DNA of 64,000 nt. Origin: Tridacna crocea (lineage: Eukaryota; Mollusca; Bivalvia; Cardiida; Cardiidae). Of this stretch, positions 1 through 64,000 are shown piece by piece. The position numbers were made by a program, and so were the translations under genes. Below the pieces are notes generated by a model, which worked only from the letters and a program-made list of their open reading frames with translations, was not told the origin of the DNA and did not search any database. Each line of letters begins with the position of its first letter. The stretch's first letter is position 1. Location: assembly GCA_943736015.1 (NCBI GenBank), contig OX031057.1, positions 45,160,501 to 45,224,500 on the forward strand, written 5' to 3'.

Positions 1-292
1 CATGTTCAGAGCATTTGCGAAAGACACATTACCTGTAGCTAAAGTGATCAAATCTTTGCAGAGCCATGCATATATGCCAAAGGGGCTTGTCTGTGAAATA
101 GCTTTAAATCTAGAACGCCTTCAGAAATCCAAAATTTTAAGAGTCACATGCACAACTACACATCATAGAGATTTATTGTGGAAAATTCCAAATTACTCTG
201 ATGGAAATTGTACCTAGGATTTGCTCACACAAGAAATTGCAATTGGACAGATGGACAACTGAGGCCATAACACAATAAAACCCTTCGAGCAT

Positions 293-401
293 ATAAAAAG
301 GAAAAAAAGCTGGTTACCAGCATTTTCTCCTTTTCTTCAATGTTTTCAAAAGGCTATCTCTTCACTATCATTGAAATACGAACTGTTTGGTAAAGTGTTA
401 A
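293..401 (+). mobile_element. MITE-A, left-truncated
   Basis: Palindrome half and right arm only; ends GGTAAAGTGTTAA. Confidence 0.7.
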
Positions 402-651
402 TGTGGGAAATTGGCTATTTTCCTGTTGGCTTTCTTTAAAGAAAAGATAAATGAGCAGCTGCATACATGCAATAAAAAGCAACATCTGAAAATACAACTA
501 CAATGCAACAGTTTGAAATAAAAAGCTGTATGGGTGTAGGAAGGCAGTCCTACTATTTATTACATGATTTACATGTAAATATGTCATTTTTCTACCAAAA
601 TCTATTGTATCCCATAGAGAAAAACATTAATACACAGTATTATTCACTGTA

Positions 652-930
652 ATATGGCTTGCAACACATGAAAAGGGGCATTCGGACATTTGCGTCAAGT
701 GTCATCTTGGATCAGCCTGCACAATCCGCAGGCTAATCCAAGGTGACTCTTTACATTTTTATGTAATTTTATGTTTTAGGCAAGTCTACTAAATAACAAA
801 ATCTAATGTAGACGTAAAGTGCTGTCTCTGATTAGCCTGCGCGAACTGCCTGCGCAGACTGCGCAGGCTGATCCAAGATGAAACTTACGCAAATATCTGA
901 ATGCCCCTTTTCCTGTGTTGCGAGCCATAT
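652..930. mobile_element. Foldback/TIR element, CAGCCTGC family
   Basis: 279 bp with imperfect terminal inverted repeats: ATATGGCTTGCAACACATG at the left, and its counterpart ending GCGAGCCATAT at the right. Both arms contain GGGGCATTC / GAATGCCCC and CAGCCTGC-type motifs. A non-autonomous hairpin element. Confidence 0.8.
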
Positions 931-1181
931 AATCATTCAAAACTAATTCAGTATTTACAGTATCCCTTAGTGTTATCAATCCTGGTATAATTAGTCAAAC
1001 CATTACTATTACACATATAGCAGCCACATGGTAACTTTGAAAACACTTAAAGATAAGGAGCTGAACCTTCTCAAAAACATTTTCCAAATCAGAAAAAAAT
1101 TCTTTTCCCTCACCCTTGGGTCACTAATATTCATTAAGAGTTTGTCCATAAACAAAAACATTTGTTGTTTTATCCATTTAC

Positions 1182-1253
1182 CTGTTCCTGATTAGCTGCA
1201 CTGGCTGATGTTTTCTGCTTTCTTAATTTTTCCTTCAATGATTGAACTTCTGC
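1182..1253 (-). CDS. FKBP15: FKBP15 exon 21 (last exon in window)
   Basis: 72 bp, phase 0. Encodes [20 protein letters not shown] and NQEQ. The donor GTAAAT at 1181 shows that the gene continues to the left. Confidence 0.92.
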
Positions 1254-4200
1254 CTAAAAAAAAACAAACAACAGAAAAAAATATGAACAACAAAAATAGT
1301 CGTAATATTTTCACATTTTCAGCATTTTAACTTTGAACATCTATTCTAATTGATAGATAAAATTGATGTCAAGCCTTTGCTAAACAAGCTATTATTTTAA
1401 TCATTTACCACACAATTACGAGTTTAAAGGACTCTGGCAGAAAGAACTTTAGAAAACATTGTGGGAAAAGTAGAAAATGCTGGTAACCAGCATTTTCTCC
1501 TTTTCACACAGTGTTTTCATACCTTCCAGGGAAAATTGCATTATTTGAGTCATATTAAATTTGTTGCCTGCAAATGATTTCGATCTGGACTAGTGTAACT
1601 TTTGTCGTTTGGTAAAGGGTTAACAATCGTGTGAATGATGGCTTTTGAAAATATTGTATGAAAAAGAAAATGCTGTTATGTGGCTTTTGTCCTTTTTTCC
1701 AAAGTGTTTTCAATACGTCCGAAGACAAATCTCCTGACATGAGGCACATTTTTCATCTATTTGTGCTTTAAACATAGATAACAGAGAATCTCACCTCAAA
1801 ATTAGCTTTCACATCTTCCATCTCATCCTCCATCTGTCTCCTTTCTTCTGCTGCTTTTTTCTTTCTTTCTAGTAAATTCTGCAAAATAATTCTTTAATTT
1901 CACTACAATAAAACAAAACAGAATAGAATTTTATTTTTATTCAGGTCTGTACTCTTGGCTAGATGACAAAACTTTATACCTGCAGAGAACAAATTATGTG
2001 ATTTTCTTTTGAAAGGAAATACACTACAAACAAGATTTCATGGCAAAGAATTGTACAGTTCTCATCTACACACATTTACACCAGTGAAGAAATGAAATTT
2101 CCAGTAAGTCTTCCATTTCATTCCATGAAATACATTTTTTACCCATCCTACCCTTTTGAAAGTTTCTTTATGATAGGGTCTGTAACCGATGAGGAATTTG
2201 AAGGATTTATTTCCCTCCATTATTTTGGCATGTCTGGTATCTACAACTATACAGAAAAATTTAGTAAGACAAAACAAGCTCATTAATCTTGAACTAGACC
2301 TGTTGTCTTATAACTGCCTAGTGTACAGCACTGATACATACTCGGCAACCTATTGTCAACCATCAGTTTGTTACTAAACAAATTACATCTTTCTATACCA
2401 TTCTAGATGACAATTGTGCTACTGCTGGAAAGGAATATAAGTTTGTTACAAGTTTTTGCTCATTTTCCTCAATATTTACCATTATTACAAAACAATAAAA
2501 TATTCTTTTCCTTCACACAGAGCTCCAGACAGAAGGAGTGATTTTGATTTCAAAATTTAAAACATCAATTTTTTCTTCACAAAACCTGTTGTTATGGGCA
2601 CTCATCAATGCCATTCTAATGAGTACCCAAAACATAGGGTTTGGAAGAGAAATAATGGATTTAGAATACCATCACTCCCTCTTATCTGGAGCTCTGTTCA
2701 CATATTCTTCCTTTTAACCCTTTACCTGATATGCCAAATTGAGGCTCATCCATTTCAGCAGAAAATAAAGATATGATGTCAAAAATATGGACAAACGAGG
2801 ATACAAATATCTGATTGAGTGGAAAACATTGTGGGAAAAGGAGAAATTGCTCATAACGAGCAATTTCTCCTTTTCCCACAATGTTTTCAAAAGCTGTCTG
2901 TTGTTGATACGTCAAAATGAGTATCTAGGGAGTAAAGGCTTAACCAACTTAGCAAGTTAGTGGCATGTCAGAAACTTAGTATTTTATTGTCCTTCTCACT
3001 TCAATCAAATTAACCTACTTTTTCTACAAGTTGTTTGGCTGTCTGAAGGTCTGCCATTTCCTCCTGTAACTGTGTTATGTTGTTCTCCACAGTTTTTCTG
3101 CTCTGTTTTTCATCTTTCAACAACCTCTGTAACTCCTTTAATCTACTTTCATCATCTGATAAAGAAAATGTGTTACATTTACCACCTATATTCAAGCCAT
3201 GCTCTAGCAAAAAAGGTTTAATGCATTGTCAAACAACAGAAATTTTTGGCTTGTACAAATAGAAAGCATTTGCAGATGACAAAATAAAAGTGATTGAAAA
3301 TTTGAAATTTGTTTTGTGAAGGGTAGAAAATATTGTGGAAAAAAGAGAAAACACTAGTTACCAGCATTTTCTCCTTTTCCCACAATGTTTTCTAAAGGTT
3401 TCTTTCTCAGGGTCGTCAAAAGCAAGGATTGTGTGGCAGTGAGTTAATTAATGCATTTTGGTGATGCATTATACCCAGCAAGAAATCCCTGTCAAGACTT
3501 TTTGAATAAGGTAAAAGATTTAGACCTACATAACCTAAAATATATTGCAATAACTTTCTGGAGCATATAAAGGCCAGGAACAATATATTAAAGACTAATA
3601 CGTAACATTTGAACGACTAGGAACAAAATATCAAAGACTTAACTCTTTACAAAACAACAAATTTGAGACTTGAGCAAAATAAAAGCATTTGCAGATGACA
3701 AAATAGATGTGACTCAAACATTGAAACATGACTTTAGAAGAGTAGAAAACATAGTGGGAAAATGAGAAAATTCTGGTCACCAGCATTTTCTCCTTTTCCC
3801 ACATAGTTCTAAGAAGGCGTCTTTATCTGGGTCGGATGAACCAAAGATTGTTTGGTAAATGGTTAATACAGGTTGATTTTCATTTATCCAAATGAAATTG
3901 GTACTTTTGAACAATTGTGTTAAACACCTCAGCTTGAAAATTTAAATTTAAATGATAGACATATGAGTACCCACATCAACATTACAAGTATTCAGGCAAA
4001 CAATTCCAGTCTTTGTTTAGCAACATCTTTCCATATTCATGAAGCGCAAAATAAAAGATACATGTGTTGTAACAAAACCTTAAATTTTTTCATCACAATA
4101 GTTTCTAAACCTAAAATAGGCCAAAGCCTCTAATTCATTTTAAAGATACTACTGCTACTTTGTCCTAATTGGATCCTCTGGCAAAACTTGAATTTTCCTG

Positions 4201-5310
4201 AGTTAAAAGTATTGGTTCTATTTTATCTAATACCCTAGTCTTTATTTTTTTTTCTACCAAGGGACATAATAGAACTTCAGACTGCTCCAAATTGAAAGCA
4301 TTTACAAAGGACAAATAGGTGACCCAAATGATGAAATGTGACCTTGATAGGTTAGAAGGCAATGTGGAAAAAGGAGAAAACGCTGGTCACCAACATCTCC
4401 TTTTCCCAGAATGTTTTAAAAACCTTCTTTCTCAAGAAAATTGAATCTTGGGATTGTGTGTTAAAGAGTTAAACAAGAGCATGCATGAAAATCAATATTT
4501 ATAGTTACAAAATTGCAACTAGGTATCTAGACCTACACAAAAATTCAATTCTTAATCAACTACCTTCATGTTGTGATTTCGAATTTTCTAATTCTTCAAT
4601 GCACAAATTCAAATCATAATCAACTACCTTCATGTTGTGATTTCAGATGTTCTAATTCTTCGTTAGTGCGCCTCGATTCCTTGTCTGTAGATGTGACTTG
4701 TTGACTAAGTTCAAATTCTTTCTTTTTAAGACTAGCAACCTCAAGTTGAAGAGTACTGATTTGTGATGTGGCCTCTGTCAAATCTTTAGTTAACTGTACC
4801 TGTATACATTTTTAACATGAAGTTCAGAAATTGCATCCATATTCAACAATAATATTGCTTGTAGATTAGTCAGTAGTGTGCAGGACCTGACAACACTGGG
4901 TCATGGATTCGATCCCTTGCTCAGCCAATTTCTTACCAAGGATTGATGATAGTCATTGCAACAGGATTCATTCCACTCCCACCACTGATCTTTGTTTTGA
5001 TGATAGTTATGTGGGAAAGCAGCTAGTGGCTTAGAAAGAAAATTGTGCAGAGTACTGGTTAAAAAGACTCCAAGAGAGCATGGATAGGTGCACTGGCCAC
5101 CCTGATATAGCTGAAATAATGTTGAAAATGACATTAACTCTTTACTAAAAAATCCCTGGTTTTAACGACCCTATGAAAGAAACCTTTTCCCACAATGTTT
5201 TCTACCCTATCAAAGACAGACATTGCTATTTGAGCTACATTTATTTTGTCATCTTCAAATGGTTCCAATTCTGTCAAGTCCAAAATTTTGTTGTGTGGTA
5301 AAGGGTTAAG

Positions 5311-5344
<34 letters not shown>

Positions 5345-8300
5345 CAAAGGCACTGAAGGACCTTTTTCATCAATTATTGTAGATATTATTATACTGCACA
5401 GAAATTTCTTGTGATCTGATTGGTTAACATGCCAGGAACATATATCATGTTCCCTGGCAAACGTCATGTAAAGCCAGTTTCCTCTTGAGTGCCCCGTAAA
5501 CATCAATACAGGTGCAATACAAAATCAAAATGGCTGCGTCAATTGATCATCAGACTGCACATTTAAGCACCAAACTGCACGTTTTAGTGATGTCAGTTTC
5601 GAGTGACATCAGTTTTCATTGAATTGAGGCACTCAGAAGGGAATTTCTATTTCGTCAGCATACTCAATTCGTGAGACTATAATTCAAAGAAATTTCACTT
5701 AACACACTTAGACAGGGTATGACTTTGCAGTATAATAAATTTGTTGTACGGTCAGGTGTTCCATCACATGGACCTGTGACAATCAAAATTGGAACACTAA
5801 AATGATAATAAGCGATTTTTCTATTCCATTTTAACTCTTTACCAAACAACAAAATTTTAGACTTGTCCAAATGGAGAGAATTTGCGGACGACAAAATAAA
5901 TGTGACTCAAAAACTAAAATTTCTCTTTGGAAGTATAGAAAACATTTTTGGAAAAGGAGAAAAGCTGGTTACCAGTATTTTCTCCTTTTTCAACAATGTT
6001 TTCTAAAGCTTTCTTTCTCAGGGTCATTAAAACTCAGGACTGGGCGGTAATGAGTTAATAGATAACAAGAGGGCCAAGATGGCCCTGGATCGCTCACCTG
6101 AATTTTTGAGATGACCATAGTCTTTTTCTTTTTTGAGGTATTGAAACATTGGAACCAAATTTATAATTTTGTCAAGCAATTTTCAAAAGGTCACCTGTAA
6201 AAGTCATTTCGAAATCTGACCATCAGTTTCAAAAAGAAGAATTTTTAAGAATTCTTCATTTCTGTAAAAGAGCAAGTAGCCCCCATCCATGAGAGCCATG
6301 TTTCTTGATGGATCAAAATTTATGAACAAGTTTTGAAAAGGGTCACCCAAGGGACATCTCTCTGAAATAATTTCAAAATCTGACCAGGGGTTTCAGAGAA
6401 AGAGAATTTTAAAGAATTTCATCATGTCCATATAGTGCAAGTAGCCCCCATTCACAAGAGCCATGTTTCTTGATGGATCAAAATTATATGTACAGCTTTT
6501 GGAAAGGGTCCCCCAAGGAACACCTCTGTCAGATTATTTTAAAATCTGACCACAGGTTTCAGAGAAGAAGAATTTTCAAGAATTTCTTCATTTCCATATA
6601 GTGCAAGTAGCCCCCATTCACTAGAGCCATGTTTCTTGGCCAATCAAAATTTTGCGAACAATTTTAGAAAAGGGTCACCCAAGGAACGTCTCTGTGAAAT
6701 TATTTCAAAATCTGTCCAGCCATTTCAGAGAAGAAGAATTTTCAAGAATTTCTTCATTTCTATATAGTGCAAGTAGCCCCCATTCACCAGAGTCATGTTT
6801 CTTGACCAATCAAAATTTCGCGAACAATTTTTGGAAAGGGTAACCCAAGGAACAAGTCTGTGAAATTATTTCAAAATCTAACCAGCGGTTTTTGAGAAGA
6901 AGAATTTTTAAGAATTTCTTCATTTCTGTATAGTGTAAGAAGCCCCCATTCACTAGAGCCATGTTTCTTGGCCAATCAAAATTTTGCGAACAATTTTAGA
7001 AAAGGGTCACCCAAGGAACGTCTCTGTGAAATTATTTCAAAATCTGTCCAGCCATTTCAGAGAAGAAGAATTTTCAAGAATTTCTTCATTTCTATATAGT
7101 GCAAGTAGCCCCCATTCTCCAGAGCCATGTTTCTTGACCAATCAAAATTTCGCGAACAATTTTTGGAAAGGGTAACCCAAGGAACAAGTCTGTGAAATTA
7201 TTTCAAAATCTAACCAGCGGTTTCTGAGAAGAAGAATTTTTAAGAATTTCTTCATTTTTGTATAGTGTAAGAAGCCCCCATTCACCAGAGCCATGTTTCT
7301 CGACAGATCAAAATTTCGCGATCAATTTTTGAAAAGGGTAACCCAAGGAACATCTCTGTGAAATTATTATAAAATCTGACCAGCGGTTACAGAGAAGAAT
7401 AATTTTTAAGAATTTCTTCATTTCTGTACAGTGCAAGAATCCCCCATTCACCAGAGCCATGTTTCTTGACGGATCAAAATTTCACGAACAATTTTTGAGA
7501 AGGGTCACCCAAGGAACATCTGTGTGAAATTATTTTAAAATCTGGCCAGCGGTTTCAGAGAAGAAGAATTTTTAAGAATTTCATCATTTCTGTATAGTGC
7601 AAGAAGCCCCCATTCACCAGAGCCATGTTTCTTGACGGATCAAAATTTCACGAACAATTTTTGAAAAGGGTCACCCAAGGAACATCTGTGTGAAATTATT
7701 TTAAAATCTGGCCAGCGGTTTCAGAGAAGAAGATTTTTAAAGAATTTGCTAAAAAATTCCATTTGGTTGCCATGGCAACCAGAGTTTTTGACGGAATCAA
7801 ATTCTGTGAACAATTTTTAAAGAGGACCTCCCAAGGAACATTCCAGCCAAGTTTGGTCCAAATCCGCCCAGCGGTTTAGGAGGAGTTGATGTTTAAAGAA
7901 TTGTTGACGACGCACGACGCACGACGCACTGACGCACGACGGACGACGCACGACGGACACCGGGTGATCCTAAAAGCTCCCCTTGAGCACGTTGTGCTCA
8001 GGTGAGCTAAAAAGGTGACAATACACATAAACTAAGGATTAACAGTCATTTAACTCTCTGATTCTCATTGAAACACTTAACCCTTTGCCACACAATCCCA
8101 GGTTTTAACATCCCTAAACAGGAAGACTTCCAAAGACATTTTCAGAGTCGAGAAAATGCTTGTAACCAGCATTCTTTCTTTTTACCAAAATGTTTTCTCC
8201 ATTTTCAAGAGCAAATTCTAATCATTTCAGAGGCATTCAACAGTCTGCAAGTGCTCTCAATGTGGAAAAGTTTAAAATTTTGTTGTGTGCTAACAAGTAA

Positions 8301-11300
8301 ACTTAAAATATTACCAAAGCCATACCTTTTCCTGTTCTAGAGCTAGTACTTTGCTCTGACTTTGATTGGCACTGGACAAAAGGCCTTCATTTCTTTGCTC
8401 CATTAAAACTTGGCTTTTTTCTACATAACTGTAAAACAAATATACTTGCTATTTATCAAACCACAATACATAATTGGGGTTTAACCGTTTTCTAAACAAT
8501 CCCTGGTTTTTATGACCCTGTGGCATGTCAAATGACCCTGAGATAGAAGCCTTTTGTAAACATTGTGGGAAAAAAAGAAAATGCTGGTAACCAGCATTTT
8601 CTCCTTTTTCCACATTGTTTTCTGTCCTGCTGGACACAAATTTAAATTTTTGAGTTCTGTTTATTTTATCATCTGCCATTGCTTTCCATTTGGACCAGTC
8701 TAAAATGTTGTTGTTTGGTAAAGAGTTAAAACGCAAAGGAATGTTTAGTACAGACTTAATTACTAATTCACTTTCATTTCTAAAAGCTTAAAAACTATTT
8801 GTAGAATCATATCTCAGGTAAAAAGTATGTGTGTCTGAAATAAGTGCATAACCTACCTTTGATTTCGTTGTAATAATTCTGATATTTTTTCATTCTGAGC
8901 TTCAATCTTACCACTTTTTTCAAACACATCCTTCTTCAATCTTTCATTTTCCTGTAAACAAAAACTATCCATTCATTACCTAAAATACACTTTTTGGCTG
9001 TAGGCATTTATCTCCATTAGTCAAGTTGTTTTCCTAAAGGCCATTCCAAACAGGTCCATAGTAGAAGGTACAGTGTTTATTCAAACACTCCATAATTTGC
9101 AGTTGACAAAATTTTAGAGCCAACTATATTGAAAGGATAACATATGTTTAGTTGCAATTTTTTTTGAAATTTGTCTATGCAAGAAAACAAAACATGGTAC
9201 TATCACAAGTGACTGCTGATATTTTATCCATTTCAAACAGTGTTATCAAAAACCTTTTTCTCCAAGGTCAAAAAATTTGAAGATTGTCCAGCACAGGGTT
9301 AAAGGATAACAGGAATTCTTTTCAAAAGTCTTTTGTTGTAGAAACTTATATGCATGTACATGTAAGTAACAAAAAATCCATTTTGGTGCATAACCCAAGA
9401 GTTCTGTAAGAGAATATCAAAAATTACATGACACTCTTATAATAGAGACAGAGGATATTCTATTGAACAAAGACTTGAAATACCACTAGCTGAAGACACT
9501 TCTTTGTCCTGCTGCAGACCTCTTCCAAAAACATAATGGCAAAAAAAGAGCCTGCTGGTAATATGTTATGAAAATCTATTTTTTGTTCATTATCCACAAT
9601 TTACCAGAATGTTAACAAAGTCTTTTAGCACAAGGTTTTGAATTAACTATAATTGAGCCAAGCTCTAGTAAAAGGGGTTTTAATGCATGTCCATGATGCA
9701 TTAAAAACAGCATATCACCACATTATAAGGGATCCATAAAATCTGTTTTGTCTAAAAACAGCCTGGATCATTACATAATATGGTCCCTTAAAATGCAGAA
9801 AATTTACCCAGGACAAAAAATTTTGACCCAGATCAGCCTATGCAGACTGCACAGGCTGACCTAGGTCAAAGCTTTTTTTATATGTATTAAAGCTACTTTT
9901 CACAGAACAAGGACCATACTATGTAGCTGATACTTTAAGCCAGAAAGGTATGCAAACCCTAGACATAAAGCTAAAAATATATTAATTAAATACCTGGACT
10001 ATTCTAGTTATATTATGAAGTAATACTGATGTTTCCATATTTGGTAACATGGAGGTGGAACTACTCTGTGACTGTGCTTGGTCGAACTGAAATGTCAGAA
10101 AAAAAAAACTTTATTTCAAATCCATGGACATGTACTCTCCTGCAGAATGACCTTTTCATCTTGCAGTAAATGGCTCATGGAAGCTTTGTATCACATACAG
10201 CAATTACACTATGAGCAATTTCCCCATTCTATCTCCTTTTGCCATGGATATATTCTATCATCACTTCTTTAATAAGGGCATTTCCTTTGTCATTTGCTTC
10301 AAAATTGTTTTATGAGGTAATGAGTTAACCCTTTACCACACATCAAAATTGTAGACTCATCCATCTTAAAGAAATTACCAACATTTAACATGTTTTTCAA
10401 ATTATAGTAAATCACCTTGAACAGGTTGAAAACATTGAGAGAAAAGGAGAAAATGCTGGTCACCAACATTAATTTTCCTCCTTTTCTCCCTGTGTTTTCA
10501 AAAGGCTTCTTCCATAGGGTTGCTCAAACAAAAGATTATATGGTAAGGGGTTAAGGAAGAAATCTGAAGAAAAGCAATAAATAAGTGTTTGGTAAACAAA
10601 ACCAAAAATTCAGTACAATTTTTAACATTCAAAATTCATCTAGCGATTGGCTAAAAAATCATTATGCAATTACCTTTGCTCTGCATTAAACAACAAATGC
10701 TTTTAAAATAACTGCAAATTAAATCTTTAACCCATTACCACACAATCCCTACTTTTGACACCCCTGAGATAGAAGCCTTTAGAAAACATTGTGGGAAAAG
10801 GAGAAAATGCTATTAACCAGCATTTTCTCCTTTTCCCACAATGTTTTCTACCCTTCACAAAACAAATTTCAAATTTTCAGTCACTTTTATTTTGTTGTCT
10901 GCAAATGCTTTCAATTTGGACCAGTCTAAAATATTGTCGATTGGTAATGGGTTAACTTCAAATATTCAATACTAGACATGACTGAAGAAATTTCTGAAAC
11001 ATCTTCAGAAAGACAGATAGAGTTGCACAAAAATGCTGTGTTTGTATGGTGTTCAACACAGTTTCAGTTATATTACCACAGCCAGTGGACTTATCTACCC
11101 ATATCTAGAGTTTCTTCCCTAGCCAATGGCTGCTTTCCTTCATAACCATTGTCAAAAAAATTATCAGTGGTACAAGAAAAATCAGTCTGGTCCTGATGAC
11201 AATCTTAAATATTGTATAAAAGAAATTAGCTGAGCTGGTGATTCAAACCAGTGACTCTGTGGTTTTAATCTCTGTACATTAGTAACTTAGGTACTGAGTC

Positions 11301-14300
11301 TGGCTTGTACCAAAATAAGAGGTGATGCTGTTTATTGGACAGTACATGGTGATGATAATAACTTTGCTTACCTTCTGTATGACTTGGTCCACTTTATCTG
11401 ATACTTTAGACAAGCTCAGTCTCATCTCTGTGTTCTGTTGTCGTGTCTCTGACAACAACATCATGTCCTGACCTTGTGATAATCCTAAATCAACATAAAA
11501 ATAACAGTAACAATCATCATGACATTTTCTCCTCAAAACCAATGTTTTACATTGGAGTCATTATCTGTGAAGAGGGGGGTTAACTCTTTACCAACCAACA
11601 TAATTTTAGAGGAGTCCTAATTGGAAGCAATTGCAGATGACAAAATCAATGTGATTCAAACTTTGATATTTGTTTTGGAGAAAAACCTGTATAACAAGAT
11701 TACAATTCTTGTTTTCAGCCCTTCAATAACTGTCTTCCTCAGGGCGACAGAAACCCAGTGTTAAAATATCGAATGTTAAATTTTGGATAAACAAAAGACT
11801 GCTAAGTACTCAACTTCTTTATACTCAGATTATATTTGCAGGCTTTAAATCTAGTTAAAAGTCTTATGATTACCTATTGAAAATATTCATGCTTTACTTG
11901 ACAATCCTGTGTGTTTCTTACAAAGAAAAACAGCCTTTGGAAGTACTGTGAAAACTAATTTTAGACTTACTATTGTATTATTACAACAAACTCAAAGGTC
12001 AAGATTTGAGGATAAGGAAAAAAGCTTTATAACATTATAAATAACAATGTGGGCAAAGGAGCACTTTCAATTTTCTTTGGGTAGCATATACTAGAAACAG
12101 GACAACATATAAATATTGTACAACTACAAGGCACAGGAGTAACTTTAATGTGCAACTGCCAGGTAAAGGTGCATAGGTTATATACCTGGGACAATGAAGG
12201 GTGGGAGGGAGGTACCTTGAACAGCTTGTTGTGGCTGGTTCCCAACACCTCCATACTGGTATCCAGGCTGAAAATAAGACATGAAACTTTTAAACATTGA
12301 TGCAACAGTCACTGTAAGAATGGGGCTCTATGCTGCTTTCAACAAAATTCAGGCATATCTAAACCAAAGCTCACTTGGCTTTTTATACCCGAAGGATGAG
12401 GATTCTGAAAACAGAAAAACCTTTGAGGCCAACTTACATGTGACTTGTCTTTCATAGGTTAGAAAACATTGTCGGAAAAGGAGAAAATGCTGGTAACCAG
12501 CATTTTCTCCATTTCCCCCAATGTTTTCTACCTAAAGATATATTCCATCAGTTGAGTCACATTTCATTTGTTTGTGCATCTCCTTTCAAAGTGGACAAGT
12601 CTACAATATCTTGAATGGTAAAACAATATTCATGAGTTTCAGATTATAGTAAGGATTCCTAAGTGCCTTAACCCATTACCACACAATCCCTACTTTTGAC
12701 GACCCTGAGAAAGAAGCCTTTAGAAAACATTGTGGGAAAAGGAGAAAATGCTGGTAACCAGCATTTTCTCCTTTTCCCACAATTTTTCTACCCTTCACAA
12801 AACAAATTTCAAATTTTCAGTCACTTTTATTTTGTCATCTGCAAATGCTTTCGATTTGGACAAGCCTAAAATTTTGTTGTTTGGTAATGAGTTAAGTTTG
12901 GACTAAGACAACACCAAACTGAAACTGTCAAAATTTAGCTATGCACCTGCAAAAGGTATATCAACCCAAAACTCTAATCAAAATGTTTTGCTTTTGATCA
13001 ATTTTCTGCATGTCAAAGAACCAGTTTACCACAGCTCAATTGGCATCCCACATTATTCAGTTGTTAGACAAAACCGATTTTATGAACCCATAATTATGTG
13101 ATGACTTGCTTGGTTTAATGCATTACCAAACATCAATATTTTAGACTGGTCCTTATTTGCCTGAGCATGGCTATAAGCCTGTTTGAAAACTATCGATGCC
13201 ATACTCCATTGGATTTTAACCATTTACCACACAACAAAATTTTAGATCTATCTAAATTGAAAGCATTTGCAAACGACAATTTCATAGTCACTCAAATGGT
13301 GCAGTATTTCTTTGATGGAGTAGAAAACTTTGTGGAAAAAAGGTTTCTCCCTCAAGGTTGTTAACAGTCATCATTGTGTGGTAAAATGCTTGGGCAATAG
13401 CTAATCTAGAGTAAAAAAAACAACATTTTTTTTATTTTCTTTTATTTCTAAACATGTAAACCAGTGCCAATATTCATGAACAATTCTAAGCAGCTTTCTG
13501 TGTCTTAACTCTTTACAATATGACAAAATTGTAGGCTAGTCCAAATTGAACGCATTTGCAGACGACAAAGAAAATGTGATCGAAAATTTGAAATTTGGTT
13601 GAGGAAGGGTAGGAAACATTGTGGAAAAAGGAGAAAATGCTGCTTACCAGCATTTTCTCCTTTACCGACAATGTTTTCAAAAGGCTTCTTTCTTAGGGTC
13701 GTTAAAAGTCGGGATTGTGTGGTAAAGGGTTAATTCCATGAAAAACTATTTGATTTGCCTATAGTTTACCTGATACATAGATTGTTGAGCAGGTTGTTGT
13801 TGCTGTGGCTGCATAAAATTTTGTTGGGGTTGATACAAAGCCATTTGCTGTGCACCAGGTATATCTGTAAATGAAACTAGAGCTGTCACTTAATGTGACT
13901 TAATACCCCGGCCAGTGCTTTGACAGAAAAAAGGTGTCAAGTTCAAAGGGAAATAATTCCTCAACCAGGCTGAGTTGGCACTTGAAAATTGTGTCTTGCA
14001 AATCTTCAATATATGATCAATATATGCGCAAAGTTTCAATACAATTGGAGGTAAACTGTAGGAGGAGTTCGCCACACAAAATTACTTGTATTTTGTACAC
14101 AGTCGGACACACAGACAGACACACGGTCAGACGGATGGATGCACGGATGGAAGGACACATGGACAGACAGGCTGATTCCAGTATACCCCCAAAAACATTC
14201 GTTTTGTGGGCATACAATAAATAAAAAATATATACTGTATATATTTATGCCTTTTTCCCATGCAGTATACCTTGTTTGAATGGTATTATCACTACTTGCA

Positions 14301-17300
14301 AGTGTGTTTTAGTCAATGTTACAGTCATAACACAGCAATTGTTACAGCTCATTTATTCTTATGTTTAACACGTTTCATCACTCCTATGCTGAGATATTAA
14401 AGTGCCTTGCCTGAGGACATTCCTAAAAAACCAGCTTGACTAGCAGAGTCTTCTACTGGCTCTGTACTGTAGGGCATAACAGCAAAAGTTTAACTGTTTA
14501 AAGCAAGCACTTTTTCATTCATCCATGTTTACCTTATTATCTCTCTATCAAAGCTGTGATTGTGTACAGTAAATTAAATGAAGCAAATCAAACTGGTCAT
14601 TCACATCAAATGGCCTTTAACCTTTTACCACACAATCCCAAGTTTTAATGACCCTTGGGAAGAGGCCCCTGGAAACATTTTTCCCTCACTAATAAATCCC
14701 TCTATATGACACTATGACAGAATGGTCCTGATATCTACACAAAATCCTTACTCTGTAAGAAAGCCGGCTGCTGCTGTGATTGTATCACTGTAACTGGTTG
14801 TTGCTGCAACTGTGGTGGTTGTTGTGTTGGCATCTGTTGTACAGGTTGTGAGACAGATACAGGCACTGGTCTACGGATGTCTGGGTGGGCTGGGGCTGGG
14901 TTAGCGGTCAAAGGTTGCGGGGATTCCTGCAAAGTAACAGTATGTAAGTCCTCTGACTTTCCTCTTGAGTAAAAAGAGTTTAGAAATAGATCTTTCCTCA
15001 TTTTTCAGGCAGTTCTGTATTTTAATGCCAAATATTGCTCTAGATTTTTGCAAAGCTGCATAGATTGGGAAATATTTAACCCTTTACCACAAAGCAGAAT
15101 TCTATACCTGTCCAAATTTAAAGGATTTGCAGGTGATAATTTCATAGAGGCCCAAATGCTTCACCTTTTCTTTGACAGGAAAGAAAACTTTGTGGGAATA
15201 GGAGAAAATGCTATTTTACCAGCATTTTCTCCTTTTCCCACAAAGTTTTCAGAAGGCCTCTTTCTCAGAGTCATTCAAAGTTGTCATTGTGTAGTAAAGG
15301 ATTAAAGGCCTTCACTGGTATCATTTCTGGTTTTGTAAGAGGACAAATTCCTTGTCTTTCTATCCCATACACTAAGTATATTTGTATTTTTTTCTGTATA
15401 TACACAGATGAGTAATTTTACACACTTTCAGGTTTGAACAGGGTTTTTCTCTCTAACTATAAAGTTGTGTCTTTAAAAAAAACAAAAAAAAACAAAAAAA
15501 ACTTAACCTATTACCACATAATCCCTACTTGACGACTCAGAGAAAGCAGCCGTTAGAAAACATTGTGGTAACCAGCATTTTCTCCCTTTCCCGCAATGTT
15601 TTCTACCCTTCACAAAACAAATTTCAAATTTTCAGTCACTTTTATTTTGTTGTCTGCAAGTGCTTTCAATTTAGACAAGCCAAAAACTTTATCATTTGAT
15701 AATGAGGTAAATTGTTGATTAGGGTTGTTGTCATCATTGTGGTAGTCATCATCCAGCACAAGAGGAAGACTGTAGCAAAAAGACAGAACATTTCTTCTGC
15801 AATCAAGAAATATACATTAAAAATGAAAAAAAATTAAGTCTTTCCATTTGAAAGTTGTCACAAATGAAAAGCTACCTTTAGCCCATAAGGCATTTCCATG
15901 GTATCTCAAATTGACCCTAAATAACAGCAAGGATGAAGCCATTTCTTATGTGTATATAACACCTTTTGATAGCATAGAAAACATTGTGACAAAAGGTGAA
16001 ATTGCCTCTCACGAGCAATTTCACCTTTTGCCACAATGTTTTCCAAAGGCTCCTACAAGCAATGCGTAGAAATGATTATCTATGGAGAAAAGGGTTAAAG
16101 AGAAATAAAGAGTCACAGAAAAGATGAAAAGCTAGTTATCAGTATTTTCCTCTTTTCCTACAATGTTTTTAAAATCTGTCTTCCTCACTCATAAAACAAG
16201 GCACCAATCATAAACAGGTTAATTCAGCTTTTTTCCACACAATTTTAGGTTTTAACAACCCTGGAGAAGTAGGCTTTATAAAACATTTGGGGAAAAGGAG
16301 AAAAACCCTGGAAAACAGCATTTTCTCCTTTTCCCACAATGTTTTCCACCCTATGAAAGACAAATTTCATTATGTGAACAAAAGTTAAATCTTCATCTGT
16401 AAAAGGTTTCAATCTCAACAAGCCTACATTTTTGTTGTGTTGTAAATATTTCATACAAAATGCAACTCACTGGTACAGGATCTTCATCGCTTTCAGCCCC
16501 AGCAGGGACTGCCCCTGAAAACGGTAACATGGGCTTACCCATCTTTGCCATTCTTGAGATCAGTTTAGCTTTGCTCGTATCATGTGTTGGGGACTGTTTA
16601 AAACATCCAATAAAACAAGTGAGTGATACTCTTGCAAAAGGGAGTTTCATGCACCTCTGTTATGCATTATACAAAGCCAGATATCACATAATTCTGGATC
16701 CATAAAATTCATCTTGTTCAACCCGTTACCACACAATCCCTACTTTTGACAACCATGAGATAGAAGCCTTTAGAAAACATTGTTGGGAAAGGAGAAAATG
16801 CTGGTAACCAGCATTTTCTCCTTTTCCCACAATGTTTTATACCCTTCACAAAACAAATTTCACATTTTCAGTAACTTTTATTTTGTCATCTGCACATGCT
16901 TAATACGGCCGCACAATATATCACTAAATACCTGTACCCGGCTACATATAACCCCTCCAAATTTAGGATTTTACCCAAATTCTGGAGACAGAGAAACATT
17001 GTGAAAAGTTCTTCAGGTGCCTAGGCAGTAGCCATCCACATTGTGGGTTACTTACGTTGGGCGCTAAATGTAACGGGTGGTGAAAAATATCGCGGTTCGA
17101 ACGGGATTCAAACCCAGGGTCTCAGGAAAACCGTTCCCGCACTCTAACTAACTGATCGACCGAACCCCATGTCGATACGGCCGCACGATATATCGCTAAA
17201 TACATATACTCAGCTACATATACCCCCTCCAAATTCAGAATTTGTCCCAGGTGAAACAAGGTGAGAAAATCTATTCAGCCAGACTGGGACCTGGAACCCG

Positions 17301-20300
17301 GGACCCCTTGCATACAGGGGAATTACTCTACCGACTGAGCTACCGGGCCACCTACACAAATTTCTCATCGACATGGGTTCTTAAACCATTATATTATAGG
17401 CTGTTACATACTCCCCTGCAATTTGAAAATCATACTCCGAATTCACAGGACAAAGACCAAATTGCTGTGTTCTTGACAAACCCAAGGGCAGTTATACATG
17501 GGAGAACTTATTAACTGACCAAGCAATCATGGCAATGACCCCACGTTGGGTGCCAAATGTAACAGGTGGTGAAAAATATCGCGGCTCCACCGGGATTGGA
17601 ACCCAGGGTCTCAGGAATATCGTTCCTGCACTCTAACCAACTGAGCTACCGAACCACATGTCAATATGGCCACACGATATATCACTAAATACCTGTACCC
17701 AGCTACACTTACATTCACTTTAAATGAGTTCTGTATGTTACTGTGCGGTTTGCATGCTGACATTAGTCTATGTAACTGCTTTATTGAAGAAGGAGCAAAA
17801 ATTATCACTTTTTTCCTGATGTGTTAGTTGGTAAGATTTACAATGAAATCTTCTTACATGTGAAAGTTGCTCGGAGATAGACTTGGTCCTGCCCTTAACT
17901 GTTTGATCCTCATCTTCAAGGTCATCTGGTGTCTGGTGCTGTGTTGGGGCTGACTGAGGGGGTGGAGGGGCTGGGGATGGAGAGGATTCTCTTCCTACTA
18001 ACTTCACCTGTAGGGTTAAAATGAATCATTTATTTTTGTGTTTTGCAGTGTAGATGCAAGACCATGGTCTGTATTCACCAACCATTTTTAAGACCGCTCT
18101 CAGTCTTATTCTCCAAGATTATCTCTATCTGAAAGTAACGCAACATCTGATTGCCTAAACCAAATGGTTTAGCCACACAGATGTTTTACTTTCTAGGAAT
18201 AAGATTAACCCATTACCACACAATACCTACTTTTGATGCCCCTGAGAAAGAAGCCTTTAGAAAACATTGTGGGAAAAGTAGAAAATGCTGGTAACCAGCA
18301 TTTTCTCCTTTTTCCCACAATGTTTTCTACCCTTCAAAGACAAATTTAAAATTTTCAGTCACTTTTATTTTGTCGTCTGCAACTGCTTTTAATTTGGACT
18401 GGTCTAAAATATTGTCGTTTGGTAATGAGTTAAGAAAGTTCTTCAGAACAGTTGGTGATTACAGAAAAAGTCTGCCTACACTTTAAATTCCAATCTTAGA
18501 ACAACAGATATTTGACCAAAAAAAAACTGGCATACCACCATTCATTTTCATATTTTCCCACCTTTTCATAAATGAAACTGTTCATCACACTTTGTGTCAA
18601 ACTTAATTTTTGTCCGCTAACCAAGGCTTCAATTTTCCAAATTATCTTTCTAATGCAAAGCAATATTTCTTTCCTGATGAGCATTTTCTCATTTTACAAC
18701 AAAAGTTTTACAAATATTTGTGACTTATTCTTTACCAGGGACAAAATCTTACACTTGACAAAATTGAAAGCATTTGCACAAGATACAAGCAACTAACATA
18801 ATACCTACCATATGCTTTTGAAAATGGAGAAAATGACGTTGGAATTTGATAAATGCTGGTTTTGGTCTTTAAAACTCAGATTTAGGATGTAAAAGGTTAA
18901 GACAGATATTTACCCTAACTATCTCCACTTCAAAAATAAGAGTAGAGTTAGCTGGAACCCGGTTTCCCATTCCTTGACTACCATATGCAAGGCTAGGTGG
19001 TATAACCAGCAATCTTTTACCATTCTTCTTCATGCCTATAACACCAGTCTCCCAGCCCTAAATAAATTAATAGAGGTCACTTATTTATGTACATTATCTA
19101 ACCCAAATATAAAAAAAATATCAAATTTATCATGACCATCAAGCCCCTAAATCAAACTCTGTTAAGAAGATATCATCAGAAAATGAGTGAATGGCTGGGT
19201 TTCATTCAGAAAATAAATCTTCTTTTCCTCAAGATATTTCTACAGAGCATGACTCGTACCTATTTTCAGTATGTCTATAAATGTCAAAAAAGTAGTATAA
19301 CCATGTCAAACATATATTGATGATTACCTGTCTTTTGTGTATTTTCACCCTTTCCAAAACAATCCCTGGTTTTTACGGTTCTCGAATAGTAGCCTTTTGA
19401 AAACATTGTTTGAAAAGGAGAAAATGCTGGTAACCAGCATTTTCTCCTTTTCTCACAATGTTTTCTATCCTACCATAGACAGAAATCATCTTTCCAACAA
19501 GAGTTGAATTGTCGTCTGCAGATGCTTTCAATTTTGTCTAGTCCAAAAGTTTGTCGTTTGGGAAAGGGTTAACTCATTGCAAAACGACAAAGTTTTAAGA
19601 TTGTCCAAATTGAAAGCATTTGCATACGACAAAATAAAATCGGCTGAAAAATTGAAATTTGTCTTGTGAAGGGTAGAAAACATTGTGAGAAAAGGAGAAA
19701 ATGCTGGTTATCAGCATTTTCTCCTTTTCCCACAATGTTTTCTTTAGGCTTCTTTCTCGTCAAAAGTAGGGATTGTGTGGTAATGGGTTAATAGTAAACA
19801 ACTTATCTAAGTTTGAATAAATATGCTTTGTAATGGTAGAGATATATCAATATGTCAAAGTTTTTGCACAGGACTATAATGTATTACAATACCTCATTTT
19901 TCTTTTCTTATCAGCCAAGCTAAAAACATTCAAAACGAAGAGGTCATCAAAGTAAGAACATTCAGAGAGATGGAAAAAAAATCTCATAGTTTTGAATAAG
20001 TAAAACATAAGTATCAAGAAAAAAGTTACTCAAAAATGTATTTGACTCACACCTTTTACTGTAAACCAATTAAAACTGACTTTTACGAATTCTGATGTAG
20101 AAACCACTTGAAAAGACTGTGGAAAAAGGAACAAATGCTAGTCATCAGCTTTTTCTCCTTTCTGCACAGTATTTTCTGCCATTTCAAACCAAAAATCCAA
20201 TATTCTTCTGTGTTTGTGGATTTGATTTGTTGAAAATGATCCAGGAAGGACAAGTGTAAAATTCTCTGGTAAAGGGTTGAAAATATCAAGTCTCTCTCAA

Positions 20301-23300
20301 ATAAACAGCACTTGGTTTCACCCATTACCACACAATCTCTACTTTTGACAACCCTGAGAAAGAAGCCTTTAAAAACATTGTGGGAAAAGGAGAAAATGCT
20401 GGTAACCAGCATTTTCTCCTTTTCCCACCATGTTTTCTACCCTTCAGAAAACAGAGGCAAATGCTTTCAATTTGGATAAACTTAAAATTTTGTCATTTGG
20501 TAATGAGTTAAATGGAGGAAAAGTTGTATTTGTATTTCATGGGAATGATTTAATGTTTAAAGTTATTAAAAAAAAAGCCCATAATTACCTTTATCACTTT
20601 TCCAGCACCAATTTTGAAACGAAATAATTTATCAGCATTGACATTAGAATCAAACACTTGTCCAAAAGTGTTATTTGTTAACAGCCAACCAGTGTATTTG
20701 ACTTCCACAGAGTCACCCGACTCTAGAGCCCCACCCTCACCACCATTCAGGTCCTGTGTTGTCAGATTTGTGGGTGTGGCTCCAGTAGAAAGAGCTTTTG
20801 AAATGCACACCTAAAATCAAACACATAATTAGCAATATTATTACCTGTTGAGAAAGAATACATTGTCCTGTAACAAATACTTTCTTGTATTTATATTCCT
20901 GAGAGGAAAAGGTTTTGAAAATGCAAGAAACTAAAATTTTCCATTCATAGACAAACTCAATCATTTTCAAATGCATATTACAGAAAAATATTACCTAAAA
21001 AGAACATGATTTGAAAGCATAAAGTAAAAAAACAAGGAATCTCTTGTAATAAGTAATAATTGTTCCTTTACTGACTATGGTTCAGGAATACCATACATTA
21101 CCGTCAAGACAATGTTACACTTACATGTTTGGCGAAGTCTGTAGCATTCTGTTCATTCTCAAAGAGAACAGACCAACTCTGGCGAGCATCATCATAAAAA
21201 TTGGCATAATTGTTGGCTTGACACTGTGTGAAAAAAATGTGAGAGGTATCCAAATTATTACAAATCAATTTATCAAAGTATAAATGTCTTATGCATAATA
21301 ATCTCTACTTATCTATTTCGCATTGCTATGATTGGCATAGGTTTTGATTAGTTTACCGCTATGTCTGTAATAATAATGTAAAATAAATGATAAGGAAATA
21401 AACAGTTCAAAGGTTTAAAAAAAAAATGCATATATTGGATTTTCTTGCCTCATTTTAATATCTCAACACTTTTGGGACTGTAGATTTTGAAAACCCTGCA
21501 ATAGAAGATTTTGGAAAACATAGTCAGAAATGGAGAAAATGCTGTATCCCACAATTTCTCCTTCACCTACAATGTTTACTATCTTTTCTAAGACAAATCT
21601 CAATATTGCAGAAATAAAAAAATCATCATTGCAAATGCTGTTATCTTTATGCCACAGTACTTTCAGTAATATCCATTTATTAACCCTGTACAACTTGACA
21701 AAATTTTGGACTTGTAGCTGATATTTTCTCCTTTTCATACTATGTTTTCCAAAGCCTTATCCTTCAGAGCAGTTAAACTCAAAACTTTTGGATAAAGCAT
21801 TAAATTTAAAACATACGACAAACTATTGCAGTACTTACTGTAAATACAAAGGTAGAGGAGACCTTGGCAGTTGTCACTTTTTGTTGTTGTGTCACATACA
21901 TCAGTATAGAGTACTGCGAGAGTAAAACAATAATACTGATTCATGCTTTGTGAAAAGCAGTTTAACTCATTACCAAACGACAAAATTTTAGATTTTGTCT
22001 AAATTGAAAGCATTTGCAGATGACAAAATAAGTGATTGAAAATTTCAAATTTTTTTTGTGAAAACATCGTGGGAAAAGGAGAAAATGCTGGTTAACAGCA
22101 TTTTCTCCTTTTCCCACAGTGTTTTCTGAAGGCATCCTTTTCAGGGTCATCAAAAGTCATGATTGTGTGTTGCAGAGTTAATGCATCTCTGTGATGAGAA
22201 TGACAAAAAGCTTCAACCTAAATCAGCCTATGTCAGCATGCACAGACTGCACAGGCTGACACTGGTCTGTACTTAAAATGCTTTTTTCACATAGCATGGC
22301 AGAATTGTTATAATGCAGGGAAAGTAAAGACTATGACCAGGCGACCTTGGGTTATCATGTGTGCTAATAGCCAGGATGATATCAAGAAAAAAAAAGATGC
22401 ATCTAATAAGATACTTAAGCCCATAATCAAACTTTATTTGCTATTTATAGTTCTTACAAACAAAGTCTGCAACACAGAAATAAATGAACACATGCAAAGC
22501 AGAAATACAGGAACGGGGCAGGATTCAAACCTAGAAGGCCCAGAAAAAAGGCAAATACCATAACCACTGAGCTAAAGAGATATCTCTCTAACGCAGTTGT
22601 CATGTATCGTATTTAAATCGGGATGAAGCAATGCATGAAGGAGTAGTCTTCCGTAACAACAGATTTAAGAGTTCCCGGTCTGAATCCCCTGATGAGCAGA
22701 GTCAACCTTCAACTTTACCAATGATATACAGCAGCAGGTAAGGTTTCCATGCACAATTACCAAGACTGATTAATTTAACCCTTTACCAAACAGCAAAATT
22801 GTAGACAAGTCCATATGCAGACAACAAAATAAACATGACTCAAAAATTGACATTTGTTTACAGCAGGGTAGAAAACATTGTGAAACAAGGAGAAAATGCT
22901 GGTTTTCTCCTTTTCTCACAATATTTTCAAAGCCCTTTGCCCAAAGGCTGTTAAAAGAAGAGATACTGTGGTAAAAGTTCATAATAAAAACATGACAGAG
23001 CACAAAGATATTACAAACAAACCTCGTTTGTTGCATGGTTGGCAAGAATGGCCGCTCCCATTTTTCCCTGGCTTGCATATTTGTTGTCTGCACTGTATAA
23101 AAAATAATAGATGTATGTTCGAATCTTAATTCTTTCCTTACCATTTCCAGCACAAGAAGCTTTTGTAAAGAGTTTAGATCAAGATCAAACTGCACAGAAC
23201 ATGTAGTTTAATTGATAATCTACAATGTCAACTCCATATTATATCTGAAAAGTCTCTTCATCTCACATAGAAACTGTTTTTGTAACCGTTGAAATACTAG

Positions 23301-26300
23301 GACTTATTTATTTGGTAGTGAACCAGTTACCATGTGATCCTGACTTTTATTCAGCTTTTTTTCCTTTTCTCACATTGTTTTCTTTATTCTAAAATACAAA
23401 CAATACTATTTGAGAAATATTCACTTTGTTGTCTGAAAATGCCTTCAATTGAATTTGGACTGAAATTTTGTTGTTTGGTCAAATCATAATGTTGAGCAAA
23501 TAATAACTTACTTGCAGGTAGGCCTCTTTGATATTTCAGGTAATTAAGTATACCACAAATCAAAGTGCTGTAAGTTTTTGTGCTATGTTTACAATTATAA
23601 CATGGTACCAGACAAAAAAAGAGCAACTGCTAGTTATAGATTGCAAATTCTTATAACAAGTAGTTGTTCGTCCTTCAATGATGTTTGCGAAGGCCATTAA
23701 CTGCAGAAGTAAGAAAGCCATATTTGTATGGTTCACATATCATGGACTTGTATTTAAACCAAACTGATGTAAAAAATTACTTTGTTGAAATTGTATCTAC
23801 TAACAAAAACGACCTTTTTGAATAGAAACATAATAGGTGGTATTGTGTTTTGCATGTACACATGGCATTTTTGTTATTGGTCAATACATGTATTAAAATA
23901 ATAAATTAAGCTCCCGTTTTCCGTGGCAAACAATATGAATATGACGCTTCGTAAAATTTTGTCCATTTAGTTGGTTAAATCAAAATAACAAAGAATGCAT
24001 ATCATAAGGAATACATGTATGAAGTTTTATCAATTTTTCAAAGATACCTGTCTGTACTGACGGGCTGACCTGTCTTTGCTGACTGGCTGACAAGGTGATG
24101 GACAAGACAAAACAAGAGGGCCAAAATGGCCCTGGATCGCTCACCTGATTTTTTGAGAGGACCATAGCTTTTTTTTTTTTTTTTTTTTTGAAGGTATTGA
24201 AAACACTGGAAACAAAATCATCATTTTGACAAGCAATTTTTAAAAAGGTCACCTGTAGAAGTCCTTTCAAAATCTGACCAGCAGTTTCAGAGAAGAAGAA
24301 TTTTCAAGAATTTCTTCATTTCCATATACATGTAGTGCAAGTAGCCCCCATTCACCAGAGCAATGTTTCTCGACGAATCAAACTTTCACGAACAATTTAT
24401 GAAAAGGGTCATGAAAAGGGTCACCCAAGGAACATCTCTGTGATATTATTTCAAAATCTGACAAGCCGTTCGAGAGAAGAAGAATTTTTTAGAATTTCTT
24501 CATTTCCCTATAGCGCAAGTAGCCCCCATTCCCCAGAGCCAGGTTTCTTGACCTATCAAAATTTCACGAACAATTTTTGGAAAGGGTCACCCAAGGAACA
24601 TCTCTGTGAAATTATTTCAAAATTTGACCAGTGGTTTCAGAGAAGAAGAATTTTAAAGAATTTCTTCATTTCTGTATAGTGCAAGAAGCCCCCATTCACC
24701 AGAGCCATGTTTCTTGACAGATCAAAATTTCGCAAACAGTTTTTGAAAAGGGTCATCCAAGGAACATCTCTGTGAAATTATTTTAAAATCTGGCCAGCAG
24801 TTTCTGAGAAGAAGAATTTTAAAGAATTTCTTCATTTCTGTATAGTGCAAGATGCTCCTATTCACCAGAATCATGTTTCTTGACAGATCAAAATTTGGCG
24901 AACAATTTTTGAAAAGGGTCACCCAAGGAACATCTCTGTGAAATTATTTCAAAATCTGACCAGCGGTTTCAGAGAAGACGAATTTTTAAGAATTTCTTCA
25001 TTTCTGTATAGTGCAAGAAGCCCCCATTCCCCAGAGCCAGGTTTCCTGACCTATCGAAATTTCACGAACAATTTTTGGAAACGGTCACCCAAGGAACATC
25101 TCTGTGAAATTATTTCAAAATCTGACCAGCGGTTTCAGAGAAGAATTTTAAAGAATTTCTTTATTTCTGTATAGTGCAAGAAGCCCCCATTCACCAGAGC
25201 CATGTTTCTTGACGGATCAAAATTTCGCAAACAATTTTTGAAAAGGGTCACCCACGGAACATCTCTGTGAAATTATTGTAAAATCTGGCCAGCGGTTTTA
25301 GAGAAGAAGATTTTTAAAGAATTTCCTAAAAAATTCCATTTCGTTGCCATGGCAACCATAGTTTTTGACGGAATCAAATTCTGTGAACAACTTTTAAAGA
25401 GGACCTCCCAAGGAACATTCCAGCCAAGTTTGGTCCAAATTGGCCCAGTGGTTTAGGAGGAGTTTATGTTTGAAGAATTGTTGACGACGCACGACGGACG
25501 ACGGACACCGGGTGATCCTAAAAGCTCCCCTTGAGCACCTTGTGCTCAGGTGAGCTGAAAACACTTTATCTGTCTACCTTCTGAAGAGGATAAAAAGAAA
25601 TATCACTCTGACAGGAATTAGTTATTCTGACTTTTATATGATTTCAGTTATATAATTGCCACACGACAACCCTTTACCACATGACAAAATTTTAGATTTG
25701 TCTGAATTAAAAACATTTGCAGATGACAGTTTCAGTGTGGCTCATAAACAATTACTTTTCTTTGATTGGGTAGAAATTATTGTGGAAAAAGGAGAAAATG
25801 CTGGTAACCAGCATTTTCTCCTTTTCCCACAATGTTTTCAAAAGCCTGCACTTTCAAGGACATTAAAAGTCGTCAATGTGTGGTAAAGGGTTACTCATAT
25901 CTTTCATAGGTTTCACCAGTGCTAGACTGGGGCTCTGCATCACCTTGCCCTTGGACAGCCCGATGTGCTGAAGGCCAAAAACTAGGATTGAATGATACCC
26001 AAAGGGCTGAAAAATGAGGGGTAAAGAGTTGTAAGAAGACATATTCACAGAAATAAGTTCAATTTCTACTACTTACTATTTATAGGCATGTACAGCTACA
26101 GCAAAAGCAACAGAAGGGGCACCTTTACCAGGTGGGGTAGATTCTGAAATTTAATGAGTATGTAAATATACTTGCAGGTGATATTAACTCCTTACCAAAA
26201 GACAATTTATTTCAGATGGGTCCACTTTAAAAACTCTTGCAGACAACTAAATTTATAGGGCACAAATTATGTAATTTCAATCAGATGGTCTATAAAAAAT

Positions 26301-28462
26301 TGTGGGAAAAGGAGAAAATGCTGGTTACCAGCATTTTCTCCTTTTCCAACAATTTTTTCAAAAGGCTTACTTCTCAGGGTAGTTAAAACATGGGATTGTG
26401 TGGTAAAGAGTTGATATGAGGAAAAAAAGGATGATAATATGTCATTTTGTTATACTTAAAGGCACATAAACATGTATAATCATATCAAACTTTACAAATG
26501 GAATACATTTAGAACTTTACACATACTTCTGAGGAAATCTGAGACAACACAGACATTGCAAAAGACAAAAAGGGACAGAACTAATGATGCTTTTGACCAA
26601 AATGTTATTGTTTAAATTCTTTATCATACTAATTTATTATACATGTATATCAGTGAGATAAATTTTTTATAACAAAAGTTTTTTTTTTATACTTACTTCT
26701 TTGTACTTGTTTGTATGAAGTTTTATTTATAAAGATTTATCGAACCTGTATCACCAGGTAATTTTGCTTCTTAAATCATCCTTTGACCTGAAGGGACTTA
26801 AATCTGAATAATGCATAGCATATAACACATGTGTTATAAACCCCTTCAGTTAAGAACTCTAAGGAAATATAATTTGGCTATGAACTGAAGAGTTCTTAGT
26901 AATGAGGAAAAGTAAACATTGTATTAATCTGAATTTCCGGTCATTTCTTACCTTTCTTCTTTGGCTGTTTTGGAGCAGTGTATGTAAGGGATTCATTTCC
27001 ACCCTGGTTTCCAGCTTTATCCATCCCGAACAGGGCACCCAGCTTGGATCTAACATTAATAAAACATTTGCATACACAAACATCTTTTAATACACTTGTA
27101 CCAAATCTTTTAGAAAAAACTAGGTAACAGCAATTCATTTGTAAACCTAAGACTTTCACTATCAAAGTTTCAGGTTATATAGCCAGTATATGTATTTACT
27201 TAGAAGAACATGCACTAAAATAATAACATTGGCAATAAAACAAATATACTGATTATTCATCAAAAATGCTCGGAACTGTACTGGGATCCGGTAGTGCAGT
27301 GAGGATACCCACATTTTATCAGCACCACCATTGTGGATCACATCAAAACCCTTAAAACCTTTTCTGAGTGAAAATTTTAGACGTAGCCTAACTGCTGAAA
27401 CCATTTGAATAAGAAATAGTTATTATGGTTTAACTCTTTACCAAACAACAAGATTTTATACTTTAAAGCACTTGCAGATGACAAAATAAACTTAACTAAA
27501 AAATTGAAAATTTGTTTCCAGCAAGGTAAAAATCTTTGTGGTAAAAGGCGAAATTGCTGGTTACTAGCATTTTCTCCTTTTCCCACAATGTTTTCTAGAG
27601 GCCTCTATCTCGGGGTCGTAAATACCAGGGATTATTTGGTAAAGGGTTAAACCATATAAAAGTCTGTGATGAAGTAGTAAATATTGTAGGAAATTACATT
27701 TTCTCTTTTGCCACAATGTTTTCAATGCAAAAAGTTCTTCAGGCACATTTAAACACAAGCTTGCCTTGTAAAGCATTAAGCACTGAGCCACTGAATGAGA
27801 AACCATAATCTTGATTTGTAAGGGTCCATATCAAAGTACAATGTATATCTGAAGCAGGAAAATTTTATTTTTCCAAAAAGGGATTCACAATTCCATAATT
27901 TTATCATAGTGTGCTTTCAAATCCCTGAGGCAGAAGTATTTCAGAAAACACTGCAGGTAACATGAAGATTAATCATTTATCTATCAATCCATGCCCATTT
28001 TATTAGTTGTCGTTGGAAATTCTGTCGCATAGAGCCATTTGAAAAGATGCGGGTAAAATCGTATTTGTTCCCGATACTTTTAATGAACGTTGGTCTGAAG
28101 GTGAATGCGAAGACCAGTCACAAAAATAGCATCGGAGCAGACACCTTCAGACTGAAGGTAGCTGACATCATAAGTTTTGAATTATTGAAACCCACATGTC
28201 CTACAAAAAAAAACAAAAAAAAACTGCGAACATGAACCAATATATCAGAATGAACATTCTGTGGAGCCAGGTAGTCTTCAAAATTGCCTCAATATCATCT
28301 CAAGTAGCAGTTAGCTTATCATGGGTTAACTCTATTCAAAACTGACACTCCCACTGCCATTATCAGGCTATGTTTATCTCGGAATAAAACTAATGACACA
28401 AGCTATACCTACCCGCCCGGAGAGAGGAAGTCGTGATCATCTTCTTCCTTATCGAAAAACAT
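1182..28462 (-). CDS. FKBP15: FK506-binding protein 15 (FKBP15/WAFL), 21 coding exons, 3' part outside window
   Basis: FKBP15 proteins are endosome- and actin-associated adaptors with an N-terminal WH1-like domain, an FKBP prolyl-isomerase domain and a long C-terminal coiled coil. All three are visible: WH1-like at about residues 69-157, FKBP at about 184-275, a Gln/Pro-rich linker at about 370-473 and coiled coil from about 480 to the last residue seen (763). All 20 introns have GT-AG borders and phases that join without a shift. The start is ATG at 28462, opening [17 protein letters not shown], which matches the acidic DFLSP start of vertebrate FKBP15. The FKBP pocket residues Y192, F206, D207, V225, I226, W229 and Y252 are present. 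Introns hold dozens of MITEs, one HINE-1 pair (6064-8010, 24111-25558) and a TRIM array. The C-terminal exons lie left of position 1. Exon structure and family assignment are seen directly; function is from family knowledge. Confidence 0.96.
1425..1623 (-). mobile_element. MITE-A, left-truncated
   Basis: Palindrome and right arm intact, ending GGTAAAGGGTTAA; abuts the next fragment. Confidence 0.75.
1620..1770 (-). mobile_element. MITE-A fragment
   Basis: Degenerate copy sharing the TTAA of its neighbour; central palindrome eroded. Confidence 0.5.
1795..1878 (-). CDS. FKBP15: FKBP15 exon 20 (coiled coil)
   Basis: 84 bp, phase 0. Encodes [20 protein letters not shown] and EDVKANFE, close to the NLSERKKKSAQERSQAEEE motif. 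Confidence 0.94.
2714..2943. mobile_element. MITE-B subfamily copy
   Basis: Same TTAACCC ends and GAAAACATTGTGGG palindrome arms, but the centre is AAATTGCTC..GAGCAATTT and the flanking arms are unrelated to MITE-A. Confidence 0.75.
3019..3155 (-). CDS. FKBP15: FKBP15 exon 19 (coiled coil)
   Basis: 137 bp encoding [20 protein letters not shown] then [17 protein letters not shown] and KQLVEK. Aligns with FKSEKQNRKQLELKVTSLEE in vertebrates. Confidence 0.94.
3262..3447 (+). mobile_element. MITE-A, left-truncated
   Basis: Starts inside the GAAAGCATTTGC arm and ends at TTAA. Confidence 0.75.
3639..3866 (+). mobile_element. MITE-A copy
   Basis: TTAA at both ends; palindrome with a few mismatches. 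Confidence 0.8.
4228..4473 (+). mobile_element. MITE-A, degenerate
   Basis: Left terminus lost; recognisable from CTCCAAATTGAAAGCATTT onwards. Ends AAAGAGTTAA. Confidence 0.65.
4530..4690. repeat. 65-bp tandem duplication of the FKBP15 exon 18 donor end
   Basis: The segment with ACTACCTTCATGTTGTGA occurs at 4559 and again at 4624, so the last bases of exon 18 and its splice donor are copied once into the intron. Confidence 0.85.
4628..4799 (-). CDS. FKBP15: FKBP15 exon 18 (coiled coil)
   Basis: 172 bp encoding [20 protein letters not shown] through [11 protein letters not shown] plus one base. The donor end of this exon is tandemly duplicated in the following intron. Only the donor at 4627 is usable in frame, because read-through meets a stop (GGT AGT TGA) at once. 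The preceding intron carries a SINE, the TCAA microsatellite and HINE-1. Confidence 0.93.
4865..5125 (+). mobile_element. SINE-1 (tRNA-derived)
   Basis: Contains a B-box-like GGATTCGATCCC followed by a body ending GGATAGGTGCACTGGCCACC, which recurs at 50125 on this strand and inverted at 48935 and 52015. Confidence 0.6.
5134..5309 (-). mobile_element. MITE-A with half of the palindrome deleted
   Basis: TTAA ends kept; one palindrome arm is missing, so it cannot fold. Confidence 0.75.
5311..5344. repeat. (TCAA)n microsatellite
   Basis: About eight TCAA units directly beside a MITE-A terminus. Confidence 0.9.
5400..5660. repeat. Hairpin-rich unique stretch
   Basis: Holds the inverted repeat TGCCAGGAACA / TGTTCCCTGGCA (5430-5459) and TGATGTCA / TGACATCA (5588-5611). 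Possibly another foldback element; no clear ends seen. Confidence 0.4.
5831..6058 (+). mobile_element. MITE-A copy
   Basis: Complete, TTAA to TTAA; six bases from the start of HINE-1. Confidence 0.8.
6064..8010 (+). mobile_element. HINE-1 (pearl/Helentron-like), copy 1
   Basis: Starts AACAAGAGGGCC with CGCTCACCTGA nearby. It ends in the hairpin TGAGCACGTTGTGCTCA, then GGTGAGCTAA. The subterminal inverted repeat (GCTCACCTG / CAGGTGAGC), terminal hairpin and CTAA end fit the HINE/pearl type described in bivalves. The core is a tandem array (6290-7780), followed by a GACGCAC microsatellite (7895-7960). Confidence 0.8.
6290..7780. repeat. 166-bp tandem array inside HINE-1
   Basis: GAGCCATGTTTCTTG landmarks fall at 6293, 6458, 6624, 6790, 6956, 7122, 7288, 7454 and 7620, a period of 166 bp (first step 165). 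Confidence 0.9.
8077..8302 (-). mobile_element. MITE-A, degenerate
   Basis: Ends about 23 bp from the donor of FKBP15 exon 17. Confidence 0.65.
8326..8428 (-). CDS. FKBP15: FKBP15 exon 17 (coiled coil)
   Basis: 103 bp encoding [20 protein letters not shown] and ending VLALEQEK. A degenerate MITE copy ends only about 23 bp beyond its donor site. Confidence 0.94.
8481..8729 (-). mobile_element. MITE-A copy
   Basis: TTAA ends; about 20 bp longer than usual through a small internal repeat of TGACCCTG. Confidence 0.8.
8857..8951 (-). CDS. FKBP15: FKBP15 exon 16 (coiled coil)
   Basis: 95 bp encoding [20 protein letters not shown] then [11 protein letters not shown]; two bases are left over. Matches the ENERLKQEILEKS and ISELIERNQR motifs. 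Confidence 0.95.
9225..9304 (+). mobile_element. MITE-A fragment
   Basis: Right arm only, strongly diverged. Confidence 0.4.
9660..9925 (-). repeat. Dispersed repeat family D
   Basis: Contains TTAATGCAT..ATGCATTAA, GGATCCATAAAAT and a CAGCCTATGCAGACTGCA-type module; relatives at 12945, 16620 and 54180. Confidence 0.5.
9994..10086 (-). CDS. FKBP15: FKBP15 exon 15
   Basis: 93 bp, phase 0. Encodes [20 protein letters not shown] then RIVQ. It matches the METSMIMSNIQRIIQ stretch of vertebrate FKBP15. Confidence 0.92.
10325..10554 (+). mobile_element. MITE-A copy
   Basis: TTAA ends; palindrome interrupted by an ATTAATTTTC insertion. Confidence 0.75.
10727..10955 (-). mobile_element. MITE-A copy
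   Basis: Well preserved, same length as the reference copy. Confidence 0.85.
11210..11290 (-). mobile_element. tRNA-derived SINE fragment
   Basis: Reverse strand shows a B-box-like GGTTTGAATCA and a CAGCTCAGC module. Confidence 0.4.
11372..11484 (-). CDS. FKBP15: FKBP15 exon 14
   Basis: 113 bp encoding [20 protein letters not shown] and then KVDQVIQK. Aligns with the TEARQHNTEIRMAVSKVADK region that opens the coiled coil. Confidence 0.95.
11580..11760 (+). mobile_element. MITE-A, degenerate
   Basis: Left end clear (TTAACTCTTTACC); right end lost. Confidence 0.55.
12216..12267 (-). CDS. FKBP15: FKBP15 exon 13
   Basis: Short 52-bp exon encoding [17 protein letters not shown] plus one base. 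Called from clean splice borders and perfect phase with exons 12 and 14. Confidence 0.85.
12450..12622 (-). mobile_element. MITE-A, left-truncated
   Basis: Palindrome good, right arm diverged. Confidence 0.65.
12668..12895 (-). mobile_element. MITE-A copy
   Basis: Complete, TTAACCCATTACC to TGAGTTAA. Confidence 0.85.
12945..13130 (+). repeat. Dispersed repeat family D
   Basis: Shares CATAATTATGTGATGACTTG with the copy at 54180. Confidence 0.45.
13216..13388 (+). mobile_element. MITE-A with internal deletion
   Basis: Most of the central palindrome is lost between GTGGAAAAA and AGGTTTCTCCC. Confidence 0.7.
13505..13733 (+). mobile_element. MITE-A copy
   Basis: Complete, 38 bp from the donor of FKBP15 exon 12. 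Confidence 0.82.
13770..13864 (-). CDS. FKBP15: FKBP15 exon 12 (Gln-rich)
   Basis: 95 bp completing an Asn codon with exon 11. Encodes [16 protein letters not shown] and [14 protein letters not shown]. Position and phase support it more than conservation does. Confidence 0.87.
13876..14222 (+). mobile_element. HINE-3 (short Helentron-like element)
   Basis: Unique head, then a GACAGACA/GGACGGAT-type microsatellite (14095-14180), then a TATACCCCC..TGGGCATA terminal hairpin. A related tail is at 48818-48893. Confidence 0.6.
14617..14690 (-). mobile_element. MITE-A fragment
   Basis: Left arm only. Confidence 0.6.
14752..14926 (-). CDS. FKBP15: FKBP15 exon 11 (Gln/Pro-rich)
   Basis: 175 bp leaving one base (A). 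Low-complexity Gln/Pro sequence such as [17 protein letters not shown], as expected for the linker. Acceptor TTTGCAG, donor GTAAGG. Confidence 0.88.
15076..15305 (+). mobile_element. MITE-A copy
   Basis: Complete; a diverged sister of the 39264 copy (both have the ACAATTTCATAG/CACAATTCT arm variant). Confidence 0.78.
15475..15502. repeat. A-rich low-complexity tract
   Basis: (A)nC runs immediately before a MITE-A terminus. Confidence 0.8.
15503..15710 (-). mobile_element. MITE-A with deleted palindrome arm
   Basis: GGGAAAAGGAGAAAATGCT is missing from one arm. Confidence 0.7.
15877..16097. mobile_element. MITE-B subfamily copy
   Basis: Centre AAATTGCCTC..GAGCAATTTC; an inverted relative of the 60275 copy (shared TAGAAATGATTATC / CTAATTTCTACGC arm). 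Confidence 0.72.
16105..16222 (+). mobile_element. MITE-A fragment
   Basis: Palindrome and right arm; shares TTAA with the next copy. Confidence 0.55.
16219..16452 (-). mobile_element. MITE-A copy
   Basis: Right end lies 19 bp from the donor of FKBP15 exon 10. Confidence 0.7.
16471..16593 (-). CDS. FKBP15: FKBP15 exon 10
   Basis: 123 bp, phase 0. Encodes the strongly conserved [18 protein letters not shown] motif of the family, followed by an acidic ESDEDPVP tail. Confidence 0.96.
16620..16718 (-). repeat. Dispersed repeat family D
   Basis: Reverse strand carries TTTTATGGATCCAGAATTAT and AATGCATAACAGAGGTGCAT. Confidence 0.45.
16718..16904 (-). mobile_element. MITE-A cut by TRIM-1
   Basis: Intact up to CATCTGCACATGCT, where the TRIM-1 sequence begins; the missing right end is not found on the other side. 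Confidence 0.75.
16905..16946 (-). repeat. TRIM-1 LTR, truncated third copy
   Basis: First 42 bp of an LTR only; the break coincides with the truncated MITE at 16904. Confidence 0.65.
17069..17218 (-). repeat. TRIM-1 LTR, inner copy
   Basis: 150 bp, about 20 differences from the outer LTR by eye. B-box GGTTTGAATCC and a perfect 6-bp acceptor-type stem GGTTCG/CGAACC; the A-box is degraded. Confidence 0.75.
17279..17352 (-). other. tRNA-like sequence in TRIM-1 internal region
   Basis: Minus strand reads GGCCCGGTAGCTCAGTCGG, then CCCCT..AGGGG and GGGTTCCAGGTCC: A-box, anticodon-type stem and B-box. Acceptor pairing is poor, so it is not called as a tRNA gene. Confidence 0.5.
17558..17707 (-). 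repeat. TRIM-1 LTR, outer copy
   Basis: 150 bp. Contains a cloverleaf-capable tRNA-like module (17583-17656) with A-box TAGCTCAGTTGG, a 5-bp anticodon-type stem CAGGA/TCCTG with a 7-base loop, and B-box GGTTCCAATCC. Confidence 0.75.
17858..18007 (-). CDS. FKBP15: FKBP15 exon 9 (Pro-rich and acidic linker)
   Basis: 150 bp, phase 0. Begins VKLVGRE, then a SPSPAPPPP run, the acidic DDLEDEDQ and KSISEQLSH, which matches the SLSEQL motif after the FKBP domain. The TRIM-1 array lies in the next intron, 151 bp from this exon. Confidence 0.93.
18065..18203. mobile_element. MITE-C copy
   Basis: Palindromic element with GTATTCACCAACCATT and a CCAAATGGTTTAGCC module; sister copy at 36528. Confidence 0.6.
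18205..18433 (-). mobile_element. MITE-A copy
   Basis: Complete; inserted at the edge of the MITE-C copy. Confidence 0.83.
18723..18900 (+). mobile_element. MITE-A, degenerate
   Basis: Ends AAAAGGTTAA 13 bp from the donor of FKBP15 exon 8; palindrome mostly lost. Confidence 0.55.
18914..19057 (-). CDS. FKBP15: FKBP15 exon 8 (second half of FKBP domain)
   Basis: 144 bp, phase 0. Encodes [20 protein letters not shown], then PSLAYGSQG and [12 protein letters not shown]. The AYG tyrosine of active FKBPs is kept. Confidence 0.97.
19345..19572 (-). mobile_element. MITE-A copy
   Basis: Shares its right TTAA with the next copy. Confidence 0.8.
19569..19791 (+). mobile_element. MITE-A copy
   Basis: Opposite orientation to its neighbour, joined through a single TTAA. 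Confidence 0.82.
20062..20280 (-). mobile_element. MITE-A, degenerate
   Basis: Palindrome with many mismatches; right end TAAAGGGTTGA. Confidence 0.6.
20317..20511 (-). mobile_element. MITE-A with right-arm deletion
   Basis: About 35 bp missing after CTACCCTTCAGAAAACA. Confidence 0.78.
20589..20810 (-). CDS. FKBP15: FKBP15 exon 7 (first half of FKBP domain)
   Basis: 222 bp, phase 0, beginning VCISKAL. Contains [22 protein letters not shown] and GAGKVIK, the strand and pocket motifs of FKBP prolyl isomerases. Confidence 0.97.
21125..21223 (-). CDS. FKBP15: FKBP15 exon 6
   Basis: 99 bp, phase 0. Carries the family signature [19 protein letters not shown] that closes the WH1-like domain. Confidence 0.96.
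21465..21650 (-). mobile_element. MITE-A, degenerate
   Basis: Palindrome partly lost (ATGCTGTATCCCACAATTT). Confidence 0.5.
21679..21803 (+). mobile_element. MITE-A, internally deleted
   Basis: Left end TTAACCCTG, one palindrome arm and right arm only. Confidence 0.55.
21839..21913 (-). CDS. FKBP15: FKBP15 exon 5
   Basis: 75 bp, phase 0 at both ends, encoding [18 protein letters not shown] and then SSTFVFT of the WH1-like fold. Acceptor CTCGCAG, donor GTAAGT. Confidence 0.94.
21962..22181 (+). mobile_element. MITE-A copy
   Basis: Complete, with short deletions in the left arm; 48 bp upstream of the FKBP15 exon 5 acceptor. Confidence 0.8.
22195..22315. repeat. CAGCCTGC-family fragment
   Basis: Contains ATCAGCCTATG and CACAGACTGCACAGGCTGAC. 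Confidence 0.45.
22468..22658 (-). mobile_element. TRIM-2 solo LTR with tRNA-like module
   Basis: Minus strand runs TGTTACGGAAGACTACTCC to TGTGTTGCA, 191 bp. Inside are A-box TAGCTCAGTGG and B-box GGTTTGAATCC. Its relatives at 49100 and 49350 are flanked by primer-binding-like and polypurine sequence. No internal region is attached here. Confidence 0.6.
22775..22980 (+). mobile_element. MITE-A copy
   Basis: One palindrome arm shortened; 43 bp from the FKBP15 exon 4 donor. Confidence 0.72.
23023..23092 (-). CDS. FKBP15: FKBP15 exon 4
   Basis: 70 bp encoding [20 protein letters not shown] and TNE. It aligns to the QYVKQGKFGAAVLGNH stretch of vertebrate FKBP15. A second AG six bases downstream is rejected because it would create a stop codon across the junction. 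The preceding intron (23093-26076) contains a whole HINE-1. Confidence 0.93.
23315..23482 (-). mobile_element. MITE-A fragment
   Basis: Half palindrome plus right arm, no clear TTAA. Confidence 0.5.
24111..25558 (+). mobile_element. HINE-1, copy 2
   Basis: Starts AACAAGAGGGCC and ends with hairpin TGAGCACCTTGTGCTCA then GGTGAGCTGA. Six tandem units with landmarks at 24358, 24536, 24702, 24868, 25034 and 25197; the first unit is lengthened by a 12-bp ATGAAAAGGGTC duplication. Confidence 0.8.
25666..25892 (+). mobile_element. MITE-A copy
   Basis: Near complete; terminal TTAA mutated at both ends. Confidence 0.75.
26077..26143 (-). CDS. FKBP15: FKBP15 exon 3
   Basis: 67 bp, beginning with the last two bases of a Glu codon and ending in the first two bases of a Tyr codon. 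Encodes the start of the WH1-like domain, including AVAVHAYK. Confidence 0.93.
26184..26414 (+). mobile_element. MITE-A copy
   Basis: Left TTAA intact, right end TTGA; 40 bp upstream of the FKBP15 exon 3 acceptor. Confidence 0.78.
26952..27049 (-). CDS. FKBP15: FKBP15 exon 2
   Basis: Encodes [15 protein letters not shown] and then [13 protein letters not shown]. The YTAPKQPKK motif is shared with vertebrate FKBP15. 98 bp, acceptor TTAG, donor GTAAGA. Confidence 0.95.
27430..27650 (+). mobile_element. MITE-A copy
   Basis: TTAA at both ends; left arm lacks about 10 bp. Confidence 0.78.
27665..27745. mobile_element. MITE-A fragment
   Basis: Eroded palindrome only. Confidence 0.4.
28413..28462 (-). 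CDS. FKBP15: FKBP15 exon 1 (start exon)
   Basis: Fifty coding bases encode [16 protein letters not shown] plus two bases of a Gly codon. The donor is GTAGGT. The alternative donor four bases downstream would break the frame into exon 2. Confidence 0.93.
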
Positions 28463-29050
28463 TCTCTGAGGTTAAAATTTGTCCATAAGATAACAAAAAC
28501 CTTATCCTGAATACGAGGAAATCATAAGATGTTGACAAAATAAACAGAGTTGGAAGAGAACTAGTTTCGTACCGAAGTGTAAGATTAATTTACTTGATTA
28601 TTGACTTAAAGAACGAATTGCTTTTTGTTTTAGATACAAAAAATTCTACTGGTGTAATTCATAACATTAGAGGGAAAAAAATTAATATTTTTTAAATTCG
28701 AAACTAAGAAATGTTACAGTTAAAAAACTATAAAACCCGTTCCAATGAGATAAACACCGTCCGAATATTAATTCAATGGTGAGATCATGAGAACAATTAC
28801 AGTAACTACGAAAATGTATATTTTTCACGAATTGCCCTTTCTGTGTGTATTCATTCAATGTTTTACCACGTAGGAGAGAAAACATTGATTTCAAAATTTA
28901 GTATTTCCTTCTTTAATGATTGATGCAATGAGTTTTCGTGTTAAGTGCTGAAAAAGGACCACACTCCTTTTAGTTATTTTTATACATGAGGTATACATGT
29001 AGCTCAGATTAAATCAATCCGACTCATACCATTTTATGTAATTATCTTTA
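28463..29050. promoter_or_regulatory. Head-to-head promoter region of FKBP15 and RMI2
   Basis: 588 bp separate the FKBP15 start (minus strand) from the RMI2 start (plus strand). The stretch is free of the MITEs that crowd almost every other kilobase. I see no convincing TATA box placement or CpG cluster. That it acts as a bidirectional promoter is inferred from the gene arrangement. Confidence 0.6.
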
Positions 29051-29269
29051 ATGGATATTCTTTCTCAGACGAAAAAGAAAATAACTTCTAAAATGAGCAA
29101 ATTACTAGACAAACCTGCCAAGAAATTTTTCCTCATTGACTTGTGCCAATGTTCCGAGATCACCAATGATTTGTCCAACAGCAGCTCACATAGAAAAGAG
29201 TGGTTGACTAATTGTGCTGGGATGAAAATAAAATTTTCAGTCGTTTTCGTCCAGGGAATCGTTGTTGAG
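29051..29269 (+). CDS. RMI2: RMI2 exon 1
   Basis: 219 bp, phase 0 at the end, donor GAG|GTAAAT. Encodes KPAKKFFLIDLCQCSE and KFSVVFVQGIVVE, the first strands of the OB fold. Confidence 0.88.
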
Positions 29270-32200
29270 GTAAATTTTTAGTCAAGATCTCAGGTTTGAA
29301 TAATCTAGTGTTCTTCATATCCACAGGAATAGTTTTACCAATTATTACTTTGCATTAATATTGCCATATTTACTGCTTTCACTTCCCTTGCCCTAGCCTG
29401 GGTTCGAGCCTGATTATTTTCCCCTTTTACTAATTGGATATTACTTTGTCAAAAATAATAAAGATCAACCATTTTGCCACAGATCTGTATTGACCATGGA
29501 ATGAGACTGCAATAAGAATTATTGTAAAACATTATGAATGCCTGGACTTGGCTACCCCTTTCTTAAAATCTGAATTATCTCTTTCTGAGACCCAATTAAA
29601 ATCATTTGTAGACAACAGTTTAAATGTTGTTCAAAACAAAGAATTTGTCTTTCAAATGATAAAAAACAGAGCGGGTAAAGAAGAAACTGCTGGTTACCTG
29701 CATTTTCTTCTTTTCCCACAAAGTTTTCAAAAGGCCTGTCCTATGAGTCGTTAAAACTAGGGATTGTGTGGTAGAGGGTCAATAAAGAATTGACATGTTG
29801 TGGTAAAACTAGATGAATTAATTGATAAATGTCATAGTCCGATAAAGCAAACTAACAGTAGTGAAGTAACTTCCTTTCAAAGCAGAATACAGATTCCTTT
29901 TTTTTATTGCACATTTCATATGGGCAAACAACATTTATTCTGGCAAAGATAATGATATGAAGTACCATACAGAAAAAGTACCATACCCAAGCATACTGAA
30001 AATTGCTTGAGACAACTGTAGAAACATCTGCTATAATATGAATGGCAGTCTCTAAGAATAAGCATTTGATGCAAAAAAAATAGAATTTAGAAAAGTGAGG
30101 CAAACTAAGGAATTGCTTAGTATAGGAGATCCTCTTGCCACTGTGTTTTCAAGAGTGTCATGCTGCCAGCCAAAAACAGATCTGGTCATGTGTATAATAA
30201 TCTGAGCTTTTGTTTTCAATAGCTGGGCAGCTTTTCCCCTTGAAGTTTTCAGAGTTCCTTGTGTGTTGAAAATAATAAAAAAAAAGTATCATTATGACTA
30301 AATCAATATTATTCACTTTTGCCCACACAGCCCAGAGTTCTAAAGGCCTAGAGGAATCAGGCTTGTTTATAACAAGCAAGTTCTTTTTCCAACATTTTTT
30401 ATTTTTGAACTTTCAAAGTCAATTTCCATCATATGAGCCACTTTTGTCATCTGCAAATCCAAAATTTTGTAGTTAGTACAGACTTAGCTCTCTACCAAAC
30501 AACAAAATTTTAGACTGGTCCAAATTGATAGCATTTGCAGATGTTAAAATAAAAATGAATGAAAATTTGAAATTTGTATCGAAGAGGAGAGAAAACATCG
30601 TTGAAAAGGGTGAAAATGCTGGTTATTTTCTCCTTTTCCCACATTGTTTTCAAAAGGCCTCTTTCTCAGGGTCATCAAAAGTCGGCATTGTGTGGTAAAG
30701 GGTCAACTTATAACTGGATGGTAAACCTGCAACAGAAGGTTTTAAACCATTTTTTGGGGAGTCATTCCATCAAAATATTGATTAAAACTAATTTTTTCAA
30801 TTACAAGATTATGGACGAGAGCAATTCAGTAACAATAGATGATGGGACTTCAATCGCTGTCATAACTGGATGTAACAGTTTACCATTTACTACGATAAAA
30901 CCATGCAAAGGTGAGTGCTATAGGGTCAATTTTGATGCGGAATAAATGTTTAATTATGTAATTTTGTATTTGGAGTAAATTTTGTTTGAAGAACAGAGAG
31001 AATGTGAAGGAAAAGATCTATATAAACAAGATCGCTCCACTGGCTTTTTAACCCTTTACCACACAAATTGAAGTGTTCATGACCATGAAAAAGAGGGCCT
31101 TCAAAAACAATGAACACTGTCAGGCAATACAAGCAGATTAATTCATTAGCATGAAAGGTAAAATCCTTGGAAAAATAAGCTGAATAATAGAAACCTTATT
31201 CTGAATTTATTATTCACTTCATGTGAGCATAACTATTAGCATCAAAATGAATCACACTCCTTGAAAACAGAATATTTTCTATCAAAAAACTTAATGTCCA
31301 GCACAAATCATGTATCAATGTAGTTTGATAATCAAGGGAGGTAAATAGTACCAAACTTTATCTTTCATTAAGAGTTATTTCCATTGATTAATGTTTAAAT
31401 TGAAGTGACTATAATTTGAAGCCCATGATAAACTTGTGATCCCTGGAATGGAGCCAATTTTGATCCCAGACCTACAATATGAAACTAGAATGTGTGGTTA
31501 TAAGCAAGATTTTTTAATCTTGCCCAATAAAAAGCCCTGTAAAACAAGTTTGCTCAATAAAAGGCCCTCTAAAATATGTGACCCATGAGACCGGTTTATC
31601 AAGTTTTCACTATAAAAGCCAATGTAAAACTTGTGACCCCTGGGGTTGGGTCAAACTTGACCCCAAAGTTAAAATTTGGGCCCTCTTGGTAGAGGCCCAT
31701 TAGATAAAGCTACACACATAATTTGGTAGCCCTAGGCCTTATGGCTATGTACGAGTAGATTATTAAAGTTTCCCTATATAGGCCCATGTAAAACTTGTGA
31801 CCCCCTGGGGTGGGGCTAAATATGACCCCAGGGCTATAATTTGGGCACCCTTGGTAGAGACCCCCTAGATAAAGCTGCATGCAAAATTTGATAGCCCTAG
31901 CTCTTATAGCTAGGTGAGAAGATTTTGAAAGTTTTCCCTATATAAGCCCATGTAAAATTTGTTACCCCCCTGAGGCGGGCTAAATTTGACCCCTGGGCTA
32001 TAATTTGGACACCCTTGCTAGAGGTCCACTAGATAAAGCTACATGCCAAATTTGGTAGCCCTAGGCCCTATGGCTAGGTGGAAGAAGAATTTTAAAGTTC
32101 TTCCTATATAAGCCCATGTAAAACTTGTTACCCCCAGGACGGGGCCAATTTTGACCCCAGGGCTATAATTTGGATACCCTTGGTAGAGGTCCACTAGATA

Positions 32201-33393
32201 AAGCTACATGCCAAATTTGGTAGCCCTAGGTCATATGCCTAGGTAGAAGAGGAATTTCAAAGTTCTCCCTAAATAAGCCCATGTAAAACTTGTGAACCCC
32301 GGGGCAGGGCCAATTTTGACCCCAGGGCTATAATTTGAAGAAACTTGGTAGAGGTCTACTAGATAAAGCTACATGCCAAATTTGGTAGCCCTAGGCCTTA
32401 CGGTTTCAGACAAGAAGATTTTCAAAGATTTTCAAAATTTTTCAGTTTTGTTGCCATGGCAACCAGAGTTTTTGAAGGAATTAAATTCTTTCAAGAAATT
32501 TTGAAGAGGACCATGACAGGATCATTTCTGTGAAATTTCATCAAAATTGGATGGGTAGTTTCAGAGAAGAAGATGTTTAAAGAAAAAGTTAACAGACGGA
32601 CGGACGGACGGACGGATAGACGGACGGACGCACGACGGACAACGGGCCATGACATAAGCCCGCTGGCCTTCGGCCAGTGGAGCTAAACACTGAGAAGAGG
32701 CTTTGTGTACCTTTAAGGCTCTTGATAAATGAAATAAACATTTATTTTTGAGTGAAAGACTAACTCTTTACCACATGACAAAATTATATACCTGTCCAAA
32801 TTCAAAGCATTTACAGACAGCAAGGGTTGTTCAAATGTTCGAACTTGCAGTTAATTAGGTAGAAAATTGTGTTGTAAAAGGAGATAATGCTGGTTACCAG
32901 CATTTTCACCCCTTTCCACAATGTTTTTTAAAAGCTGTCTTTGTCAGGGTCTTTGAATCTTAGGATAAAAGGTTAACCTTGCTTCATTTTATAACCTTCC
33001 AAATTGAAAGTATTCTACAGATAAAAAATCAAAATGTATGCAATGATGCAATTTTCAGTTGAAAGAGTAGAAAACATGGTGGGAAGATAGATAATACTGT
33101 TTACCAGCATTTTATCCTTTTCCTACTTGTTTTCAAATGCCAGTTTTATTATGAGCATTAAAACGGGATTACATGGTAAAGGTTTCAGAATTCATTTTAC
33201 GTAGGAGTGTTGTTCTATTCTCTTGTCAGGTCACTATGTTATGGTAATTGGGCAGTTACTAAAGAGTGGAACTATACCCATGATTCGACCAATAAAACTT
33301 CAGAATCTCAGTCACAATGTATCATTATCAGTTATGTGGCCAATAGAAGTGATTGACAGTCTACAACAGAATGGATGTGAAATAGACACATGA
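29051..33393 (+). CDS. RMI2: RecQ-mediated genome instability protein 2 (RMI2), 3 exons, complete
   Basis: RMI2 is the small OB-fold subunit of the BLM-TOP3A-RMI1-RMI2 dissolvasome, which resolves double Holliday junctions in the nucleus. The three exons join in phase to 161 aa; human RMI2 is 147 aa. Diagnostic stretches are VVFVQGIVVE (human AVWMQGRVVM) in exon 1, CKGHYVMVIGQLL (human PGKYVMVMGVVQ) across the exon 2-3 junction and IRPIKLQNLSHN (human LQAVKMTDLSDN) near the end. The first ATG is used; a second in-frame ATG (MSKLLDK) 14 codons on is possible. It lies head to head with FKBP15 and tail to tail with AK8. Introns hold MITEs and a HINE-2. The stop codon sits at the edge of a degenerate minisatellite. 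Confidence 0.92.
29520..29783 (+). mobile_element. MITE-A, degenerate
   Basis: Left arm diverged; right end GGTAGAGGGTCAA. In RMI2 intron 1. Confidence 0.55.
30310..30478 (-). mobile_element. MITE-A, degenerate
   Basis: Right arm CATCTGCAAATCCAAAATTT is recognisable. Confidence 0.45.
30484..30706 (+). mobile_element. MITE-A copy
   Basis: One palindrome arm shortened; ends about 100 bp before RMI2 exon 2. Confidence 0.75.
30808..30910 (+). CDS. RMI2: RMI2 exon 2
   Basis: 103 bp after acceptor TTACAAG, encoding IMDESNSVTIDDGTSIAVIT and ending KPCK plus one base. The open frame upstream belongs to a MITE and is not coding. Confidence 0.88.
31048..31142 (-). mobile_element. MITE-A fragment
   Basis: Left arm with part of the palindrome. 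Confidence 0.5.
31410..32686 (+). mobile_element. HINE-2, copy 1
   Basis: Tandem core of about 165 bp units (CCCATGTAAAA-type landmarks near 31618, 31783, 31948, 32113, 32278), a (GACG)n tract at 32595-32640, then the hairpin CTGGCCTTCGGCCAG and terminal CTAA. The left boundary is approximate. In RMI2 intron 2. Confidence 0.72.
32760..32976 (+). mobile_element. MITE-A copy
   Basis: Left end mutated (CTAA), palindrome imperfect. Confidence 0.7.
32995..33187 (+). mobile_element. MITE-A, degenerate
   Basis: Ends about 40 bp before RMI2 exon 3. Confidence 0.55.
33230..33393 (+). CDS. RMI2: RMI2 exon 3 (stop exon)
   Basis: 164 bp after acceptor CTTGTCAG. Encodes HYVMVIGQLLKSGTIPMIRP, then SVMWPIEVIDSLQQN, and stops at TGA 33391-33393. 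Confidence 0.93.
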
Positions 33394-33600
33394 TGTCTGC
33401 AAGAAATGAAACTGAGATGGACAAGATATTGAGAAAAATAGAGTAAGAGTAAAAAAAAAAAAGGTACATGTATATGATGTGTACAGCAGAATGGAAATGG
33501 AATAGACACATTATGTGTTCAGGAGAATGGAAATGATTTATGAGACACATAATGTACACCGGAATGGAAATGAAATAGAAATAATAATGATGTGTTACAC
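33365..33600 (+). repeat. Degenerate minisatellite overlapping the RMI2 stop
   Basis: Units beginning AGAATGGAAATG at about 33487, 33524 and 33561 (37-38 bp apart). A related unit at 33368 forms the end of the RMI2 reading frame. Confidence 0.65.
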
Positions 33601-33628
33601 ATTGATTTCTATAGTTCATACCTTTGAG

Positions 33629-33780
33629 TTTTATCCCTTTATCACACAATTCCAAGTTTTGATTACCCTGGGGAAAAACCTTTTTGAGAAAAATTGGAGA
33701 AAAAGGAGAAAACACTGGTAGCAACCATTTTTTTCCTTCTCTCATGATGTTTTCTATCCTTTCAAAAACAAACTACATGT
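33629..33780 (-). mobile_element. MITE-A, right-truncated
   Basis: Left arm and an eroded palindrome. Confidence 0.55.
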
Positions 33781-33834
33781 ACATCTTAACAATTGAGCTT
33801 TTAATTCTGAGCTTTACCAATCTGATTGAAGAAG

Positions 33835-33962
33835 GCTGGTAACCAGCATTTTTTCTGCCCTACCGAATGCAAATTTCTATTCTTGAGTCACATTTTTTTT
33901 GTCATCTGCAAAAGCTTTGAATTTGGGCAAGTGTAAAGTTTTGTCATTTCGTTATTGGGTTG
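33835..33962 (-). mobile_element. MITE-A, left-truncated
   Basis: Half palindrome and right arm ending ATTGGGTTGA. Confidence 0.55.
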
Positions 33963-34450
33963 ACACAGATTGTAAGCTTTTTAGACAAGTAGGTTTATTG
34001 CGGTAAGTGTTTACTGGACAAATGTAATTACCTTCCCCCCTCTTGTAGACTACTAAAACTTATGATCTCAAAACTTGGCTTGAAAAGGAACATGTTCTTG
34101 TAACAAGCAATATTCTCTTTCCAGCAGTGTGTTCTGTATCATGGATTTTCTTATTGTGTCTTTTTCAAGTGTGATCATTTCTAGAACTAGTCTGTGCCTG
34201 TTCAGTGATAGTGTTATATTGATACATGGTGAACATGAAATGGAGTATGCTGAAAAAAAAAGTTTTTTTCCTGTATCAACAAAGAGGTGACATCAGTGAC
34301 ATTTTCATAGCAAAAAAAAAATGTATATTCTTTAGTTACTGTAGTTAACTTTTAATAATATAAATATTCATATTTATGTTAAGAAAACAAACAAAAAAAT
34401 AAAATATTCATGAATAAATGAATTAAGTGTTAACTTTCATATTTATTTTG

Positions 34451-34672
34451 TTAACCCTTTACCAAACAACCCAACCCAACTACCCTGAAAAATTAGGGTT
34501 TGAAAACATTGTGGGAAAGGAGAAAATGCTGGTAACCAGCATTTTCTCCTTTTCGCAATATATTTTGTTCCCTTCCAAACACAAGTTTCAAGTTTTTAAA
34601 CACCTTCATTTTGTTGCCTGCAAATGCCTTCAATTTGGACAAGTCTACAATTATGTTGTTTGGTAAGGAGAT
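34451..34672 (-). mobile_element. MITE-A copy
   Basis: Left TTAA intact, right end mutated (GGAGATA). Confidence 0.78.
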
Positions 34673-34879
34673 ACATCATTACTTTCTGCAGACAATTGGT
34701 TGCGTCGTGCAACAGCCCAGTCCAATATCATCACTGTAAGAAAAATTGCTCATGACACGCAATAGATCTAACTCAGTTGGCCTCACATTTTGTTTTTCAT
34801 GCAACTTCTTGTTGATTAATTATGTTGAACACAGATTTTCCAAAGCCATTTGCTGCAATTTCACATGAAACATGCAGAA

Positions 34880-35108
34880 TTAACCCATTACCACACAATC
34901 CCTACTTTTGACGCCCCTGAGAAAGAAGCCTTTAGAAAACATTGTGGGAAAAGGAGAAAATGCTGGTAACCAGCATTTTCTCCTTTTCCCACAATGTTTT
35001 CTACCTTTCACAAAACAAAATTCAAATTTTCAATCACTTTTATTTTGTCGTCTGCAAATGCTTTCGATTTGGACCAGTCTAAGATATTGTCGTTTGGTAA
35101 TGGGTTAA
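34880..35108 (-). mobile_element. MITE-A reference copy (piggyBac-like, TTAA-bounded)
   Basis: Type copy of the dominant family. It runs from TTAACCCATTACC to GGTAATGGGTTAA, 229 bp. In the centre is a near-perfect 66-bp palindrome around GCTGGTAACCAGC, with arms GAAAACATTGTGGG and GGAGAAAAT. The two outer arms differ from each other: one contains CAATCCCTACTTTTGACG, the other CTGCAAATGCTTTCGATTTG. I use + for copies whose CAAATTGAAAGCATTTGC arm comes first and - for the reverse. TTAA ends and CCCT-type termini resemble non-autonomous piggyBac elements; no transposase is present. Confidence 0.85.
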
Positions 35109-35186
35109 GTCAAAAATTGTATGTTGCTTTTTAAAAATAAAAAAGATGTGCACTATAGATCCCATATTTACTTTTCTGAGCCTTTG

Positions 35187-35418
35187 ATTAGCCCTTTACT
35201 AATAATCCCAAGTTTTAACAACCAGAACTGAAAGGGCTACAGAAAACATTTTTGAAATAGAAGAAATAGTTGGCAACCAGTACATGGATTTTCTTCTTTT
35301 CCCACCATGTTTTCTAATTCCTACACAATCAACCACAGAAACTGTGACATTAGCAACATTTAGTTTATCGTCCTCAAATGTTTTCGATTTGGTCCAATCA
35401 AACATTTCTTGTCATTTA
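35187..35418 (-). mobile_element. MITE-A, degenerate
   Basis: Ends about 90 bp downstream of the AK8 stop, so may lie in its 3' UTR. Confidence 0.6.
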
Positions 35419-35509
35419 CAAGCCACTTCAAGTTATAGTTTTACAAATGTGCAAGTCAACTCTTTTTTTAACTATAAACATTGCAGATAAAGACAAATCC
35501 TATAATTAC

Positions 35510-35828
35510 TTATGGGAAGTGTTTTGGAAGTGGGTTGACCAGCATGCTTTCAATACATTCAAACACAGTATGAGGATCTTGATCTGCATTCACTCTCTGT
35601 CCATCAGTGTAATAATCAGCAATCTCTTCTACGTAAGTGTGATACTGGGAGAGTCTCTGTCGTACAGCATCTTCAGTATCTGAGGGATGTTGTTGTAGTC
35701 TCTCTTTCACTTCCTGGGATTGTGGTGGATTATACAACATATGATATCTCTCTCCAGTTATTGGGTCTGTGTTCCTAAGTGTAAGTCGCTCCAATACAGA
35801 ATCATTAGGGACATCCAGGAAGAACACT
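35510..35828 (-). CDS. AK8: AK8 exon 10 (stop exon, second lid)
   Basis: 319 bp encoding VFFLDVPNDSVLERLTLR, the lid DPITGERYH, and ending ESMLVNPLPKHFP with the stop at 35510-35512. Confidence 0.97.
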
Positions 35829-38800
35829 CTGAAATTCACAGTTGTTCATTGTATTTTATGGGTTTCCTTTAACTAATGCCACAAATTGTTGACAATAATA
35901 CAGGGATTAACTATTGGAAACATTTTTGACTAGTTAGGACATACAGTACTCAAGTTTGTCAATATAAAAGTGAAATATACTATTCTAGACTAGTATTTCT
36001 GACTACTGAAAGTGACTACTTAAATTTCGAGTAATGAGCAATCACCTCATCTTTCAAAATGTGTATGTTATAATTTAAAAAGGTTACATAGATAGTAATG
36101 GGTTTAAATGAAAACCTGCTTTTTGTAAGAAAGCTCGTAAATTTGATTCAAATTTTGACTTTCAGGAAATGCATGAATCATGCAAATTACAATTTACATT
36201 TAAGATCAGATTGCATACAGTCTATATTATGATCTGGACCATCCTCTTTTGCATGAATAACATAAGTTATGATTTGCATTAACTCTTTACTACAAGACAA
36301 AGTTTTAGACCTATCTGAATTGAAATCCTTTGCAGATGACAAATTAAAAGTAGTTCATGCAATGATATTTGTTTCTGAAAATGTAGATATCATTGTAGGA
36401 AAATGAGAAAATGCTAGTTACCACCATTTTCTCCTTTTCCCAAAAGGTTTTCTTTCTCAGTGTCTCTAACAAATAGGAATGTTTGGTAAATGGTTTAAGT
36501 TAAAACTTTGAAATGAACAAGGGCCCTTATTCACCCACTATTGTCAGGAATGTTCTTTGTCTTGTTCTTCAGAATCTCCTATATTTGAAGGTAACACAAC
36601 TTCTGATTGGATAAACCGAATGGTTTAGCCAATCAGAAATTGTGTTACATACAAATATAGAAAGTCTTAGAGAATAAGACTGAGAATATTCTCAAGAATG
36701 GTTGTTGAATACGGGCCCTGATCAATCCAAAATTTTTAACACCGTATGATAAAAAGCAACCAACCTGTTTGGAACATAACCAGCTTTACTCAAGGTTTCA
36801 GCTTGTTCTCTTGTTTTTGGGAAACCATGCAGAACCCAACCTCTAGTTACACAATCTAGTTGTGATAGTCGGGCAGATAGAATTGTCATCACTATGTTAT
36901 CTGGCACTAAAAAGAGAAAAAATATCCCATTTCTGTACACATTTATAAACATTTAAATTATTTCAATAGGAACAATAATTTGAATATACACATGTACTGC
37001 ATATATCGAAACAATTTTGCCTTTAACTCTTTTCCGACAAAATTCTAGACATGTCAAACTTGAAAGCATTTGCAGACAACAAAATAAACAAGAGAGCCAT
37101 GATGGCCCTGAAATCGCTCACCTGAGTTTATTGACCAAACATGCACCATCTAGTTTCCAGTTGACCTAGTTTTTTATCAGACATTACCCATCATCAAACA
37201 CTTTTGAGATATTAATAAGACAAACATTCTGACCAAGTTTCATGAGTATTGGACTGAAAATGTGGCCTCTACAGCGTACAAAAGGTTTTTCTACGATTTG
37301 ACCAAGTGACCTAGTTTTGAACCCGACAATTACCCATTATCAAACTCTTTTGAGACATCACCAAAACAAACATTCTGACCAAGTCTGAAGAGTATCAGGC
37401 AGAAAATGTAGCCTCTAGAGTGTACACAAGGTTTTTCTAATATTTGACCCATTGACCTAGTTTTTGACTCCACATGACCCATTTTCAAACTCATTCAAGG
37501 TATCACCTGGACAAATATTATGAACAAGTTTTAGGAGTATCAGACTGAAAATGTGTCCTCCAGAGCATACAAAAGGTGTTTATAACATTTGTCCTATTGA
37601 CCCAGTTTTTGACCCAACATGACCCATTTTCAAACTCATCCAAGATATTATAAAGGCAAACATTCTGACTAATTTTCAAGAGTGTTGGACTGAAAATGTG
37701 GCATCCAGAGCATAATACAAGGTTTTTCTAAGATTTGACCTGGTGACCTAGTTTTTAACCCCCGAAGATCCATTTTCAAACTCATCTAATATATCATCAA
37801 GGCAAATATTCTGACCAATTTACAAGAGTTTTGGACTGAAAATGTGGCCTCTAGAGCCTACAAAAGGTTTTTCTAACATTTGACCTGGTGACCTAGTTTT
37901 TGACTCCACATGACCCATTTTCAAACTAATCCAAGATATCATAAAGGCAAATATTCTGACCAACTTTCAAGAGTTTTGGACTTAAAATGTGGCCTCTAGA
38001 GCGTACACAAGGTTATCTAAGATTTGACCTAGTGACCTAGTTTTTGACCCAACATGACCCATTTTCAAAATTGTGTGAGATATCATCAAGACAAACATTC
38101 TGACCAACTTTCAAGAGTTTTGGACTGAAAATGTGGCCTCTAGAGCATACACAAGGTTTTTCTAAAATTGGACCTAGTGACCTAGTTTCTGACCCCACAT
38201 GACCCATTTTTGATCTTGTACGAGATATCATCCAGGCTAACAACCTGCCCAATTTTCATTAGTATCCGACTAAAAATGTGGCCTTTGGAGCATACACAAG
38301 GTTTTTCTAAGATTTGACCTAGTGACCTAGTTTTTGACCGGACATGAATTATTTTCGGACTTGTCCGAGATATCATCCAGACAAACATCCTTACCAACTT
38401 TCATGAGTATCCGACTGAAAATGTGGCCTCTAGAGCGTACACAAGGTTTTTCTAAGATTTGACCTAGTGACCTAGTTTTTGACACCCACATGACCCATTT
38501 TCAAACTTGTCCGAGATATCATCCTGACCAACTTTCATGAGCATCCGACTGAAAATGTGGCCTCTAGAGCGTACACAAGGTTTTTCTAAGATTTGACCTA
38601 GTGACCTAGTTTTTGGCCCTCACATGACCCATTTTCGCACTTGTCCGAGATATCATCCAGACAAACATCCTGACCAACTTTCTTGAGTATCAGACTGAAA
38701 ATGTGGCCTCTAGAGCGTACACAAGGTTTTTCTAAGATTTGACATAGTGACCTAGTTTTTGACCCATGACCCATTTTCGAACTCGTCTGAGATATCATCC

Positions 38801-41800
38801 AGAGAAACATCCTGACCAACTTTCATGAGTATCTGACTGAAAATGTGGCCTTTAGAGCGTACACAAGGTTTTTCTAAGATTTGACTTAGTGACCAAGCTT
38901 TTGACCCCACTTGACCCATTTTCGAACTCATCCGAGGTTTTATCGAGGCAAACATCCTGACCAACTTTCATGAGTATCGGACCAAGACTGTGGCCTCTAG
39001 AGCGTACACAAGGTAAAAAGTTGAAGACGGACACAGCACGATCACAATAGCTCACCATGAGCACTTCATGCTCAGGTGAGCTAAAAAGACTGAAAATTTG
39101 AAATTTATTTTGAAAGGTCAGCATTGTTTTTCTTTTCTCTCATTGTTTTCAAAAGCATTCTTCCTCATGGTCGTTAAAAGATCCACTGTTGGGTATTTAC
39201 ACTTTGATTCCTCTTCATTCATTCACTTTCAAAACTATTTTTCTGTCTTTAAAGCAAAATCTTTTAACCCATTACCACACAGCAAAAGTTTAGACCTTCC
39301 CCCATTGAAAGCACTTGCAGACAACAATTCTAAAGTGGTTCAAATGGTGCAATTTTGCCTTGATAGGATAGAAAACTTTGTGAGAAAAGGAGAAAATGCT
39401 GGTAATCTTTTCAAAATCTTTTCCTCTGAGAGTCGTTAAAAGTCGTCATTGTGTGGGAAAGGGTTAAAGGGTCCAGATAAGTGTAAAAAGAATTCTTGAA
39501 ACATAGGCAAGGAAGTATTGGTCTAGCTCTTTACTGTACATGCTAATTGCAATCAAGAATTAGAACATCTGACACAACGGAGAAATATTTCAGGCAAAAT
39601 AAATTGTTTTAATCATTTTTTACAATTAATGGCTCTTTTTTTCTAAATGCTTTCAAAGTTGGTCTGTAGCAGGTACACAATCAAATTTTATGCTGTTAAG
39701 ATTTAGAATAAAACTGCAGAGAAAATATATTTACCCATCATTCCTTTGTCTATATAAGCTTTAGCAGCCAAACCTTGCTTTGTTTCATCTGCTATTGCTT
39801 GTTTCATCAACTGACCACATGAAACTATTAAAATAAACAAATAAGAATGATTTTATGAAATGATAAAACTGTTTACTCATTTGAGTGTGATAAATTTGCT
39901 TAAGTTACTTTATTTTTAGTCTATTTAGTATTTCATACATTTTTAAAGATTATTTCAGTAATATTGCATTTGCTTCTGCTTCTATAAATATTTTCCTGGA
40001 GTTTCTTTGTACCAGTACTTTCACAATATTTGTCAAAAACCACATGCTGCATACCCAAATGGATAATGATCAAAGCGATTTACAGCTGTGAGAGATAAGC
40101 CTTCCTTTTGCAATAACTTAAAATCTATTGTAGGACAAAATTTGGCAGAGCATGAATGAGGCCAGTTACCCCTAGGTTTCAAGCTCTTTACTCTTCTAAC
40201 TGAGCTACCAGGCTTTACTCATTCTAATTTTGGACCTGCAATCATGTTCTATCAATATATCAAAAAAGTTACAAACTAAGAAGAGAACAACCAGAAAAAT
40301 TACATAAAATACATGTAAAACTACGATAAAATGCATGTAAAACTATGATAAAATGCAGGATAACACTGATGACAACAACTATAAATTGCTCACCTTTAAC
40401 AATGTTGTATTTATTTGCCAAGAGTGAGGCCTGTACACCCTTCCCAGAACCAGTAGCACCAAGTAATACAACTCTAGGTGTGAGAGGGGCATTGGACCTG
40501 GCTTGGTTACTTAAGAATGTGTAGACTGAAACAAATAGACATATCTTTAACTATAAAAAGACAACTTATCATACCCTTTACCCATAATACCTTTCATTCA
40601 AAACTTGTGGGAGAAGCAGTAATTACATATAGCAGACAATTACTCAAAACTTTACCCCCAAGTTCTTAATATGATATAAATTGATAAATGCCTTTTCATC
40701 ATATTTTCCTCCTTTATTTTTAATCTGGCTGGTGAAGTAGACTTGGCTAGTTGGTACGGACTGTTCTCAGACCCTTATCAACTAATGCAAATGACACAAA
40801 TAAGATGCATTTTAAGGGAAGAGATTTAATGATACTGAGGAAAATAAAAATTCTTTTTAAAAGTAATTTAAGGCTTTCCTCCGCTGAAGCTTCTAGTCAA
40901 CATAGTATAATATTTTTTCTTGTTGGATTATTAAGTATTTTTTTCTGATTAAATAACTCTAAAACACTTTCAACTCCTGCCCCCCCTCCACCACCACCCC
41001 AGAATTTCTATAAAAGTGCATGTAAAAAGTTTCTGTTCATACCTATAATGATCTCCCTTTGAAATCAGGACATAGTGACTTTAGAATTGAAAATGATAAT
41101 TCTACGAAGGCAAAAACTGCCGAAAGTAGCCCGTTTGAGATGCTACAATACAGATGATTTTAATGATATCATGTTTTCCAGCATAAAATTACAGTGGAAA
41201 TAGATTTTCCTCTAAGGGTGGGAATACCATACAAATAGGTGTTTTGTTTTTTTTCTATTAAAAAGGCTTAAAAAGTTTGTTTCCTCAAGTAAATCCTCAG
41301 AACAGAAATGTAAAGAGACAGATCCCACTACTTGAGCCACATATAATTTGTGTCCACAAATATCTAAAATATATACTAGTGGAAAGATTTATCGTCAGGT
41401 GAGGGGTCAACATACCCTGTGAGAAAACATCTGCTTTAGGTTGGTCAGCATTAACTGTTTTGGAACATTTCTTAAAGCATTCAAAGATTCCCTCAAAATG
41501 CCTATGATAAACAATCAGTTTATTTATCATGTCTTCCTCTGTATATCCCTCTGCTTCCTTCAGTCTGTTCTGTATTTCCGTGTTTGATGGCCAGTCAAAA
41601 GTTGTATGATAGACATCTGTTGAATAGAAAGTTTGTTTAACTTTGTGGATTCCTAAACTCTTACCATACCAAAGACAACACTAGAAGCTCTTGTGGACAG
41701 TGTAGATCAAGATCAGACTTTACAGAATGTGCAGTCTGATCTCTGATCCACACTGTCCACTGCTATATTCTAGATCTTTACCTAACTACCTCTCCATCTA

Positions 41801-44800
41801 GTGGGGGAAATGTATTTTTAGCCTTTGAGGAAATGCAATTTATTTTAAGAGTAGTTAAAGAGTTAATTTAATGAACTCTCCTTACAACATCTGTAATAAA
41901 TCTAACTGAACAAAAAGGGAAAAAAACTTGTCTTAACCTCTTACCCTATAATTCTTGGATCATATTGGAGGACTAGGACTGCTTCACACTTTACTTACAT
42001 GGTAAAAAGGGTTAAATCAGCCATTTCCAATACTGACTTATATATTCAGTTTGTAATAACAAGTTGATACCAAGCTTCCAGTTTGCCCTGTAGATTGCCT
42101 ATGTCCCTCCATACCTCTGGCTTCGGAAAGATGTGAAGATTGATAAATGGCTGCCAACCTATATTTTTTTGTATATGATCGTTTAAGGCTGTATTTTTTT
42201 ACAGCAACAAATTTCACTACACATTCTCTCCAACCTTCCAGTGCAGTTAGGAAGGGTTTTTGATTTTGTCAAGAACATGGTCAAATTCCTCCCACCCTAC
42301 CCTATCCCACCTTGCAAATTTATTTACTTATCCCATAATTAGAATTAAGATAAGGGTAATCCCCATAAATAGTTTCTTAATCCTTTACTCTACCCCCTTG
42401 CACAGATTTTAATTAACTTCTATTCTGACCCCCAAGCCTTTTTCCCCTAACAGCTCTTGAATGTAAAAATTTTAATGAAATATATCATACCTCCATTGGA
42501 AGGATCTATCCTTTTCCCTTGAGCTCTTTCAATAAGCACTGTATCAGGTGCATCTAGGACAACTATTTAAAAATATAAAGTATTAATATATCAAAAATTG
42601 AAAACAAGGAGAATTCTAATGCACTGTAAAAAGTATTCACCCATATCAACTACTGCAGACTGACATAAGTCAAAAGTTCTTGCCATTTGGTAATTTTCTG
42701 CTTCTTGTAGGACCATTATACCAACCAGTTGATTGTGAGAAAAAATGAAATTTATGGATACATAATTGTGTTGTCTGGTGTTGTGCAGAGATGTATTTAA
42801 CTTTCTTCCCACTGGGCCGCTCACGTTTCTATAAGGAAAGCTAGATGGGAAGTTTTTGCATTGGATTTTTTATATAGAATTTCAGTAATTACAGTAATTA
42901 CTTTTTCTCAAGTTGTAGTTCATAAAAATTTGAAAAAAAAATACAAAAAATAATTTAAAAGCTAAATTTATTTACAGGTATCAAATTAATTTCTTACTGA
43001 TTACCTTCAAAGTACACAATAAAGGGGAGATTCTTACAAGATGTGTAGTAAAATGAGTGTTTCATCTGTCTAGCATCGAAAATGCCTTTAGTGTTTTAAC
43101 CCTTACCTAAACAATCCATGGTTTTTACCATGCTGGAAAAGAAGGGTTTGAAAATACTGTAGGAAAAGAAGAAAATGCTGGTAACCAGCATTTTCTCCTT
43201 TTCCCACAATTTTTTCTACTCTTTCATACACAAAAATCATCAGTTACATTATACATGACTTGCCAAACGCTTTCAATTTGGTCTAGTCCAAATTTTTTTC
43301 ATTTGGGGAAGGGTTAACAACCCTATGGAAGATGGCTTCAGAAAACTTTGAAAGAAAGGGAGAAAGAAGTATCTAGCAGCATTTCCACATTTTCCCACAA
43401 TGTTTACAACTCTTTCATTGACAAATTCAATTATTTGAGCATTATCTACTTTGTCATCTGTAGATGTTTATAATTTGGACCAAACTAAAATCTTATTTCT
43501 GGTAAACTTTAAAGTTGTTAACTTATCATACCAATGCTTTAGCAAGAAAAAGGTGAACATACCACAATGTTTAGGAAATATTCCCAGAGCTTGCAAGGCT
43601 ATTGCTTGTTCTCTTGTCTGTGGAAAACCTTCCATAACCCACCCTTTCTTCACACAGTCAAACAACTTCATCCTCTCTTCAACAATCTTTGTCCAAAGAT
43701 CTGTTGGTATAGTCTGAAAATAGAAGTAACTCGCAAATATCTACCTGCGTATAACTTTTATTCCGTCTTCTAGCAAGTCAGTATTACTAGTTACAAATCA
43801 CTAGCAGATGAGCAAGAGCTATCATAATCATCAAAAATTCAAAAATAAAATGTTGAAAGAATTAACTATGCACAATAATGAGATAAAACATATTGTTACA
43901 CCTCATTAGGTATTAAGGTATGTAAAAATGATCAAAGAACCTTTGGAAACATGTGGGAGTCAAGGTAAGCAAATGAAATGCTATTGATCTGATATGTGTG
44001 ATTAGCTCTTTACCAGTTACAAATTATTAAGCTTCAGACTTATCAAAATTAAAAGCAGTTGCAGACAGCAAAATTAACGTAACTCAAAAATAGACATTTG
44101 CCTTTTGAAGAATAAAAAACAGTGTGGGGGAAAGGAGAAAATCCTGTTTACCAGCATTCTTTTCTTTTTTCCACAATGTTCTCAAATGATTCCACCTAAG
44201 GGCTGTTAAGAATTCAGGTACAGGTCTTAAGCAAGAGATACCACTCATGCACATTTACCTGATTCTTTTTAAGAAACACCTGTGCCTCAGATTTCAGATC
44301 TGTCTCGGCTTCTGTTATAAGGTTGTCAGGAGTAATATGAGCTGTGCGTAACTTATTAGACACCATCTTTGCTATTGTTCTCTTCCCTGATGCAGGTGGT
44401 CCAAGAATAACAATCTGTGGTACTGTAATGAAAATAAATGTATGACAATTATCATATACATGTAATTCTTAATCTATCTTTAGACGAAAAGATTTTATAT
44501 TTCTAATCAACAATTTAAAAAACACGGATGTGAGTAAAAGAAACACAAATTATTTGTCATGGATGGATGTACCAGTAGTAGGCTGATCATGTGAAAGAAA
44601 ATAACTGACCAATGACTGGTTGAGCACCTAAACTACTATTGATTTTACAAGGTTTTTAAAAGTCAACACATTTAAAAATAAATATACATTTGATTGCTTT
44701 TCAACATATGACCTATTCTGATTAACTCATTACCACACGACAAAATTTTAGACTGGTCCAAATTGAAAGCATTTGCAGACGACAAAATAAAGGTGACTGA

Positions 44801-47800
44801 AAAATTGAAATTTGCCCTGGAAAGGGTAGAAAACACTGTGGGAAAAGGAGAAAATGCTGGTTACCAGCATTTTCTCCTTTTCCTACAGTGTTTTCAGAAG
44901 GCTTCTTTCCTAGGGGCGTCAAAAGTAGGGATTGTGTGGTAATGGGTTAAGGACTGTTATTTTTTTCCTGACATATGTAGTTAATTCTTATATACTTGTA
45001 CATGTACTTAACATTCACTTTGCTATAGAGAGCAGATTTCTTTCCCAATATACATGTTAACCCAATACCACGCAGTCCCTACTTTTAATGACCCTGAGAA
45101 AGAAGCCCCGAGAAAACAATGTGAGAAAAGGAGAAAATGGTGATTACCAGCATTTTCTCCTTTTCCCATAAATGTATTCTACTCTTCACAAAACTAATTT
45201 CAAATTTTCAGTCACTTTTATTTTGCCGTCTGCAAATGCTTTCGATTTGGACTAGCCTGAAATATTGTTGTTTGGTTATGAGTTAAACACTAAGCTCTAC
45301 TGTTATTTACTTAATTGTATTATCTCACCAATGACTAATTATTTGATTAATTGTCTTTCAACCTCTTTTAGCCTTTGTGTTTTATAAGAAAATCATACAA
45401 ATACAGAGACGGTAACAACAAATATCATTTTATGATCCCTTCAAGAAAATTTATAATACCCACCATCATTGTTATCCCTCTTCAGAAGATCAATCAAAAA
45501 CTGTATTGGATCTCCTGGTTTGTTAACAATAACTTGTTCAAGAAGTCTCTGAAAAACAAAGTATACTATGTGATTCCACTATCCAAATGTAATCTAAATT
45601 TGTGTATTACTTAAAAGATGTTTAAAATGACAGCAGCAAAACTCAGGAATGGAAGCATTCCTTAAAACAACCATTTGTAAGCCTTAAAATACTAGTATTA
45701 CTTAGATAGTGAATCATTGATGAATTTATAGCATCCTGCTGTATATGCAGTCCCCTTCTGGCTGTGAATGAAAATGTTTCATTAATCCTTTACCACACAA
45801 CGATGACTGTTAACGACCCTGAGGACGAGGCCTTTCGAAATCGTGGGAAAAGGAGTAACCAGCATTTTCTCCTTGTCCCACAAAAATTTTCTTTCTGTCT
45901 GTCAAAGCAAAATTGAACCGTTGCAGCCACTTTGAAATTGTAGTCTGCAAATGCTTCGAATTTGGATACATCTAAAACTTTGCTGTGTAGTAATGGGTTA
46001 AACAATGATTATTCTGTAAAATATTCTCTTCCCAGCAAAGGAAGGTTATCTGCATTAAAAAGTGCAAGTATGACATTCAAATAGCAGGTCTGTCTGCTTG
46101 CAGTGGGTTACTCTATTGTTATTAGATCAAATTAAGATGTCATGATATCTGAAAACGATCCCACACAATCGGTGTATGTTATCAAATATGTGACATTCCC
46201 ATTATCCTATTTCAGATTCAGATACAAAATCTAAAACTACCTCGAAAGGTTATGTAGCCTGCTTATAAAATGCCACTATAATTTTATTTTTGTCTAACAC
46301 TTACAACAAAATTTTAGACTAGTCCAAATTGAAAGCATTTTCAAACAACAAAATAAATGTGATTACAGAATTGAAATTTGTTTTGGGAAGGGAAGACAAC
46401 ATTGTGGAAAATGGAGAAAATGCCGGTTACCAGCATGTTCTCCTTTTCCCACAATGATTTCAAAAGGCTTCTTTCACAGGGATGCTAAAAGTCGGGATTG
46501 TGTGGTAAAGGGTTAAACCTATATGTCATGGCTAAACTGAGTATCCCTCATGTTCAGTTCTGAAAATCCCAAAAGGTCTTTAGCCTTGTGGTTTGTTGGT
46601 TCATGGTAGTTACAATCTGATCAAGAAAAAATCAAAATTTTAACAGAGTATAAAATAAATCAACAAATAATTTTCTAATTTCATCTTTTAGTTAGCATTA
46701 CAGAAGATGTGATGCAGTTTCATCCAAACATTCGAAAAAAATCAGCCTTAACCTTCACCACTGTCCTGGTGCCAGTCTGAAATTAATGCATGTGGCTTCG
46801 ATGGTTTTATGAAAAAATCAATACAACTCAATATATTTGGCAACAATTTATATTTCCAATCACTAGTTTCAATAACGAGACACTCCGATGATCTTTTTCA
46901 TATTTGGACATTTACTGGATACCATACTGTCTCAAGTCCATCGCAAATTTTCCTGTAGCAAATATAGAGCGCTATAATGGCTGTTTCGTCGGTTTATTTG
47001 CATTGCAGTGAAATGCAATTAACCCATTACTACACAATCCCTACCTTTGACGCCCCTGAGAAAGAAGCCTTTTGAAAACACTATGGGAAAAGGAGAAAAT
47101 GCTGGTAACCAGCATTTTCTCCTTTTCCCACAGTGTTTTCTACCCTTCCCAGAACAAATTTCTATTTTTTAGTCACCTTTATTTTGTCGTCTGCAAATGC
47201 TTTCAATTTGGGGCAGTCTAAAATTTTCTCGTGTGGTAAAGAGTTAACTTTTAGTACTAAACATGACCAAAAACAAATTGTTAAACCATTCATTACACAA
47301 AAAGCTTGTAGAAGTCGTTTAGAATATGTTTATCTTGGAAAAACCACGGACGAAATTTATCATGCGTGGCGGCCATTTTGTATGTTTTCAGGAACGTAAA
47401 CAACTCAAGTAACTAATGAAATGCACGTTTTTTCTCATGATCAGCGTTTAAATTGAAAATGTTTGTATTTCAAACAAAGGAATATTGAATATGCAATCCA
47501 CAGGTATGTTTAAATCGTAGTTTTGTGCTCTATTTGGGAAATTATAAGAGTTCAAACTTGCGCACAAAATCAGTGCAGAGCTTTCAACCGATTTTGTCTT
47601 GATTGTCTCTGTACCCAGAGGCGACCAGTCAAAAAGTAACATCGCCTTTGGGGACAGTTATCTGTACTATTCCAATCTCATGATCAGAAAATATTGCCAT
47701 ATGACCTAGCAGATGATCTAAATACATCATCATGCATGTTTTGATGTAAAAATTCTCGAAATGGAAGATTTTAGAGGCATGTAGGTGCCGATGAAATCGT

Positions 47801-48326
47801 TTTCACTTCCAGTACATTTTTCTACGATTCTAATCTTTTATTCTGAATAATGAAATTGGTTGAGGAGTTCTTAGAAATGTTCGATTCAATCAAAACAAAG
47901 ACCACAGAAGCCACAAAATGATGCATATTTTTGTTTGTTATGATGGAAAAATACTGATTACCTCGAAGCGATATTTGTACCGTGAACCAACATGTCGTTG
48001 CTACTGCAGTATACAACCAATTAATTCTGACAAAAATGTACCACATTCGAACCTGGGATTCCTCGGTAACAGGGTGAATACTTTGACTAATAAGCTAGCC
48101 TGACCATACTATCGCCAAACTGGACAGAAAAGATTTCCATTACAAAGACTAAAAATGTTTTTGTTGCAATCATTTAGTGATTCGCGAAATCTGGTTACAA
48201 ACATATTTAGATGCTGAAACCTACAAAAATCTGTCAGTTTACCTTGTACAGATCAAATATTCCATGTTGTTCTGCATAAGTGGCGAATTCAGGTGGAATA
48301 CGAAGAGGACGCTTCGTTTGGTCCAT
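35510..48326 (-). CDS. AK8: Adenylate kinase 8 (AK8), 10 exons, complete
   Basis: AK8 is a two-domain nucleoside monophosphate kinase that transfers phosphate between ATP/AMP-type nucleotides and is linked to motile cilia. Ten exons join in phase to 479 aa, which as I recall is the human length. Both kinase modules look intact. Module 1 has P-loop GPPASGK (64-70) and lid-type KRIDPSNGDVYH (178-189). Module 2 has P-loop GATGSGK (275-281) and lid DPITGERYH (395-403). The start MDQTKRPLRIPPEF fits the family (RIPPE), and the end NPLPKHFP matches the conserved C-terminus. No AK8 intron is free of repeats; the HINE-1b at 37087-39084 sits between exons 8 and 9. Confidence 0.97.
36279..36498 (+). 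mobile_element. MITE-A copy
   Basis: TTAA at both ends; right arm shortened. Confidence 0.75.
36528..36720. mobile_element. MITE-C copy
   Basis: Inverted termini AGGGCCCTTATTCACC and GTTGAATACGGGCCCT, with a palindromic centre CTGATTGG..CCAATCAG. Confidence 0.75.
36765..36906 (-). CDS. AK8: AK8 exon 9
   Basis: 142 bp encoding VPDNIVMTILSARLSQLDCV and GWVLHGFPKTREQAETLSKA. Ends with two bases of an Arg codon. Confidence 0.96.
37023..37086 (+). mobile_element. MITE-A left half, split by HINE-1b
   Basis: Breaks inside ACAAAATAAA; the matching right part resumes at 39085. Confidence 0.75.
37087..39084 (+). mobile_element. HINE-1b, copy 3
   Basis: Starts AACAAGAGAGCC and ends with hairpin GAGCACTTCATGCTC then GGTGAGCTAA. 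The ends resemble HINE-1 but the core is a different unit of about 145 bp repeated 13 times (TGTGGCCTCTAGAGC landmarks from 37261 to 38990). Confidence 0.8.
39085..39198 (+). mobile_element. MITE-A right half, split by HINE-1b
   Basis: Resumes at GACTGAAAATTTG, only a few bases past the break point on the left; palindrome shortened. Confidence 0.65.
39264..39467 (+). mobile_element. MITE-A copy
   Basis: TTAA ends; the second palindrome arm is deleted. Confidence 0.75.
39735..39824 (-). CDS. AK8: AK8 exon 8
   Basis: 90 bp encoding VSCGQLMKQAIADETKQGLA and AKAYIDKGMM; matches the CCGQLLKEAVAD motif. Confidence 0.95.
39975..40222 (-). mobile_element. SINE-1 (tRNA-derived)
   Basis: Reverse strand has A-box GGTAGCTCAGTTAG, a T-arm-like GCTTGAAACC, and the SINE-1 body ending in a GTACTGGTA motif. 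Confidence 0.55.
40394..40525 (-). CDS. AK8: AK8 exon 7 (second P-loop)
   Basis: 132 bp encoding NAPLTPRVVLLGATGSGKGV and QASLLANKYNIVK. Confidence 0.97.
41416..41616 (-). CDS. AK8: AK8 exon 6
   Basis: 201 bp encoding VYHTTFDWPSNTEIQNRLKE through KTVNADQPKADVFSQ, the end of module 1 and the inter-domain linker. Confidence 0.96.
41690..41765. repeat. Palindromic fragment
   Basis: GTGGACAGTGTAGATCA pairs with a copy ending CACACTGTCCAC; stem with AGACT..AGTCT inner arms. Probably a foldback relic. Confidence 0.55.
42491..42562 (-). CDS. AK8: AK8 exon 5 (first lid)
   Basis: 72 bp encoding VLDAPDTVLIERAQGKRIDP and SNG. Matches LSAPDTVLIERNLGKRIDP. Confidence 0.96.
43096..43317 (-). mobile_element. 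MITE-A copy
   Basis: Shares its right TTAA with the next copy. Confidence 0.78.
43314..43511 (-). mobile_element. MITE-A, degenerate
   Basis: Same orientation as its neighbour, joined at one TTAA; older by divergence. Ends 52 bp beyond the AK8 exon 4 donor. Confidence 0.6.
43563..43713 (-). CDS. AK8: AK8 exon 4
   Basis: 151 bp encoding KIVEERMKLFDCVKKGWVME and GFPQTREQAIALQALG. The GWVxxGFPxTREQA motif is typical of NMP kinases. Confidence 0.97.
44005..44222 (+). mobile_element. MITE-A, degenerate
   Basis: Left end TTAGCTCTTTACC; right terminus lost near AK8 exon 3. Confidence 0.6.
44259..44422 (-). CDS. AK8: AK8 exon 3 (first P-loop)
   Basis: 164 bp encoding VPQIVILGPPASGKRTIAK and the following helix, ending VFLKKNQ. 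The P-loop lysine is present. Confidence 0.97.
44722..44950 (+). mobile_element. MITE-A copy
   Basis: Well preserved + oriented copy, TTAACTCATTACC to AATGGGTTAA. Confidence 0.85.
45057..45286 (-). mobile_element. MITE-A copy
   Basis: Complete, inverted relative to the copy 107 bp to the left. Confidence 0.82.
45464..45548 (-). CDS. AK8: AK8 exon 2
   Basis: 85 bp encoding RLLEQVIVNKPGDPIQFLID and LLKRDNND plus one base. Of two overlapping GT donors, only GATG|GTGGGT keeps the frame into VPQIVILGPP. Confidence 0.94.
45782..46001 (-). mobile_element. MITE-A copy
   Basis: TTAA ends; one palindrome arm shortened to GGGAAAAGGAG. Confidence 0.75.
46297..46516 (+). mobile_element. MITE-A copy
   Basis: Left terminus slightly truncated; right TTAA intact. 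Confidence 0.78.
47019..47247 (-). mobile_element. MITE-A copy
   Basis: Complete; about 1 kb from the AK8 start exon. Confidence 0.83.
48243..48326 (-). CDS. AK8: AK8 exon 1 (start exon)
   Basis: 84 bp, phase 0. Encodes MDQTKRPLRIPPEFATYAEQ and HGIFDLYK. The first intron (45549-48242) is the longest of the gene. Confidence 0.95.
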
Positions 48327-48734
48327 TCTGGAAAATTTAAACTATTCTGACAGAAGATGTTGTTTTACTGTTGCTATGGCAGGTGCTCGAAATGTTACAC
48401 TAGTATTCATTGGACAATTAAAGTTCATGTCCTCTAATCTGATTCGCTGAGCACGATTGTGTATTGTACGGAGTGCAAATGGCCATTTTTTGAGGGCGCA
48501 CTGAACTTTGAAATAGTTTTAGATAAAACCCGCTTTTTTTTTTATTCTGAAGTAATCCCGATGACAGACAATTCTAAAGACTGATTGAATATATGTTGTA
48601 AATTGAGTGACATTACCATATTTATGATACAACAGAGAAAATATGGTGACCCCTTACAAGAACGTTATTTCTGAGTATAGATGATTATTGACAAGAATAT
48701 TTCCATACAGATAGTGAAACAACTGATATCTTTC

Positions 48735-48825
48735 AACTGTTTATCAGACAAGAAAATTTTATATGCGTTCAAAGTCAAAGCATTTACAGATGATAATACA
48801 GATGTAGCCCAAATGATGCAGACCT
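48735..48825 (+). mobile_element. MITE-A fragment
   Basis: Left arm only, interrupted by the HINE-3 tail. Confidence 0.5.
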
Positions 48826-48893
48826 ACCGACCGACAGACAGACTCCTATATTGCCCCCACCCCAAAGTTTGTGGGGGGTATAATCAACTCTTT
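48818..48893 (+). mobile_element. HINE-3 tail fragment
   Basis: GACCGACAGACAGACT followed by the hairpin-forming GCCCCCACCCC..GTGGGGGGTATA. Confidence 0.55.
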
Positions 48894-48924
48894 ACCACAT
48901 CCTTATTTTAAAGAACCTGAAAGA

Positions 48925-49095
48925 AAATATTGCAGCAGCCAGTGCACCTATCCATGCTTTCCTGGAGTTTCTTTTACCAGTACTTCATACAATATTCTTT
49001 CAAAACCACTGTAAGCTTTCCTACATAATCATAGTCGTGACAATGGTCAGGGGTGGGATAGGAATGAATCCTGTTGCAATGACTTTCATCTATCC
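48925..49095 (-). mobile_element. SINE-1 body fragment
   Basis: Begins GCCAGTGCACCTATCCATGC, the inverse of the 5095 region, and lacks a tRNA head. Confidence 0.55.
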
Positions 49096-49099
49096 TCGG

Positions 49100-49248
49100 T
49101 GTTACGGGACACCACTCTTTTATGCATAGCGTTGTCCTAGTTTAAATACAATATCTGACTACTGCATCACAGAGATATCTCTTTGGCTCAGTGGTTATGG
49201 TATTAGTCTTTTAATCCTCGACAAACAATTTATTTGTTTCTGTGTTCA
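49100..49248 (+). repeat. TRIM-2 5' LTR
   Basis: 149 bp with the A-box-like TGGCTCAGTGGTTATGG. The B-box region present in the 22468 copy is deleted here. Confidence 0.65.
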
Positions 49249-49349
49249 TAAGATGGGGGCTCATCCATTAATCCCATCTGTTGTCCAAAAACAGACTCTC
49301 AGCTTGATAAGGCTTTGAGTCATCAATAAATGATGACTTTAAGAAGAGG

Positions 49350-49477
49350 TGTTTTACGGGAGACCACTCCTTCATTCATAGCTTCGTCCCGATTTGAATA
49401 CAATACCTGACAACTGCATCAGAGAGATATCTCTTTGGCTAAGTGGTTATGGTATTGGTCTTTTAATCCTCGAAAAA
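49350..49477 (+). repeat. TRIM-2 3' LTR, truncated
   Basis: 128 bp, parallel to 49100-49227, ending CTTTTAATCCTCG before the MITE. Confidence 0.65.
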
Positions 49478-49702
49478 ACTCTTAACCACATGACAAAAAT
49501 ACAGACTGGTCCAAGTTGAGAGCATTTGCAGAAAACAATTTAAATGTAGCTCCAGTGATAAAATGTGTCTTTGACAGGGTTAAACCATATTTGGAAAAGG
49601 AGAAAATGCTGGTTACCACCATTTTCTCGTTTTCCCCAAATCTTTTCAAAAGGATTCTTCCTTAGGGTTGTTAAAGCTTGGGATCGTGTGGTAAATGGTT
49701 AA
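49478..49702 (+). mobile_element. MITE-A copy
   Basis: Left end slightly truncated; right TTAA intact. Confidence 0.75.
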
Positions 49703-49954
49703 ACAGCTCTGAGGAAAAGTTCTTTTGAAAGCACTGGTTATCAGAAATAGGAAAGTTGCAAGTTTGATATATAACAAAAACCTTAGATCACTTGAATGGT
49801 ATTAAAGCTTTTAATGTATAAATACATTTACATTTTTCATATTCAAAAATATAATCTAACAGCTAATAGGGGGCAACAGGATTAAATATTCACATACACA
49901 ATCACTGTTCAATAATTGCTCAAATGATGTATCACAAACTTACAAATAGAAGCC

Positions 49955-50160
49955 TGGTTGGGTAGCTCAGTGACCTGGTGTATTCATGCTCAATATCCAG
50001 TTGAGGCAATTTCACATCATTTTAAACCTCTAACCTCTGATACATGTGAGAAAAGTAGTCAGTGCCTTGGAGAGAAAGTTGTGTCTGTGTTGATGTGAGA
50101 AAGCAGGAAAACACATGTATAGGTGCACTGACAGCTGTGGTATGACCTAAACTGTAACAA
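49955..50160 (+). mobile_element. SINE-1 (tRNA-derived)
   Basis: Head GGTAGCTCAGTGACCTGG, body ending ATAGGTGCACTGACAGC. The T-arm is degraded. Confidence 0.6.
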
Positions 50161-50261
50161 TAGCATTTTAACTCTAATATAAAAAAAAGACAAATAATAA
50201 ACTTTTGAAATATTCATTGTCCAAGATTTCTAATACTAAGTACAATAATTGTAATACAAAA

Positions 50262-50392
50262 GATAGGTTGTAAAACATTGAATAAAAAAGGTGTAGATGG
50301 TAGTAATCAGCATTTCCTCCCATTTTCCACAATGTTTTCAAAAGCCTATTGCTTTAAATTGTTTAAACTCAGGTTTCTCTGACAAAGGTTAA
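50262..50392 (+). mobile_element. MITE-A fragment
   Basis: Diverged palindrome and right arm. Confidence 0.5.
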
Positions 50393-50509
50393 ATTTCCTG
50401 AATCCATAGAGAGACAAAATGAAAGCACATACTATATGGGTTCTTGGTAATCATGAAAATAATATCAGCAAGAAGTCAGGGAGGACTTTTAGGAAAATAA
50501 GAGTAGGGC

Positions 50510-50665
50510 TTAACTCTTTACCAAACAGCAATTTTTTTGGACTGGACCAAATTCAAAGCATCTGCAAATAATTAATTCAGTCTTGGTAATATGATGATTA
50601 ATGACTTTGACAGAGTAAAAGATGTTGTGGGAAAAACAAGAAAATGCTGGTTAGTGGCATTTATT
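50510..50665 (+). mobile_element. MITE-A, right-truncated
   Basis: TTAACTCTTTACC start; ends within the palindrome. Confidence 0.6.
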
Positions 50666-50929
50666 TGCACATAATATGAATATCAAAATATATTGCTATC
50701 TGGCTTTAAAGATTGCTGAAGCATCTGCATTTTCACATGTCTGTCTCTTGACTGTGTTCATAGCCTTAACCAAAAAATAATATTCCAGATATCATTATTA
50801 CAAGGATAACATATTTTCTATCAGAGATGCCTTGAAAGTAGTGTTAAAAAGAGAAGTTGATTCAAATTTTTATCATTGCACTATTCCCATTTGAAAATAT
50901 GTTTTCCTCATATTCTCTACAGTAGAATC

Positions 50930-51152
50930 TTAACTCTTTACCATACAACAAAATTTTGGGCAGATCAAAATTGATAGCTTTTGAAAGCGACGAATGTATG
51001 TAGGCTCAAACGATGAAACTTGTCTCGGCAATGTTATATACATTGTGAGAAAAGAAGTGCTGGTTACCAGTATTTTCTCCTTTTCCCACAAGACTTTATA
51101 GAAGCTTTTCCTCAGGGTCAAACAAGCTGCCAATTGAGTGGTAATGAGTTAA
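50930..51152 (+). mobile_element. MITE-A copy
   Basis: Palindrome arm shortened; shares TTAA with the next copy. Confidence 0.75.
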
Positions 51153-51377
51153 CCCTTTACCAAACAATCCCTGGTTTTTACAACCCTGAACTAGAAGCCT
51201 TTGGAAAACACTGTGGGAAAATGAGAAAATGCTGGTAACCAGCATTTTCTCCTTTTCCCACAATGTTTTCTATCCTGCTGGAAACAAATTACAATTTTTC
51301 AGCTGCGTTTATTTTGTCTTGTGCTAGTGCTTTCAATTTGGACTAGTCTAAAATTTGGTTGTTTGATAAAGGGTTAA
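51149..51377 (-). mobile_element. MITE-A copy
   Basis: Complete, joined tail to tail with its neighbour at 51149-51152. Confidence 0.82.
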
Positions 51378-51430
51378 TCATTAGTATGTCATGTTATTAT
51401 TTTTTCAAATTTCCTCTGACAAAACTTTCT

Positions 51431-51502
51431 TTTACTCTTTGCAACACAATCTCAAGATTTAATGACCCTGAGAAAGTAACCTTTTGAAAACTCAAGGTCT
51501 GC
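51431..51502 (-). mobile_element. MITE-A fragment
   Basis: Left arm only. Confidence 0.5.
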
Positions 51503-51759
51503 ACATGTAATTACATGTATCAACTCTTCATAAAAAAACTCTTAATTCAACAAATCTGAGGAAAAAAGATTTTGAAAACTGACAATAACACGTTCTGTTG
51601 ATCAATACATGTACCTATACTATTTCCTTTTTTCAACAGCTTAAATATGTTCTAGAAAGATAAAGTGTTTTCTCAAATTTGGAAAAAAAGTAATAATTCA
51701 AATATAGTAGTGCTTTATTCTTCCGTAGAAGATTTCATAGTCAAATGTGTGGACCACTG

Positions 51760-51835
51760 AAAAATCCTGAAGTTGACACCCAGGTCTTGAACTCGGGACC
51801 TTTTGATTACGACACTCTTCCTCACAATCACAGAC
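51760..51835 (-). mobile_element. tRNA-derived SINE fragment
   Basis: Reverse strand shows GGTCCCGAGTTCAAGACC, B-box-like. Confidence 0.4.
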
Positions 51836-52012
51836 AGACATTTGATTTGCAATTTGCACTTGCTTTTGATACCATACAGTCCAAAATTTGTTTGGAAATC
51901 TTAAACCATAACTCATATTGGTTATCAATAGTTTACATCGAAGTTTCATTACTTGATTAATTGATTGATTGTATGGTTTTAAAGATTGCTTTTAACATTA
52001 TTTCTGTTATGT

Positions 52013-52172
52013 TTTGGCAGCCAGTGTACTTCTTCATGCTTTTCCTGAAGTTTCTGTTACCAGTAATTCACACATTATTCTTCCAAAGCCATAGGCTATT
52101 TTCCCATATAATCACCATCAAAGCAATAATCAGCCAGTTAGAGAGGAATGAGTCCTATTGCAACGGCTTTCA
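52013..52172 (-). mobile_element. SINE-1 body fragment
   Basis: Inverse of the SINE-1 body (GCAGCCAGTGTACTTCTTCA), headless, directly abutting a MITE TTAA. Confidence 0.55.
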
Positions 52173-52365
52173 TTAACCCTTTACCTGATATGCCAATTTG
52201 TGGCTCTTCCATTTCAGCAGCAAATAAAAATATGATGTCAAAAATATGGACAAATGAGGATACAAATATCTGATTGAGTGGAAAACATTGTGGTAAAAGG
52301 AGAAATTGCTCGATATGCTTTCAACTGGGACTTGTCTAAAATTTTCTTGTTTGGTAAAGAGTTGA
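52173..52365. mobile_element. MITE-B/MITE-A chimera
   Basis: Left half is MITE-B (TTAACCCTTTACCTGATATG, GGAGAAATTGCTCG); right half is the MITE-A arm (GCTTTCAA..GGACTTGTCTAAAAT). Confidence 0.72.
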
Positions 52366-52423
52366 AAAGAGTTAACATCCTTAGAATAAATGCATAAATG
52401 TATAGGAAAATGTTTTTTTTTCT

Positions 52424-52652
52424 TTAACTCTTTACCATATGACAAAATTCTAGACTGGTCAAAAATTGAATGCATTTGCTGATGATAAATTAAAAGTGAT
52501 GGAAAAACTGAACTTTTTTCGTGAAGGGTAGAAAACATTGTGGGAAAAGGAGAAAATGCTGGTTACCAGTATTTTCTCCTTTTCGCATAATGTTTTCTAA
52601 AGGCTTCTTTCACAGTGTCATCAAAAGTAGGGATTGTGTAGTAGTGGGTTTA
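52424..52652 (+). mobile_element. MITE-A copy
   Basis: Left TTAA intact; right end GGGTTTA. It starts about 130 bp past the POMT1 stop codon. Confidence 0.78.
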
Positions 52653-52783
52653 GAGAAGCCTGCAATAAGGATAAGTTTATAAATCTTTGATTGATAAAGA
52701 ATAAAACCTATAAGGCAATGCCATTTCTAGGGTCCTCTAAGATTCCTAAGACTGAGATTTCATAGTATTGACAAAATGATGAA

Positions 52784-52955
52784 TCAGGATCTATGTAACA
52801 GAAAGTCCCAGCTATCAAGCCATGTGAGCCTGTTCACATGTTCCTGTGTCAGATGTTCATTTCCGAAGGTCACAGGTAACATTTTGTAGAATGTCCAGCT
52901 TGCAGTAGCAATCATCAACACCACAAGGTAATCTACGACCATTCCATACTGTATC
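52784..52955 (-). CDS. POMT1: POMT1 stop exon
   Basis: 172 bp encoding [38 protein letters not shown] and the end [11 protein letters not shown]. Stop TGA at 52784-52786. Confidence 0.95.
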
Positions 52956-55900
52956 CTGAAACAGAGTGTGAGGCCATTGGTATCAAATCTTGACAGAATT
53001 TCAGACTAGTTCATACCCATTTGCTAAGACAAACCTAATTCAGCTCAGACAATAGTCAATTTGTCTTTGATAGAGTAAATAACACTGTTGGAAAGGAAAA
53101 AATGCTGCCCTTTTTTTTTTCTCAGCTTTTCAATCATAAAAGCGTATTAAGAGTGAACAAGGGACCTTGTGCGTAAAACATTTTTGATGGTCAACTCAGC
53201 TGAGCATGTGATCTTTCTGGAAATATGTCAATTCAAACAGATTTATTTCCATGTACTTTGTACTCCGGTAACATGTATCAGTTTATTACATGCTTATGGT
53301 CCTGTTGTATTAAAAATATTCTAATTTCACTTTTAACAGACGATCTAGCTCAAATAGAAAAAACATCTAGCTCAAATAGTTAAACTGTAAAAAGAGGACA
53401 AAACATTGTGCAAAAGGAAAACAATGCTGGTAACTAGCTTTTTCCACAATGTTTTCAAAGGCCTTCTTCCTCAGGCTGTACAACGTGTGATCATGTGGCA
53501 AAGGGCTAAATTCAACTTCATGACTTACCTTGTGGTTCAAAGCCAGCCTTACGACAAATCTTTTAATTTAAGAATCAGAATTGAATTCAGAATGGTTGAT
53601 GAATAGAACCAACAGATACCATTGTCATCATCAATTACATATGGTAGCTATTTTATCAAACAAAATGTCTTACCTAGCCAACCACATTTCTAGATGGTTA
53701 ATAATTGCTGCAATGCCAAGAACTTTGAAGATCACACAGGGGAGATAATGATGTAAGAACAAAGTCCTGTCTGTGAGAAAATGAGGCAGAAAGTGTAGCA
53801 TGTAACCCAAAACAATGACCTCACCAGTTTGTATGAAATGGCTCCATTCACCTGCAAAGACATAAAATATGAGCCATGCTCTGTGAAAAGGTGCTTTAAA
53901 ACTTTACCACATGACCCCGACTTTTGACGATCCTGAGAAAGACAGCTTATGAAAACATTGTTGGAATAGGAGAAAATGCTGGTAACCAGCATTTTCTCCT
54001 TTTCCAACAATGTTTTCTATCCTTCCCAAACCAAATTTTAAATTTTCAGTCACATTTATTTTGTTGTCTGCAAATGCTTTCAATTTGGACCAGTCTAAAA
54101 TTTCCTTGTGTGGTAAAGAGTTAATGTATCTGCAAAGAGTATCAATACATATCTGCTTGTGCAGGCTGCTTGTGCACATCTGTGTAGGCTGATATGAATC
54201 AACACTTTTTGTTCTTAGTCAACTTTCTGTGAGTCAAAGGGCCAGTCTATCTCATGATTGAGTAGGTTTTCAGACAAATTTGATTTAATGGATCCATAAT
54301 TATGTCTTTGCTTGGTATAAATGCATCACAGAGATGGATTGAACCCCCTTTTGACAGAACATGGCTCTTTTTTTTGCGTGAGAGATATATTTGAGTAACT
54401 GTGTTAACTCATTACCAGATGAAAAAATTTTAAGACACGTCCAAATTGAAAGCATTTGCAGACAACAAAACTTATGTGACTTAAAAATTGAAATTTTTCT
54501 AAAGACTTCTTTCTAAGGGTCGTCAAAAGTAGGGATTGTGTGGTAATGGATTAAATCAGGATATACGGATATTAACTCAATGGCTGTAGGTGAAAATACT
54601 CTGAATATGCAAATATTTAATGCTTAAAAAAATTGGTCAAATGCAAAGATTTATAAGCTGTTTGGTATTGTATCCAGTTAAAAGTTTAATCCACATTATT
54701 TCTACACATGGACAAAAAAAAAGGAAAAATGAAGTCCCAATGTTCAACTCTTTCCAGGAAAACTAAATATTAGGCTTATCCATCAAGAAATATTGCAGAA
54801 AACAATGTAAGTTCAGCTATAATTACCTGATTTTACCAAAAGTAAAATAGTAGAAAGCATCGTGGGAAAAAAAATGGTGATTACCACCATTTTCTTTTTT
54901 TCTCACAAAGTTTTCATCTTTTGGTTATTAAAACTTAGAACTGTTGGTTACAGTGGCCAAGTGGAAGTGTTTCAAAGCTCAGAGATCAAGGTGTTACATT
55001 TATAATCAGGTATCCCTGCTATAATCACCACTGTAAGCCATTCACTTGGAAGTTTCTAGGGGCAAAGCACTGCAAAGCCCAAACCTTGTACTAACAAAAC
55101 CCAGAAATTATATAAGTAAGCGAAGTTTTGCCTTGATGTAACTGAAATCACTTGAAAGGAATCTAAAAAAAGTTCAAATAGACAAGGCTGTTTGGTGATA
55201 TTCAGTAAATGAAAAATTTTATACCTTTTGTCAGATCATAAAAATCTCTTCTGCGTCTCAGCAGGTAGAAAATAAAACAAGCTGCATAGAGGAGTATAGA
55301 TAATGTACCAGTAATCCATACAACAAGGTTTCCAAGTAGATGTATTTGAGCCTGAAAATTAGGATGGTAAACTCTAAGTACCCCTTACCAAACAATCCCA
55401 AGTTTTAAGGACCCAAAGTTAACTCATTACCAAACAACAATATTTTAGGCTTGTCCAAATCGAAACCATTTGCAGACGACAAAATAAAAGTGGCTGAAAA
55501 TTTGAAATTTGTTTTGTGCAGGGTAGAAAACATTGTGGGAAATGGAGAAAATGCTGGTAACCAGCATTTTCTCCTTTTCCCATAATGTTTTCTAGAGGCT
55601 TCTTTCTCAGGGGCGTCAAAAGTAGGGATTGAGTGGTAATGGGTTAAAGGACTTTTGAAAGAATTGTGGGAAAAGAAGAAAATGCTGGAACCAGCATTTT
55701 CTACTTTTTCCACAATGTTTTCTACCCTTCAAAGAAAAATTTCATATTATGTTGTAATATTTTAACTCATCGATTGCAAATGCTTTCAGTTTGGACTGTT
55801 TGGTATTGAGCTATACTGAGACTAACCCTGTGAGTGCAAGTCTTATTCACAAATAAAAATATTAGTTTGCCTTCCTAGTCTAATTCTGAATTTTGAAATT

Positions 55901-58900
55901 AACAAATTTTTGGTTGCATACACAAGTGATGTTTTCTAAACTTTAATACTTGTAGTAAACAGCTTTTAAAAAGCTTCGAATTATAAACCATGGAATATAT
56001 CAAACCAAAGCTCCTCTATAAACCATGCTTTCCATTATGCCATAAAAGCAAAAGTTTCCTTTCATTCAAATATGCTGTATTTGCCCTTTTTGAAGGTTTA
56101 ATATTCGTGAAAAAAGCTGTACAGGAAGAAAGTTTAACAAAATTACATTAACTTACATTGCTAGTACTGCTCATCCAATATGCAACATTTTTGGACATGA
56201 ATGGCCAGTCTAAAGGGGATGAACTATACTTATGCTCCATTTCTTTATCATGATTCATAAATAGCATCTTGTTCTGTAACTCCCAGAATTTTTTCCAGAA
56301 GGACATATGGGTGGGCTTAAGAGGAATCATCTCAGCTGACGATAAATCTCTCACTTGTCCATCTTTGTCTATATCTAAATAGTTAAAATACATAATCATA
56401 TTTATGACGTACAACTAAAGAAATATTGTAGCATTTAAAAAACAAGAGCAGAGCATGCAGGTGCCAATACTTGGCTGCAGGTGCTTGATTCCCTGCAGAA
56501 ATACAAAGCTGAAAAAGGGGCATAACTGTCTGAATAATATTTTGATGGTTACCTGTCTTTTTAATAGTAAACACTGAAATTTGTTTCTAGCAGGGTAGAA
56601 AACATTGTGGAAAAAGGGGAAAATGCTGGTAACAATGCTTTTCCCACAATGTTTCCTACAATGTTTTCAAAGACAAAATCTAGCAACTAACTTGCGGATG
56701 AAGGATTTGGAAAAAATTGTGGGGAAAGGAGAAAATGCTGATAACCAGCTTTTTCTCCTTTTCCAACTATGCTTACTGTCCTTCAAAATACAAACTGCAA
56801 TTTTTAAGCCACATTTATTTTGTTATCTACAAATCATTTCAATTTTGACAAGTCTAAAAATTTGTCATAATGGTAAAGGCTCCTTCAAGATTTAGCCACA
56901 GAAAGCCTCATCATTCTCATCAATACAACATGGAATTTAATTACTCTTTGTGTATCTGTGTTCCTCCACATTCCAGATTGTTGCATCCTGCCTCAATATT
57001 TTGTCTGTGGCCACTTCTAACTGGTTAAATCCCCACTCTGGTAACTGTTTTCCAGTGATCTATTATCAGTTAAAGAAATAAAACACTTAATCATTAGAAT
57101 CCTTCCATATCTAAATTTGCCATTCAGGGTCTGGCAGATAAAGATCATGCAACAAGCAGTATGGTCTTAGATTGGCTGTCCTCAGGGCCAAGCTATTCCA
57201 GCAATAAAACAACCCTGAAATTGCATTATATGGTGTGTTTCATCTGTCCACTGAAAATGTGAAAATGTCAAAAGCTTGTACGGATGTGCCCCACTTCTTT
57301 GTCTTTTGTTCATTACATTCTTTCTTAAAAATATTTGATGTGTCTAGCAGTAAAATATCCTTTCACACAGTGTGTGTACACTTTCACACCATATTCTTTG
57401 TTTTACATATTTATCAGTAATATTCCTGAGGAAATCAAAGGGACAAAATCTTTGGGTAGTTTAAAAAGAATTGAACTAAAGTTGGTGGGTGGTGTTGTTG
57501 CTTCACTTTTCATTTTTTATAACTTTTAACTTCCAAATGTGGTCTGTTGTATCTGTTTGAGAAAATTTTAGGAAATGTTTTGACGTGACTAAAACGGATC
57601 ATTGTAATCAGAAAGGTTCTTTTATAACAATATTTTTACTCTACTTATGCCATAAATGCAGTTGTTCATTTTCTCTGTCAATATCTTAGCATTTTTGTTT
57701 CAAATAGCCAAAACAAACCTGAATTGCTTTTTACCTCCTATAGACATATTTATAGTATCTGCTGTAGAAAATTATTCAAAACTTCAGACGTAATTTATGC
57801 TAGATAGAAATTGTTCTATGATAACAATATTCTTTATTGTCCACACAACTAAAGTTCAGCAAGCAATATGCATTATTCCTTTGTTTTAGTTTAGGATTTA
57901 GCATTTTGAGTCCAGCTTACCTTTAAAGCCTGTCCTGTTGTATTGTGTACTAGTCTAATATGACCCTTGATAGTTTCCCATTTACTGTCCTCTGCCTCCC
58001 TGTTCAAAATCTCCTGTTAGAAATTGAAAGTTATTATCACACTGAGCTAATTCTATAAAACTCATTAGTCTTTTTTTGTAAACAAATGTATGACAAATAC
58101 ATACATTAATACAAATGAGGATCTTTGAATTACTAAAGCAACTACCACCCAAGTCAGGAATATAGGAACCCTTAAAATACCTGAAAAAAAGAGAAATAAC
58201 TTTCCATGCAGATCCAAGATTATACTGCACCTTGATTGCACCACTGTCTATAAAAGCAAGTACAGTCAAGCACACCAAGAATTAAGATTCTTTTTATCTT
58301 TTAACTCTTTCCCAAACGACAAAATTTTAGACTTGTCCAAATTGAAAGCATTAGCAGACGACAGATTAAACATAACTCAAAATTTGAAATTTGTTGCCAG
58401 TAGGGTAGAAAACATTGTGGGAAAAGGAGAAAATGCTGGTTACCAGCATTTTCTCCTTTTCCCACAATGTTTTCAAAAGCTTTCTTCCTCAGGGTCGTTA
58501 AAAGTCGGGATTGTGTGGTAAAGAGTTAATAGACATTTTAATAGACATTTTTAGCTCTACTGGCTTTCAGCCAGCAGAGCTTATGTCATGGTGTGGTTTC
58601 CGTCGTCCGTCCGTCTGTCTGTCTGTCCGTCCATTTGTCTTTTTCTTGTTTATGCGATAAAGTCTTCATTTCTGGTCAGATTTTCGTGAAACTTACACAG
58701 TTTGTTTATCTCATCAATAGCTTTAACCCTATTGATTTTGAAAAAAATCTGACAAACAGTATGGGAAAAGTAGCCATTTCAAGTTTAAAATTTCCATTTC
58801 TTGTTTACGCAATAAAGTCTGTATTTTTGGTCAGATTTCCATGAAACTTGCAGAGTTTGTTTATCTTATCAATAGCTTCAACCCTATTGATTTTGAAAAA

Positions 58901-61014
58901 AATCCAACAAACAGTATAGGAAAAGTAGCCATTTCAAGTTGAAAACTTTCATTTCTTGTTTACGCAATAAAATCTTCATTTTTGGTCAGATTTTCATGAA
59001 ACTTACACAGTTTGTTTATCTCATCAATAGCTTTTACCCTATTGATTTTGAAAAAAATCCGACAAACAGTATGGGAAAAGTAGCCATTTCAAGTTTAAAA
59101 TTTCCATTTCTTGTTTATGCAATAAAGTCTGTATTTTTGGTCAGATCTCCATGAAACTTGCAGAGTTTGTTTATCTTATCAATAGCTTCAACCCTATTGA
59201 TTTTGAAAAAAATCCAACGAACAGTATGGGAAAAGTAGCCATTACAAGTTGAAAATTTTCATTTCTTGTTTATGCGATAAAGTATTCATTTTTGGTCAGA
59301 TTTCTGTGAAACTTACACAGTTTGTTTATCTCATCAATAGCTTTAAGCCTATTGATTTTGAAAAAAATCCGACAAACAGTATGGGAAGAGTAGGCATTTC
59401 AAATTGAACAATTTCATTGCCTGTTTACATGATAAAGTATTTATTTGTGATCAGATTTTTATGAATTTTTCAGCTTGTTTATCCCATTAATAGCTTTTTA
59501 ACCCTTTCGAGTTTGAAAAAATTCAACAAACAGTGATGGAAAAGTAGCCATTTTGAGTTGAAAATGTCAACTTTTTTGTCTTTTTGCGTAATGAATTCCT
59601 ATGTATGCTTTGTTTAAAAGCAAAATCTCTGCCAGTAGAGCATATTCAGGCCCTTCAGGGCCTTCTAGTTTTTATTCAGTATCTAGGCCACTGGCCCATA
59701 ATACAATGAAATAATATACAAATATTTGACATAGAGTGACTACTTAATTTCTATGAAATTCTTACTATTAAAATAGAGTTATGTTTTGTTTCAAAAGAAA
59801 AGAGTACATTATAGAAGTTTTTACGCTTTTTTTACTGCTGTTGACCAAATTGACAATACATACCACTCTCCAAAGGTTTTGTGCTGCCATGGATACATTA
59901 TAATTTATATAGCATGACACCTCCTGATACTGTGGAGAAACTGGTGCAGCTACATCATGGCTGAAAGAAATTGTATAGCATCTTTGTGAGAAAAACATTT
60001 GAGACCATTTTACAACTAAAATGTACAGAAACAGACTGTTTCCATTCCATGCCACATATTCAGATCACATATAAGTAACTAGGTTGAAGCCATATCCCCT
60101 GCCAAAGAAGCCTTACTTTTGTGATGAAAATAAGACGTAGAACGAATACCCTAAATATGGAAAAAGTCAAATCAATACCTGCCTTTCCAAGTGCATCTCA
60201 TCAACATCAAGAAATGAAGAATTTATAGCATACATTTGTACAGTCAGGACCAATATTCCCTATAAAGTAACTGCTTAACCCTTTACTCCATAGGTACTAA
60301 TTTCTACGCATTGCTTGTAGGAGCCTTTGAAAAACATTGTGGCAAAAGGTGAAATTACTCGTGACGAGCAATTTCACTTTTTGCCACTATGTTTTCTATG
60401 CTATCAAAAGGTGTCATATACACATAAGACACCTTGCTGTGGTTTATTGTCAATTAGAGATACCATAGAAATGCCTTATGGGGTAAAGGGTTAACTCATT
60501 GCTTCACATTGCTTTTTGGCTTTTAAAAGCATAGAAGGAAACGGAATAATTGCTTTTTATCAGCTAAAGCTCCATTTATCACATTTTCAATTCAATTTGA
60601 GACTGTCATTTTCATCTCTTTTTTCAAAGGTTATTCTTGTATGCAGGTTCAACTAAAAAGGCGCTGTATGGTAAACAAGTTTAAATGACTGCACAGATAA
60701 TTGAAATAAATATTTTGGTCATACATTTACATTTATTCTAGTCACCAGGATTTCAAAGTAAATTTCCTGTAAATACAACATCTTGTTTAGCCTAACCCAT
60801 TACCACACACTCCCAACTGACCAGGATGGCTTTTGAAAACACTGTGGGAATGGAGATACTGGAGATATACCATATATTGTAGACAAACAATATAAGGACT
60901 TCTACACAAGCATAACTATACCTATTCAAGGCTCTACTAGTTATTCCATGGACCAACTGTATAACATCCCCATGTCTTACAGGTTCTGGTGGGTCATCCA
61001 CAGCCATCTCTTCT
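52784..61014 (-). CDS. POMT1: Protein O-mannosyltransferase 1 (POMT1), last 8 exons
   Basis: POMT1, with POMT2, adds O-linked mannose to Ser/Thr of proteins such as dystroglycan in the ER membrane. The window holds the C-terminal half: the end of the luminal MIR region and the four-helix C-terminal membrane domain. Matches include [85 protein letters not shown] and the terminal [16 protein letters not shown]1 is preferred over POMT2 because of HDVAAPxSPxxQEVSCYI and the LLRRRRDxxDL motif. The eight exons join in phase (363 aa plus part of a codon). The catalytic N-terminal exons lie beyond 64000. Confidence 0.95.
53060..53150 (+). mobile_element. MITE-A fragment
   Basis: Weak match around AACACTGTTGGAAAGGAAAA. 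Confidence 0.35.
53386..53511 (+). mobile_element. MITE-A, left-truncated
   Basis: Shortened palindrome, right end GGCAAAGGGCTAA. Confidence 0.6.
53674..53851 (-). CDS. POMT1: POMT1 exon (transmembrane)
   Basis: 178 bp encoding [20 protein letters not shown] then [17 protein letters not shown]. Two membrane segments and the [10 protein letters not shown] motif. Confidence 0.96.
53896..54124 (-). mobile_element. MITE-A copy
   Basis: Palindrome intact; starts 45 bp upstream of a POMT1 exon acceptor. Confidence 0.8.
54180..54350 (+). repeat. Dispersed repeat family D
   Basis: Contains ATGGATCCATAATTATGT and AAATGCATCACAGAGATGGA. Confidence 0.5.
54404..54554 (+). mobile_element. MITE-A lacking the whole palindrome
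   Basis: Both outer arms and TTAA ends are present; the palindrome and flanks are precisely missing between GAAATTT and TTCTAAAGACTTC. Confidence 0.8.
54743..54948 (+). mobile_element. MITE-A, degenerate
   Basis: Palindrome centre changed to ATGGTGATTACCACCAT. Confidence 0.6.
55225..55351 (-). CDS. POMT1: POMT1 exon (transmembrane)
   Basis: 127 bp encoding [20 protein letters not shown] and then [17 protein letters not shown]: one hydrophobic helix followed by an Arg cluster. Confidence 0.96.
55379..55815 (-). mobile_element. Outer MITE-A copy, interrupted
   Basis: Left part 55379-55418 and right part 55648-55815 form one copy, with a second MITE in between. Confidence 0.8.
55419..55647 (+). 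mobile_element. Inner MITE-A copy (nested, TTAA duplicated)
   Basis: TTAA at 55419-55422 and 55644-55647. Removing the insert and one TTAA restores an outer element of normal local length. Confidence 0.88.
56157..56374 (-). CDS. POMT1: POMT1 exon
   Basis: 218 bp encoding [20 protein letters not shown] and [15 protein letters not shown] then NVAYWM, the luminal stretch before the C-terminal helices. Confidence 0.95.
56568..56680 (+). mobile_element. MITE-A fragment
   Basis: Rearranged palindrome with a doubled ACAATGTTT. Confidence 0.5.
56690..56880 (-). mobile_element. MITE-A, left-truncated
   Basis: Diverged; right arm ends ATGGTAAAGG. Confidence 0.6.
56945..57059 (-). CDS. POMT1: POMT1 exon
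   Basis: 115 bp encoding [20 protein letters not shown] and [13 protein letters not shown], leaving one base. The WNVEEHRY motif is conserved. Confidence 0.95.
57921..58013 (-). CDS. POMT1: POMT1 exon
   Basis: 93 bp, phase 0. Encodes [20 protein letters not shown] and [11 protein letters not shown]; matches the LSEVRFVHVNTSAVLK region. Confidence 0.93.
58301..58529 (+). mobile_element. MITE-A copy
   Basis: Complete and well preserved, 22 bp from the HINE-2 tail. Confidence 0.85.
58551..59670 (-). mobile_element. HINE-2, copy 2
   Basis: Inverted: the 3' end (CTAA, hairpin CTGGCTGAAAGCCAG) lies at 58551, then a (GTCC/GTCT)n tract at 58599-58632, then a 155-bp tandem core. The 5' side carries GGCCCTGAAGGGCC near 59660. 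The core unit differs from copy 1. Confidence 0.75.
58632..59500. repeat. 155-bp tandem array with 310-bp dimer structure
   Basis: ATCAATAGCTT landmarks at 58713, 58868, 59023, 59178 and 59333, exactly 155 bp apart. Alternating units carry TCTCATC and TCTTATC. Confidence 0.9.
59864..59960 (-). CDS. POMT1: POMT1 exon (MIR region)
   Basis: 97 bp encoding [20 protein letters not shown] and [12 protein letters not shown]. The HINE-2 element ends about 190 bp downstream in the next intron. Confidence 0.96.
60275..60494. mobile_element. MITE-B subfamily copy
   Basis: TTAA ends, centre AAATTACTCGTGACGAGCAATTT. Confidence 0.78.
60491..60665 (+). mobile_element. MITE fragment
   Basis: Shares TTAA with the MITE-B copy; only TTAACTCATTGC and a diverged palindrome are recognisable. 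Confidence 0.4.
60793..60865 (-). mobile_element. MITE-A fragment
   Basis: Left arm and start of the palindrome; 57 bp from a POMT1 donor site. Confidence 0.55.
60922..61014 (-). CDS. POMT1: POMT1 exon (first in window, MIR region)
   Basis: 93 bp whose first base completes a codon from an exon outside the window. Encodes [20 protein letters not shown] and [10 protein letters not shown]. Confidence 0.94.
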
Positions 61015-61196
61015 CTAAACAAATACATGCAACATCTTAGCATAATTATCTCCTTCACCCAAGTATCAAAGTAATGTTCAAAGTATTCATAATATTGAAT
61101 GTCCTTAGTGCTGTCTTTCATTTTGGTATTAGTGCATGAAGAATATGTATTTCATGTTTTACTATCAGAAAACCACAATATAATCCTGTTCATCTC

Positions 61197-61427
61197 TATC
61201 CCATTACCAAACGACAATATTTTAGACTGGTCCAAATTGAAAGCATTTGCAGACGACAAAATATATAAGTGACTGAAAATTTGAAATTTGTTTTGTGAAG
61301 GGTAGAAAACAGTGTGGGAAAAGGAGAAAATGCTGGTTACCAGCATTTTCTCCTTTTCCCACAAGGTTTTCAAAAGGCTTCTAGCACTGGGTCTTTAAAA
61401 CTTGGGATTGTGTGGTAATGGGCTATA
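61197..61427 (+). mobile_element. MITE-A copy
   Basis: Palindrome good; terminal TTAA mutated at both ends. Confidence 0.78.
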
Positions 61428-61545
61428 CCAGATGGCAAATTCTTAGGCCTGTCCACACTGAAAAGATCTGCAGATGACAAGTTATATGTCAATAACAGCG
61501 AAGAAATGGTCAAAAACACTGTGGGCACGAAAGAAAACATTGGTT
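61423..61545 (+). mobile_element. MITE-A, right-truncated
   Basis: Left arm plus one palindrome arm, diverged. Confidence 0.5.
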
Positions 61546-61667
61546 AACTATTTAGAAAGGGGTAAATCTAATATATCAATGTACATGAAGTATAGGAATG
61601 CCTTAGATACTGAGACTATCAGTTACTATATGGCATGCATTAGGCAAAAAGGGGCATACACATTTGC

Positions 61668-61896
61668 TTAACCCATTACCACACAATCCCTACTTTTGAC
61701 ACCCCACAGAATGAAGCCTTTAGAAAACATTGTGGGAAAAGGAGAAAATGCTGGTAACCAGCATTTTCTCCTTTTCCTACAAATGTTTTCTACCCTTCAC
61801 AAAACAAATTTTGAATGTTCAGTCATTTTTATTTTGTCGTCTGCAAATGCTTTCAATTTCGACCAGTCCAAAATTTTCCCATTGGTAATGAGTTAA
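61668..61896 (-). mobile_element. MITE-A copy
   Basis: Complete, TTAACCCATTACC to TGAGTTAA. Confidence 0.85.
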
Positions 61897-62507
61897 AGCG
61901 TAATCTTAGATGAGCCTGCACAGTCCAGGCAGGCTTATCCAAGACTGCACTTTACATCTGCATTGTTCTTAAGTACACTGGCACAAAAAAGAATACATAA
62001 TCAAAGTACTGATAGTACTGAAGGCCAGGAAATTGAGGATACGAAACAATACATGAGGTCAATTTTAATTAATACAAACATGTAGACGGACAGGGATACA
62101 AGCGGATTCCACTAAGCCCCTGGAATTCTTGGTTTTATCAGGAAATTTTGAACTGATACTAGAAAGCACCAGCCGGAAACTAATTAAGCCAGAGCTAGGC
62201 ATGTGCTCAAAGTTATGCGGTGCTTACAAATGGCTTAGAATACTTAGTAATTTGTCGTGCTTGTAAACAATCCCAAGTCAAATTTGAACCGTATTCAATT
62301 GGTGCAATACCAACCTTGGTTATCTAAATTTTCTGAGACATGTGATGTCTTGTAGTCCTGAATGATGCTATTTTTTACATTTATGACGCAAGAACATATT
62401 TATTTTTATTTATTTCAATGAAAATACATGTAAGATAGATATCAAGGTAAAAATTAATGAATAATAAAGATTGGAGTGATACGGCAGTTGGTCATGTTGT
62501 CTCTACC

Positions 62508-62712
62508 TTCCACAAGTCGACGAAATTTTGAACTGGTCATATTTGAAGGAAGTTGTAGATGAAAATCCAAAGTAGTTCTTCGTGTATATTGAAAAGTAAG
62601 ATTTTGGGGAAATTGGGAGGAATTGCTTGTTACAAGCGAATTCTCTTTTAGCCAAAATATTTTCTCAATAAAATACTGTGAAAAGGTTGGATTGTTTTGG
62701 GAAAACGATTAG
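62508..62712 (+). mobile_element. MITE, strongly diverged
   Basis: Recognisable CGACGAAATTTTGAACTGGTC arm and GAATTGCTTGTTACAAGCGA centre. Confidence 0.45.
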
Positions 62713-62869
62713 GCTCGGTTTTCCTATTTTACTTGCCTATTTTACGGACAAGTCATAGTGACTTGAGCTTCGATACTTATATCTACATAATATAAAAAGA
62801 CGTTAATCCTAATTCATAATCGTTGTCCAAGGATAACTTGTGTCAAGCCCGCGAACGCTTGACTCTCAA

Positions 62870-63150
62870 GCTTGACCTAGACCCTGGACCTGAATAAATG
62901 TTTCAAAGGGAACTTCTACTCATGATGGAGAACAATGAATTATGCTAATTTATATCGGAATCTATTCAAAAATGTAGGAGTTATGGTTCGGACAAAAAAT
63001 TAGCCTTCAATGGGGCCTTGATCTTGAACCTACTTGAACAGATGTTTCAAATGGCACATCTAACTGTGATGGAGGTCAATTGTGCCAAATTATTTTGAAA
63101 TCCATCCACAATTGTAGAAGTTATGGACCGGAAATATTCGGATGCACACA
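62870..63150. repeat. Two-unit 143-bp repeat (HINE-like relic)
   Basis: TGTTTCAAAGGGAAC at 62899 and TGTTTCAAATGGCAC at 63042 mark two diverged units; GGAGTTATGG / AGAAGTTATGG follow in each. Confidence 0.6.
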
Positions 63151-63569
63151 AGCCCTAGTGAACACTAGAAATAGGTGTGTCAGAGACACTGATGCCCGTG
63201 CTAAATGGTATTGGTCACAGGTATGTCATATGACACTATTAGAGAGAGAGAAATAAAAAAAAATACATTAAATGACAAGCGAACGACTACAGAAAAAAAT
63301 TATAAGCATTTATTGGGTATCAAATCAAAGTCAATCAAAGACATTTTTAAGAATCACACAGGTGTAATCTATTTGTGACAGGTTTAAAAGGTGTGAAATA
63401 CATCCTATCAGTGTGAAATAGGCAGTATAAACAATGACAAAACTACCAAATAACTCTTGGGTAAAGGTAACTAATACACATAATGTACATTCTAAAGACA
63501 ACAAAATTTCAAAAATATTTTTATAGACAACTTGATTAACGATATGGATGAAATTTGATGTTGGGGTCG

Positions 63570-63770
63570 ATTTTTCGAAAATTTTATTTGGGGACGATTT
63601 CACCAAAGAAATCGTCTCCTGGGGACGATTTCTCCGGAGTGATAAACATAACACGGGCCAAGCAGTTAGGGGACCATTTCTTCAGGGGCCGATTTCTCCA
63701 GCATTCCGCTGAAGTACCCTAGATTTAGTCGATATACATAAGAAAAAGTGATAAACATAACACGGGGCAA
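63570..63770. repeat. GGGGACGATTT repeat with 20-bp direct repeats
   Basis: Iterations of GGGGACGATTTCTCC, plus GTGATAAACATAACACGGG at 63640 and again 107 bp on. Confidence 0.6.
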
Positions 63771-64000
63771 TATTCTATATGTAGTTTGCTTTATTTACAA
63801 TCGCATTTTAGAGGAGACGCGTTTTGTGACACATATGTTCAAATGTCAACACAACGTTATAGACAAACTGCGAGCAGAGTCGTCATTCGTTAATCTCACC
63901 ATACCTGAATGTGAATGATCCAGAGTGCAAGAGAGAGCGTTATAGTTATTAACCGTATGTAGCGCGCAGGAATACACAATTGCCAGATAAAGCTAAGTTC

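Follow-up and report, generated by a model that had tools for sequence, protein, structure and literature searches.

Organization of the element

The window analysed here is a stretch of 64,000 nucleotides from the giant clam Tridacna crocea (contig OX031057.1, positions 45,160,501 to 45,224,500). Judged by its sequence organization, the minus strand carries at 16893-17707 a short non-coding LTR retrotransposon (TRIM) that has decayed and is a mosaic. The two 150-bp repeats with TG..CA ends recognized in the first-pass annotation are present at 17558-17707 (outer) and 17069-17218 (inner), and are complete LTRs of the same family, here called A, with 86% identity between the outer and inner repeats over 170 bp. 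The outer LTR contains a tRNA-like cloverleaf at 17582-17655, with the previously assigned A box TAGCTCAGTTGG and a B box, which ARAGORN reports as tRNA-Ile(gat) at 17581-17655 and which matches the Rfam tRNA model RF00005 over its full length with 46.4 bits. Read on the minus strand, a T5 run resembling a Pol III terminator is found at 17572-17576, 14 nt from the LTR end, and the same site is occupied in most other copies. In the inner LTR the tRNA-like part lies at about 17093-17166 and the T5 run at 17083-17087. The GGTTCG/CGAACC stem previously assigned to this module is present, although the module itself falls below the reporting cut-off of Rfam, which gives no tRNA within 17069-17218.

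The sequence between the two complete LTRs was taken at first for the same internal domain, but it belongs to a second family, B (17252-17557). It consists of a family B internal domain (17409-17557, boundary taken from the sequence), with a primer site for tRNA-Lys at 17538-17555 (16/18 nt) and the PPT-like GCAGGGGAGTA at 17409-17419, followed by a family B LTR (17252-17408, boundaries also taken from the sequence). This LTR has its own tRNA-like sequence, at about 17278-17349; its T4 run, 14 nt from the CA end, lies at 17266-17269. A 3' piece of an internal domain, terminating in the PPT GGAGGGGGTATA, occupies 17219-17251 and precedes the inner family A LTR. After the latter come a family A internal domain of 122 bp (16947-17068), with a primer site at 17049-17066 that matches tRNA-Lys at 13/18 nt and a PPT at 16947-16958, and a third, partial family A LTR (16893-16946), which stops after LTR nt 53, where the tRNA-like part starts. 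This partial LTR adjoins a palindromic repeat. The GGAGGGG(G) motif described upstream of the inner two LTRs is present, and the TT and primer motif described after both complete LTRs holds as a site of the tRNA-Lys type, except that the inner site has TAGCGCCC in place of TGGC. Given that the internal domain and LTR of a second family sit between the full LTRs, the array is a mosaic and not a simple LTR-internal-LTR-internal-LTR succession. Its history is therefore more complex than the LTR-LTR recombination proposed initially for the tandem layout, a proposal that fits arrays elsewhere in the genome.

Copies in the genome

Searched with an 803-bp query, the genome gives 113 matches (40 of 927 first-look candidates were scored), which rules out chance. 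Loci with the LTR-internal-LTR structure are spread over many contigs. From their boundaries, the elements measure about 422 bp in family A, 463 bp in family B and 480 bp in family C, and the PPT directly upstream of the 3' LTR is GGAGGGGGTATA, GCAGGGGAGTA and GTGGTGGGGAAGTA, respectively.

Target-site duplications (TSD) of 4-6 bp had been anticipated, and in family A the 4-bp class is the one observed: 14 of the 21 elements have an exact 4-bp duplication and four more have one with a single mismatch, seven of the 21 being without an exact duplication, while exact duplications of 5 or 6 bp occur in none of them. Mismatched controls gave 4/420. The 21 elements were kept by eye out of 42 arrays, after removal of L012, L024 and L025 (duplicated flanks) and of 18 rows in which an end was truncated or ran on into the PBS or PPT, the array of the window among them; L002-L008 overlap L009-L015 and were counted once. 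The exact 4-bp duplication was found in 7 of 13 family C elements, or 7 of 11 when L070 and L079, whose ends fall inside an array, are set aside, and a duplication in one of three family B elements. Solo LTRs, also anticipated, carry a TSD at L065, L066, L072 and L073. Arrays of three or four LTRs were favoured by the sampling, since the loci were picked as the closest hits of a query with an array structure of its own. Of the six such arrays retained, four are flanked on the outside by a single exact 4-bp duplication, and this fits LTR-LTR recombination. LTRs of the same element are 93.2% identical (43 pairs) and those of different loci 92.3% (duplicated loci included); because the two values are so close, no age was assigned.

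tRNA-like part of the LTR and transcription

The Rfam tRNA score rises from 46 bits in the outer LTR of the window to 55 in other copies, and the covariance-model scan suggested in the first-pass annotation returned 14 full-length matches of 49-55 bits across the nine loci scanned. In family A, 1629 of 1700 stem cells are paired (81 copies; L012, L024, L025 and one family A row with at least 10 gaps are excluded from the stem-pairing count). Between the families A and B, three of the 21 stem pairs have changed on both sides and are paired in both. The divergence accumulated after insertion at non-CpG sites, computed on all rows including L012, L024 and L025, is 0.0291 in the tRNA-like part, 0.0292 in the LTR part before it and 0.0225 in the part after it. 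The equality with the preceding part gives no sign that the tRNA-like part is under selection once the element has inserted.

In the 82 LTRs of family A, 73 T runs end at a distance of exactly 14 nt from the end of the LTR, and 20 of the 23 family B LTRs have a run at this site; L012, L024 and L025 were excluded from these counts and from those of poly(A) signals. In both families tested, A and B, this run of T4-T5 is terminator-like for Pol III. The signals AATAAA and ATTAAA are absent from the 82 family A LTRs and occur in one of the 23 of family B, and the pattern TATAWAW is seen in 1/82 and 3/23, respectively. T runs are depleted in the internal domain, but this was discarded as evidence for Pol III, because A runs are depleted there as well. 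From these sequence signals, we infer that the TRIM may be transcribed by Pol III.

It is possible, although we consider it the less probable case, that the same TRIM is transcribed by Pol II from U3, the tRNA-like part being left over from a SINE or tRNA gene, with the T run as a remnant of the terminator of that gene. The T run is present in both LTRs, and therefore an efficient terminator would halt the transcript in the 5' LTR too, impeding a full-length Pol III RNA. Transcription by Pol II would also agree with a tRNA-like part that is no better kept after insertion than the LTR part before it, and with the stems of family B, where only 386 of 481 cells are paired and one acceptor and one anticodon-stem pair are broken more often than formed. 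Nonetheless, families A and B have both retained the cloverleaf, the T run and the two boxes, A and B, although their tRNA-like reference sequences agree at only 52 of 73 positions, and the rarity of canonical poly(A) signals and of TATAWAW also speaks against Pol II.

Primer site and apparent copies of tRNA-Lys

The PBS directly 3' of the 5' LTR is complementary to the tRNA-Lys-CTT genes of the same genome, with a mean match of 15.5/18 nt in family B; in A and C, most copies match over the initial 12-13 nt. Self-priming by the tRNA-like part of the LTR itself was rejected, given that the mean match is 5.66/13 nt versus 11.68 for tRNA-Lys.

At six loci, the ends of A or C LTRs are joined to 18 nt that match tRNA-Lys exactly, and directly after these 18 nt the sequences diverge from each other. 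At L087 the copy spans most of tRNA-Lys, with the first mismatch opposite A58; it is placed after the 3' LTR, its register being exactly that of the PBS. These sequences look like fossils of the primer. Alternatively, the 18 nt could be template-coded, stemming from an older PBS such as that of family B, and the tRNA at L087 could be a tRNA-Lys gene or pseudogene that is adjacent by chance. This is in line with the PBS of up to 18 nt encoded by family B and with L086, where the match to the family B internal domain reaches 24 nt at 92%. We regard it as improbable nonetheless, since each of the six loci continues differently past the 18 nt, while the element at L087 has a 5' PBS of the short type, and the copy after its 3' LTR contains TGG, complementary to the CCA that is added post-transcriptionally.

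Relation to known elements

The reading of the feature as a tRNA-promoter analogue of Cassandra is supported, and elements of this kind have already been published as Helenus, a tRNA-containing TRIM (TRIMp3; Kojima 2024, PMC10886601). The clam elements match Helenus in structure, and the kind is therefore already known. Helenus elements measure 311-1263 bp, have a 4-bp TSD in animals and carry a PBS that corresponds to a host tRNA at its 3' end; the tRNAs listed for bivalves include tRNA-Lys (PMC10886601). In the clam, the elements of families A, B and C fall within this size range and have a short non-coding internal domain, an A/B-box tRNA-like sequence in both LTRs, a host-tRNA PBS after the 5' LTR and a PPT before the 3' LTR. 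The 4-bp TSD is likewise shared, by A (14/21) and C (7/13), with B at 1/3 only, as are solo LTRs and the tandem arrays described in one Helenus family. The host differs, being a heterodont, a giant clam whose COI is 97% identical to that of Tridacna derasa, whereas the bivalve families listed in the text of PMC10886601 are from Pteriomorphia only. Two features go beyond the main text of that paper, in which 'terminat' occurs only twice and 'TTTT' never: the terminator-like T run 14 nt before the LTR end and the apparent integrated copies of the primer tRNA-Lys at LTR ends.

Cassandra, the 5S-containing TRIM of plants, has a Pol III promoter and terminator in its LTR and forms long tandem arrays (PMC7215508). 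The clam elements resemble it in their tandem arrays and in the Pol III signals predicted from their LTRs, but carry a tRNA-like sequence in place of 5S rRNA; at the Rfam cut-offs, tRNA alone, and no 5S rRNA, is reported in the window and the nine loci. The bivalve element biv-TRIM also forms tandem arrays and solo repeats, but its lengths (repeats of 202-218 bp, an internal domain of 77-80 bp) are unlike those of the clam families, and it is described with no clear PBS and with a conserved motif TGATCCCAAAGGAC (PMC6934838). A relation to it was rejected, as none of 85 loci contains the exact motif and the lengths differ.

An ordinary tRNA-derived SINE, with paired or tandem copies mimicking LTRs, would account for the A and B boxes and the tRNA-like fold but is exceedingly improbable, as the copies read are not single, A-tailed insertions with variable duplications and no LTRs: they have the LTR-internal-LTR structure with TG..CA ends, PBS and PPT in register and 4-bp duplications of fixed length, solo LTRs exist, and one LTR end is joined to a copy of tRNA-Lys.

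Proposed mechanism and significance

Taken together, the feature is very probably a decayed mosaic TRIM of the Helenus type, of about 420-480 bp, whose LTR contains a putative Pol III promoter resembling a tRNA. In the 3' LTR, the RNA would end at the T4-T5 run after the tRNA-like part. This would make the tRNA-like part R and leave the final 14 nt as U5, and the run in the 5' LTR would need to be read through at some rate. The RNA would presumably be copied and integrated by proteins that an autonomous Gypsy element supplies, in Helenus one with a shared PBS. The search gave no such partner: the window has no ORF above 141 aa (four ORFs of at least 120 aa, judged by length alone), and at L089, the sole PBS match without a Helenus LTR, no frame exceeds 63 aa on that strand in the next 2.4 kb. 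There is strong support for a reverse transcription that would be primed at the PBS by the host tRNA-Lys(CTT), and likewise for a plus-strand DNA that would copy the first 18 nt of tRNA-Lys and at times more. Integration would generate the 4-bp target duplications, of which the trace is seen. Subsequent LTR-LTR recombination, as the copies support, would give tandem arrays as well as solo LTRs. The mosaic of the window would come from recombination between families, which is also supported.

More speculatively, the Helenus RNA might be wholly made and ended by Pol III, with R as the tRNA-like gene and U5 as the 14 nt past the terminator, and the integrated copies might record failed cycles of reverse transcription, in which plus-strand strong-stop ends halted at m1A58 of tRNA-Lys or passed it; integrase could insert such ends, and the tRNA could rewrite the PBS. 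We hold this only tentatively.

These observations extend tRNA-bearing TRIMs to a heterodont bivalve, the giant clam, and therefore their origin may predate the Pteriomorphia ancestor proposed in PMC10886601, or there may have been an independent birth or horizontal transfer. The position of the terminator gives a concrete and testable map of the RNA, with its R and U5. With the copies of tRNA-Lys, a primer deduced from complementarity is apparently recorded in the genome itself, and these copies may be remnants of a stop at, or a passage through, a modified base of the tRNA.

Structure and copies of the Helenus-type element

The element in the window is a real Helenus-type TRIM, a short non-coding LTR retrotransposon containing a tRNA (PMC10886601). 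This is well supported, given the LTR-internal domain-LTR copies, 4-bp target duplications and solo LTRs, and its category is already known. The two 150-bp repeats with TG..CA ends described in the first-pass annotation are present on the minus strand at 17558-17707 (outer) and 17069-17218 (inner), and both are LTRs of family A, one of three families (A, B and C) in this genome. A third family-A LTR (16893-16946, minus) is broken off past its first 53 nt. The LTR-int-LTR-int-LTR layout proposed there stands only in part: 16947-17068 (minus) is a complete family-A internal domain of 122 bp, the only one in this copy, but the stretch between the two full LTRs holds a family-B internal domain (17409-17557, minus) and a family-B LTR (17252-17408, minus), followed by a 33-bp remnant from the 3' side of an internal domain, which includes a polypurine tract (PPT). 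The window copy is a mosaic of families A and B. Because differing LTRs within one element are not expected of a single normal round of reverse transcription, we infer that the mosaic arose by recombination after insertion. One further locus, L009, joins an A-type LTR to a family-B internal domain and LTR as in the window, but with a different junction.

A near-perfect palindromic hairpin repeat with the core GGAGAAAATGCTGG/TAACCAGCATTTTCTCC also occurs at 35 places in the window, from 300 to 61771 (about one per 1.8 kb, e.g., 16791-16821 and 34953-34983), the core giving 68 strand matches at up to three mismatches versus 0 expected. One copy adjoins the truncated LTR at 16893.

Searching the same 1.05-Gb genome with the 803-bp array gave at least 113 matches (40 scored of 927 first-look candidates), and the LTR gave at least 41 (40 scored of 1143), with LTR-internal domain-LTR copies among the loci read. 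Family A occurs there as LTR (150-152 bp)-internal domain (122 bp)-LTR or as arrays of three or more LTRs, arrays being over-represented since the query is itself an array. Family B stands alone elsewhere with its own LTRs and internal domain (L048-L061, some copies incomplete). In family C the LTR resembles that of A but is extended by 43 nt at the 5' end, the PPT is distinct and the internal domain is shorter; a shift of the PPT seems to have lengthened or shortened U3 between C and A. Among 20 loci retrieved for LTR matches, five (L065, L066, L072, L073 and L074) hold a single LTR without an internal domain, the first four being flanked by a 4-bp duplication.

Several other features were observed at these loci. 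Flanks are common to L011 and L012, to L020, L024 and L025, and to L064, L067 and L076; these copies reflect duplications on contigs C16 and C6, as well as a larger repeat carrying a Helenus LTR and internal domain. A decayed PPT-like AAAGGTATAA lies inside the longer family-C LTR, at the site of the family-A PPT, at L068, L069, L075, L077, L078, L080 and L081. Inverted LTRs lie near each other at L015, L037, L042, L087 and L090, possibly through strand switching in reverse transcription. Contig C31 is possibly a large mitochondrial genome: COI (L085) lies beyond 26 kb, and its open frame under the invertebrate mitochondrial code runs to 618 codons, which is long for COI.

Target duplications

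Target duplications, anticipated at 4-6 bp, were counted in the 21 of 42 listed family-A arrays with two complete outer ends. An exact 4-bp duplication flanks 14 of these 21 and one with a single mismatch 4 more; exact duplications of 5 or 6 bp were seen in none. In control pairings of 5' and 3' flanks taken from different elements, 4 of 420 agreed exactly over 4 bp, and shifted registers gave at most 2 of 21 (mean 0.33). Among the six kept arrays of three or four LTRs, L011, L013, L035 and L043 have an exact outer 4-bp duplication and L040 and L047 have none, and one outer duplication per array is as expected if LTR-LTR recombination, as already suggested for the tandem layout, lengthened a single insertion. 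The duplication was found in 7 of 13 family-C elements and in 1 of 3 of family B, where few ends are intact.

The tRNA-like sequence and the T run

The outer window LTR contains a complete tRNA-like sequence, called tRNA-Ile(gat) by ARAGORN and matched over its full length by the Rfam tRNA model (46.4 bits), the sole Rfam match in the window at gathering cut-offs. The cloverleaf claimed for each LTR is borne out for the outer one; the inner one keeps an acceptor-type stem, yet is not reported at the Rfam cut-off. In nine loci scanned, 14 LTRs matched the model end to end (49-55 bits), none of them at L009. Stem cells are paired in 1629 of 1700 cases in family A (81 copies) and 386 of 481 in family B (23 copies), where one pair in the acceptor stem and one in the anticodon stem are broken more often than formed. 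The reference sequences of A and B share 52 of 73 positions, and 3 of 21 pairs (one acceptor, two anticodon-stem) have changed on both sides and are formed in both. By loop letters, the commonest anticodon is GGT in family A and TGT in family B; both specify threonine. Position 33, normally U, is mostly C, an argument against a working tRNA. Divergence is 0.0291 in the tRNA-like part, 0.0292 in the LTR part before it and 0.0225 in that after it; since the first two are practically equal, the copies are not maintained once inserted.

A run of at least four T is present in 78 of 82 family-A LTRs, 73 of the runs stopping exactly 14 nt short of the LTR end. Of 23 family-B LTRs, 20 have a T run at this site; in the 12 family-B copies with the run that reach the TTACA end, the distance to that end is again 14 nt. 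A short trailer and then a T run also follow each of the three host tRNA-Lys genes that were read. AATAAA or ATTAAA was found in none of the 82 family-A LTRs and in one of the 23 of family B. As judged from sequence, these features fit a putative RNA polymerase III transcript whose R region would begin with the tRNA-like part and finish at the T run. Such a transcript would have to pass the identical run in the 5' LTR, which is the difficulty with this reading. The scarcity of T runs within the internal domain was dropped as support, since A runs are depleted too. The main text of PMC10886601 has 'terminat' twice, both times about Cassandra, and never 'TTTT'.

Primer tRNA-Lys and its putative copies

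The 3' end of tRNA-Lys has five exact copies in the genome, and ARAGORN calls the three read tRNA-Lys(ctt). Against the complement of this tRNA with CCA, the family-B primer binding site (PBS) matches on average 15.5 of 18 nt (12 copies). The family-A site matches on average 11.68 of the first 13 nt (41 copies) and the family-C site 12 or 13 of 13 (7 copies), both then departing from the tRNA.

TT followed by the exact 18-nt PBS occurs nine times in the genome: once in a family-B match, once after non-Helenus sequence (L089) and seven times after A or C LTR ends, at L086, L087, L088, L090, L091 and, twice in succession, L092. The pattern demanded 18 exact nt, so that these six loci say nothing of how often the tRNA may be copied. 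Beyond the 18 nt all six differ: L091 continues with unrelated sequence, as does L086 after a few nt still similar to the family-B internal domain, L088 with a second PBS and the family-C internal domain, L090 with the later part of that domain, and L092 with its second PBS. At L087, where the 5' PBS of the element is of the short A type, the 3' LTR is followed by TT, 18 error-free nt, the tRNA-Lys complement to about nt 9 and then an inverted LTR. Its first mismatch lies opposite A58 of the host tRNA and the next opposite 57, with others opposite 49, 46, 44, 42 and 8. In tRNA-Lys, A58 bears a 1-methyl group that blocks or misleads reverse transcriptase. Misincorporation at 1-methyladenosine is mentioned in PMC7472051. 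Read most simply, these junctions would have arisen where plus-strand synthesis at the 3' LTR ran on into a primer tRNA not yet removed, usually reaching nt 59 and once almost the 5' end. The 4-nt flanks of L086 and L091 agree at three of four positions (CAAT/CATT and TCAG/TCTG), a slight hint that integrase may use such a tRNA-derived end.

The host clam belongs to Cardiida within Euheterodonta; COI from contig C31 shows 97% identity to a Tridacna derasa entry and 83% to Lymnocardiinae, as expected of a giant clam or a near relative. The bivalve Helenus elements of PMC10886601 come from five orders of Pteriomorphia, and its main text has no word beginning heterodont, Tridacna, Venerida or Cardiida; a full-text literature search from 2023 on found no other paper on Helenus TRIMs. 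Within the literature searched, the heterodont host, the T-run position common to families A and B and the putative copies of the primer tRNA appear to be new.
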